Of a DNA stretch of 43,453 nt, positions 1-43,453 are shown in pieces. Source of the DNA: an uncultured Erysipelotrichaceae bacterium (GTDB lineage: Bacteria > Bacillota_I > Bacilli_A > RFN20 > CAG-826). The stretch lies in NCBI GenBank assembly GCA_902802905.1, contig CADCNT010000014.1:1-43453 (forward strand), given 5' to 3'. A program made the translations under genes and the position numbers. The notes under the pieces are model-generated. The model had not been told where the DNA came from and made no database searches. It saw only the letters and a list, made by a program, of their open reading frames with translations. Each line of letters starts with the position of its first letter. Within the stretch, counting starts at the first letter, position 1.

Positions 1-354
1 AAGGGTTTGGCTGTTCGCCAATTAAAGTGGTACGCGAGCTGGGTTCAAAACGTCGTGAGACAGTTTGGTCCCTATCTGTCGTGGGCGCAGGAAGTTTGAA
101 TGGATTTGACCTTAGTACGAGAGGACCGGGTTGAACATGGCAATGGTATATCGGTTGTCACGCCAGTGGCATGGCCGGGTAGCTACCCATGGAACGGATA
201 AACGCTGAAAGCATCTAAGCGTGAAGCCAACCATAAGATGAGACTTCCCATTCGCAAGAAGTAAGTTCCCTCCAAAGTTAGGAGGTTGATAGGTTAGAAG
301 TGTAAGTGTCGCGAGGCATTCAGCTGACTAATACTAATAGAACGAGGACTTAAT
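1..354 (+). rRNA. rrl: 23S ribosomal RNA, 3' end (partial)
   Basis: This is the last part of domain VI of 23S rRNA, cut by the left edge of the window. The sarcin-ricin loop AGTACGAGAGGACC is at 114-127, where elongation factors bind. The 3' end follows the usual pattern CTGACTAATACTAAT...GAGGACTTAA, placing the mature end near 354. The exact 3' end is set by analogy with other Bacillota. Confidence 0.97.
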
Positions 355-438
355 TTCTAAAGATTTTATAAAGTCTCCAAAAGTAAAATTTATGTTTAAA
401 CTTTAATAAGTAAGATCAATGTGGTAATATCTAGTTTT

Positions 439-457
439 CAGAGAACAAAATTCTCTG
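439..457 (+). other. Hairpin in the 23S-5S spacer
   Basis: CAGAGAA and TTCTCTG form a perfect 7-bp stem around a 5-base loop in the spacer between 23S and 5S rRNA. It is preceded by ATCTAGTTTT, a motif common in rRNA spacers of Bacillota. It is probably a processing or antitermination element of the rRNA transcript. There is no tRNA in this spacer. Confidence 0.5.
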
Positions 458-465
458 TAAAAAAA

Positions 466-574
466 GTCTGGTGGCGATAGCGCGGTGGACACACCTGTTC
501 CCATACCGAACACAGAAGTTAAGCACCGTAGTGGCGACGATAGTACGCAAGTGCAAAATAGCGAGCTGCCGGGC
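466..574 (+). rRNA. rrf: 5S ribosomal RNA
   Basis: The conserved 5S core is intact (GGTGGCGATAGC near the 5' end, then CCCATACCGAACACAGAAGTTAAG). The 5' segment at 466-475 pairs with 565-574 to form helix I. A T-run at 575-580 follows at once, so the closing helix plus T-tract probably also ends rRNA operon transcription. At about 109 nt it is a little shorter than the B. subtilis 5S. Confidence 0.96.
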
Positions 575-581
575 TTTTTTA

Positions 582-611
582 TTACATAAAAATAAAATAA
601 TAAAGTATAAT
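582..611 (+). promoter_or_regulatory. Probable promoter for the FucI/AraA-like gene
   Basis: TTACAT (582-587), an 18-base spacer and a perfect TATAAT (606-611) lie just after the 5S T-tract. Transcription would start near 618, leaving a short leader that includes the weak ribosome site GCGAGG before the ATG at 632. Confidence 0.55.
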
Positions 612-631
612 AAAAAAGCGAGGTTTTAACG

Positions 632-1858
632 ATGAAAATTAATGTTATTAGATTATCTAACTCTTTAGACCCACATGCTTCTTTTAAACATGATGGCGAT
701 GCCTTTATTGAAGAGATTAATAATGAACTCTTTGATAAAGATTTCGAATTAGTGGAAAACGATGAATCAGCTTTATTTAATGTGATTTTTATTGAAACTG
801 GCGGTAGTGAACAGCATTTCCTGAAGATTGAAAGAGAATTACCTCGCCCAATCATTCTTTTATCTGATTGTCTAAATAATTCTTTACCAGCTTGCTTTGA
901 AATCAAATCATTCTTAGCTAATAACAATGAAGACTGTATCCTTTTATTTGGTAAAGAAAAAGATATCGCTAGTGCATTAGTGGAAATCTCGAGAATCTCT
1001 CAAGCACAAAAACTTATCAATAATGCGAACTTAGGTGTGATAGGTAAGCCATCTGATTGGCTAATCGCCTCAATGGTGGACTATGATGAAGTGAAACGTG
1101 TATTTAATGTAAATTTAATTGATATCACTTCTAAAGAGCTAAAAATGGAGATTAATAAAGGATTATTGGAAAATATTCCTTTAAAAGATAAATTTGCGAA
1201 ATTCTATAAAGATGAAAAAGTGCTTCAAGGCGCTTTAGAAATCTATTCTGGATTAAAAAGAATTATCGAAAGATATAAATTAACTGGCTTAACTATCCGT
1301 TGCTTTGATTTGATTGAAGAATATCAAAATACTGCTTGTTTAGCTCTTGCTATGCTTAATGATGAAGGCATTATCGCTACTTGTGAAGGCGATGTTCCTA
1401 GCATGTTATCAATGTTATTAATTAAAGCCGCTTGTGATAAGCCGTCTTTCCAAGCTAATCCTAGTAGAATTACTTTTGGCAACGAAAACGAAGATAATAT
1501 TGCCTTATTCGCTCACTGCACAATTCCTCTTAGTATGACCAGCAAATATGAGTTTATGACACACTTTGAAAGTGGGTTAGGAATTGGTATTCGTGGTAAA
1601 CTCAATTTAGGTCAAGTTACTATTTTCAAACTCAGCAGAAATTTAAAAGATTATCTCCTTATTAGCGGTGAAATTAAGGATAATCCTACTTTATCTAACT
1701 ATTGTCGCACCCAGATCAGCGTCAAATTAGATGATGAAGATTTATATCCTTTGATTAACAAATCGTATGGTAATCATGTCATCATTTCTTATGGTGATAA
1801 TATCAGCGATATCGCTAATGTGTTACATTACTATCACGAGCGACTAAACAAAAAATAA
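632..1858 (+). CDS. FucI/AraA-fold protein (L-fucose/L-arabinose isomerase-like)
   Basis: A 408-residue soluble protein. Its C-terminal half resembles the L-fucose/L-arabinose isomerase C-terminal fold (COG2407 type): RCFDL at 223-227, then a long helix leading to ALAMLNDEG and CEGD (251-254), an FAHCT segment with His295, and a GLGIGIRGKL loop near 315-324. E252 and H295 are in the right kind of place to be metal ligands. Known members isomerise aldoses and ketoses or act on modified sugars, but the N-terminal half here is divergent, so I do not name a substrate. The start is set by the ATG after GCGAGG. The gene forms its own unit between the 5S rRNA and a terminator at 1886, with no sugar transporter or kinase beside it, so a housekeeping or unrelated role is possible. 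Confidence 0.6.
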   Translation: MKINVIRLSNSLDPHASFKHDGDAFIEEINNELFDKDFELVENDESALFNVIFIETGGSEQHFLKIERELPRPIILLSDCLNNSLPACFEIKSFLANNNEDCILLFGKEKDIASALVEISRISQAQKLINNANLGVIGKPSDWLIASMVDYDEVKRVFNVNLIDITSKELKMEINKGLLENIPLKDKFAKFYKDEKVLQGALEIYSGLKRIIERYKLTGLTIRCFDLIEEYQNTACLALAMLNDEGIIATCEGDVPSMLSMLLIKAACDKPSFQANPSRITFGNENEDNIALFAHCTIPLSMTSKYEFMTHFESGLGIGIRGKLNLGQVTIFKLSRNLKDYLLISGEIKDNPTLSNYCRTQISVKLDDEDLYPLINKSYGNHVIISYGDNISDIANVLHYYHERLNKK

Positions 1859-1885
1859 GTCCCTTTTATATCTAGTTAAAAATTG

Positions 1886-1919
1886 AAGTGGTATCAATTT
1901 TGATATCACTTTTATTTTT
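1886..1919 (+). terminator. Rho-independent terminator after the FucI/AraA-like gene
   Basis: A 12-bp stem (1886-1897 with 1900-1911, one G-U pair) with a 2-base gap between the arms, followed by a T-rich run to 1919. It separates the isomerase-like gene from fakA. Confidence 0.85.
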
Positions 1920-1939
1920 ATTATATCTTTGTGCTTAAC

Positions 1940-1968
1940 TTGACTTTATATCTTTTACTTTGTAAAAT
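1940..1968 (+). promoter_or_regulatory. Promoter of fakA
   Basis: TTGACT (1940-1945), a 17-base spacer and TAAAAT (1963-1968), with TG just before the -10. The predicted leader is about 45 nt and has no well-placed ribosome site; the only purine-rich patch (GTAAGG, 1993-1998) is 21 bases from the start codon. Confidence 0.7.
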
Positions 1969-2019
1969 TGCTCTATCTTATGTGCAACTCGCGTAAGGTT
2001 ATCTATTAAAAAACGAATT

Positions 2020-3726
2020 ATGAAAACTATTGATGGTCAAACATTAAAAAAATTATTAATTAGCGCAAGCAACAACTTATTCAATCACTATCCAGAAGTT
2101 GACGCTCTTAACGTCTTCCCTGTCCCTGATGGGGATACTGGTATTAATATGAATCTCACCATGACCAGTGGTGCAAATGAAATCTCCTCAATTAATGAGA
2201 ATGATTGCTTTTTAATTGCCAAAACATTTGCCCGTGGTTTATTAATGGGTGCTAGAGGTAACTCTGGCGTTATCACCTCGCAAATCTTTAGAGGCTTCTC
2301 TTCTATTTTAGAAGGGGTTGAACAAATTGACGCTGTCACATTAGCGGATGCCTTTAGAGCTGGTAGCGATACTGCTTATAAAGCGGTTATGAGGCCTGTT
2401 GAAGGTACTATTCTTACAGTTATTAGAGAATCTAGTGTCGCTTTAAAGCAACAAGTTAAAGAAGGCATGAGCATTGAAAGAGCTTTAGAAATCTTATTAA
2501 AAGAAGCAAACTCTTCATTAAATAGAACCCCTGAATTATTGCCAATTCTTAAAGAAGTTGGTGTTGTTGATAGTGGTGGCACTGGTTTAGTAAGAATCAT
2601 CGAAGGTATGTATCTTGCTAGTATCGGCCAATTTGTCTCTAGAGATGATAAAAACGTTAATGGCAGCTCTGTGGCCGCAATGGCAGCAAGTGCCATGGAT
2701 GAAGAAGAATTTGGTTACTGCACTGAATTCATTATGTCTTTAGGACCAGACTCCGTTAAAAAGATCTTTAATCAAACTAGATTTACTAATTGGTTAAATA
2801 GCCATGGCAATTCCTTAGTGGTAGTTAAGGATGATGATATTGTCAAAGTTCACGTCCATACATTAACTCCTGGTGAAGTTTTAAATTACGCCCAACAATA
2901 TGGTGAATTCTTAAAACTGAAAATTGAAAATATGACAGAACAACATCACGCTCTTGCTGATGGTGCGAAAGTTGAACCACATGTTGATCTTGTTAAAGAA
3001 GAGACTCCTGATAAAGCAGAAGAAGATGATATCAATAAAGATTTACCATCCGACACCATCAAGAACGCTATTATTGCAGTTAGTTCAGGTGAAGGTATTT
3101 CTGCTTATTTCAAAGAATTAGGTGTCACTTATATTGTTAGTGGTGGACAAACTATGAATCCTAGCAGTGAAGATTTCTTAGCCGCTATTAGAAAGATTAA
3201 CGCTGAAAACATATTCATCTTACCAAATAACTCCAATATCGTTATGGCCGCATCTCAAGCAGCAGATATTGCTTCTGATGAAGGCAAAAACGTCTTTGTA
3301 ATTCCAAGCAAAACCGTTCCTCAAGGTATCGTGGCCGCCATGTCTATTGATGCGGAAAGCGATGATGCTGAAGAGAATATGCGTAACATGCGTTATTCAT
3401 TAAAGAATGTGAAGTCTGGAGAAGTTACATTCTCTATTAGAGACTGCGAATTAAATGGCATCCAAATCCATAAAGATGATTTCATTGGTATCTTTGAAAA
3501 AGAAATCGTAGTTGGTACCCAAGATAAATTTGAATGTCTCTTCTCGCTAGTAGAAAAGATGCTTGATGATGAAAGTGCAATTCTCACTGTTTTCTTAGGC
3601 GAAGACGTGAAGCGTGAAGACTTCGTAAGTACTAAGAAATTAATTGAGGAAAGATACCCAGATTTGAACATTGATATTAAAGAAGGCAAACAAAATGTTT
3701 ATTCCTTCTTAGTAAGTGTTGAATAG
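2020..3726 (+). CDS. fakA: Fatty acid kinase catalytic subunit FakA (DhaL/DAK2 family)
   Basis: A 568-residue cytoplasmic kinase. The N-terminal DhaL (DAK2) ATP-binding domain carries the signature PVPDGDTGINM at 34-44, whose aspartates bind Mg-ATP. The long C-terminal part (from about 340) is the FakA extension that contacts the lipid carrier. FakA phosphorylates a fatty acid held by a FakB (DegV) protein, giving acyl-phosphate, which PlsX and PlsY feed into phospholipid synthesis. No fakB is in the window, but plsX is 2 kb downstream. In many Bacillota fakA follows asp23; here it does not. The gene has its own promoter and ends in a terminator whose stem begins with its own stop codon. Start chosen by the conserved N-terminus; no clear Shine-Dalgarno sequence. 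Confidence 0.92.
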   Translation: MKTIDGQTLKKLLISASNNLFNHYPEVDALNVFPVPDGDTGINMNLTMTSGANEISSINENDCFLIAKTFARGLLMGARGNSGVITSQIFRGFSSILEGVEQIDAVTLADAFRAGSDTAYKAVMRPVEGTILTVIRESSVALKQQVKEGMSIERALEILLKEANSSLNRTPELLPILKEVGVVDSGGTGLVRIIEGMYLASIGQFVSRDDKNVNGSSVAAMAASAMDEEEFGYCTEFIMSLGPDSVKKIFNQTRFTNWLNSHGNSLVVVKDDDIVKVHVHTLTPGEVLNYAQQYGEFLKLKIENMTEQHHALADGAKVEPHVDLVKEETPDKAEEDDINKDLPSDTIKNAIIAVSSGEGISAYFKELGVTYIVSGGQTMNPSSEDFLAAIRKINAENIFILPNNSNIVMAASQAADIASDEGKNVFVIPSKTVPQGIVAAMSIDAESDDAEENMRNMRYSLKNVKSGEVTFSIRDCELNGIQIHKDDFIGIFEKEIVVGTQDKFECLFSLVEKMLDDESAILTVFLGEDVKREDFVSTKKLIEERYPDLNIDIKEGKQNVYSFLVSVE

Positions 3727-3747
3727 CAATCGATTGATTGCTATTTT
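3719..3747 (+). promoter_or_regulatory. Candidate leaderless promoter of recG, overlapping the fakA terminator
   Basis: TTGAAT (3719-3724, covering the end of fakA), exactly 17 bases, then TATTTT (3742-3747), followed by only 6 bases before the recG ATG at 3754. A start about 7 bases after the -10 would put the first nucleotide at or next to the ATG. The -10 is a 4/6 match, so confidence is moderate. Confidence 0.45.
3724..3747 (+). terminator. Terminator of fakA
   Basis: TAGCAATC (3724-3731, beginning with the fakA stop codon) pairs with GATTGCTA (3736-3743) around a GATT loop, followed by TTTT. It is a short stem with a short T-tract, so read-through into recG is possible. Confidence 0.65.
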
Positions 3748-3753
3748 ATTTAT

Positions 3754-5754
3754 ATGGCGAAAAATGATTTAAGCAAATCACCTAGAATTAATTCTCTTCT
3801 TTCAAAAATGGGGATTACTTCTTTTGATGCGGTTTTAGAACACTTACCAAAACGATATGATGATTTATCTTTAACTCATGAACGTAACCTTATCGATAAA
3901 GAGAAAATCACAATCTTTGGAAAAGTGATTACTACTCCTAAGAAAGTCTTAGCGAGAAAAACCACAATTATTACTTTTGATGTTTTAACAAGCAATAACA
4001 CCTATTTTAAAGTTGTTGCTTTCAATAGACCTTACTTAAGTAATTTGGTTGATATTAATGAAGAATACACGATCAATGGTATTTATGACAAAGCCAAGAA
4101 CTGCATCAACTTAGTTAATGTTCATAAAGGAAAACTTGAAGATAATAAAACACTAAAACCAATTTATTTACTTCCAAGCAAGTTAACTAATGCCGAATAC
4201 ATCCGTTTAGTTGATAAGGCTATTAGAGTAACTCATGGCTATATTCCAAATCTTGTACCATCTACTTTGCAAAAGAAGTATCGTCTTATAGATAAAGAAA
4301 CAGCATTTAAATACGCGCATCAACCAAGAAACTATGAAGAAATACATCAAGCCTATCGTTATTTAAAATACGAAGAAGCATTAAAATTCTCCTTATCTAA
4401 TCAATTAATTAAAGAAGAAAACAAGTCATTAAAGAAAGTTAAGAAGGAACCAATTGATTTATCCAGTTGTGATGAATTTATCGCTACTCTTCCATATTCT
4501 TTAACTGAAGATCAAATTACTGCCTCTAAAGAGATTATTGATGATATGAATCAATCATCTTTAATGTATCGTTTACTTCAAGGTGATGTTGGAACTGGTA
4601 AGACTTTAGTTTCATTTATTGCTCTATATGCGAACTATAAAAGAGGAGATCAAGGTGCATTAATGGCACCAACGGATGCTCTTGCTAGACAACACTATGA
4701 AAATGCAAAAAAGATATTTAAAGAAACAGGCTTAAAAGTTGCCTTGTTAGTGGGTTCAACTCCAGCTAGTGAAAAAAGAAGAATATATGAAGATATTCAA
4801 GACGGCTTATATGACATTATCATTGGTACCCATGCTTTATTTGCTAAAGCAGTTCAATATAATTCACTAGGCTTAGTTATTATTGATGAGCAACATCGTT
4901 TTGGCGTTAACCAAAGAAAAGCGTTGATGGATAAGGGTGACCACGCGGATTTATTAATGATGTCCGCTACTCCAATTCCTCGTTCTTTAGCTCTTTCTAT
5001 TTATGGTGATTTAGAGATTTCTACTCTTTATATGTTCCCAAATGTCAAAAGGGATGTTGCCACTAGAATTGTAAGTGGAGAAGATGAAAGAATCTATAAA
5101 GTAGTGGATAAAGCTTTAGAAAAGAATCAGAAAGTCTATATCGTCGCTCCATTAATTGAATTTGTCGATAATGAGAAGTATTCCGTCGATAAGCTATACG
5201 CTAGATATTTACTAAGATATAAGCAAAAAGTAGGACTTTTGCACGGAAAAATGAAGCAAAACGATAAAGAAACAGTGCTAGAAGAATTCGCTCATGGAAA
5301 CATTGATATCCTTGTTTCTACGCAGGTCATTGAAGTAGGAATTGATGTGAAAAGCGCTACTGTAATGGTGATATATGATGCGACTAATTTTGGTCTTGCT
5401 TCCTTACATCAATTACGAGGAAGAATCGGTAGAGATGGCTCTAAATCTATTTGCTTATTAACTGTTGATAATCAAGATGATGAAGAGAAACTAGATATCC
5501 TTGTTAAGAGCAATGATGGCTTTGAGATTGCAGAAAAGGATTTATCCCTTAGAGGCCCAGGCGAACTTGTTGGTGTACGTCAATCTGGCATACCAGATTT
5601 TAGATATTTGAATATGATTGATGATATTAAAATCTTTGTTGTCGCTCGTGATGACGCTAGAAGAATTGTTAAGGATAAAAATAGTCCTGAATATCAAGCT
5701 ATTTACAAATATTGCAAAAAGGGTTTAGAGTATAAACCGATTATTAAGGTATAA
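3754..5754 (+). CDS. recG: ATP-dependent DNA helicase RecG
   Basis: A 666-residue helicase that remodels stalled replication forks and branch-migrates Holliday junctions. An OB-fold wedge domain lies in the first about 150 residues. It is followed by superfamily-2 motifs: Walker A GDVGTGKT at 277-284, DEQH box at 378-381, MSATPIPRSL just after, and the C-terminal helicase segment with LRGRIGRDG. Length is normal for the family. The N-terminus aligns with other RecG proteins, so the ATG at 3754 is probably right even though no ribosome site precedes it. It lies only 27 bases after fakA and follows a hairpin; see the leaderless-promoter entry. Confidence 0.96.
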   Translation: MAKNDLSKSPRINSLLSKMGITSFDAVLEHLPKRYDDLSLTHERNLIDKEKITIFGKVITTPKKVLARKTTIITFDVLTSNNTYFKVVAFNRPYLSNLVDINEEYTINGIYDKAKNCINLVNVHKGKLEDNKTLKPIYLLPSKLTNAEYIRLVDKAIRVTHGYIPNLVPSTLQKKYRLIDKETAFKYAHQPRNYEEIHQAYRYLKYEEALKFSLSNQLIKEENKSLKKVKKEPIDLSSCDEFIATLPYSLTEDQITASKEIIDDMNQSSLMYRLLQGDVGTGKTLVSFIALYANYKRGDQGALMAPTDALARQHYENAKKIFKETGLKVALLVGSTPASEKRRIYEDIQDGLYDIIIGTHALFAKAVQYNSLGLVIIDEQHRFGVNQRKALMDKGDHADLLMMSATPIPRSLALSIYGDLEISTLYMFPNVKRDVATRIVSGEDERIYKVVDKALEKNQKVYIVAPLIEFVDNEKYSVDKLYARYLLRYKQKVGLLHGKMKQNDKETVLEEFAHGNIDILVSTQVIEVGIDVKSATVMVIYDATNFGLASLHQLRGRIGRDGSKSICLLTVDNQDDEEKLDILVKSNDGFEIAEKDLSLRGPGELVGVRQSGIPDFRYLNMIDDIKIFVVARDDARRIVKDKNSPEYQAIYKYCKKGLEYKPIIKV

Positions 5755-5812
5755 TAATTATTATTGTTTAGTGTAAAATTTTATTTTAGTTGATAGAATA
5801 GAGGAAATTATG

Positions 5813-6778
5813 ATGAGAATTGGTGTTGATTTAACTGGTGGCGATAATGGGAGCAAACCTATTGTTCCTGCCATTTTAGAATTCTTAAGCAAAAATAGTG
5901 ATGTTCAAGTCACTGCTTTTGGCAATAAAGAAGAACTAAAAGAATTAGAGGGTAAATGTGAAATTGTTCACGCTCCTGATGTGATTCCTATGGAAGCAGG
6001 ACCTCTTGAAGCAATGAGAATGAAAAACTCATCTATATACAAGATGGCTCAATACGCTAAAGAAGGAAAACTAGATGCTATGGTTTCTGCTGGCTCTACT
6101 GGTGGATTCTTATCTTTATCAACTTTAATTCTTAAAACTATTCCTGGAGTACATCGCGCTGCCTTTGTTGCTCCTTTCCCAACCAAAATCAAAGGTAAGA
6201 AAGTGGTAATTCTTGATATTGGCGCTAGCAATGAAAACTCTCCAGAAGAATTAGCGCAATTTGCAGTTATGGGCTCTTTATATTCGAAATATATTCTTGG
6301 AGTTAAAGAACCAAAAGTATATCTCTTAAGTAACGGAACTGAAGAAGGTAAGGGCTCTCCTAATGGGAAATTGGCTTATATACTTCTAAAAGACAAACCA
6401 GGTTTTATGGGTAATATCGAAGCACGTAATGCTTTAAGCGGAGAGGCTGATGTAGTGGTTACTGATGGTTTCACCGGTAATGTTTTCCTTAAGAGTAGCG
6501 AAGGTATGGCCAAGATGATGTCAGGTATGATGAAAGCTGCTTTTAAACGTAACTTATGGGCTAAAATCGGCTATTTACATGTTAGAAAAGGCATTAAAGA
6601 AATGACCGAAACCATGGATTACAAGTCCACTGGTGGAGCAATGCTACTGGGAATTAATGGTGTGGTTGTTAAAGCACATGGTAATTCTGATACATATGCC
6701 TTTAGCTGCGCTTTAAACGTTGCTAAGAAATTAGTGGAAGAAAAACTAATGGATAAAATCAAGGAAGGAATTGAATAA
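5813..6778 (+). CDS. plsX: Phosphate acyltransferase PlsX
   Basis: PlsX interconverts acyl-ACP and acyl-phosphate, supplying PlsY with the acyl donor for lysophosphatidate synthesis; it acts at the inner face of the membrane. The start MRIGVDLTGGDNGS matches the family's M-R-I-x-V-D-x-x-G-G-D-N opening, and SAGSTGGFL and VVTDGFTGNVFLK are typical later motifs. Two adjacent ATGs exist (5810 and 5813). I chose the second because it is 7 bases from the GAGGA site (5801-5805) and fits the family N-terminus. The fabD, fabG and acpP genes that often follow plsX are absent. The stop overlaps the rnc start by one base (TAATG). Confidence 0.95.
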   Translation: MRIGVDLTGGDNGSKPIVPAILEFLSKNSDVQVTAFGNKEELKELEGKCEIVHAPDVIPMEAGPLEAMRMKNSSIYKMAQYAKEGKLDAMVSAGSTGGFLSLSTLILKTIPGVHRAAFVAPFPTKIKGKKVVILDIGASNENSPEELAQFAVMGSLYSKYILGVKEPKVYLLSNGTEEGKGSPNGKLAYILLKDKPGFMGNIEARNALSGEADVVVTDGFTGNVFLKSSEGMAKMMSGMMKAAFKRNLWAKIGYLHVRKGIKEMTETMDYKSTGGAMLLGINGVVVKAHGNSDTYAFSCALNVAKKLVEEKLMDKIKEGIE

Positions 6779-7461
6779 TGAGAGAGATTAATGAATTATT
6801 TAATGCCTTCGCTATCGAACCTCATAATCTCGAATTATATGAGCTTGCTTTAACACATCCTTCTTGTAATTCAGATATGAATACCAAACACCAAGATTAT
6901 GAAAGGCTTGAATTTGTTGGCGATTCAGTGATTGGCTTTGTCTCTGCTGATTTAATTTTTAAATTACATCCAGAAATGGACCAAGGCTTAATGTCTAAAT
7001 TAAGATCATTTTTAGTTTGTTCTAAATCATTAGCGAACTATAACCGTAAATATGAGATCAATGAATTCATCCGTATTGGTCATTCTATTTCTAAAGAACA
7101 ACTTTCTAAAAGTGACAAAATTTTAGAAGATGTTTTTGAAGCACTTATGGGTGCAATTTATTTAGACCAAGGTATTGAAGTAGCGTATAGAGTGGTCAAA
7201 GATATTCTTTATGACGATATTAAAAATATCGATATAGACGATATCGTTGATGCTAAAACTAGATTGCAAGAAGAAATCCAATCTGAATATCGTGAAGCAG
7301 TCCGTTATGAATTAATCGATGAATGGGGACCACCTCATGATCGCACATTTGTTTCGCAAGTCGTATTTAATGGAATTGTTTTAGGCAAAGGTAGTGGCAA
7401 ATCTAAAAAAGCAGCTGAGGAAGCAGCCGCTAAAGATGCCTTAAGTAAAAGGAGTGTTTAA
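6778..7461 (+). CDS. rnc: Ribonuclease III
   Basis: This 227-residue endonuclease cuts double-stranded RNA, including rRNA precursors. The RNase III signature ERLEFVGDS is at 42-50, followed by the second catalytic helix LEDVFEALMGAIY. A double-stranded RNA-binding domain fills about 155-227. AAGGAAGG upstream, inside plsX, serves as ribosome site. It overlaps plsX and ftsY by one base each, so the three are translationally coupled. The smc gene that sits between rnc and ftsY in many relatives is missing. Confidence 0.97.
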   Translation: MREINELFNAFAIEPHNLELYELALTHPSCNSDMNTKHQDYERLEFVGDSVIGFVSADLIFKLHPEMDQGLMSKLRSFLVCSKSLANYNRKYEINEFIRIGHSISKEQLSKSDKILEDVFEALMGAIYLDQGIEVAYRVVKDILYDDIKNIDIDDIVDAKTRLQEEIQSEYREAVRYELIDEWGPPHDRTFVSQVVFNGIVLGKGSGKSKKAAEEAAAKDALSKRSV

Positions 7462-8432
7462 TGGGTTTAATTTCTTTTTTAAAAGAAAAGTTTTCTAAAA
7501 AGAAAAATGAGAATGTAGATTCTTATACTGAAGCGATGGCAAAATCGCGTCAGAATTTTTCTAATAGATTAAATGCTTTATCTAAAAAATATAAGAAGGT
7601 AAATCAAGAATACTTTGAAGATTTAGAAGAAATCTTAATCGAAAGTGATGTCGGTGTTAATCTCACGCTTAAAATCATTGATGAGATGCTTCAAATTAGT
7701 AAAGAAAAGAAGATTACAGATTCTGAAGAACTTAATGAATTACTTATTGATCATTTATTCTCTGGATACATGGCTAAAGGCGATAATTTAACCGAAGTTA
7801 GATTTCAAGAAAATGGTCCAACTGTTTTATTAGTCGTCGGTGTTAATGGAGTAGGCAAAACTACCACAATTGCAAAATTAGCATATCGATACTTACAACA
7901 AGGGAAATCTGTCTTATTAGTCGCTGCTGATACATTTAGAGCAGGTGCGAGTGAGCAACTTCAAATTTGGGCAGATAGATTAAAAATTGAAGTGGTAACT
8001 GGTCCATATAATTCTGATCCTAGTTCTGTAGCTTATGACGGACTTAGCAAAGCTAAAAAAGAAAATATTGATTTAGTTATAGTAGATGTTTCAGGTAGAC
8101 TACATAACAAACAATATTTAATGGATGAATTATCTAAATTAAATCGTGTTATAGGAAAATGCATTCCTGGAGCACCACATGAGACATTCTTAATTATTGA
8201 TGCAACAACAGGTCAAAATGGTGTAGTTCAAGCTAAGGCTTTTGCGGAAATTTGCCCATTAACTGGTGTTGTAATTACCAAAATGGATGGAACTTCTAAA
8301 GGCGGAATCATTCTTGCTATTAGAGATGAATTAGGTGTTCCTGTGAGATTTATTGGTTTAGGCGAAAAGATGACAGATTTAAAAGAATTTGATCTTGAAA
8401 GCTATATTTATGGACTTTGTGTAGGAGAATAA
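7461..8432 (+). CDS. ftsY: Signal recognition particle receptor FtsY
   Basis: This 323-residue SRP GTPase docks Ffh-ribosome complexes at the membrane. It has a short, lysine-rich N-terminus instead of a long acidic A domain, then the N helical bundle and the G domain: GVNGVGKTT (127-135), DTFRAGA (157-163) and TKMD (273-276). The G3 motif, usually DTAGR or DTSGR, reads DVSGR at 209-213, an unusual Thr-to-Val change. The AGGAG site lies inside the end of rnc. It is co-transcribed with ylxM and ffh, so receptor and targeting GTPase are made together. Confidence 0.96.
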   Translation: MGLISFLKEKFSKKKNENVDSYTEAMAKSRQNFSNRLNALSKKYKKVNQEYFEDLEEILIESDVGVNLTLKIIDEMLQISKEKKITDSEELNELLIDHLFSGYMAKGDNLTEVRFQENGPTVLLVVGVNGVGKTTTIAKLAYRYLQQGKSVLLVAADTFRAGASEQLQIWADRLKIEVVTGPYNSDPSSVAYDGLSKAKKENIDLVIVDVSGRLHNKQYLMDELSKLNRVIGKCIPGAPHETFLIIDATTGQNGVVQAKAFAEICPLTGVVITKMDGTSKGGIILAIRDELGVPVRFIGLGEKMTDLKEFDLESYIYGLCVGE

Positions 8433-8433
8433 A

Positions 8434-8760
8434 ATGGAGAAATTTGAAAAAACTATTCGTTATATTTGGCTATACAATATCTATAGTGATTTGTTAACCC
8501 ACACTCAACAAGAAATAGCAGGGGATTATTTCCTTGCTGATCTATCTTTAAGTGAGATTGCTGAGGACAGAAATATCTCACGCAGTGCGGTAGAGGACGC
8601 TATAAAGAAAACCTGCGCAAAGTTAGATGAATTTGAGAGTAAATTACATCTACTTGAAAAGAAGGAGAAGCTGTTAAAATTAACGGCAAATCTCAAACAA
8701 AAAGCATTAAATAATACTGAAATTGAACAAATTGTACTCATAGAAAAGGAGCTTGACTAA
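8434..8760 (+). CDS. ylxM: YlxM-family helix-turn-helix protein (UPF0122)
   Basis: A 108-residue protein with a sigma-factor-like helix-turn-helix (LSLSEIAEDRNISRSAVEDAI, about 40-60) and a charged C-terminal helix. YlxM proteins are almost always encoded directly before ffh and have been linked to SRP function in streptococci. TAGGAG precedes the start, and the stop overlaps the ffh ATG by one base. The function is inferred from family and position. Confidence 0.88.
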   Translation: MEKFEKTIRYIWLYNIYSDLLTHTQQEIAGDYFLADLSLSEIAEDRNISRSAVEDAIKKTCAKLDEFESKLHLLEKKEKLLKLTANLKQKALNNTEIEQIVLIEKELD

Positions 8761-10115
8761 TGGCATTTGAAAACTTAACTGAAAAGCTATCTCGTATCTT
8801 TAAAAAGCTCCGTGGACAAGCTCGATTAACTGAATCCAACATGGATGAAATGCTAAAGGAAATCCGTGTTGCTCTTTTAGAGGCAGATGTAAACTACAAA
8901 GTCGTTAAAGAATTTATTAATAATGTTAAAGAAAAGGCTATCGGACAAGAGGTTTTGACCAAACTTAATCCAAGCCAAATGATTACCAAGATTGTCCATG
9001 ATGAATTAGAGGCTCTGCTTGGTGGAGGAGAAAACGAGATTAAATATCAAGCTAATAAACCAACTGTGATTTTACTTGTTGGTTTACAAGGTAGTGGTAA
9101 AACCACAACTGCAGGTAAGCTTGCTTATTTGATGAAGAATAAACTTCACAAAAAAGTATTGCTTGCTGCTGCAGATGTATATCGTCCTGCCGCTATTGAA
9201 CAATTAGAACAAATTGCTAAATCTGTTAATGTTCCTTTAATTAATAAAGGCACTAATGTTTCTCCGGTAGAAATTGCAAAAGAAGCTAAGCAAGTTGCTT
9301 TTAATGACCACTATGATGTTTTAATAATTGATACTGCTGGTCGTATTGCCATTGATGAAAAATTAATGGATGAATTAAATCAAATTAAAAATGAAATAAA
9401 TCCTGATGAGATCTTACTTGTTGTTGATGCGATGAGTGGTCAAGATGCAGTAAATGTGGCAAAAGCATTTAACGATTTATTAGCCCTTACAGGTGTTGTG
9501 ATCACTAAACTTGATGGTGACGCTCGTGGTGGCGCAGCTTTAAGTATTAGACACATGACCGGAGTACCAATCAAGTTCTCTGGTGTTGGTGAAAAAGTAT
9601 CTGATTTAGATGTTTTCCATGCTGATAGAATGGCAGATCGTATTTTAGGCATGGGGGATGTCATGACTCTTGTTGAAAAAGTACAAGAAGAAGTGGATGA
9701 AAAAGAAGCTAAAAAGACCGCCAACAAGATGATGAGTGGCAAATTTGGCTTAGACGATATGCTTGCTCAAATGAAACAAATTCAAAAAATGGGTTCTTTA
9801 GGTGGCTTGCTTAGATTAATTCCAGGAATGCCTAAAATTACTCCAGAGCAACAAGCGGCCGCTGAAAAGGAAATGCGTAATTTCCAAATCATTATTGATT
9901 CTATGACTTTAGAAGAAAGACAAAATCCTTCTATTTTTCAATACTCGAGAAAGATTAGAGTGGCTAATGGATGTGGCAAACAAGTCAGTGATGTTAATCG
10001 TGTTTTAAAGAAATACGATCAAATGAAAGAAATGATGAAGCAAATGGAGCAATACAAAAAAACTGGCAGAATGCCGCCAGGAATGGGTGGTATGGGTGGT
10101 TTCCCACGCTACTAA
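8760..10115 (+). CDS. ffh: Signal recognition particle protein Ffh
   Basis: A 451-residue SRP54 homologue that binds signal sequences and the 4.5S/6S SRP RNA. The N domain is followed by the G domain with GLQGSGKT (108-115), DTAGR (191-195) and TKLD (249-252), here with the canonical G3 motif, unlike its partner FtsY. The C-terminal M domain is methionine-rich, and its end (KKTGRMPPGMGGMGGFPRY) is typical. An AAGGAG ribosome site lies in the end of ylxM. It is the last gene of the plsX-ffh run and meets trmD head-on at a shared terminator. No SRP RNA gene was recognised in the window. Confidence 0.97.
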   Translation: MAFENLTEKLSRIFKKLRGQARLTESNMDEMLKEIRVALLEADVNYKVVKEFINNVKEKAIGQEVLTKLNPSQMITKIVHDELEALLGGGENEIKYQANKPTVILLVGLQGSGKTTTAGKLAYLMKNKLHKKVLLAAADVYRPAAIEQLEQIAKSVNVPLINKGTNVSPVEIAKEAKQVAFNDHYDVLIIDTAGRIAIDEKLMDELNQIKNEINPDEILLVVDAMSGQDAVNVAKAFNDLLALTGVVITKLDGDARGGAALSIRHMTGVPIKFSGVGEKVSDLDVFHADRMADRILGMGDVMTLVEKVQEEVDEKEAKKTANKMMSGKFGLDDMLAQMKQIQKMGSLGGLLRLIPGMPKITPEQQAAAEKEMRNFQIIIDSMTLEERQNPSIFQYSRKIRVANGCGKQVSDVNRVLKKYDQMKEMMKQMEQYKKTGRMPPGMGGMGGFPRY

Positions 10116-10135
10116 GTTTATTTAATAAACTTTTT
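10114..10135. terminator. Bidirectional terminator between ffh and trmD
   Basis: AAGTTTA (10114-10120) and TAAACTT (10126-10132) form a 7-bp stem with a 5-base loop. A T-run follows on the plus strand, and the AA-rich side gives T's for the minus strand. The stop codons of ffh (10113-10115) and trmD (10118-10120) lie in or next to it, so it serves both converging units. Confidence 0.75.
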
Positions 10136-10885
10136 ACCTTTTTCAATTGCAGCGAGTTCCCAACTCGCTTTTTCTTTGTCGTCTTCTTCTAACAGCTTTT
10201 TGTCTTGCTTTGTTAAAATGACTTTTTCAAATAAATCTGGGCGATGTTCTTTGGTCAATTTTAAAGATTGTTTTCTACGCCACTTCTTGATTGCTTGATG
10301 GTTACCAGAATATAAAATATCAGGAACTTTATCGCCGTTAAAATCATATGGTTCTGTATATTGAGGATATTCTAAAAGGTTTTCATCAAAAGATTCTTCA
10401 GAAATACTTTCTTCTGCAATTGCACCATCAAGTAATCTAATAATAGAATCTGCAATTACCATTGAACCTAATTCCCCACCAGTTAAGATGTAATCGCCAA
10501 TAGAAATCTGTTCATCAACGTATTTATTGACTCTTTCATCTATGCCTTCATAATGTCCACATAGTAGGATAATGTCTTCTTCTTTTGATAATTCAATTGC
10601 TTTGGCTTGATTATATTTTTTTCCGCGTGGTGAAAGCATGATTACTTTACTGCTTTTTGATTTAACTGAATCAATAGAATCCACAATTGGTTGGCACTTC
10701 ATAATTAATCCAGCTCCTCCACCAATAGGAGCAGAATCAACACGATGATATTTATCCAAAGTAAAATCTCTAATATTTACTAGTTTTACTTCCACAATGT
10801 TTTTAGCGATAGCTCTTTTAATAATTGAATTAGTTAGAAAGCCATCAAACATTTCTGGAAATAAAGTTAAGATTGTAATTTTCAT
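10118..10885 (-). CDS. trmD: tRNA (guanine-37-N1)-methyltransferase TrmD
   Basis: TrmD methylates G37 next to the anticodon of tRNAs such as those for Pro and Leu, preventing +1 frameshifting. It is a 255-residue SPOUT-knot enzyme with the family opening MKITILTLFPEMF, GGGAGLIMK, LLCGHYEGIDERV and the SAM-knot segment SIGDYILTGGELG. YSGNHQAIKKWRRK is the conserved linker to the C-terminal domain. It overlaps rimM by 4 bases and uses a GAGGG site. It is last in the minus-strand rpsP operon. Confidence 0.97.
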   Translation of the reverse strand: MKITILTLFPEMFDGFLTNSIIKRAIAKNIVEVKLVNIRDFTLDKYHRVDSAPIGGGAGLIMKCQPIVDSIDSVKSKSSKVIMLSPRGKKYNQAKAIELSKEEDIILLCGHYEGIDERVNKYVDEQISIGDYILTGGELGSMVIADSIIRLLDGAIAEESISEESFDENLLEYPQYTEPYDFNGDKVPDILYSGNHQAIKKWRRKQSLKLTKEHRPDLFEKVILTKQDKKLLEEDDKEKASWELAAIEKGKKFIK

Positions 10886-11391
10886 AGCAAACCCTCAATA
10901 ATTTCTATCAAAATGCGCTTATTTTCGACATCAACAGATTTGATAAACTGTTTGATAAATGGCACGAAAAAGTCAGGTTTTCCTTTTCGTCCAACTCTGA
11001 GGGTTAGCTGGGCTGGGAACTCTTCGACTTCTTTGACATGACCAAGGACATTACCCTTGTCATCAACTACTTCACATCCTTTTAAATCTGAATAGAAATA
11101 AGTACCTTCTTCTAAGTCATTTCGATCTTTAATAACATGGATTTCATAGCCTTTAAGTGCCTTTGCATCTTCAGGATTATCTATTCCTTCAAGCTTTACA
11201 AAATCAAATGGTGCAGAACGTCTAAATTTAACAACAATTCTTTCACTCATTTCATTATTTAGTGGGTTAACTAAAAACACTTTTGCTCCCGTTGCATATC
11301 TTTTGTTAGACATTGTAGTGGTGCTAAAGATTTTTAAAGTACCATCTAAGCCGAATGAATCTTTGATTACACCTAAACTTACGTATTCCAT
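10882..11391 (-). CDS. rimM: Ribosome maturation factor RimM
   Basis: This 169-residue protein binds ribosomal protein S19 and helps assemble the 30S head. The N-terminal RimM barrel starts MEYVSLGVIKDSFGLDGTLKIF. The C-terminal PRC barrel includes GTYFYSDLKGCEVV and a final segment rich in VPFI. There is no ribosome site before the ATG. Instead a TATCAT -10-like box lies 6 bases upstream, just past a hairpin that follows khpA, so rimM-trmD may have its own leaderless transcript. Confidence 0.94.
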   Translation of the reverse strand: MEYVSLGVIKDSFGLDGTLKIFSTTTMSNKRYATGAKVFLVNPLNNEMSERIVVKFRRSAPFDFVKLEGIDNPEDAKALKGYEIHVIKDRNDLEEGTYFYSDLKGCEVVDDKGNVLGHVKEVEEFPAQLTLRVGRKGKPDFFVPFIKQFIKSVDVENKRILIEIIEGLL

Positions 11392-11397
11392 GTTTCA

Positions 11398-11426
11398 ATG
11401 ATAAGAAAAAAGTGGATATTAGTCCA
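11398..11426 (-). promoter_or_regulatory. Candidate leaderless promoter of rimM-trmD
   Basis: Read on the minus strand: TGGACT (11426-11421), exactly 17 bases, TATCAT (11403-11398), then 6 bases and the rimM ATG. Both boxes are good but imperfect (4/6 and 5/6). The whole element lies inside the khpA terminator hairpin and T-tract. Confidence 0.5.
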
Positions 11427-11429
11427 CCT
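11404..11429 (-). terminator. Intra-operon terminator or attenuator after khpA
   Basis: On the minus strand AGGTGGA pairs with TCCACTT (7 bp, one G-U) around a 6-base loop, followed by a T-run. The khpA stop codon is in the loop. It would end or attenuate transcripts from the rpsP promoter before rimM-trmD, allowing more S16 than RimM/TrmD to be made. Confidence 0.65.
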
Positions 11430-11682
11430 TTTCGTCTTCGAATGATTCGAATTTGATGTGGATGCGTTTGTTTTCGCTTTTTCCAGCAACACCCACAACT
11501 TCTCTTAATGCGTTAGCAATGATGCCTTTGTGGCCGATTAATCTTGCAGTGTCTTCTTTCTCTGCAGCAATGATAATGAGGAGATCTTTAGGTGAAGTGC
11601 CTTCGCTCACTCTAATCAATACTGATTTAGGATCATCGACAATGTCATCGATTAAGGCATGGATTATTTTCTCGTAATCCAT
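11419..11682 (-). CDS. khpA: KH-domain RNA-binding protein KhpA (YlqC)
   Basis: An 87-residue protein made almost entirely of one KH domain. The RNA-binding loop is GHKG in LIGHKGIIANALREVV. KhpA pairs with KhpB in other Gram-positives and influences cell division and RNA regulation. It sits between rpsP and rimM as in B. subtilis. An AAGGGAA site precedes the start, and only 3 bases separate it from rpsP. Confidence 0.92.
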   Translation of the reverse strand: MDYEKIIHALIDDIVDDPKSVLIRVSEGTSPKDLLIIIAAEKEDTARLIGHKGIIANALREVVGVAGKSENKRIHIKFESFEDEKVD

Positions 11683-11685
11683 AAC

Positions 11686-11958
11686 TTATTTTCCCTTTTT
11701 AGCTTCAACTGCTTTGGCGTTAATGCCTTTTCTTGTAAAGATTGCTTTAACGGTATCAGATGGTTGAGCACCTAATAATAACCATTTAAGAGCTAATTCT
11801 TCGTCGATAACAGCGTTTTCAACACCTTTTTCTGGATCGAAGTATCCGATTTGTTCAATGTAACGACCATCTCTAGCATATCTGCTGTCTGCTGCGACGA
11901 TTCTGAAGAATGGGTCCTTATGACGGCCAATTCTTGTTAATCTAATTTTTACTGCCAT
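11686..11958 (-). CDS. rpsP: 30S ribosomal protein S16
   Basis: A 90-residue small-subunit protein with the family opening [21 protein letters not shown] and [10 protein letters not shown]. It is first in the minus-strand operon rpsP-khpA-rimM-trmD. It has a strong GGAGG site (complement of 11968-11972) and a promoter at 11990-12017. The operon faces the opposite way to its neighbours ffh and rplS, although the same four genes lie in line with them in B. subtilis. Confidence 0.98.
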
Positions 11959-11989
11959 TTTTTGTTTCCTCCAAATTTTGCTCTAATAT

Positions 11990-12017
11990 ATTAGAACTTA
12001 TAAAATGAATGTGTCAA
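11990..12017 (-). promoter_or_regulatory. Promoter of the rpsP operon
   Basis: On the minus strand a perfect TTGACA (12017-12012), 16 bases, then TCTAAT (11995-11990); TAATAT two bases further is an alternative -10. Transcription would start near 11983, giving a leader of about 25 nt with GGAGG. Confidence 0.75.
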
Positions 12018-12070
12018 GCATTTTTGCTGTACACTTAGAAATTTTTTCTATATTTAATTTAAATTAAGTG

Positions 12071-12098
12071 TTGCAACTAGTTTGAGTTGTGATATTAT
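12071..12098 (+). promoter_or_regulatory. Promoter of rplS
   Basis: TTGCAA (12071-12076), 16 bases, and TATTAT (12093-12098) preceded by TGA, an extended -10. It is divergent from the rpsP promoter, with about 55 bases between the two -35 boxes. The start would be near 12105, at the beginning of the L19-type leader. Confidence 0.7.
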
Positions 12099-12104
12099 TA
12101 TCAA

Positions 12105-12180
12105 GCATGTTTTTACATGATACGGGTGCTCCGCTGTCACATGAGAATGAACACCAAGAGAACAAATATCTATTAGGAGG
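12105..12180 (+). ncRNA. Probable L19 (rplS) leader, cis-regulatory RNA
   Basis: The rplS leader is structured. CATGT/ACATG form a hairpin (12106-12110 with 12115-12119). GGTG (12125-12128) pairs with CACC (12152-12155), closing a second arm that contains GCTCCGCTG. This layout and the GGGTGCTCCGCTG block resemble, from memory, the L19 leader of Bacillota, where L19 protein is thought to repress its own mRNA. The ribosome site AGGAGG (12175-12180) lies just beyond. The identification is by eye; a covariance-model match would confirm it. Confidence 0.6.
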
Positions 12181-12188
12181 CGTACAAA

Positions 12189-12536
12189 ATGAACAACAGA
12201 TTAGTTGAAGAAATTACCGCATCCCAACTCAGAACTGATTTACCAGAATTCAAATCTGGTGACGAAATCAAAGTCTCAGTTCGTATCGTTGAAGGCAACA
12301 AATCCAGAATCCAAATTTTCCAAGGTGTTGTTATTCAAAGAAGAGGTGGCGGTGTTAATGCTACGTTTACCGTTCGTAAGATGTCCAGTGGCATCGGTGT
12401 GGAAAGAACCTTCCCAGTTCACTCCCCAAATATTGCGGGTATTGAAGTCTTGAGAAGAGGTAAAGTGAGAAGAAACAAAATCACTTACATCCGTAAGCGT
12501 TCAGGTAAAGCTGCTAGAATTAAAGAAATCTTATAA
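12189..12536 (+). CDS. rplS: 50S ribosomal protein L19
   Basis: This 115-residue protein sits at the 30S-50S interface. Typical segments are [29 protein letters not shown], then [27 protein letters not shown] and the basic tail [21 protein letters not shown]. The start follows AGGAGG by 8 bases. It is a single-gene unit with a structured leader and a strong terminator. Confidence 0.98.
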
Positions 12537-12551
12537 TTCTTCAGCGAGACT

Positions 12552-12580
12552 AAAAAGGAGCCAATTTTGGTTCCTTTTTT
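12552..12580 (+). terminator. Terminator of rplS
   Basis: AAAAAGGAGCCAA pairs with TTGGTTCCTTTTT (about 12 bp, one G-U pair) around a 2-base loop and ends in a T-run. It is one of the strongest terminators in the window. The lepB promoter begins 2 bases after it. Confidence 0.9.
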
Positions 12581-12581
12581 G

Positions 12582-12610
12582 TTGTATGTATGTGCCAGAG
12601 TGCCTATAAT
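12582..12610 (+). promoter_or_regulatory. Leaderless promoter of lepB
   Basis: TTGTAT (12582-12587), 17 bases, a perfect TATAAT (12605-12610), then only 7 bases before the ATG at 12618. Transcription would start at or within a base or two of the start codon, and no ribosome site is present. Confidence 0.65.
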
Positions 12611-12617
12611 TAAAAAC

Positions 12618-13418
12618 ATGGCAAAGAAATTTTACAAAAATGAAAAATTTCAGGCGATATTTTTCCCAATTCTATATTTTATTTTGACTGTTTCCATAGT
12701 CGCTACCGGGTGCTATATTTTTTATAAAAAATATTATCAACCAATCGTGGTCGATGGTTCTTCAATGCAACCAACTTTAGTCGGTGGCGGATCTTCTCAT
12801 GAAGCCGGAAAAACATATCGCTACCATTATGGATTAGCAGATTTACACAGTCCTGCAATCAATAATCTCAAACGTTTTGATGTGGTTGTAACTTATTATC
12901 CAAGCAGTTGGATGGGTGGAATTGATAAGACATACAAGATTAAAAGAGTATGGGGATTTCCTGGTGAAACCATTAAATTGACTTATGATTCTGCTGAAAC
13001 TGTGTTCACTTTTACTGTCAGTCACGCTTTTGATGGTGGTAACCGCACTTATAAATCTAGTAAGATTGAAACCATTCAACGTTCTTTTGAAGCTGAACAT
13101 ATGGAAGGAAATAATAGAGTCATAGAAAAGACTACAACATCTTATTCATCCGCTAAATTTAGCATTCCATCAAAATCTTTCAATATCAATGCTGGTGGAA
13201 CTAAAAGAGAATTTGAGAAAACCTTAGAGAAAAACGAATACTTTGTCATGGGTGATAACTGGGCTAGCAGTACCGATAGTTATGAAAAAATCAACATGAG
13301 CGAAAAGTTAACTAGAAAATATATCCAAGGTAGAGTGTTATTTATTAATGCTTACGTTAGCTTAAAACAAGGAGAACCTATAGCTTTCCATAAATTCAAA
13401 GAAAGGTATTACTTCTAA
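12618..13418 (+). CDS. lepB: Signal peptidase I
   Basis: A 266-residue membrane serine protease that removes signal peptides outside the membrane. One N-terminal transmembrane helix lies at about 13-36. The catalytic serine is S49 in DGSSMQPTL and the general-base lysine is K109 in KIKRVWGFPGE; VMGDNWASSTDS is the last conserved box. A TTG at 12567 would add 17 residues, but it lies inside the rplS terminator, so I take the ATG at 12618, which fits the promoter and the MAKKFYKNEKF start. An extended, poorly conserved insert lies at about 122-195. rbgA starts one base after the stop. Confidence 0.93.
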   Translation: MAKKFYKNEKFQAIFFPILYFILTVSIVATGCYIFYKKYYQPIVVDGSSMQPTLVGGGSSHEAGKTYRYHYGLADLHSPAINNLKRFDVVVTYYPSSWMGGIDKTYKIKRVWGFPGETIKLTYDSAETVFTFTVSHAFDGGNRTYKSSKIETIQRSFEAEHMEGNNRVIEKTTTSYSSAKFSIPSKSFNINAGGTKREFEKTLEKNEYFVMGDNWASSTDSYEKINMSEKLTRKYIQGRVLFINAYVSLKQGEPIAFHKFKERYYF

Positions 13419-13419
13419 T

Positions 13420-14262
13420 ATGCCACAAATCCATTGGTTTCCTGGACATATGAAGAAAGCCTTAAATGAAATTGAGGCAAAAATTAAATTAGTCGATATC
13501 GTTATCGAGATTTTAGACGCGCGTGCGCCTTTAAGTTCCATCAATCCAGAATTTGAAAAAAGAACCCAAAACAAAAAGAAAATTATCGTACTTTCCAAAG
13601 CTGATTTAGCCGATCCTAGTGAGACAGCAAAATGGGAAGCTTATTTTAAAAAGAGCGGGGCTTCGCTATTGATTTTGAACCTAAATGAGCCAAAATCGAC
13701 AAACATTATTTCTAATGAAGTAAAGCGTTTAGGTGTGGAAAAGCATCAAAAAGAAATTGCTAAAGGAATGAAACCTCAACCTCTTAAAACGATGATTATT
13801 GGTATTCCTAATGTCGGAAAATCTTCTTTAATTAATAGACTTGCCAAAAGAAGTGCAGCCGGAGTGCAAAATAAACCAGGCTACACTCGTGGTGAGCAAT
13901 TTATTAAAGTGAATAATGATTTCATCTTATTAGACACTCCTGGAATATTACCAATGAGTTATGAAGATAAAAACAAAGCTATCAATTTAGCGCTTTTAGG
14001 CTCGGTAAAGGAAGATGTCTTACCGAACGAGGATTTAGCCTTATATCTTTTTAATTATTTAAAGAAGAACTATCCAAATGCGTTAAATGATAGATTTGGT
14101 ATTGAAGAGTTAACTGACTTTAGCCAAACCATGGATCTTATCGCTAAGAAACGTGGTTTGATTAGTAATGGAGTATATGACTTAGAGCGTGCTTATATCT
14201 TGTTCTTAAAAGAGTTTAAAGACGGTAAACTTGGTCGTATTACTCTAGAAAAAGCTTTATGA
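13420..14262 (+). CDS. rbgA: Ribosome biogenesis GTPase RbgA (YlqF)
   Basis: A 280-residue circularly permuted GTPase needed for late 50S assembly. Motif order is G4 (SKAD, 59-62), then G1 (GIPNVGKSS, 128-136), then G3 (DTPG, 172-175), as expected for the YlqF/YawG class. The N-terminus MPQIHWFPGHMKKAL is the family hallmark. It follows lepB by one base and overlaps rnhB by 4 bases. It lies near rplS, as in B. subtilis. Confidence 0.97.
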   Translation: MPQIHWFPGHMKKALNEIEAKIKLVDIVIEILDARAPLSSINPEFEKRTQNKKKIIVLSKADLADPSETAKWEAYFKKSGASLLILNLNEPKSTNIISNEVKRLGVEKHQKEIAKGMKPQPLKTMIIGIPNVGKSSLINRLAKRSAAGVQNKPGYTRGEQFIKVNNDFILLDTPGILPMSYEDKNKAINLALLGSVKEDVLPNEDLALYLFNYLKKNYPNALNDRFGIEELTDFSQTMDLIAKKRGLISNGVYDLERAYILFLKEFKDGKLGRITLEKAL

Positions 14263-14879
14263 GTTTAGACTACGAGCAACAATATTACTCAAAGAAAATA
14301 AAATATATCGCTGGATGTGATGAAGCGGGAAGAGGATGCTTACTTGGTCCAGTAGTGGCAGGAGCGGTAATTCTTCCTAAGGATTTTAAGTGTGATTTAA
14401 TTAACGACTCTAAGCAACTAAGCGAGAAACAAAGAGAAGAAGCCTATCAAATTATAAAAGATAATGCGATTGCCTGGGCGGTTGCGGAAGTCTCTCCTGA
14501 AGAGATTGACCAAATCAATATCTTAAATGCTTCTAGAAAAGCTATGGTGATGGCCTTAGAAAAACTTAATCACAAATACGATATGATTCTCACTGATGCG
14601 GTAAAGATGCAAACGGATTTACCTTTTGAAGCAATTATCAAAGGGGACGCAAAAGCGATGTGCATTGCCGCTGCTTCCATCATGGCGAAAGTGACTCGTG
14701 ACCATATCTGCTACGAGTTAGATAAGAAGTATCCTGACTATAAAATTGCCAAACACAAAGGGTATGGCACAAAACTGCATATGGAAATTTTAAAAAAACT
14801 TGGCCCAATCGAGGGATTATATAGGTTTTCGTACGCCCCAATTAAAGCTCTTAAGATCGAGAAAATTTCACTTTTTTAA
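14259..14879 (+). CDS. rnhB: Ribonuclease HII
   Basis: A 206-residue enzyme that cuts RNA in RNA-DNA hybrids and at single ribonucleotides. The active-site start CDEAGRGCLLGPVVAGAV is at 20-37 (D21, E22), with DSKQLSEKQRE following and the third acidic residue in ILTDAVK. The ATG overlaps the rbgA stop (ATGA) with no separate ribosome site, so translation is coupled. The last codon is followed by AT-rich sequence and a terminator hairpin. Confidence 0.97.
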   Translation: MSLDYEQQYYSKKIKYIAGCDEAGRGCLLGPVVAGAVILPKDFKCDLINDSKQLSEKQREEAYQIIKDNAIAWAVAEVSPEEIDQINILNASRKAMVMALEKLNHKYDMILTDAVKMQTDLPFEAIIKGDAKAMCIAAASIMAKVTRDHICYELDKKYPDYKIAKHKGYGTKLHMEILKKLGPIEGLYRFSYAPIKALKIEKISLF

Positions 14880-14908
14880 AATTTTTTAGCAAATTTTTGA
14901 AAAAATCG

Positions 14909-14936
14909 CCTCCTTTATATATAAGGGGGTCTTTTT
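14909..14936 (+). terminator. Terminator hairpin overlapping the dprA ribosome site
   Basis: CCTCCTT (14909-14915) pairs with AAGGGGG (14923-14929; one G-U), followed by TCTTTTT. The 3' arm is also the best Shine-Dalgarno match for dprA, whose ATG is the next base after the T-tract. It may end rnhB transcripts and hide the dprA ribosome site in read-through RNA. Confidence 0.65.
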
Positions 14937-15701
14937 ATGGACAGCAGAGAAAACTTAATCGCTTTGGCTATCAAATACCAAGGCAACTGGCGTCAAATTC
15001 TACGAGGTTTAGAAACAAATGAAGAAGTAGAAGATATTGACGTTCAACATTATTTATCACTTAGCAAATGCAAAGTACTAACTATTATTGATAAGGAGTA
15101 CCCAGAGTATCTTCGTGAAAGGTTTCAGCCGCCTTTTGTTCTTTTCTATTATGGGGACATTTCTTTAATAAATGATTATCGGAAGAATGTAGCGATAGTG
15201 GGAAGCAGAATCCCAACTAGTCACGGAATAGAAAACACAAGGTATATTGCAGAAGGCATATGTAAGCAGTATAACATTGTCTCCGGTTTAGCAAATGGTC
15301 TTGACCGTGTAGCGCACTTAGGGGCAATTAATATGGATGGGAAAACCATAGGTGTGTTAGGTAACGGGATAGAATATTGCTATCCAGATTTCAATGCCGA
15401 ACTATACGAAGAAATGAAGAAAAACCATTTGGTAATTTCTGAATACTTTGGATACATCGATCCAGATGCATCTCATTTCCCGCAGAGGAATCGATTAATA
15501 GTGATGCTAAGCTGCGCCACAATTGTCGGAGAAGCGAATCACAAGAGTGGCAGCTTAATGACCGCTAACCTCACTTTAGCGTACTATAACAAACTGATGT
15601 GCATACCTTCTAGTGATATTCAAAATTCAGCGTGTGATTTATTGATAAAAGAAGGATGTGATGTTGTATTATCTCCAGAAGATGTCTTGGAATTATTATG
15701 A
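14937..15701 (+). CDS. dprA: DNA processing protein DprA (short form)
   Basis: This 254-residue protein consists of a short N-terminal region and the Rossmann DprA domain that loads RecA on incoming single-stranded DNA. Family motifs: VAIVGSR, VSGLANGLDRVAHLGAI (usually SGLARGID), IGVLGNGIEYCYP, and HFPQRNRLIVMLSCATIVGEANHKSGSLMTA. It lacks the C-terminal winged helix of longer DprA proteins. AAGGGGG is 7 bases before the ATG but is locked in a hairpin. No other competence genes are in the window, so natural transformation cannot be inferred. Confidence 0.93.
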   Translation: MDSRENLIALAIKYQGNWRQILRGLETNEEVEDIDVQHYLSLSKCKVLTIIDKEYPEYLRERFQPPFVLFYYGDISLINDYRKNVAIVGSRIPTSHGIENTRYIAEGICKQYNIVSGLANGLDRVAHLGAINMDGKTIGVLGNGIEYCYPDFNAELYEEMKKNHLVISEYFGYIDPDASHFPQRNRLIVMLSCATIVGEANHKSGSLMTANLTLAYYNKLMCIPSSDIQNSACDLLIKEGCDVVLSPEDVLELL

Positions 15702-15961
15702 TGCAAACAAATAAAAATCCGTTGCGCCTTTTGACAGCGGATTAACGGATGTTGATATTAAAAAACATAATTGAAACATAGTCATGCATAATTATTGGAA
15801 ACACGAGAAAACGGGTTGCTGATAAATAAAAACATTTAGATTATATGAGGCAAATTTTCTTATTATGGAAAGTAAATAACAATAATTATTTAAAAGGATA
15901 TATAACATTTTTTCTCGTTGACTTTACTTGTCTGAGTATCAATAATTTTTAGGCAAAGAAT
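15702..15961 (+). other. 260-base intergenic region between dprA and topA
   Basis: No credible gene is present. A 14-codon reading frame begins at 15701, sharing one base with the dprA stop, but nothing supports its use. AATCCGTT (15716-15723) can pair either with AGCGGATT (15736-15743) or, shifted by one base, with AACGGAT (15744-15750), giving two mutually exclusive stems. A perfect TTGACA (15731-15736) lies in the first loop, with a weak GATATT 17 bases on. The rest is AT-rich up to the topA promoter. Confidence 0.5.
15918..15946 (+). promoter_or_regulatory. Promoter of topA
   Basis: TTGACT (15918-15923), 17 bases, and AATAAT (15941-15946). The start would be near 15953, leaving about 9 bases before the ATG with at most a weak AGG as ribosome site. 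Confidence 0.6.
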
Positions 15962-18067
15962 ATGAAACTCGTAATTGTCGAATCTCCAACAAAATGTGAA
16001 ACCATCAAGCGATATCTAGGTGAAGACTATATCGTGAAGGCTTCGTATGGCCATATACGCGATCTCGCTACACGCGGAAAAGGTGGGTTAGGCATTGATA
16101 TCGACAATAATTTCACGCCCGCGTATATTATTAATAAAGATAAGAAAAAAGTAGTGTATGAACTTCAAAGCATCGCTAAAAATGCCGAAGAAGTGATCCT
16201 TGCAACCGACCCTGATAGAGAAGGGGAAGCCATCGCTTGGCATTTAGCCCAAGTACTTGATTTAGACGTTGCCACTAATAAGAGATTAGAATTCCATGAA
16301 ATTACTAGAGACTCAATTAACGCCGCATTAAAAACACCAAGAACCATTGATCTTGATTTAGTTGCGTCTCAAGAAACTAGAAGAATGCTAGACCGTATTA
16401 TCGGTTTTAAGCTTTCTTCATTATTAAATAAGAAAATCCATTCTAAAAGTGCTGGTCGAGTGCAATCGGCAACTTTAAAACTTGCGTATGACCAAGAATT
16501 AGATATTGATAAATTTGTTCCAGAAGAATATTGGAAACTTAACTGTAAAGTTTTATTAAACGGAAAAGAATATGACTTGTCTTTTGTTAGCGATGAAGCT
16601 GGCAATAAAGAGATAAGTAATAAAGAAGCAGCAGAGCATATCTTATCTTTGTTAAAAGATAAAGCAGTGGTTACTTCTGTTTCTGAATCTAAGAAAACAG
16701 TGGATAGCAAACCTCCATTTACCACCTCCACATTACAACAAGAAGCATTCTCAAAATTAAAATTTAAGACTGATAAAACTCAAAGAGTGGCGCAATCCCT
16801 TTATGAAGGTATTCAAGTGGATGGAGAACACGTTGGTTTAATCACCTATATGCGTACTGACTCAACCCGTTTAGCGGATACATTCGTTAAACGCGCTAAC
16901 GCATATATTTTGGAGACATATGGCAAAGAATATTTAGGCAAGCCAAAAGCGTTTAAGGCTACAGAAATGACCCAAGATGCGCATGAAGCAATCCGTCCAA
17001 CTTCTAACCATAGAACTCCAGAACAAGTCAGAAAATATTTATCTCCTGAACAATATAGCTTATATAAGCTAATTTATAATCGTACTTTAGCAAGCTTGAT
17101 GAAAGGCAAAGTTGAAGAAGTCCTTTCAGTGAGTCTTACTTCAGGCGGAGTGAACTTCAAATTAGATTTCACAAAAACTCTATTTGATGGTTTTGAAATC
17201 GTTTATAAAGATGAAGATGAAGTTAAGCATTATAAGAATTTACCTTCTATTAATGTGAACGATGAACTCACTATCTCTTCTAAAAACATTGAACAAAAAT
17301 TCACCACCCCACCAAGTAGATACTCTGAAGCGAAGATTGTTAAGCTCATGGAAGAAGTGGGTATTGGTAGACCATCCACCTATGCTTCTACAATTTCTAC
17401 CCTTAAGAAAAGAAAATATGTTACTGAAGAAAAAGGCATTCTTTATGTGACTGATCAAGGTAAGAAAACCGCACACGTATTAGAGAAATATTTCCCTAAT
17501 ATTGTTAACGCCAAATATACAGCGGATATGGAGAATAAACTCGACTCTATTTCTGAAAGAAATAACTCATCATTAGAAATCTTAGAAAACTTCTATAATG
17601 AGTTCATTGATCAATTCAACAAAGTGGCAAAAGTGATGTATGTTGATGAGCCAGTTTATACTGGTGAAAAATGTCCAAAATGTGGCGCCCCTTTAATCTA
17701 TAAAGAAGGCAAAAATGGACAATTCATTGGTTGTTCTAACTATCCAACATGTAAGTATGTGCATAAAGAGAAGAAGGAACTAGTCTTAACAGGTGAGTTA
17801 TGTCCTGAATGCGGCAAGCCACTTGTGGAAAGAGAAGACGCAAAAGGCAGAAAATTTATTGCCTGTAGTGGTTATCCAAAATGCAAATACATCGTTAAAG
17901 AAGAGAAACCAAAAGAAGTCAGCGCTGATAAATTCGTTAAGAAATGCCCAGAATGTGAAACTGGTCAACTCATAAAGAAGCGTGGCAAATACGGCTACTT
18001 CTTAGGCTGTACAAACTATCCGACATGTAATCACATGGAAAAACTACAAAAAAGAGGACGTAAATAA
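15962..18067 (+). CDS. topA: DNA topoisomerase I
   Basis: A 701-residue type IA enzyme that relaxes negative supercoils. The Toprim domain opens with MKLVIVESPTK and includes LATDPDREGEAIAWHL. The DNA-cleaving tyrosine is Y296 in ITYMRTDSTR. The C-terminus has three four-cysteine zinc ribbons (about 565-695), each with a CPxC and a C-x-N/G-Y-P-x-C pair. Its stop codon lies within a terminator stem shared with the xerC promoter region. trmFO, which usually follows topA, is missing. Confidence 0.97.
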   Translation: MKLVIVESPTKCETIKRYLGEDYIVKASYGHIRDLATRGKGGLGIDIDNNFTPAYIINKDKKKVVYELQSIAKNAEEVILATDPDREGEAIAWHLAQVLDLDVATNKRLEFHEITRDSINAALKTPRTIDLDLVASQETRRMLDRIIGFKLSSLLNKKIHSKSAGRVQSATLKLAYDQELDIDKFVPEEYWKLNCKVLLNGKEYDLSFVSDEAGNKEISNKEAAEHILSLLKDKAVVTSVSESKKTVDSKPPFTTSTLQQEAFSKLKFKTDKTQRVAQSLYEGIQVDGEHVGLITYMRTDSTRLADTFVKRANAYILETYGKEYLGKPKAFKATEMTQDAHEAIRPTSNHRTPEQVRKYLSPEQYSLYKLIYNRTLASLMKGKVEEVLSVSLTSGGVNFKLDFTKTLFDGFEIVYKDEDEVKHYKNLPSINVNDELTISSKNIEQKFTTPPSRYSEAKIVKLMEEVGIGRPSTYASTISTLKKRKYVTEEKGILYVTDQGKKTAHVLEKYFPNIVNAKYTADMENKLDSISERNNSSLEILENFYNEFIDQFNKVAKVMYVDEPVYTGEKCPKCGAPLIYKEGKNGQFIGCSNYPTCKYVHKEKKELVLTGELCPECGKPLVEREDAKGRKFIACSGYPKCKYIVKEEKPKEVSADKFVKKCPECETGQLIKKRGKYGYFLGCTNYPTCNHMEKLQKRGRK

Positions 18068-18077
18068 CGTCCTTTTT
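18055..18077 (+). terminator. Terminator of topA
   Basis: AGGACGT (18055-18061) pairs with ACGTCCT (18067-18073) around AAATA, followed by TTTT. The topA stop codon (18065-18067) is in the loop. The T-tract runs directly into the xerC extended -10 box. Confidence 0.85.
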
Positions 18078-18085
18078 GTTATAAT
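18077..18085 (+). promoter_or_regulatory. Extended -10 promoter of xerC, nearly leaderless
   Basis: TGTTATAAT is a perfect extended -10. Only 9 bases separate it from the xerC ATG at 18095, and no ribosome site exists. No convincing -35 lies 16-18 bases upstream, where the topA terminator sits, as expected for an extended -10 promoter. Confidence 0.65.
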
Positions 18086-18094
18086 GTACATGCT

Positions 18095-19000
18095 ATGAAT
18101 AAACCTTTAGCGGAATTTCTCAATCATTTAAAAAACGGAAGAAACTATTCCGAGATGACTATCGACTCCTATAAAAGAGACATCGAAAAGTTTTTTGCGT
18201 TTTTATTTGAAGAAGATATTGCTATGGAAGAAGTGGATGCGATTGTTATCCGTAATTTCTTCACCAAAGAATTGATGTCAGGAGTGTCTAAAAGAAGCTG
18301 TAAAAGAAGGCTATGTGCTCTTCGCCAATTCTACAAATATTTGCTCCGCGAAGGAATGATTAACGAAGACCCATTTATCTTTGTGGAATCACCTAAAACC
18401 GAAAAAAGATATCCTCGTGTTCTTTATAAAGAACAAGTTGAACAATTAATCACTGAAAATAGAAAACGTACTGACTCTTTAGCTTTAAGAGACCAGGCGA
18501 TTTTATCTACTCTATATTTCTCTGGAATAAGAGCGAGTGAACTAGTGGATTTGACTTTGCAAGATGTCTATCTCAAGCAAAGAAGAATCAGAATCAGAAG
18601 TGGTAAAGGTAACAAAGAAAGAATTGTGCCAATTAATGAAATATGTCGTGACGATATTGATAGTTACATCAAGCATTCACGTGCCAGTTTATTGGCCTTA
18701 ACAAAGATACCAACTCCAAAATTATTTCTTAATGGAAAAGGCGATCCTCTCACAGTTAGAGGTTTGGAATATATTCTTGATTCCATTGAAAAGAAAACAG
18801 GAACATTTTTAAATTTACATCCGCATATTTTACGACATAGCTTTGCTACCCATTTATTAGAAAATGGAGCGGATATCCGTATCATTCAAGAATTATTAGG
18901 CCATGAAAGCATTAACGCTACGCAGATTTATACCCATGTAACTGAAAAGGCAATGCAAGATGCCTATAACTCTTCACACCCTAGAGCACATAAGAAATAG
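18095..19000 (+). CDS. xerC: Tyrosine recombinase XerC
   Basis: This 301-residue integrase-type recombinase resolves chromosome dimers at dif. It has an N-terminal SAM-like core-binding domain (to about 95) and a catalytic domain with the full residue set R146, K171, H244, R247, H270 and nucleophile Y279 (TQIYTHV). It is named XerC rather than XerD because it follows topA, as codV/xerC does in B. subtilis. Sequence alone cannot separate the two. The gene stands alone between the topA terminator and the rpsB promoter. Confidence 0.9.
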   Translation: MNKPLAEFLNHLKNGRNYSEMTIDSYKRDIEKFFAFLFEEDIAMEEVDAIVIRNFFTKELMSGVSKRSCKRRLCALRQFYKYLLREGMINEDPFIFVESPKTEKRYPRVLYKEQVEQLITENRKRTDSLALRDQAILSTLYFSGIRASELVDLTLQDVYLKQRRIRIRSGKGNKERIVPINEICRDDIDSYIKHSRASLLALTKIPTPKLFLNGKGDPLTVRGLEYILDSIEKKTGTFLNLHPHILRHSFATHLLENGADIRIIQELLGHESINATQIYTHVTEKAMQDAYNSSHPRAHKK

Positions 19001-19021
19001 CAAAAAATATATTTTTTCTAG

Positions 19022-19050
19022 TTGAGATTATAATCTTCTTTTGCTATGAT
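19022..19050 (+). promoter_or_regulatory. Promoter of rpsB-tsf
   Basis: TTGAGA (19022-19027), 17 bases, and TATGAT (19045-19050) preceded by TGC, an extended -10. The start near 19057 gives a leader of about 105 nt. A weak AT-only hairpin (19002-19017) after xerC may be its terminator. Confidence 0.75.
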
Positions 19051-19056
19051 TATCAC

Positions 19057-19158
19057 GCTCTATAAAATATAGAGACTACACACACCATGAATTCAACCCC
19101 ATTGTCTCACTTTGTGAGGGCGGTTGTTCGAAGTGGTGGAGGATAAAACATAAGGAGG
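19057..19158 (+). promoter_or_regulatory. Structured leader of rpsB
   Basis: The roughly 105-nt leader can form CTCTATA/TATAGAG (19058-19072 region) and CTCAC/GTGAG around TTT near 19107-19119. GC-richer sequence (GGGCGGTTGTTCGAAGTGGTGGAGG) follows up to the strong AAGGAGG site at 19152-19158. Autoregulation by S2 or EF-Ts is plausible, as seen for rpsB leaders elsewhere, but I do not recognise a named RNA family. Confidence 0.4.
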
Positions 19159-19163
19159 CTCAA

Positions 19164-20255
19164 ATGAGCGAAGAAAAGAAAGAAGTTGTAGCTGAACAAG
19201 CTACTGAAGTAGCTGCTAACCCAATGGAAGCAGTTATGCATGATCCTGATGCACCAATTATCACCATGAAAAAGCTTTTAGAAGCTGGTGCTCACTTTGG
19301 TCATCAAACCCGTAGATGGAACCCAAAAATGAAAAAGTACATCTATGGTGCAAGAAATGGTGTATACATCATTGACTTACAAAAAACCGTTGATTCCATC
19401 ATCACCGCTTACAAAGCAATGAAAGAAATCGTTGACGCTGGTGGAAAAGTTCTCTTTGTCGGAACTAAAAAACAATGTAAAGAAGCAGTGGAAGCTGAAG
19501 CTCTCCGTTCTGGAAGTTTCTACATCACCAACCGTTGGTTAGGTGGTACCCTCACAAACTTCAAAACCATTCAAAGCAGAATTAGATACCTCAAAGAATT
19601 AGAAAGAAGAGATGAAGAAGGCGAGCTCGACTTATTAAGCAAAGTTGAAGCCGCTCAACTCAGAAAAGAAAAAGAAAAACTTTCCAAAAACTTAGAAGGT
19701 ATTAAAGAAATGAGAAAGGTGCCAAATGCTTTATTTGTCATCGATCCAAATATTGAACACAATGCAGTTGCTGAAGCTAGAAAATTAGGCGTCCCAGTGT
19801 TTGGCATTATTGACACTAATAGTGATCCAGACCTCGTCGACTATGTCATCCCAGCAAATGATGATGCCATTAGAAGCGTTAGTCTCATCTTAGCGGTTAT
19901 CGCTGATGCTATCGTTGAATCTAAGGGTGGTATCCCAGTGGTGGCTTATGTTAAAGATGAAGGTGAAGAAATCACCATGAAAGAAGTCATCAAACAAACA
20001 GATAAAGAAAACGCTGAAAAATTAGCCAAGATTCGTGCTGAAAGACAAGCTAGACAAGAAGCTTGGGAAAAAGAACAAGCCTTAAGAGCAGCCTCTCACG
20101 ATAAAGCTGCTGCTGTTGCTAAAGAAGAAGCAGAATTAGCGAAAGAAGAAAAAGTAGAAAAAGCTGAAAAACCAGCTCCTGCAAAAAAGCCAGCTGCCAA
20201 GAAGCCAGCCAAGAAAGCTGAAAAACCAGCTGAAGACAAACCAGAGGAAAAATAA
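19164..20255 (+). CDS. rpsB: 30S ribosomal protein S2, with long N- and C-terminal extensions
   Basis: The S2 core is clear ([22 protein letters not shown] from about residue 35, then [24 protein letters not shown] and [20 protein letters not shown]). At 363 residues the protein is over 100 longer than usual S2. It has an acidic, alanine-rich N-terminal tail of about 34 residues and a C-terminal extension of about 80 residues. That extension is a charged helix followed by repeated KPA, KKPA and AEKPA units. The strong AAGGAGG site 5 bases before this ATG supports the long N-terminus over the inner ATG at 19265. tsf follows after one base. Confidence 0.95.
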
Positions 20256-20256
20256 G

Positions 20257-21129
20257 ATGGGCGATAGTTTAATTGATTTAATTAAAGTTTTACGTGATCG
20301 TACTGGTGCCGGTCTTATGGATTGTAAAGGTGCCTTATTAGCTAACGATTGTGATATCGATAAGGCTACCGACTGGCTAAGAGAAAAAGGTTTAGCCAAA
20401 GCCGCTAAGAAAGCCGATCGTATCGCTGCTGAAGGTCTTGCTTTAGCAGTCGCTTGCCCAAAATGTGGTAAGACCGTTGTTTTAGAAGTTAACTGTGAAA
20501 CAGACTTCGTTGCTAAAGGTGATGCTTTCCGTGCCTTCGTTGAAGGTATTGCTAACGTCATTCTTAAAGAAAATTTAACCACCGTTGAAGAAGCCAAAGA
20601 AAAGACAACTGAGTTATTTGCGGACGCAACAGTCAAGATGGGTGAAAAATTCGATTTAAGAAGATTCACCGTTATTGAAAAGGGTAGTAACTTAATCGGT
20701 AGCTACGTCCACATGGGTGGTAAGATTGCTGTTGCAGTGTCTATTGAAGGTGGAGACGATGAACTCGCTCACGACCTTGCTATGCACATCGCTGCTAACA
20801 ACCCACAATACATCTCCATGAATGATGTTCCTGCTGACGCTAGAGAACATGAATTAAACATTCAAAGAGAAGCTGCTAAATCCGATGAGAAATTAGCGAA
20901 TAAACCAGCTGCTGTTCTCGATAAGATTTTAGAAGGTAAAATCAACAAATACTTCTCTGAAATGACTTTAGAAGCACAACCATTCTTAAAGGATGATAGC
21001 AAAACCGTTGGTCAACTCGTTAAAGAAAAAGGCGCTAAAGTTTTGTCCTTTGTTCGTTATCAAGTTGGTGAAGGTATTGAAAAGAGAAAAGATGACTTCG
21101 CAGCCGAAGTTATGTCTCAAGCAAAATAA
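20257..21129 (+). CDS. tsf: Elongation factor Ts
   Basis: A 290-residue guanine-nucleotide exchange factor for EF-Tu. The N-terminal UBA-like domain has VLRDRTGAGLMDCKGAL, and the core has EVNCETDFVAKGDAF and the conserved dimerisation region. A CPKC-G-K motif (67-70) takes the place of the usual short loop before the ETDF strand, ten residues before another cysteine (C80). This could form part of a metal site or disulfide. An AGAGGA site lies at the end of rpsB. Confidence 0.97.
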   Translation: MGDSLIDLIKVLRDRTGAGLMDCKGALLANDCDIDKATDWLREKGLAKAAKKADRIAAEGLALAVACPKCGKTVVLEVNCETDFVAKGDAFRAFVEGIANVILKENLTTVEEAKEKTTELFADATVKMGEKFDLRRFTVIEKGSNLIGSYVHMGGKIAVAVSIEGGDDELAHDLAMHIAANNPQYISMNDVPADAREHELNIQREAAKSDEKLANKPAAVLDKILEGKINKYFSEMTLEAQPFLKDDSKTVGQLVKEKGAKVLSFVRYQVGEGIEKRKDDFAAEVMSQAK

Positions 21130-21140
21130 CTATTTCAAAA

Positions 21141-21167
21141 GGAACACGATTTCGTGTTTCTTTTTTT
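21141..21167 (+). terminator. Terminator of tsf
   Basis: GGAACACG (21141-21148) pairs with CGTGTTTC (21153-21160; one G-U) around ATTT, followed by seven T's. It precedes the pyrH ribosome site AGGAGG (21175-21180). Confidence 0.85.
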
Positions 21168-21187
21168 ACTAAATAGGAGGGTCCAAA

Positions 21188-21907
21188 ATGTATAAAAGAG
21201 TCCTATTAAAATTAAGCGGTGAAGCCCTTGGATTAAAAGAGCCAGACTCGATAATTGACGTTGATTCACTAGATTCTATTTGTGAAAGAATTAAAGCTCT
21301 TCACGATGAAGGAGTGGAGATTGCTGTGGTTATCGGAGCTGGTAATATTTGGAGAGGAAAACTCGCTGAAAGAATTGGTGTGGAACGCGTTTCCGCTGAT
21401 TATATGGGCATGTTAGGCACAGTAATTAACGCTGTGGCCATGGCCTCAGCTTTAAAAAGATACAATGTTGAAAGCGTTGTTTACAGTGCCATTCCAGAAA
21501 TTCAAGGAGTGACAATTGCCTACAATGCTGATAAAGTTAAAAAGGATTTATCCTTAGGAAAAGTATGTTTCCTCGCCGGTGGAACTGGTAAGCCATTCTT
21601 TACCACTGATACCGCTGCAACCATGCGGGCAATTGAGACCGAATGCGATGCAATTTTGATGGCGAAAAATGGAGTGAAAGGTGTCTATGATAAAGACCCA
21701 AACGTCTATAAAGATGCTAGATTTATTCCAGAAATCACCTACAAAAAAATGCGCGAAATGAACCTCTTAATTATGGATCAATCCGCGATTGAATTGATTG
21801 AAAATACCGACATTCAAATCCTTGTCTTCTCGATGCAAGACTTGGACAATTTCCACAAAGCTGCACGTGGAATAAATGTTGGCACAATCTGCAAAAAAGG
21901 AGAATAA
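21188..21907 (+). CDS. pyrH: UMP kinase
   Basis: A 239-residue amino-acid-kinase-fold enzyme that phosphorylates UMP to UDP for nucleotide and cell-wall precursor synthesis. Motifs: MYKRVLLKLSGEALG, VVIGAGNIWRG, a TDTAATMRAIE segment binding UMP, and AKNGVKGVYDKDP. AGGAGG is 7 bases upstream. No clear promoter was identified between the tsf terminator and this gene. frr begins 4 bases after the stop. Confidence 0.97.
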   Translation: MYKRVLLKLSGEALGLKEPDSIIDVDSLDSICERIKALHDEGVEIAVVIGAGNIWRGKLAERIGVERVSADYMGMLGTVINAVAMASALKRYNVESVVYSAIPEIQGVTIAYNADKVKKDLSLGKVCFLAGGTGKPFFTTDTAATMRAIETECDAILMAKNGVKGVYDKDPNVYKDARFIPEITYKKMREMNLLIMDQSAIELIENTDIQILVFSMQDLDNFHKAARGINVGTICKKGE

Positions 21908-21911
21908 CAAT

Positions 21912-22457
21912 ATGGATGCTTATGCATTAGAAGCACAAGAAAAAATGAACAAGAGTATCGACTCTTATCGCTTATCACTTTCAACTTTAAGAACCGGTAG
22001 AGCGTCTCCTGCGATGCTCAATGGAATCGAGGTTGATTACTATGGTTCTCCTACACCTTTAAATCAAATTGCAAGTATCAATGTACCAGAACCAAGACAA
22101 CTCTTAATCAAACCTTATGATAAAAACGATGTAAAAAACATTGTCGCTGCAATCGTTAAATCAGATTTAGGCTTAGCCCCAATTAATGAAGGCACAATGG
22201 TTAGGCTCATCATCCCAGTGCTCACTGAGGAAAGAAGAAAAGAGATTGTTAAACAAGCCCGTAAGTACGCTGAAGAAGCAAAAGTCGCTGTTAGAAACAT
22301 TAGAAGAGACTATATGGAACTCTTAAAGATTGATGATTCCTATAGTGAAGACTTACTCCATCGCGCTCAAGATGACATTCAAAAAGTCACCGATGAAGCA
22401 GTGAAAAACATCGATAACATTCTCGCTGAGAAAGAAAAAGAAATCATGGCGATCTAA
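21912..22457 (+). CDS. frr: Ribosome recycling factor
   Basis: A 181-residue protein that splits post-termination ribosomes together with EF-G. Typical motifs are LSTLRTGRASPAML, VDYYGSPTPLNQIASI and PEPRQLLIKPYDKN. Start chosen at the ATG 9 bases after AGGAG (within the end of pyrH); an upstream in-frame TTG would overlap pyrH and has no support. Paired with pyrH, as in most Bacillota. Confidence 0.97.
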   Translation: MDAYALEAQEKMNKSIDSYRLSLSTLRTGRASPAMLNGIEVDYYGSPTPLNQIASINVPEPRQLLIKPYDKNDVKNIVAAIVKSDLGLAPINEGTMVRLIIPVLTEERRKEIVKQARKYAEEAKVAVRNIRRDYMELLKIDDSYSEDLLHRAQDDIQKVTDEAVKNIDNILAEKEKEIMAI

Positions 22458-22494
22458 TGTAGCCAGTTTCTTTAAGAAAAAAATTACATTAAAT

Positions 22495-22517
22495 AAGTGC
22501 GTTTCGGCGCACTTTTT
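22495..22517 (+). terminator. Terminator of pyrH-frr
   Basis: AAGTGCG (22495-22501) pairs with CGCACTT (22508-22514) around TTTCGG, followed by TTTTT. The uppS start lies only 20 bases further. Confidence 0.88.
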
Positions 22518-22519
22518 AT

Positions 22520-22525
22520 TATACT
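22520..22525 (+). promoter_or_regulatory. Candidate -10 box of uppS, short leader
   Basis: TATACT (or TACTAT two bases on) lies between the frr terminator and the uppS ATG at 22537, allowing a leader of at most a few bases. No ribosome site and no good -35 are present, so this is weaker than the lepB and xerC cases. Confidence 0.4.
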
Positions 22526-22536
22526 ATTAACATAGT

Positions 22537-23262
22537 ATGGCAAATGAAGAAAATAAGTTAGTACATGTCGCCTTCATTATGGACGGCAACGGTAGATGGG
22601 CCAAAAGACGAGGATTACCTCGTCATTTAGGCCATAAAGCTGGTTGCGACCGTATTATTGACATTTACGAAGAATGCCTTGCTCAAGATATCAAGGTAAT
22701 GTCTTTATATGCGTTTTCAACGGAAAACTGGAATCGACCAAAAAGTGAAATTAACCATCTATTCACATATCTAGAAATCTTCTTCAAGAAAGAAATCAAT
22801 CGCATTATTAAAGATGGATCTTGTATCAGGATTAGCGGCGATATCTCTAGGCTTCCTAAGAAAACTCAAAAAGTGATTAATGAAGCAATTGAGAAAACTA
22901 AGGACTGCCATAACTTCTACTTCAATATTTGTTTGAATTATGGTGGTAAAGCTGAAATTGTTAGAGCTGCGAGTTTATTTGCTAAAGAAGTGCTAGAAGG
23001 TAAACATAAGCCAGAAGACTTAAGCGAAGATTTATTTGAAAACTATTTATACACTAAAGGTTTACCGCCGGTGGACTTATTAATTAGAACATCAGGTGAG
23101 TTAAGAACTAGCAACTACTTACCTTGGCAATTAGCGTATGCGGAATTTATCTTCCCAGAAACACCTTGGCCAGATTTTAGCAAAGAAGAATTTAGAAAAT
23201 GTATCAACACATATTACGAAAGAAATAGGAGGTTTGGATCAATCAATGACAAAGAAAAATGA
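22537..23262 (+). CDS. uppS: Undecaprenyl diphosphate synthase
   Basis: A 241-residue cis-prenyltransferase that makes the C55 lipid carrier for peptidoglycan and other envelope polymers. The catalytic Asp is D16 in AFIMDGNGRWAKRRG; SLYAFSTENWNRP and LLIRTSGELRTSNYLPWQLAYAE are the other signatures. It starts without a ribosome site straight after a terminator. Its 3' end overlaps cdsA by 17 bases. Confidence 0.97.
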   Translation: MANEENKLVHVAFIMDGNGRWAKRRGLPRHLGHKAGCDRIIDIYEECLAQDIKVMSLYAFSTENWNRPKSEINHLFTYLEIFFKKEINRIIKDGSCIRISGDISRLPKKTQKVINEAIEKTKDCHNFYFNICLNYGGKAEIVRAASLFAKEVLEGKHKPEDLSEDLFENYLYTKGLPPVDLLIRTSGELRTSNYLPWQLAYAEFIFPETPWPDFSKEEFRKCINTYYERNRRFGSINDKEK

Positions 23263-24370
23263 TGTAGAGACTGTCTCTATTAACGCTGATGACGTCGAAA
23301 CCCCTAAAAGGAAAGGCTTTTTCTCAAAAAGGGAAAAAGGAGAAAAAGGCGCTCGTCTTTCACACCACAATGAATTATCTACTGGTGCTAAAAAATCAAT
23401 GCTCACAAGAATCATCTCAGCAATAGTGGGCTTAGTGATTATCGTTCCTGCTATTTTCTTAGGTGACTGGATTTATTTTGCTGTTATCTCTATAGCCTTA
23501 GGATTTGCATGCTACGAGGTTCTTGGATGTACTAACAAAAGAACAGTTGTTACTGTGATTGTTTATTTCATATTTGTGGCTTTACTTGCCTATTGGCCAA
23601 TTTTCCGTATGATGGTGCCTCCAAACGTTCCAGAAATACAAAGCATTGGCTTTTATTACACTGAGATTTGTTTGCCAATTATCGTAGTAATTTTTGGCTC
23701 CTTTTTCGTGTTTTTCCTCACTGTTATTTATAAAGATTTCACAGTTTTAGATGCCTGCTATCTTATCGCAATGGCGATTTTAGTGGGACTTGGATTTCAA
23801 TGCTTATTCTATTTACGTTATTATCCAAATAATTACCCTAGTGTTCCTAACTTGGCAGATTGGACATTTACTGTTGAAAATACAATTAAACCAAGTTTGT
23901 TATTAATATTCGTTATTACTTCAACCTTCTTAACTGATACTGGAGCATATTTTGTTGGCATCTTCTTTGGCAAAAACAAAATGAATGAAAGAATTTCTCC
24001 AAAGAAAACCTGGGAAGGATTTGTTGGTGGAATATTAATTTCCTTCCTTATTTCTTCCTCTTTAGGTTTGACTCTTTCTGCAGTTGGATGGCCAATTCAT
24101 CCATTCTTATCATTAAATGAGAACTGGTATTTGATTTTAATTCTATCCGCAATCATTCCTCTATTTGCAACATTAGGCGACTTCGTTTTCTCTTCAATTA
24201 AACGATATTGGGGAATTAAAGATTATGGAAAATTAATCCCTGGTCATGGTGGAGTGCTTGATCGATTAGACTCCATTATCTTCGCGGTAATCATTACTTC
24301 AATCTTTATTCATATGTTATCGGTGATTAAAGTTGGAGAAGCTTTTAACTGGGCTCAATTCTTAGTGTAA
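23246..24370 (+). CDS. cdsA: Phosphatidate cytidylyltransferase (CDP-diglyceride synthase)
   Basis: A 374-residue multi-pass membrane enzyme that makes CDP-diacylglycerol from phosphatidate and CTP. The C-terminal signature SSIKRYWGIKDYGKLIPGHGG is complete, and TDTGAYFVGIFFGKNKM and SPKKTWEGFVGG precede it. About eight membrane segments follow a charged 50-residue N-terminus. I chose the ATG at 23246 because AGGAGG (23227-23232) precedes it, though the 13-base spacing is long. An in-frame extension further upstream would lie entirely inside uppS. Confidence 0.95.
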   Translation: MTKKNDVETVSINADDVETPKRKGFFSKREKGEKGARLSHHNELSTGAKKSMLTRIISAIVGLVIIVPAIFLGDWIYFAVISIALGFACYEVLGCTNKRTVVTVIVYFIFVALLAYWPIFRMMVPPNVPEIQSIGFYYTEICLPIIVVIFGSFFVFFLTVIYKDFTVLDACYLIAMAILVGLGFQCLFYLRYYPNNYPSVPNLADWTFTVENTIKPSLLLIFVITSTFLTDTGAYFVGIFFGKNKMNERISPKKTWEGFVGGILISFLISSSLGLTLSAVGWPIHPFLSLNENWYLILILSAIIPLFATLGDFVFSSIKRYWGIKDYGKLIPGHGGVLDRLDSIIFAVIITSIFIHMLSVIKVGEAFNWAQFLV

Positions 24371-24372
24371 TT

Positions 24373-25530
24373 ATGAAAATTTGTTTATTAGGTGCTTCTG
24401 GTTCAATCGGTCAACAGACTATTGACGTTATAAATAAGAACCCTAAAGATTTTTCTTTAGTGGCCTTTTCGGTTGGCAAAAGAACAAGATGTATTTCCTA
24501 TATCTTGAAGAAACACAAAGATGTTAAACACGTTTGTGTTCAAGATAGAGCCAAAGCTAGAGCATATCAAAAGAAATATCCTAATATCAAATTTCATTAT
24601 GGAGACGAAGGATTATTAGAGATTATCCGTGAATCTAGTAATGACATGGTGGTTAATGCTTTAGTAGGATTTGTGGGTTTACTCCCTTCTATAGAAGCAA
24701 TTAAGAATCATAAGAAACTTGCTTTAGCTAATAAAGAATCGTTAGTAGTGGGAGGAGATATCATTAACTCACTTCTAAAGGAATATAACGGTGAACTTTA
24801 TCCAATCGATAGTGAACATAGCGCCCTTTGGAAATGTTTAAAAGTTGATAAAGACGATGTTAGAAGACTAATCTTAACAGCCTCTGGTGGTTCTTTTAGA
24901 AATTTAACTCGTGAACAATTAAAGGATGTTACTCCTGAAGACGCACTTAAACATCCAACTTGGAAAATGGGAGCAAAAATCACTATTGATAGCGCCACTA
25001 TGGTCAATAAATGTTTTGAAATTATTGAAGCTGGTTATTTATTTAATTTTGATTACGATGAAATCGGTGTCACACTTCATGACGAATCATATTTACATTC
25101 TTATGTTTCTTTAATTAGCGGTGGTTTCCGCGGAGAAATCTCAAAGCCAGATATGAGAAACCCAATCAAATTTGCCTTATATGAAGGAAATATTCCTTTT
25201 AAGACATCTTATTTTCAAAAACTAGACGATTTAAAAGGTTTACATTTCCATGCTTTTGATTTGGCTAGATTCCCGGTCATTAAATTTGCCAAAGTAGTGT
25301 TAGATAAAAAAGGCACGCTTGGCGCTATCTTAAATCGTAGTAATGAAGAGGCCGTAAGAGCGTTTCTTAATCATCAAATCAAATTCTTGGATATTGAAAG
25401 AATTATTGAACAAAGTTTAAAAAATATGAGATATATCGCTAATCCTTCATTAGAAAAAATCTTAATAGTCGACCAAGAAACTAAAGAATACAGCCATAAA
25501 TTGATTAAACAGTTAGGAGAAGCAAGATGA
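24373..25530 (+). CDS. dxr: 1-deoxy-D-xylulose-5-phosphate reductoisomerase
   Basis: A 385-residue enzyme, the first committed step of the MEP isoprenoid pathway, using NADPH and a divalent metal. The nucleotide-binding loop GASGSIG is at 7-13. ALANKESLVVGG, IDSEHSALWKCL and TASGGSF carry the substrate and metal residues, followed by HPTWKMGAKITIDSATMVNK. It starts 2 bases after cdsA with no ribosome site, suggesting re-initiation, and overlaps rseP by 4 bases (ATGA). It supplies the isoprenoid units used by UppS. Confidence 0.97.
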   Translation: MKICLLGASGSIGQQTIDVINKNPKDFSLVAFSVGKRTRCISYILKKHKDVKHVCVQDRAKARAYQKKYPNIKFHYGDEGLLEIIRESSNDMVVNALVGFVGLLPSIEAIKNHKKLALANKESLVVGGDIINSLLKEYNGELYPIDSEHSALWKCLKVDKDDVRRLILTASGGSFRNLTREQLKDVTPEDALKHPTWKMGAKITIDSATMVNKCFEIIEAGYLFNFDYDEIGVTLHDESYLHSYVSLISGGFRGEISKPDMRNPIKFALYEGNIPFKTSYFQKLDDLKGLHFHAFDLARFPVIKFAKVVLDKKGTLGAILNRSNEEAVRAFLNHQIKFLDIERIIEQSLKNMRYIANPSLEKILIVDQETKEYSHKLIKQLGEAR

Positions 25531-27086
25531 CATTTGTATATATTCTTCTATTTATCCTTTGCTTATCTACTTTAATCATGGTGCATGAAGCAGGTCACTT
25601 ATTGACTGCGAAAATCTTTAAAGTATACTGCTTTGAATATGCGATTGGCTTTGGTCCAAGGCTTTTATCTTTCAAACGCAAAAATGGAGAAACTAGATTT
25701 TCTATTAGAGCTATTCCTTTTGGTGGTTTCGTTTCGATGTATGGGGAAGCAGAGACTGTTCCGGAAGATGTTGGACCAATTGATGAATCTAGATCTTTAA
25801 ATAAGATTGCAAAATGGAAACGAGCAATCATTATGACCGCTGGTATTATCATGAACTTTGTTCTTGCTTTAGTGATCTTCTTTGTCTATGAAATTGCTTT
25901 CCCTAATTATACCGCAAGAGTGGCTCATATCACGGTTAAGGAAAACACAATTGCCTACAACGCTGGTTTACGCAGTAAAGATTATTTATACACTCCAATT
26001 TTAGATAATTACATCTTCTATGATGATAACGCCACAATCACTAAAAATGATTCTTCGAATGTGGATGTTTATTTTGGCTATGATTATTCTTCGATTACTT
26101 TAAAAGACCAAGCTATTTATAAAAGAGCTGTGGCATTCCAAAGACAAGATTATGGTGAAATTACTTTACCGTACACTGATATTTCCTATGATGAGGCAAT
26201 TAACGGCGATTATAGTGGGGAAGAAGTAGTGATTAATCGTATCTCTGGATATATTGGCGCTTACGCTGCTAATGCCATTAAAGGTGATAAAGATAACTAC
26301 TTGCTTAGAGTAGCAATCATAGAAAACTACTTAGACAAACCAGAAAGAGCGGTTTATGCCGACTATAAGATGAGTAAGGATGAATACAACACTCAGTTTA
26401 AGTATGTGCCTGTTGGAGCGTTTATTACTTTTGTTGGTGACTTCTCTGTTGACCAATATGGTAACTATATGAAAGTGAGTGAATTCGCTACCTCTTATCC
26501 ACTTATTACCATAGGTAACTTATTTACAAATAAATCAGCGGTGGATAATAAATCCATCTCTTCAACATTCTACGTTTTAAATGAAAACACCAATAACTAT
26601 AAAGGTGATGCTACCCCAATTAGTTGTGACCTAGTAAGCGGCAAGATACCTAGAGAATTAGGCTTATATATGCAACTTGATAGTCGTCAAAATTCTTATG
26701 GAGAGGCTGTTAGGAATACCTTTAAAGACTTTGGTAACGCTGCCACACTTATTTATCGTGGCTTAGGTTCATTATTTACTAAAGAAGGCTTTAAAAATAT
26801 TGGTGGTATTATCGCTATTGGAGTGAGTACTACGCAAATCTTACAAAGTGAAGGATTTGGGCTATTCCTATTCTATTGGGCTATTATCTCGGTTAACTTA
26901 GGCATTGTTAACTTGTTACCATTCCCTGGACTAGATGGTTGGCATTTCTTAGTCACCATTGTCGAGGGCATTACTCATAAAGAAATTCCAAGTAAAGTGA
27001 AAAATATTGTCTCAGCAATAGGAGTGGCAATCTTACTTGTTTTGATGGTCTTAATTTTGATCAAGGACATAATTACGGTGATTTAA
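25527..27086 (+). CDS. rseP: RIP site-2 metalloprotease RseP/RasP
   Basis: A 519-residue intramembrane zinc protease. The zinc motif HEAGH is at 20-24 in the first transmembrane helix, and the third ligand motif NLLPFPGLDG is at 462-471 near the C-terminus. The middle (about 125-400) is extracytoplasmic and contains a PDZ-like region that is longer and more divergent than usual. In Bacillota such proteases cut anti-sigma factors and remnant signal peptides. The AGGAGA site is inside dxr. proS, often next, is absent; polC follows after one base. Confidence 0.95.
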   Translation: MTFVYILLFILCLSTLIMVHEAGHLLTAKIFKVYCFEYAIGFGPRLLSFKRKNGETRFSIRAIPFGGFVSMYGEAETVPEDVGPIDESRSLNKIAKWKRAIIMTAGIIMNFVLALVIFFVYEIAFPNYTARVAHITVKENTIAYNAGLRSKDYLYTPILDNYIFYDDNATITKNDSSNVDVYFGYDYSSITLKDQAIYKRAVAFQRQDYGEITLPYTDISYDEAINGDYSGEEVVINRISGYIGAYAANAIKGDKDNYLLRVAIIENYLDKPERAVYADYKMSKDEYNTQFKYVPVGAFITFVGDFSVDQYGNYMKVSEFATSYPLITIGNLFTNKSAVDNKSISSTFYVLNENTNNYKGDATPISCDLVSGKIPRELGLYMQLDSRQNSYGEAVRNTFKDFGNAATLIYRGLGSLFTKEGFKNIGGIIAIGVSTTQILQSEGFGLFLFYWAIISVNLGIVNLLPFPGLDGWHFLVTIVEGITHKEIPSKVKNIVSAIGVAILLVLMVLILIKDIITVI

Positions 27087-27087
27087 T

Positions 27088-30000
27088 ATGCAAGCGAAAA
27101 TGATGAGCTTTCTTAAATCAATCCACATCGAGAATATCGATGATTTTGATCTTGAGTTTGCAATGGTTGGTCGTAACCTTTTCAACTATCAACAAATAGA
27201 TATGATCATCACCAAGCAAACCCCTTGGTCTTATGAATTACTCCGTCAATTTCAAGATGGATTAAACACAATCACTTATCCATATACATTACATTTCTCG
27301 TATGTAAAACGTCCAACTAGTCGTGATGCGATTGAATTATTCTACGATTGGTATCGATATTTATATCGTTCTGAAAGCGATGTTGAACTAATTGCCGCTT
27401 CCGATAGCCTCATCGTGGTGGAGTATCTTGATGAATCTTTTAAAGAACGTAATAAAGCTCTAATTGAAGAATACCGCGAATTTTTATCTTTTATTTGCTA
27501 TGACTTTGTCGACATTGAAGAAAATGTCTTACCACAAAAACAACAAGGCACAATTGCTGATGAAGAAACTAGAAGCGAAGCCGTAGAAACCGCAGCCGAA
27601 CAAGCCATTGAAGATATTGAACAAGGTAAAGACGAACCTGATATTTTAGACCGCAACGATGTCACAGAAATGGTGGAACGTGAACAAAACGAAAAGAATG
27701 CACTTGTGGAAACTGAGCTCTTAAAGCAAGAAAAACGTAACCGTGAAATCATGCTTAAGGAAAGAGAAAGACAAAGATTAAATCGACGTGGCAAATATCA
27801 ATACATTGAAAAAATCGAAGATATCACTGTTGAAAGCGACCATGTTGACTTTAACGGCCGAGTGTTCTTTAAAGAAGTAAAAGAAAGAGGCGACAGGAAA
27901 CGTCTCACCTTTGAAGTTGTAGATGAATTTGGTGGTGCGATTTCTTGTAACATGTATCAAAATCAACAAGTTGATGATGATTTAGTGTCTAAACTTGTTA
28001 ACTCTAATGTTCGTGTTAGAGGTGTTGCTTACTTTGATGATTTTACTCATAGTTTAAATATCAAAGCTCACTATGTGGATTTACTTCCTCCTAAAGAGAT
28101 TATTCCTGACGCGGCTCCAATTAAAAGGGTGGAACTCCATTTACACAGTAACATGTCCACTCAAGACGGCATCAGCACCATGGATCAATATTGTAAATAC
28201 GCTAAACAATTAGGTCATACCGCAATTGCAATTACTGACCACGGCTGTGTACAAGGATTCCCTGATGCCCAAAAAGCCGGCAAAGATAGTGGACTGAAAG
28301 TTCTTTATGGCTGTGAGTTTTATATGGTTGATGACCAAATCAAATATATCTTCAACCCTAAAGACATTGAATTAAATAAAGCCACGTATGTGGTATTCGA
28401 CTTTGAAACTACAGGTTTATCTGCTAGATATCAAAAGATTATTGAATTTGGCGCGGTCAAAATTGAAAAAGGTTCAGTCTCTGATAGAATCGATATTTTA
28501 ATTAATCCTAAAGTGGAGATTTCTCCAAAGATTTCTAAGATTACTAATATCACTAATGAGATGGTGAAAAACGCTCCTACGATTGAAGAAGCGATGCCAA
28601 AAATATTAGAGTTTATTGGTGATAGCATTTTAGTTACCCATAATGCTTCCTTCGATATCGCCTTCTTAAACGAGGCCCTTGTCAATATGGGTCAAAAGGA
28701 AGTAGATAATGGAGTAGTGGATACTTTAGCTCTTTCTCAATACACCTTCCCGGAATCAAGAAGCCACAATTTAGGGGCTCTCTGTAGGCATTTAGATGTT
28801 AATTATGATGAAGAAAGCGCTCACCGTGCTGATTACGACGCCTTTGTTTTGAGTGAAGTTTGGCAAGCTCTTTTAGTCCAACTCACTAAAGAAGACATCC
28901 ATATGAAGCATAATGAACTCGCCTCTTTAGAGCTCAAGAAGGAAGGCATTTTCCATCTCCGTCCTAGACACATGATTGCTATGGCGAAAAATTTAGCAGG
29001 TTTAAAAGCTTTATATCAATTAGTGTCTATTTCCAATATTGACTATCTTGCCAAAGTTCCTCTTATTCCAAGAAGAATTGTTAATGAATATCGTAAGAAC
29101 TTATTAATTGGTTCTGCATGTTTTAACGGAGAAGTATTCGCTACTGCTAGATACTATAACGCTGAAAGATTAAAAGAAGTTTGTTCCTTCTACGACTATA
29201 TTGAAGTGCAACCACCAGAAAACTATTCATTCTTGGTGAATATGGGCGAACTTTCTGAAGAAGAAATTAAAACTTATATTAAAGATATCATTGCCGCTGC
29301 TAAGGCGGTTGGTAAACCAGTAGTGGCGACAGGTGACGTTCATTACCTTACTAAAGAAGAAAAAATCTTTAGAGATGTTTATATCTCTGCTCCTCAGGTT
29401 GGCAAAGTTAATCACCCACTTAATCCATATTCTCGTAAAGATGTTCCTGAATTTGAAAATCCTGATCAACATTATCGTTCTACCGAAGAAATGCTTGAAT
29501 GCTTCTCTTTCTTAGAGGATAAAGATTTGATTAATGAAATAGTGGTCACAAACACGAACGCGATTGCCGATAGTATTGAGCCGCTTTTACCTGTTCCTAA
29601 TGATCACCTATATACCCCAAAGATTGAAAACTGTGAAAACTTACTAAAAGATCTTTGTTTCTCTAGAGCGCACGCTCTATACGGCGACCCTCTTCCTGAA
29701 TTCATCCAAAACCGTTTGGATACTGAATTAAACGGTATTATTTCTAACGGATACTCGGTTATTTATTACATCGCCCATAAACTAGTTAAGAAATCCAATG
29801 AAGACGGATATATCGTTGGTAGCCGTGGATCTGTTGGTAGCTCTTTTGTTGCGACAATGAGTGGCATCACCGAAGTTAATCCGTTACCTCCACATTATCT
29901 ATGCCCACATTGTCATAAATTAGAATGGGGTAAGGAAATCTATCCTGAGATTAGAAGTGGATTTGATTTACCTCCAAGAAAATGTCCAGTATGTGGAGAA

Positions 30001-31557
30001 GAGATGATTAGAGATGGACAAGACATTCCATTTGAAACCTTCCTAGGATTCCACGCTGAAAAAGTCCCTGATATCGACTTAAACTTCCCGGGTGACTATC
30101 AAGCAATTGCCCACGATTACACTAAAGTGTTATTAGGTAAAGACAATGTCTTTAGAGCAGGAACGATTGAAACTGTTGCTGATAAGACTGCTTTCGGCTT
30201 TGCTCGTGGCTATCTGGAAAGAAAATTCATCGCAAACGGGATGAGTGAAGAAGAAGCGAAAGCCGCAGTGAACAAATATCCAAAAGTCAAAGTCGATTAT
30301 TTAGCTAGCGGTTGTGTTGGTGTTAAACGTACAACTGGTCAACACCCAGGCGGCATTGTTGTTATTCCTAATGACCATGACGTCTATGATTTTACCCCTA
30401 TCCAATGGCCTGCAGATGAAGTTGACAGTGCCTGGAAAACCACTCACTTCGACTTTCATTCCATTCACGATACAGTATTAAAACTTGATATGCTTGGTCA
30501 CGTTGACCCTGTGGCTTTAAAAATGATGTGTGATTTGACTAAAATCCCAATTGAAGATATTCCAATGAATGATCCTGAAGTTTTAGCTATCTTCTCTAAG
30601 CCAGATTCCTTGAAGTTACATAGTAACTACCTCAATCAATCTACAGGCGCGATGGCAATTCCAGAATTTGGTACTGATTTCGTTAGAGGCATCTTAGAGA
30701 AGACTCGACCAACAACATTCTCAGACCTAGTTATTATTTCTGGTTTATCACACGGAACTGGTGTTTGGAATGGTAACGCTGAAGATTTGATTGATAATAA
30801 AACCGCCACCTTGCAAGAAGTTATTGGATGTCGTGATGATATTATGACTTATCTTATCGGTAAGGGCTTACCTGCTAGTGTTTCCTTTGCCATTATGGAA
30901 GATGTTCGTAAAGGTAGAGGTTTAAAACCAGAATATGAAGAAGCAATGTTAACTCATGGTGTCCCTTCTTATTACATTAACTCCTGTAAGAAAATTAAAT
31001 ACATGTTCCCTAAAGGCCACGCGGTGGCTTATGTCACTATGGCTATTAGAGTGGGCTATTTCAAAGTCCATTATCCTTTAGAGTTCTACGCTACATTTTT
31101 CTCAGTGCGTTCTAAACAATACGACATCATCCCAATGATTAAAGGTGAAGAAGCGATCATTAATCGTTTAGAACAACTAAGAGTTAAAGAAAAAACCACT
31201 GGTGAAAAGCTTACTCCAAAAGAAGAAGAACAATATAAAACTCTACAAATCGCCATTGAAATGACGCAGAGAGGCTATAAATTTGAAAATATCGACCTCT
31301 ATCGAAGTGACGCCACTAAGTTTGTTGTCGACCATGAAAATAAAGCGCTCATTCCTCCATTTATCACTATTGATGGTCTAGGAGAAAACAACGCCATCAC
31401 AGTCGTGGAAGAAAGAGCAAAGAGAAGATTTTTGTCCAAAAACGATTTATTAAAACGTACTAAACTGACAAGCACTAATGTCAAAGATTTAACTGATATG
31501 GGTGTTTTAGATGAACTCGACGAAACGGAACAAATGAATATTTTTGATTTTTGTTAG
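27088..31557 (+). CDS. polC: DNA polymerase III subunit alpha, PolC type
   Basis: A 1489-residue replicative polymerase with built-in proofreading. Order: N-terminal domains with a charged linker (about 150-235), an OB fold, a PHP domain (HLHS 351-354) interrupted by the DEDD exonuclease (FDFETTG at 437-443, later HRADYDAF), then the PHP remainder. A zinc finger (CPHCH...CPVCGE) follows, with the catalytic palm PDIDLNF at 994-1000 and HPGGIVVIP. The last residues QMNIF (1482-1486) fit the sliding-clamp-binding pentapeptide. There is no clear ribosome site and only one base after rseP. The stop lies 6 bases before tRNA-Pro. Confidence 0.98.
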   Translation: MQAKMMSFLKSIHIENIDDFDLEFAMVGRNLFNYQQIDMIITKQTPWSYELLRQFQDGLNTITYPYTLHFSYVKRPTSRDAIELFYDWYRYLYRSESDVELIAASDSLIVVEYLDESFKERNKALIEEYREFLSFICYDFVDIEENVLPQKQQGTIADEETRSEAVETAAEQAIEDIEQGKDEPDILDRNDVTEMVEREQNEKNALVETELLKQEKRNREIMLKERERQRLNRRGKYQYIEKIEDITVESDHVDFNGRVFFKEVKERGDRKRLTFEVVDEFGGAISCNMYQNQQVDDDLVSKLVNSNVRVRGVAYFDDFTHSLNIKAHYVDLLPPKEIIPDAAPIKRVELHLHSNMSTQDGISTMDQYCKYAKQLGHTAIAITDHGCVQGFPDAQKAGKDSGLKVLYGCEFYMVDDQIKYIFNPKDIELNKATYVVFDFETTGLSARYQKIIEFGAVKIEKGSVSDRIDILINPKVEISPKISKITNITNEMVKNAPTIEEAMPKILEFIGDSILVTHNASFDIAFLNEALVNMGQKEVDNGVVDTLALSQYTFPESRSHNLGALCRHLDVNYDEESAHRADYDAFVLSEVWQALLVQLTKEDIHMKHNELASLELKKEGIFHLRPRHMIAMAKNLAGLKALYQLVSISNIDYLAKVPLIPRRIVNEYRKNLLIGSACFNGEVFATARYYNAERLKEVCSFYDYIEVQPPENYSFLVNMGELSEEEIKTYIKDIIAAAKAVGKPVVATGDVHYLTKEEKIFRDVYISAPQVGKVNHPLNPYSRKDVPEFENPDQHYRSTEEMLECFSFLEDKDLINEIVVTNTNAIADSIEPLLPVPNDHLYTPKIENCENLLKDLCFSRAHALYGDPLPEFIQNRLDTELNGIISNGYSVIYYIAHKLVKKSNEDGYIVGSRGSVGSSFVATMSGITEVNPLPPHYLCPHCHKLEWGKEIYPEIRSGFDLPPRKCPVCGEEMIRDGQDIPFETFLGFHAEKVPDIDLNFPGDYQAIAHDYTKVLLGKDNVFRAGTIETVADKTAFGFARGYLERKFIANGMSEEEAKAAVNKYPKVKVDYLASGCVGVKRTTGQHPGGIVVIPNDHDVYDFTPIQWPADEVDSAWKTTHFDFHSIHDTVLKLDMLGHVDPVALKMMCDLTKIPIEDIPMNDPEVLAIFSKPDSLKLHSNYLNQSTGAMAIPEFGTDFVRGILEKTRPTTFSDLVIISGLSHGTGVWNGNAEDLIDNKTATLQEVIGCRDDIMTYLIGKGLPASVSFAIMEDVRKGRGLKPEYEEAMLTHGVPSYYINSCKKIKYMFPKGHAVAYVTMAIRVGYFKVHYPLEFYATFFSVRSKQYDIIPMIKGEEAIINRLEQLRVKEKTTGEKLTPKEEEQYKTLQIAIEMTQRGYKFENIDLYRSDATKFVVDHENKALIPPFITIDGLGENNAITVVEERAKRRFLSKNDLLKRTKLTSTNVKDLTDMGVLDELDETEQMNIFDFC

Positions 31558-31563
31558 AATTGT

Positions 31564-31640
31564 CGAGAAGTGGCGCAACTTGGTAGCGCGCTAGTTTCGG
31601 GTACTAGAGGTTGCGGGTTCAAATCCCGTCTTCTCGACCA
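31564..31640 (+). tRNA. tRNA-Pro (anticodon CGG)
   Basis: A complete 77-base cloverleaf. Acceptor CGAGAAG (31564-31570) pairs with CTTCTCG (31630-31636), A37-type discriminator follows, and CCA is encoded. The C1-G72 pair is typical of bacterial tRNA-Pro. Anticodon CGG at 31598-31600 reads CCG, a rare codon in AT-rich genomes. It lies 6 bases after polC and 6 bases before the next start codon, so it is probably cut out of a longer transcript. Confidence 0.95.
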
Positions 31641-31646
31641 CTTATT

Positions 31647-32429
31647 ATGGAAAAAGCATTAGAAAAAAAACCATCAGCATTTGAAAGAAGAATCCATGAG
31701 ATTGATTTACTTCGTGGGTTTTTAATCTTGCTGGTGATTTTTGATCATTTAATGTGGTTTATAAATTTCTATATTTGTCATCATACAAGTGGTTTTTTAA
31801 ATTGGTATTGGACTAGTGATTTAAGATTTGTGGTTAGACAAATTGTCCTTATGCTATTTCTTTTTGCTTGTGGTATATCTTGTCATTTTTCAAGAAACAA
31901 CAAGAAAAGAGGATTGCTTTTACTAGGCATATCTCTACTAGTATGTTTAGGCACTCATATTTTGCAGTTAACACCTTGGTTTACTGGTCGAGTCGTCATT
32001 ATTGATTTCAATATTCTTGGAGTTATAGCTTTATCCATCCTACTATATTCACTCTGTGAAAAACTAAGTTCTAAGAACTTATGGTATGTAGTTGGCTTAC
32101 TCATGCTATTCTATTTCTTTGTTTTAGTTAGTGAGAAGTTTGATGCTTCAACTACCTATAACCCATTCCTTTCAATTTTATATTGTCCGTTCAATCCAAT
32201 TAGAGCAGGTTATGTTGGTGATTATTTACCGTTATTCCCATACATTATCTTCCTTTTCTTAGGTGTGATCTTTGCGCGAAAAGTCTATAAAGACAAAAAG
32301 AGTGTGTTTACTAAAAAAGGTAATTGGGAAAAACCAATTTGCTTATTAGGAAGACATACTTTAATCGTGTATGTCGCTCATGAGATAATATTTACAGGCC
32401 TATTTATGCTTATCGGCCTTGCATTCTAG
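31647..32429 (+). CDS. Membrane acyltransferase of the heparan-N-acetyltransferase-like family (DUF1624)
   Basis: A 260-residue protein with about seven transmembrane segments. The N-terminal motif HEIDLLRGFLILLVIFDH (17-34) is the family hallmark, with D33-H34 at the proposed acyl-transfer site, and ARKVY follows a late membrane helix. Relatives acetylate sugars or glycans across a membrane. The start is the only ATG that does not overlap tRNA-Pro; it has no ribosome site and just 6 bases after the tRNA CCA end. It ends 7 bases before an acyl ligase with a good ribosome site, so the two are probably one unit. The substrate is unknown. Confidence 0.7.
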   Translation: MEKALEKKPSAFERRIHEIDLLRGFLILLVIFDHLMWFINFYICHHTSGFLNWYWTSDLRFVVRQIVLMLFLFACGISCHFSRNNKKRGLLLLGISLLVCLGTHILQLTPWFTGRVVIIDFNILGVIALSILLYSLCEKLSSKNLWYVVGLLMLFYFFVLVSEKFDASTTYNPFLSILYCPFNPIRAGYVGDYLPLFPYIIFLFLGVIFARKVYKDKKSVFTKKGNWEKPICLLGRHTLIVYVAHEIIFTGLFMLIGLAF

Positions 32430-32436
32430 GAGAAAT

Positions 32437-34068
32437 ATGTTTGAAGATTTGACTTTATATCAAGCGTACAAGATGGCAGCAGATTCGGTTAAAGATGAAA
32501 CCGCAATCTATTATTTTCGTTCGGAAATCTCCTTTAAAAAACTTTTAGAAAGAATTGATGAGATGGCCTCCATCTTACAAAATCAATTCTTAATCAAAAA
32601 AGGAGACAATATTTTAGTGTCTCTTCCAAACATCCCTCAAACCATTGTTCTTTTCTATGCAATTAATAAGATTGGCGCAGTAGTGAATATGGTGCACCCA
32701 AATTCACCTTGTGAAGTAATGCAAAAATATTATGATGATGCGGATAGTAAAATTGCTTTCTTATTTGACCAAAAAGTTTATAAAGAGTTAGTAGCGTATC
32801 GCAAATTTAAAGGTCACATTGTTATTTGTCAAGCCGGTACCTTCCTAGGAATTAATGCGAAGGCGGTTTATAAAATTAGAAACTCTTGGCCAACCAAGAT
32901 GCTGAAAAAAGAAAAGAAATTCCTTTTCTATGATGATTTAAAAAAACTTACCCCTAACGAGGCTAAGGAAGTGCCGATTGGCAAAGAAGAAACTAGTGTC
33001 CTTCTTCACTCCGCTAGCACAACTGGTGAAGCAAAAACTATATGTTTAAGCGCTAAGAGTTTTAACTTTACTGCTTCTAGAACTCCAGAGATTATGTGCA
33101 TGAATTCATTTGATTTCATTGGCAAATCACTTGTATCTGTTCTTCCTAGCTTCCATGGATTTGGCTTATGTATGACCATGCACGCTCCTTTAGTTAATCG
33201 CTTTGGTGTTGTTCTTATTCCTAAGTTCTCTGCTAAAGAAGTAGCAAAGATGATGGATCGAACTAAAAACGTTATTTGTATATGCGGCGTTCCAAATGTA
33301 TTCAAAGCTTTGTTAAACGAAAAGCGCTTTGTAAATAGTAAAAATTTAAAAACTTTACGTAGTTGTTTCTCTGGTGGTGACTCTCTTAGCACAATGATCA
33401 AAGAGAATTTTGATTCTGCGATGATAAGAAAAGGATCTAAATGTAGATTATTTGAAGGATATGGCTTAACCGAAGTTCTTTCTGTTTGTTCGGTTAACAC
33501 TCATCGACATCATAAATATGGCTCAATTGGTTATCCAATCACTGGAGTGGAATTCCGTATTCTTGACGATAACAATAATCCTTTAGGACCAAATCAAGTT
33601 GGTGAAATCTCTATTAAGAGCGAAAACAATATGCTTGGTTATTTTAAAGACGAAGAATCAAGTAAGAAAGTATATGCAGATGGTTTCTTAAAAACCGGTG
33701 ACGTCGGTTATATCGATGAAGATGGCTTCTTATATTTCAAAGCTCGTAAAAAAAGAGTGATTAAGGTCAGCGGTGTTGCCGTTTTCCCTCATGAAATTGA
33801 AGCGGTAATTTCTAATTTAAGCGGTATCGAAGCCGTATGTGTCATTCAAATTCCTGATGAAAAGATGACTAACGCTGTTAAAGCAGTGATCGTGGCAAAG
33901 AATAAAAATAAAGACAGGATTATTGCCGAATGTCAAAAGAGATTAATCTCTTGGGCTGTTCCTAAAGAGATTGAATTTAGAAATTCTCTACCATACACCA
34001 GATATCACAAAGTTAACTATCTGAAAATCCAAGAAGAAGAAAACAAAAAATATCAAAATGCAGAATAA
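32437..34068 (+). CDS. AMP-forming acyl-CoA synthetase / acyl ligase
   Basis: A 543-residue ANL-superfamily enzyme that activates a carboxylic acid as acyl-AMP and transfers it to CoA or a carrier. Motifs: a variant phosphate loop SASTTGEAKTI (usually TSGTTGxPK), FEGYGLTEV, KTGDVGYIDEDGFLYFKARKKRVIKVSG, and the C-terminal catalytic lysine in YTRYHKVNY. A start at the ATG after AGGAGA (32428-32433) is preferred to an upstream TTG. Length and the missing N-terminal targeting region fit a cytoplasmic fatty acyl ligase. It follows the membrane acyltransferase and precedes tRNA-Leu. Substrate chain length cannot be read from sequence. Confidence 0.85.
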   Translation: MFEDLTLYQAYKMAADSVKDETAIYYFRSEISFKKLLERIDEMASILQNQFLIKKGDNILVSLPNIPQTIVLFYAINKIGAVVNMVHPNSPCEVMQKYYDDADSKIAFLFDQKVYKELVAYRKFKGHIVICQAGTFLGINAKAVYKIRNSWPTKMLKKEKKFLFYDDLKKLTPNEAKEVPIGKEETSVLLHSASTTGEAKTICLSAKSFNFTASRTPEIMCMNSFDFIGKSLVSVLPSFHGFGLCMTMHAPLVNRFGVVLIPKFSAKEVAKMMDRTKNVICICGVPNVFKALLNEKRFVNSKNLKTLRSCFSGGDSLSTMIKENFDSAMIRKGSKCRLFEGYGLTEVLSVCSVNTHRHHKYGSIGYPITGVEFRILDDNNNPLGPNQVGEISIKSENNMLGYFKDEESSKKVYADGFLKTGDVGYIDEDGFLYFKARKKRVIKVSGVAVFPHEIEAVISNLSGIEAVCVIQIPDEKMTNAVKAVIVAKNKNKDRIIAECQKRLISWAVPKEIEFRNSLPYTRYHKVNYLKIQEEENKKYQNAE

Positions 34069-34088
34069 TGTAGTATTATTCTACTCAC

Positions 34089-34173
34089 GTGGCCATGGCG
34101 GAACTGGTAGACGCGCTAGCCTCAGAAACTAGTGGAGCAATCCATGGAAGTTCAAGTCTTCTTGGCCACACCA
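34089..34173 (+). tRNA. tRNA-Leu (anticodon CAG)
   Basis: An 85-base class II tRNA with a long variable arm. Acceptor GTGGCCA (34089-34095) pairs with TGGCCAC (34163-34169), followed by A and an encoded CCA. The anticodon loop CTCAGAA carries CAG, which reads CUG. The 31-39 pair at the base of the loop appears as C-A, a minor mismatch. A TATTAT box at 34074-34079 could be its -10. Confidence 0.93.
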
Positions 34174-34186
34174 AATATACAATAAT

Positions 34187-34210
34187 AGACATTCAATTGA
34201 ATGTCTTTTT
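34187..34210 (+). terminator. Terminator after tRNA-Leu(CAG)
   Basis: AGACATTC and GAATGTCT form a perfect 8-bp stem around AATT, followed by TTTTT. The -35 box of the next promoter (34197-34202) lies inside its loop and stem. Confidence 0.88.
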
Positions 34211-34225
34211 CTTTCGCACTATAAT
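34197..34225 (+). promoter_or_regulatory. Promoter of the PII-like/antiporter unit
   Basis: TTGAAT (34197-34202), exactly 17 bases, and a perfect TATAAT (34220-34225). The leader is about 20 nt and carries AGAAGG. The -35 overlaps the upstream terminator, so strong use of one element may affect the other. Confidence 0.75.
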
Positions 34226-34251
34226 GATTGTGTTTATAGAAGGTTATAACT

Positions 34252-34581
34252 ATGAAAATAGAATTAACATTAGTTTTAAAAAGCACAGAACGTGCCTATG
34301 AAACATTACAACAATTAAAAGAAGAAGGATTTAACGCTACCGTGATGTCTACCGAATCACTTAGACACGCTGTTGATTATTATCCTGGCGAGCATCATTT
34401 TATTAATCTTAGACAAATTGAAAACCGTGAAATGTTAGAAAGTGTTCTTTGCGTTTTTGTGGTTGATGAAGAAAAGTTAGAGCATTTAAAAGAAGTGATT
34501 AGAAATTACACCTCTAATTTCAAGGACATCAAGGGCTTTATGTATTCTCGAAGCATTGATGATTACGAAGGTTCGATTTAA
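34252..34581 (+). CDS. Small PII-like (ferredoxin-fold) protein, possible nucleotide sensor
   Basis: This 109-residue protein has a predicted beta-alpha-beta-beta-alpha-beta order: IELTLVL, STERAYETLQQLKEEG, FNATVMST, a long loop (about 40-64), ESVLCVFVVD, EEKLEHLKEVIRNYTS, GFMYSRSID. Topology and size match PII-like signal proteins such as the c-di-AMP receptor DarA/PstA, but the DarA glycine-rich ligand motif (TGGFLxxGNTT) is absent, so I do not assign a ligand. The next gene, 5 bases on, is a cation/proton antiporter, a common partner class for PII-like regulators. AGAAGG lies 8 bases before the start. Confidence 0.55.
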   Translation: MKIELTLVLKSTERAYETLQQLKEEGFNATVMSTESLRHAVDYYPGEHHFINLRQIENREMLESVLCVFVVDEEKLEHLKEVIRNYTSNFKDIKGFMYSRSIDDYEGSI

Positions 34582-34586
34582 ATAGT

Positions 34587-35879
34587 ATGGAATTCTATAT
34601 ATTTGCATATATCGCTCTTCTTTTGCTTGTGGCGTTACTCTCCACTCGCTTGATGAAGGTTATTAAGCTCCCTAATGTTACCGGCTATATTATCGTTGGT
34701 ATTTTAATGGGTCCATTTGTTTTTGGATTATTATTCAATAGCTTCACCTTTGAAGGAATTAAAGATAGCCCAATCTATTTATGTGTTGATCGCATTAAAT
34801 GGGTATCAACAGTGGCTCTAGGATTTATTGCCTTTTCTATTGGAACTTCTTTTAGAGCCCAAACTTTAAAAGTGGTTGGTAAAAAAGTAATAATCATTAC
34901 TTGCCTTGAAGCTTTACTTGCTTCTGTTTTTGTCATCGCGATTTTAGTGGGTGCGCACTTTATCTTCCCAGAACAAGTTACTTGGCCGCTCGTATTAACT
35001 CTAGGGGCGATTGCTAGTGCGACTGCTCCAGCCGCTACACTTATGGTTATTAAGCAATATAATGCTAGAGGACCATTAGTGAACACATTGCTTCCAGTTG
35101 TCGCTTTAGATGATGCAGCGGCGTTAATCTTATTTGCAATTCTTTTCCAAATCGCGACAACTTTAGCAATTGGTGGAGAATTCTCTATTTATAAAATGCT
35201 CTTTAAACCAATCATTGAAATCTTAATTTCACTTGGTATTGGTGCGGTCTTAGGCTTCTTGATTAGCTTTATGAATCGTTTCTTCAAGTCAAGAAATAAC
35301 CGACTAATCTGGTGCATATTCTCTGTTTTTGCTGCAATTGGTTGCTATTATCTATTTAAATATCCATTCATGGGTGGATTTGAACTAAGTTCGCTCCTTA
35401 TCTGTATGATGGCAGGAGTCATCTATACGAACATGTGCAAAGATAGTGACCGTACCTTAGATGTCATGGATAGATTCACCTCACCAATTTATATGATGTT
35501 CTTTGTGATTTCCGGAGCATCTTTAGATCTTTCTATCTTCTTTAACGGTAAAGGATTGCTATTGGTGGGAGTGGCTTTCGCTTATATCATTTTTAGAGTG
35601 ATTGGCAAGTATTTAGGTGCTTACGCAGGTTGCTCGATTAGTAAGTGTGAACCACAAGTTAAAAAATATTTAGGCCTTGCTCTTATTCCGCAAGCAGGTG
35701 TTGCTATTGGTTTAGCCACTAACGCAAATGCTTTATTCTCCTCTAATCCGGCAACTGCAGAAATAGGCGGACTAATTATCGCTATTATATTAACTTCAAC
35801 ATTGGTGTATGAACTTGTTGGACCATTATTCTCTAAACTTGCTCTTAGTAAAGCAGGTGAAATTCCTGATACAATATAA
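34587..35879 (+). CDS. Cation/proton antiporter, CPA2 (KefB/NapA-like) family
   Basis: This 430-residue membrane protein has about 12-13 transmembrane segments and a Na_H_Exchanger fold. The first helices have LPNVTGYIIVGILMGP, followed by ATAPAA at 145-150 in the crossover region. A double aspartate (D175-D176) in VALDDAAALI is the ion-binding pair of electrogenic CPA2 exchangers. There is no C-terminal RCK/TrkA domain, so any nucleotide control must come from a separate subunit such as the PII-like protein encoded just before it. There is no ribosome site and a 5-base gap to the upstream gene. Ion (Na or K) is not determined. Confidence 0.85.
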   Translation: MEFYIFAYIALLLLVALLSTRLMKVIKLPNVTGYIIVGILMGPFVFGLLFNSFTFEGIKDSPIYLCVDRIKWVSTVALGFIAFSIGTSFRAQTLKVVGKKVIIITCLEALLASVFVIAILVGAHFIFPEQVTWPLVLTLGAIASATAPAATLMVIKQYNARGPLVNTLLPVVALDDAAALILFAILFQIATTLAIGGEFSIYKMLFKPIIEILISLGIGAVLGFLISFMNRFFKSRNNRLIWCIFSVFAAIGCYYLFKYPFMGGFELSSLLICMMAGVIYTNMCKDSDRTLDVMDRFTSPIYMMFFVISGASLDLSIFFNGKGLLLVGVAFAYIIFRVIGKYLGAYAGCSISKCEPQVKKYLGLALIPQAGVAIGLATNANALFSSNPATAEIGGLIIAIILTSTLVYELVGPLFSKLALSKAGEIPDTI

Positions 35880-35894
35880 GAAAGGAATTTTTAT

Positions 35895-37301
35895 ATGGGA
35901 TACACAAAAGAAGATATCCACCAAGTAGTGGTGAAACAAAAAGAATATTTTGCCCGTGGAGAAACTTTAAGTGTGAAATTTAGAAAAGCACAATTAAAGA
36001 AACTCAAACAAGCAATTATCAATAATCAAGAAAAACTCGTTAATGCGCTTCATGAAGATTTAGGCCGTTGTTCCGTAGAAGCATATTTATGTGATATTGG
36101 CGACACTATCATGGAGATTAATGAGTACTATCATGGGCTTAGAAAATGGAGTAAACCAGAAACCCATTTTTCGGGACTAGCTGCTTTTCCAAGCATTTTC
36201 ACTAAAGTATATAAGATGCCTTATGGTGTATCTTTAATTATTTCCCCATTTAATTTTCCAATTCTTTTATCTTTTGGCGTTCTTGCTGCCGCCATTGCTG
36301 GAGGTAATACTGCAATTATTAAAGCTAGTAGTAAATCAGCAGCCTGTACCAAAGCAATGAAAGAAATCATTGAGGAAACTTTCCCAAGCGAATATATCAC
36401 TGTTATTGATGGCGGACATGATGTTGCTGATTATTGTTTAGAAGAACCAGTCGATAAAATTTTCTATACCGGTTCCCCTAATGTCGGCAAACATGTCATG
36501 GAAATGGCGTCTAAAAACTTAGTGCCTGTCGCTTTAGAATTAGGCGGAGAAAATGGTAACTGGTGTATCGTTAGAAAAGACGCAAACATCAAAGATGCGG
36601 CAAGAAAAATTGCTTTCTTTAAGTTATGTAACGCTGGTCAAGTATGCATCAATATTAATCAAGTTGCAGTCGCCAAAGAAATCGCTGATGAATTTATTGA
36701 AGAACTTAAACAAGCATTCGCTAAACAAATTGGCGGGAACGCTTGTGAAAATGAAGAATATCCTAAACTTATTACTTCTAGAGCGTATGATGGCATTGCT
36801 AATGAAGCGGAACAATATCGTGATCGTATTGTTTTTGGCGGAGTAGGTAATAAAGAAAAACAAAAATACAATCCTACTATTATTTATCCTGTTAATGTTG
36901 ATGAACCAATAGTAAACCACGAAATCTTTGGACCATTACTTCCAATAGTGCCTTTTGAAGATGATAAGGTTGATGAAATCTTAAAAGTAGTCTCATCTAG
37001 ACATCATGGTCTAGCTTTATATATCTTCACCAAAAATAAGAAGTGGGCTAAAAAAGTTATGCAAACCCAACAATATGGTGGTGGATGCATTAATGAAGTA
37101 TGTTTACATCTTATGGTTAAAGGTGTTCCATTTAACGGAACAGGCCATTCTGGAATGGGAGCCTATCACGGAGTGTGGGGCTTTAGAGAATTTACTCATC
37201 CTTCTACAGTTTTGTTTGGTCATACCCATATGAACTTACCTCTTAGAGAACACCCTTATAATAAAAAGAAGCAGGATCTGCTGGGTAAATTCCTTAAATA
37301 A
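35895..37301 (+). CDS. Aldehyde dehydrogenase, class 3 (YwdH/ALDH3-like)
   Basis: A 468-residue NAD(P)-dependent enzyme oxidising aldehydes to carboxylic acids. Catalytic cysteine is C251 in NAGQVCI and the general base is E215 in LELGGE; SPFNFP (117-122) and YTGSPNVG (191-198) bind the coenzyme. The short N-terminus and LRKWSKPE at 82-89 match the ALDH3 class, which includes fatty-aldehyde dehydrogenases. ELGGENGNW replaces the usual ELGGKSP. AAAGGA precedes the start. It is followed after 2 bases by a lysoplasmalogenase-family gene, whose product would release fatty aldehydes. Confidence 0.88.
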   Translation: MGYTKEDIHQVVVKQKEYFARGETLSVKFRKAQLKKLKQAIINNQEKLVNALHEDLGRCSVEAYLCDIGDTIMEINEYYHGLRKWSKPETHFSGLAAFPSIFTKVYKMPYGVSLIISPFNFPILLSFGVLAAAIAGGNTAIIKASSKSAACTKAMKEIIEETFPSEYITVIDGGHDVADYCLEEPVDKIFYTGSPNVGKHVMEMASKNLVPVALELGGENGNWCIVRKDANIKDAARKIAFFKLCNAGQVCININQVAVAKEIADEFIEELKQAFAKQIGGNACENEEYPKLITSRAYDGIANEAEQYRDRIVFGGVGNKEKQKYNPTIIYPVNVDEPIVNHEIFGPLLPIVPFEDDKVDEILKVVSSRHHGLALYIFTKNKKWAKKVMQTQQYGGGCINEVCLHLMVKGVPFNGTGHSGMGAYHGVWGFREFTHPSTVLFGHTHMNLPLREHPYNKKKQDLLGKFLK

Positions 37302-37303
37302 TT

Positions 37304-37999
37304 ATGTTAGTTAGTATTCTTTTAATGTCCTTTGGATTTGTTTTGATGATTCTTTTTATCATCGGCAAACTCATCAATTATTCTTTAAAAGTTACCATCT
37401 TAAAAGCTTTAGCCTCATCCTTATTTGTTGCTCTAGTGATTTATTTATTTTGCCTAAAAGGTTATCCAACTTTAGGCATTTATTTTATGATCGCCTCATT
37501 TTTAGGAATGGTGGGCGATATCTTATTAGGACTTAAAAGATACTTCACGAAATTTAAAGGAGTCTTTAACTATGGGGGGTTCCTTTGTTTTGCCTCTGGA
37601 CATATTGTCTATATCGTTGGTATCTTTGCTTGCTTCTATAGAAGTGGACACTATCTAGTTACCTTCTTACCGTTTATTACTGCCTTATTATTTAGTGGAG
37701 CGGTTATCTTCTTTAGAAAATATCTAAATCTTGATTTTGGCAATAAGAACATTCCTACTTTTATTTATATCACTTTAGTAAGTTCCTTATTCTTCTCTAA
37801 CTTTGCTTTACTTTGGTCGTATAACTTTAATCACTTAACGCTCACCTTATTGACTGTTGGTAGCTTCTGTTTCTTAGTGTCTGATCTCATGCTTTGCAAA
37901 TCCTATTTTGGTAAGTATTCTAAAGCGGAATCCGCAATTTACACAGTTTTTTACTATATCGCTCAATTCATGATTGTCTTCTCTATCTTCTTTTTGTAA
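37304..37999 (+). CDS. YhhN/TMEM86 (lysoplasmalogenase) family membrane protein
   Basis: This 231-residue protein has about eight transmembrane helices. Family marks are KALASSLFVALV, the acidic MVGDILLGLKRYF motif, and FASGHIVYIVG, with a later DLMLCKSYF. Characterised members (human TMEM86B, some bacterial YhhN proteins) cleave the vinyl-ether bond of lysoplasmalogens to an aldehyde plus glycerophospho-headgroup. It starts 2 bases after the aldehyde dehydrogenase without a ribosome site, implying coupled translation. The activity is inferred from family and context. Confidence 0.75.
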   Translation: MLVSILLMSFGFVLMILFIIGKLINYSLKVTILKALASSLFVALVIYLFCLKGYPTLGIYFMIASFLGMVGDILLGLKRYFTKFKGVFNYGGFLCFASGHIVYIVGIFACFYRSGHYLVTFLPFITALLFSGAVIFFRKYLNLDFGNKNIPTFIYITLVSSLFFSNFALLWSYNFNHLTLTLLTVGSFCFLVSDLMLCKSYFGKYSKAESAIYTVFYYIAQFMIVFSIFFL

Positions 38000-38044
38000 A
38001 AAGACTTTATTTATATAAAGTGTTCCTATACAATATTTGAGCAT

Positions 38045-38130
38045 GCCCGAGTGGTGAAATTGGTAGACGCAATGGACTCAAAATCCATCGGTTAACAGCC
38101 ATGTCGGTTCGAGTCCGACCCCGGGCACCA
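38045..38130 (+). tRNA. tRNA-Leu (anticodon CAA)
   Basis: An 86-base class II tRNA. Acceptor GCCCGAG (38045-38051) pairs with CCCGGGC (38120-38126; one mismatch), then A and an encoded CCA. The anticodon stem ATGGA/TCCAT encloses CTCAAAA, giving CAA for UUG codons. A TACAAT box at 38029-38034 may be its -10, and a weak hairpin (38004-38021) lies between it and the membrane protein gene. Confidence 0.96.
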
Positions 38131-38145
38131 TTTAGTAGGTTAAAG

Positions 38146-38169
38146 GTCGAAATATATTTCGACTTTTTT
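38146..38169 (+). terminator. Terminator after tRNA-Leu(CAA)
   Basis: GTCGAAA and TTTCGAC form a 7-bp stem around TATA, followed by six T's. Confidence 0.88.
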
Positions 38170-38190
38170 ATATTTATTCATTTTGTTTTC

Positions 38191-38218
38191 TTGACATTAT
38201 CATTCTTTTTGATAAAGT
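38191..38218 (+). promoter_or_regulatory. Promoter of the S41 lipoprotein gene, with inverted repeat
   Basis: Perfect TTGACA (38191-38196), 16 bases, and TAAAGT (38213-38218). TTATCA (38197-38202) and TGATAA (38210-38215) form an inverted repeat spanning the spacer and touching the -10, a position suited to a repressor. The ribosome site AGAGG is at 38225-38229. Confidence 0.5.
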
Positions 38219-38236
38219 TTTTTTAGAGGTTTTTCT

Positions 38237-40327
38237 ATGAAAAAGTATTCATTGTTTCTTATCATTCCTTCATTATTAATTTCTTCTTGTTCTGAAGTTA
38301 AACAAAAGGATGAAACTCCTCTCATTTCCTTATACGATGAAAACAGCAAATTATATCTTGGAAGTGTTGAGAATAAAGATAACATCTATTCTTTAAGAAC
38401 TTATCATCATAAAGACTATGACGATGTTCCGTTTGTGGATTTTAACGAATACCATTACGGGATTAAATCTTATCTTGAAAGAAATAGAAAATTCTATCAA
38501 GGAAATAACGAACACACTTTCATTTATTCTCGTGTGGAAAATAACGGCAAAATAGTGTTCGATACGCTTGAAAACACAGTCACTTTTAATAATGCGTCTG
38601 CAATTCTTCTTGATTCGATTGGCACTAATAACGGAATTGATGGAGATATTACTAATAACAACATTAAAATCTATACTAGTTCGGAAAAAACCAAAGTTCT
38701 TGAAGAAGGCAAGGATGTGGTTATTGATTTAGATGATTACAACATGGATATAGTCTCTCAAGACCGTCATTTATATGTTCCAATTAACGTCATCAATACA
38801 TTATTACTTGCTCCAACTACCGCAGGGATATGCTTTAACGGAGTTGATTATTTTACTGATTATACGATGAGGAATAGATATATTTCTGTCTTTGCTAGAA
38901 GTGGTAACTACAATTCTTCCTGGATTTTTACTCCTACTGAAGTTCCAACCGCTTTTAAAAGAGTCGAAAATGTTGAAAGTGATGAAAAGTATCGTTTTGA
39001 AGGAATTTACTCTAATAGCACTCTAGAAAAACCAGAAGTTATTGTTTTCTCTTTGTTTAAAGACCATAAAGGAACAATGAATGGCAATATCAAAAATAAT
39101 ATCCACTTTGCTTTTGAATGGTCAGAAGATAATGATGTCATCAATCTTAAAGGCGCACAAACGATGATGGAAAGCCGTGATTTAGATGACGCCACCGGAG
39201 AAATTTTTTACACAAAGATCAATAAAAGGGCGACTAATTACGCTACAGAACATAGAAGTGAAGCGGTTGCCAAAATGAATTACGATGAACTCCGCTTATC
39301 TTTTGATTATTTATATGGATTAAAAGAAAAGCTAGATGTCAATAAACTCATTGAAGAAAATCCAGAACTTAAAGAACGTTTGTTATCAACAAATATCATG
39401 GAGTATGAAGATGCATTTGATAAATTGGTCAATTACTACATCGATGATATTCATTCTTCTATCAATGGAGGAGAATCTATTTATTCTTCTTCGCCAATCC
39501 CTTCTTTCCTCACTATTAAAAACGGAGAATATCAAGGCAATAGAAATAAAGCTTATTACAGTGAAGTTGGTCGATTGGGCACAATGAAAAACAATTCCCA
39601 CTTTAATTCAGCTTATGAAATAAGCGGCAAAACTGCCTATCTTAAATTCCATTTATTTATTCACACTATATCCTCATCTTTTCCAATGGCACCAATTAAT
39701 AGCAGTGTCTATAAAACAGAAACTCATGAACAAGCTCAACAAAAAGTCTTGTCTGCTTTAAATTATTCCCCTTATTATGCATTTTGTGTTGCATTTAACG
39801 ATATTTTAAAGCATACCGAAATCGAGAATATTGTTTTTGATTTAACTGGTAATATTGGTGGAGAGATTCGTTGTTTCCCATATTTAGCAGCATTTATGAG
39901 CAAGGACCCTAATATTGTTTATCGCAATACTTTCGATAACACATTAGTGGATTTGCATTATAAAGTCGACCTTAACGGCGATAATGTTTTTGGAGGAGAA
40001 GGCGATTCCTTTGAAGGAAAATATAAATTCTATATTCTTAACGGTGCTAATTTCTCTGCTGGAAACGAATTTGCAGCTTTTGCCAAAGATAGTGGTTGCG
40101 CGAAATTAATCGGTGAGAAAAGCGCCGGAGGAAGCTGCGCCATTGCTAATCGTGTTGATTCTTCAGGATTAACTTATAAATTATCTTCGACATTTCATCT
40201 TCAATTAAAACAAGGTGATAAATATATCAGTAATGATGACGGAGTCGATATTGATTATCAAATTCCTTTTGAAAACTGGTATGAATTAGATCAATTGGAT
40301 GCATTTTTAAACACCTTATCAAATTAA
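38237..40327 (+). CDS. S41-family (tail-specific protease-like) lipoprotein
   Basis: This 696-residue exported protein has a lipobox LLISSC with acylated cysteine C18. A large, unrecognised N-terminal region (about 20-380) precedes a C-terminal S41 fold: IENIVFDLTGNIGGE, then NGANFSAGNEFAAFAKD, with S607 as likely nucleophile, then LIGEKSAGGS and a DDGVDIDYQIP end. The usual catalytic lysine, expected about 25 residues after the serine (GKG motif), is replaced by glycine. Thus it is either a Tricorn-like S41 variant using other residues, or inactive. No PDZ domain was recognised. Own promoter; the GGDEF gene follows after 6 bases. Confidence 0.7.
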   Translation: MKKYSLFLIIPSLLISSCSEVKQKDETPLISLYDENSKLYLGSVENKDNIYSLRTYHHKDYDDVPFVDFNEYHYGIKSYLERNRKFYQGNNEHTFIYSRVENNGKIVFDTLENTVTFNNASAILLDSIGTNNGIDGDITNNNIKIYTSSEKTKVLEEGKDVVIDLDDYNMDIVSQDRHLYVPINVINTLLLAPTTAGICFNGVDYFTDYTMRNRYISVFARSGNYNSSWIFTPTEVPTAFKRVENVESDEKYRFEGIYSNSTLEKPEVIVFSLFKDHKGTMNGNIKNNIHFAFEWSEDNDVINLKGAQTMMESRDLDDATGEIFYTKINKRATNYATEHRSEAVAKMNYDELRLSFDYLYGLKEKLDVNKLIEENPELKERLLSTNIMEYEDAFDKLVNYYIDDIHSSINGGESIYSSSPIPSFLTIKNGEYQGNRNKAYYSEVGRLGTMKNNSHFNSAYEISGKTAYLKFHLFIHTISSSFPMAPINSSVYKTETHEQAQQKVLSALNYSPYYAFCVAFNDILKHTEIENIVFDLTGNIGGEIRCFPYLAAFMSKDPNIVYRNTFDNTLVDLHYKVDLNGDNVFGGEGDSFEGKYKFYILNGANFSAGNEFAAFAKDSGCAKLIGEKSAGGSCAIANRVDSSGLTYKLSSTFHLQLKQGDKYISNDDGVDIDYQIPFENWYELDQLDAFLNTLSN

Positions 40328-40333
40328 AACAAT

Positions 40334-41461
40334 ATGGAATTATTTAAGGAATATATAACCATTAACTTTATTCTGATTCTTGTCGCTGTCGTGATGTATA
40401 TTTACGCTATCCAAAAATTTCATCAACATCCACGTATCAGCACTTATTCAATATTGATTGTAAGTTTTGCTTTAACTTTGTCGGTTGTTGAATTCTTACA
40501 AGACTACTTTAAGATTCAAGGCATCTTATCTGGCACCTATGTTTGTGCAATTAGTGGCTACACTCTTAGACCAATTTGTGTCTATTTATTTATCTTGATG
40601 ACATATAGAGGTAGAAAAAACAGAGTATTTTGGTTGAGCATTATTCCTCTAGCGTTAAATTTCTTTGTTTATTTACTTGGTGTATTTCCTGCTACATCTC
40701 ATCTTGTTCAACATTTTGAAGGTGGTGGAAGTGTACCGGTAAGATATATTGCCGGAGATAGCATTTTACATTATTTCTCTCATATCGTTTCTTTAGCGTA
40801 TGTGATTTGGCTGATTTATATTTCTATTTCTGTATTAAAATTCAAACACATTTCACATGGATTAACGATTTTAATGCTTGCGTTTTTTGTGATTATTTCA
40901 GTGGTATTAGAGTCTTTCTTTAATAAAGACGGCACTCTTAATTTGCTTAATCCTACTATCGCAGTTAGCTGCATGGTTTATTATTTGTATTTACATATTG
41001 AGCAAACTCAGGTTGACATGCTTACTGGTCTATTTAATCGAGAAACTTATTATCACGATTTGCCACGTATGGAGAAGTCATTAACTGGTATCGTCCAATT
41101 TGATATGAATGGCTTAAAATTCATCAATGATCATTACGGCCATCTTGAAGGAGACAAAGCAATACATGAAATCGCGTTTGAGATTTCAGCCTGTTGTAGT
41201 AAAAGAATGTATGCTTATCGATTAGGTGGAGATGAATTTCTTGTTTTAGTGAATGACACTAAAGAGGAAGATGTTTTAAAATATATTGAACTAGTTAAAA
41301 GAAAGATTAGTGAAATGAATTATAGTTGCTCTATTGGATACGCTTATCGAAGTGATAAAAACATCTCTTTAGAAACTCTCTTTAAAGAATCAGAAAAGAG
41401 AATGTATGAAGATAAAGCCGAGTTCTACAAAGACGGCAAGCATGAAAGAAGAAAAATATAA
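40334..41461 (+). CDS. Membrane diguanylate cyclase (GGDEF)
   Basis: This 375-residue protein has an N-terminal block of seven hydrophobic segments (about 8-220) resembling 7TM sensor regions of histidine kinases. A GGDEF domain follows: DMLTGLFNRETY, FDMNGLKFINDHYGH and an intact RLGGDEF (298-302), so c-di-GMP synthesis is likely. The RxxD inhibitory site expected just before GGDEF is absent, so product feedback at this site is not expected. No EAL, HD-GYP or PilZ partner is in the window. No ribosome site; it starts 6 bases after the S41 lipoprotein gene and may be co-translated with it. Confidence 0.9.
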   Translation: MELFKEYITINFILILVAVVMYIYAIQKFHQHPRISTYSILIVSFALTLSVVEFLQDYFKIQGILSGTYVCAISGYTLRPICVYLFILMTYRGRKNRVFWLSIIPLALNFFVYLLGVFPATSHLVQHFEGGGSVPVRYIAGDSILHYFSHIVSLAYVIWLIYISISVLKFKHISHGLTILMLAFFVIISVVLESFFNKDGTLNLLNPTIAVSCMVYYLYLHIEQTQVDMLTGLFNRETYYHDLPRMEKSLTGIVQFDMNGLKFINDHYGHLEGDKAIHEIAFEISACCSKRMYAYRLGGDEFLVLVNDTKEEDVLKYIELVKRKISEMNYSCSIGYAYRSDKNISLETLFKESEKRMYEDKAEFYKDGKHERRKI

Positions 41462-41473
41462 GGGGTAATAAAT

Positions 41474-42304
41474 ATGTCTAAAGCTGATGAAATATTTGTA
41501 GCGAACATGAAAGAAATCCTAGAAACTGGTTTTTCTGATGAAAAGTTAGAAGTTAGACCTCACTGGGAAGATGGTACTCCTGCACACACTATTAAAAAGT
41601 TCTGTATTGTTAATCGCTATAACTTACAAGAGGAATTACCAATTCTTACTATTAGAAGAACTGCCTTCAAATCTTGTTTAGATGAACTCCTTTGGATTTG
41701 GCAAAAGAAATCCAATAACGTTCATGATTTAAAAAGTCATATTTGGGATTCATGGGCAGATGAAACTGGCTCCATAGGAAAAGCCTATGGCTATCAACTC
41801 GCTAAGAAATCTATTTATAAAGAAGGCGAATTCGACCAAGTCGATAGAGTTTTATATGATTTGAAACATAATCCACAATCTCGAAGAATTATGACTAATA
41901 TCTATAACTTTGAAGACTTACATGAGATGAATTTATATCCATGTGCTTATTCCATGACATTCAATGTCACTGGAGACACACTTAATGGCATCTTAAATCA
42001 AAGAAGCAATGATATGTTAACCGCCAATAACTGGAACGTTTTACAATATTCATTATTATTAATAATGTTTGCGCAAGTATCTGGCTTAAAGCCTGGTACT
42101 TTAGTCCATGTTATCGCTGATGCACATATCTATGATAGACATGTCGATTTAGTTAAAGAAGTGATTGCTAAACCACAGCATAAAGCTCCTAAGCTTTGGG
42201 TTGATCCTTCTATTACGAATTTCTATGATTTCACACTCGATTCCTTCAAATTAATCGATTATGAATATGAACCATTTGACAAGAAAATTCCTGTGGCGGT
42301 GTAG
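41474..42304 (+). CDS. thyA: Thymidylate synthase
   Basis: A 276-residue folate-dependent enzyme converting dUMP to dTMP. The nucleophile is C157 in LYPCAYSMTFNV, where the common PCH is PCA, as in the B. subtilis ThyA-type group. QRSNDM (176-181) binds the dUMP phosphate, and IGKAYGYQLAKK is typical of the same subgroup. AAGGGG is placed upstream. It is followed after 3 bases by folA, which regenerates tetrahydrofolate from the dihydrofolate made here. Confidence 0.96.
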   Translation: MSKADEIFVANMKEILETGFSDEKLEVRPHWEDGTPAHTIKKFCIVNRYNLQEELPILTIRRTAFKSCLDELLWIWQKKSNNVHDLKSHIWDSWADETGSIGKAYGYQLAKKSIYKEGEFDQVDRVLYDLKHNPQSRRIMTNIYNFEDLHEMNLYPCAYSMTFNVTGDTLNGILNQRSNDMLTANNWNVLQYSLLLIMFAQVSGLKPGTLVHVIADAHIYDRHVDLVKEVIAKPQHKAPKLWVDPSITNFYDFTLDSFKLIDYEYEPFDKKIPVAV

Positions 42305-42307
42305 TTT

Positions 42308-42823
42308 ATGATTATTACAATTTTATGCGTTGATAAAAATTGGGGTATTGGCAAAAGAAACGGACTTCTTTTCACCTTACCAAAAGACATGAAATTCTTT
42401 AGGGAAACAACTTTAAATCATGTCGTTGCGATGGGAGAAAATACTTTATTATCTTTCCCAAATTCCAAACCACTTAAAAATAGAACCCATATCGTCTTAT
42501 CTCAAGATGAATCTCATAACTATGAAGGAGTGGAGAATGTCCATGACTTTGACGAATTCTTAAAAAGAATTGCAGAGCACGCTCAAAACGAAGACGTCTA
42601 TATCATTGGCGGAGCATCTGTTTATCGTCAAACTCTTCCATTTGTGGACCAAGTCTTATTAACAAAAGTGGATGCGGTAGGAGGAGCGGAATTATTTTTC
42701 CCTAACTTAGATGAAGATAACTATTTTGAAGTCGTTAAAGAATCTGATTGGGAAGACGATAATGGTTTTAAGATTAAATTCTTAACATATAAGAACAAAC
42801 ATCCTCAAAAGATTAGAATCTAA
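42308..42823 (+). CDS. folA: Dihydrofolate reductase
   Basis: A 171-residue NADPH-dependent reductase. Motifs: ILCVDKNWGIGKRNGLLFTLPKDMKFF, with the catalytic aspartate in LPKD, MGENTLLSFP (usually MGRKTWES), and DVYIIGGASVYRQTLPFVDQ near the NADPH site. Length is normal. It forms a two-gene unit with thyA. No clear ribosome site, so it is probably coupled. Confidence 0.96.
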   Translation: MIITILCVDKNWGIGKRNGLLFTLPKDMKFFRETTLNHVVAMGENTLLSFPNSKPLKNRTHIVLSQDESHNYEGVENVHDFDEFLKRIAEHAQNEDVYIIGGASVYRQTLPFVDQVLLTKVDAVGGAELFFPNLDEDNYFEVVKESDWEDDNGFKIKFLTYKNKHPQKIRI

Positions 42824-42870
42824 TTATCTTTTAAAGATAAAACGACATTTTTAATTTCTTTAAAATGTTG

Positions 42871-42899
42871 TTGCAACTATTTGGCAAATAGCATAACAT
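42871..42899 (+). promoter_or_regulatory. Possible promoter of the tRNA-Thr/tRNA-Val pair
   Basis: TTGCAA (42871-42876), 17 bases and TAACAT (42894-42899), about 18 bases before tRNA-Thr. The -10 is a weak 4/6 match. An AT-rich hairpin (TTATCTT/AAGATAA) just after folA lacks a T-tract. Confidence 0.4.
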
Positions 42900-42916
42900 A
42901 TTTAAGCGACTTAGTT

Positions 42917-42992
42917 GCCGACTTAGCTCAATAGGTAGAGCAACTGAATCGTAATCAGTAGGTTGTTGGTTCAATTCCGATAGTCGGCACCA
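42917..42992 (+). tRNA. tRNA-Thr (anticodon CGT)
   Basis: A 76-base cloverleaf. Acceptor GCCGACT (42917-42923) pairs with AGTCGGC (42982-42988), then A and an encoded CCA. Anticodon CGT at 42950-42952 reads ACG. Confidence 0.96.
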
Positions 42993-42998
42993 GTATTT

Positions 42999-43074
42999 GG
43001 GTATTTAGCTCAGCTGGGAGAGCATCTGTTTGACGTACAGAAGGTCGGCGGTTCGATCCCGTCAGTACCCACCA
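42999..43074 (+). tRNA. tRNA-Val (anticodon GAC)
   Basis: A 76-base cloverleaf 6 bases after tRNA-Thr. Acceptor GGGTATT (42999-43005) pairs with AGTACCC, then ACCA to 43074. Anticodon GAC at 43032-43034 reads GUC and GUU. Confidence 0.96.
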
Positions 43075-43084
43075 AATAGTCAGT

Positions 43085-43111
43085 AAACCTAGTTAGAAAC
43101 TAGGTTTTTTT
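43085..43111 (+). terminator. Terminator of the tRNA-Thr/tRNA-Val transcript
   Basis: AAACCTAGTT and AACTAGGTTT form a 10-bp stem around AGA, ending in a long T-run. Confidence 0.92.
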
Positions 43112-43134
43112 CTACCCTGATTGGTGTATACTAA

Positions 43135-43320
43135 GTGACATTCTCCCCCACTTATAGAAGATGGGGGCTTCCCACTCAAGAAATCTATCGATTTCAGTAT
43201 CAATGGGCTATCCCCGAGAGTCCCTCGGTTAAGGATATTTTGTATCAAGATATCCAACTTGTTTATGATTGTTTAATTAGAAGGATTAGAAATCATTCTC
43301 ATTCCTTCTTTTTTAATATT
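43135..43320 (-). ncRNA. Candidate omega-RNA and right end of an IS200/IS605-type element
   Basis: The 3' end of tnpB and the 135 or so bases after it contain a row of hairpins on the minus strand. They are GGATAT/ATATCC (43255-43233), CCGAG/CTCGG (43228-43214), GAAAT/ATTTC (43195-43180) and CCCCCA/TGGGGG arms (43167-43145), ending near 43135 with GTCAC. TnpB nucleases use an omega-RNA made from exactly this part of the element, with a guide taken from the flanking DNA just past the end. The boundaries are estimates. Confidence 0.55.
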
Positions 43321-43453
43321 AACCGCGGCATTATGGTCACGGTTATGTTTGACTCCACAATTTGGGCAAATCCAAGTTTTGTTTTTAAGCAGCAAATCGG
43401 TTTTACGATATCCACATTCTGAACATAATTGGCTAGATGGGAAATATCTATCA
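43273..43453 (-). CDS. tnpB: TnpB RNA-guided nuclease, C-terminus (partial, runs off the window)
   Basis: The minus-strand frame ending at the TAA at 43275-43273 reads DRYFPSSQLCSECGYRKTD, then LLLKNKTWICPNCG and VKHNRDHNAAVNIKKEG. These are the zinc ribbon (two CxxC pairs) and final RuvC segment (RDxNAA, carrying the last catalytic Asp) of TnpB, the ancestor of Cas12. Only about 60 residues are visible; the rest, and any tnpA, lie beyond the right edge. What is visible has no stop or frameshift, so the gene may be intact. Confidence 0.92.
   Translation of the reverse strand, partial: DRYFPSSQLCSECGYRKTDLLLKNKTWICPNCGVKHNRDHNAAVNIKKEGMRMISNPSN

Follow-up and report, generated by a model that had tools for sequence, protein, structure and literature searches.

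A conserved aldehyde dehydrogenase–YhhN gene pair in gut Bacilli and its putative role in lysoplasmalogen salvage

In a 43,453-nucleotide contig of an uncultured Erysipelotrichaceae bacterium (the whole stretch analysed, hereafter the window), a gene for an ALDH3-like aldehyde dehydrogenase (ALDH) is followed by a gene of the YhhN/TMEM86 family. The pairing is real and conserved within the family of the source organism, and a well-motivated, putative function can be proposed for it. We consider that the two genes probably form a small salvage or detoxification unit for foreign lysoplasmalogens (probability roughly 0.6); its substrate, direction, lipid source and physiological purpose are those that we infer. 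In this proposal, YhhN would cleave vinyl-ether lysolipids of other organisms into a fatty aldehyde and a glycerophosphodiester, and the adjacent ALDH would turn the reactive aldehyde into a fatty acid. FakA, working with a FakB, would then phosphorylate this acid, and PlsX/PlsY would pass it into phospholipids. The source genome also has a GDPD, which could act on the glycerophosphodiester. A salvage route had been proposed by a sequence-only reading of this DNA; its gene adjacency, its YhhN residues and its FakA/PlsX branch are supported, whereas recycling of the bacterium's own plasmalogens and the ligase step are not.

The gene pair and its two proteins

The source genome comprises 1.54 Mb in 25 contigs, one of which is the window, and is 95.6% complete. 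The features at and around the pair are:

32437..34068, + strand: AMP-dependent acyl ligase (PF00501, 200 bits, plus PF13193)
34187..34206, no strand assigned: terminator-like stem-loop that separates the ligase from the antiporter-ALDH-YhhN run
34252..34581, + strand: 109-aa open reading frame, no family assigned, at the head of the putative transcription unit
34587..35879, + strand: Na+/H+ exchanger-type (cation/H+) antiporter (PF00999)
35895..37301, + strand: ALDH3-like aldehyde dehydrogenase, 468 aa, ATG start (PF00171, structure matches, aligned catalytic residues)
37304..37999, + strand: YhhN/TMEM86-family protein with eight transmembrane helices, 231 aa, ATG start, predicted lysoplasmalogenase (PF07947, residues, model)
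38142..38167, + strand: terminator-like stem-loop 3' of YhhN

The reading-frame coordinates place ALDH and YhhN on one strand with a 2 bp gap, exactly the gene order that had been reported at 35895-37999. Between the two stems, which are consensus matches only (15 found against 5.1 expected), lies a putative unit of the 109-aa frame, the antiporter, ALDH and YhhN (34252-37999). The antiporter sits 15 bp 5' of ALDH and is probably co-transcribed with it in the source genome; a sister genome lacks the antiporter at the equivalent site. Downstream of YhhN, at 38237-40327, is a lipoprotein-like S41 peptidase with weak similarity to CPAF.

The first protein of the pair matched the Pfam profile Aldedh (PF00171) with 275 bits. 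Among solved structures the class-3/ALDH3 group ranked first with near full-length matches (6k0z, 315 bits; MdlD 5ucd, 266; ALDH3A1, about 238), and the fatty aldehyde dehydrogenase 4qgk scored 232 bits. The catalytic residues C251, E215, E343 and N120 (protein numbering) were invariant across 13 aligned sequences. As judged by sequence comparison, the protein is thus a member of the class-3 (ALDH3) group, sharing with ALDH3A2/FALDH, MdlD and the bacterial 6k0z a match over nearly the whole chain and the catalytic Cys, Glu and Asn. It differs from 6k0z in that its subfamily carries GGE-x-GNW where 6k0z has GGKSP. The closest named NCBIfam model was benzaldehyde dehydrogenase MdlD, at 352 bits and below the cut-off of 550, and the subfamily is distinct: its members exceed 600 bits on their own profile and other ALDHs stay under 420. 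An AlphaFold2 model of the protein (pLDDT 66) was set aside.

The second protein scored 63 bits on PF07947, whose cut-off is 25.6, and a profile search of the source genome found it to be the only YhhN there. Its AlphaFold2 model contains eight helices (mean pLDDT 90.9); a Foldseek search of this model against the PDB gave no match at E <= 0.001, and searching PDB sequences with the YhhN profile turned up no solved relative. Eight residues have been alanine-substituted in human TMEM86A and B, with activity affected for seven of them (PMC11994398). Set by motif and spacing against TMEM86A positions 43, 81, 82, 104, 182, 189, 190 and 213 (K, G, D, H, G, S, D and Y), these correspond to K34, G71-D72, H100, G186, S193-D194 and Y217/Y218 of the window YhhN. 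All are invariant among 14 relatives except G186, which is nearly so. The acidic residues of TMEM86B, on which the lysoplasmalogenase assignment had been said to turn, are therefore kept along with the other required polar residues.

The PF07947 domain, the eight predicted transmembrane helices and the eight TMEM86A/B residues are common to the window protein and to TMEM86B, Legionella Lpg1991 and M. tuberculosis Rv1401, and we predict that it is a lysoplasmalogenase. To our knowledge, YhhN proteins have been assayed only from mammals, Legionella and Mycobacterium. Those that have been characterised liberate a fatty aldehyde (PMC9052158). What sets the window YhhN apart from TMEM86B, Lpg1991 and Rv1401 is its conserved pairing with an ALDH gene and its occurrence in an organism that is apparently auxotrophic for fatty acids.

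Conservation of the pair within the family

We surveyed 146 genomes of the source organism's family, of which 39 carry a window-type YhhN and 29 the ALDH subfamily. In 21 of the 29 ALDH genomes, YhhN lies directly beside ALDH on the same strand with gaps of 0-36 bp, so that the adjacency proposed as a check on the salvage idea proved to be conserved in relatives. These 21 genomes span several genera, and the genes flanking the pair differ among genera. Variants of the arrangement include one with YhhN first (G142), one with a short-chain dehydrogenase between the two genes (L090), an ALDH fragment beside an intact YhhN (G124) and, in G082, a second pair (L226) that has decayed, with ALDH and YhhN each broken. 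Distances among the ALDH proteins parallel those among the YhhN proteins (Mantel r = 0.82, permutation p = 1e-4), with YhhN evolving much faster than ALDH (median identity 43% vs 76%) and diverging among pairs to a pairwise identity as low as 26%.

YhhN was present in 26 of 30 genomes with ALDH vs 13 of 116 without (Fisher p = 3e-15), the 30 including one genome (G067) in which a contig end truncates ALDH. Because the genomes are related and kinship was left uncorrected, this p value overstates the association; the changing flanking contexts are independent of it. YhhN occurs without ALDH in 13 of the 39 YhhN genomes of the family, and ALDH without YhhN in four genomes. The adjacency of ALDH and YhhN exceeds chance.

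Close relatives of the window ALDH that bear source labels come mostly from rumen, reticulum and gut metagenomes (Bacilli, Bacillales, Erysipelotrichaceae). At three loci where YhhN lies apart from ALDH, a 4'-phosphopantetheinyl transferase-like gene adjoins ALDH (L065:6460-7095, L216:2920-3543 and L217:813-1445), and serpin genes occur near ALDH in two ruminant-gut genomes (L065:3359-4918 and L081:5740-7101).

Fatty acid supply and the purpose of the pair

Two further features of the window concern the handling of fatty acids:

2020..3726, + strand: FakA-type fatty acid kinase subunit (DAK2, FakA-like middle and C-terminal domains), a candidate downstream step
5810..6778, + strand: PlsX (PF02504)

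The FabF/B-type ketoacyl-synthase domain PF00109 was found nowhere in the 95.6% complete source genome, whereas 14 of 14 control genomes were positive. In Firmicutes, fabD, fabG and acpP commonly stand between plsX and rnc; in the window (5810-8432), plsX is followed directly by rnc (from 6778) and then ftsY, with no fabD-fabG-acpP between. The smc gene is also missing from its usual place in this segment. RF39, an uncultured order of Bacilli, is described as having lost fatty acid synthesis completely and is suggested to draw on exogenous fatty acids (PMC6784871). On the evidence of one family (PF00109) and one locus (plsX-rnc), the source organism is an apparent fatty-acid auxotroph, and an aldehyde released by YhhN would therefore have an obvious use. 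Given the missing PF00109, the plsX-rnc gap, the presence of FakA and PlsX and the RF39 precedent, conversion of aldehyde to acid that feeds FakAB would be sensible. As in known FakAB-PlsX incorporation of exogenous fatty acids, FakA and PlsX are both encoded, here in the window; the differences are that this route is apparently the main supply, since FASII looks lost, and that its proposed feed is an aldehyde derived from vinyl-ether lipids.

The sequence-only reading had offered two outlets for the acid, through the acyl ligase at 32437-34068 or through FakA and PlsX. Domain matches place all three proteins in the window. The FakA/PlsX branch gains support from a genome without PF00109 ketoacyl-synthase, and the ligase branch loses it: among 20 relatives' loci, the ligase accompanies the pair only in the sister genome G110, which holds the nearest relative of the window ALDH. 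Shared with that genome alone and separated from the pair by a terminator-like stem, the ligase was rejected as part of the unit, and it is dispensable to the salvage idea.

A possible origin of the lyso-form lipid is suggested by six proteins of 848-904 aa in which a class-3 lipase domain is fused to a C-terminal YhhN domain, in genomes that also carry the ALDH subfamily:

L237:2371-5037, lipase-YhhN fusion
L238:543-3233, lipase-YhhN fusion
L239:762-3308, lipase-YhhN fusion
L240:2408-5122, lipase-YhhN fusion
L241:524-3139, lipase-YhhN fusion
L242:651-3230, lipase-YhhN fusion

The N-termini of these fusions resemble export signals. One of the six YhhN matches falls below the Pfam cut-off. The main catalytic YhhN residues are retained in L237 and L239; the other four lack one or more, and their YhhN domains may for that reason be non-catalytic. 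Two lipases are encoded in the source genome, with N-termini that suggest export; their lipase domains share about 31% identity with the two fusion lipase halves compared. We infer that a lipase removing the sn-2 chain would yield the lyso-form that YhhN enzymes require. A further apparent fusion of 882 aa (L228, G525:C1) was dropped, since it appears to be an artefact, a long frame that runs over another gene. In the literature searched, we found no publication naming YhhN, lipase and their fusion together.

We tentatively suggest, as a possibility that we rate below even odds, that rumen Bacilli auxotrophic for fatty acids draw the acyl chains of their membranes from the plasmalogens of other microbes by way of lipase, YhhN and ALDH. 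If so, plasmalogen chains would be a shared resource in the rumen.

The same chemistry could serve protection from membrane-damaging lysoplasmalogen and toxic aldehyde, with feeding incidental. The YhhN of M. tuberculosis guards cells against lysolipids although that organism is plasmalogen-free (PMC9052158), and ALDH would clear a reactive product. We nevertheless regard protection as the principal purpose as rather unlikely, since a cell that apparently makes no fatty acids of its own is likely to use the acid. Both purposes may hold at once and, being identical in chemistry, salvage and detoxification are inseparable by sequence.

Work on M. tuberculosis has raised the question of why plasmalogen-free bacteria retain YhhN (PMC9052158). 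The YhhN-ALDH pair in apparent auxotrophs suggests a concrete and testable answer, namely that foreign vinyl-ether lipids may be a source of fatty acids, and the pair may serve as a genomic marker by which plasmalogen breakdown could be traced in gut communities. Both protein families were already known; the novelty, to judge from the literature searched, lies in the pairing of ALDH with YhhN and in its setting. In that literature, only two papers mention both YhhN and aldehyde dehydrogenase, one a review on mammals and the other a survey of E. coli promoters.

Other aldehydes, shared descent and the source of the lipid

Outside the family, the ALDH subfamily occurs without an adjacent YhhN, and the Bacteroidales genomes carrying it that we checked had no convincing YhhN. 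An Fe-alcohol dehydrogenase (Fe-ADH) lies near ALDH in 17 of the 80 best loci of a GTDB scan, in most cases immediately adjacent, with records from Clostridia, Bacteroidales and Solobacterium. At two loci (L121:2632-5277 and L136:3765-6416) the two proteins share a single reading frame with Fe-ADH N-terminal, and a third (L126:1-2067) has the same fusion cut by a contig end. L121 and L136 resemble AdhE in uniting the ALDH and Fe-ADH superfamilies in one chain; unlike AdhE, they place Fe-ADH ahead of ALDH rather than behind it, and their ALDH domain is ALDH3-like. The window has no such fusion. Conserved partners of this ALDH subfamily make or consume aldehyde, and YhhN fits the pattern. Elsewhere in the class, the ALDH profile matched nothing in the 30 best YhhN loci with 1.5 kb flanks, where the YhhN neighbours that could be identified were mixed housekeeping-type genes.

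These neighbourhoods and fusions in other groups lend some weight to the alternative that ALDH serves a general alcohol/aldehyde route, that YhhN does not cleave lysoplasmalogens and that the pair handles another aldehyde, as does the divergence of the paired YhhN proteins (identity down to 26%) within a family of which only mammalian, Legionella and Mycobacterium members are known to have been assayed. We judge this alternative unlikely, because the required YhhN residues are all conserved and what YhhN enzymes are known to release belongs to the class of compounds on which ALDH3-type fatty aldehyde dehydrogenases act. That the genes are neighbours by descent alone, with no functional link, is very improbable: close relatives do share local gene order, as the window and L040 do, but the several unrelated flanking contexts, the one case of reversed order, the joint decay of the second copy and the association across genera all speak against it.

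Least probable of all is that the pair recycles the bacterium's own plasmalogens, as had originally been proposed. We used PF09989, which we take to be a domain of PlsA, as the marker for anaerobic plasmalogen synthesis. The domain was absent from the source genome, which was the check set for a plasmalogen synthesis gene, from each of the genus members sampled and from the whole set of 29 family genomes with ALDH, and own-plasmalogen recycling is unlikely for this reason. It does occur in 17 of the 146 family genomes, which are of other genera and of which none is ALDH-positive (Fisher p = 0.015 per genome, 0.098 per genus). Foreign lysoplasmalogens are thus the likelier substrate, and a plausible one, because plasmalogens are abundant in rumen bacterial lipids (PMC3587585) and M. 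tuberculosis keeps YhhN while having no plasmalogens (PMC9052158).
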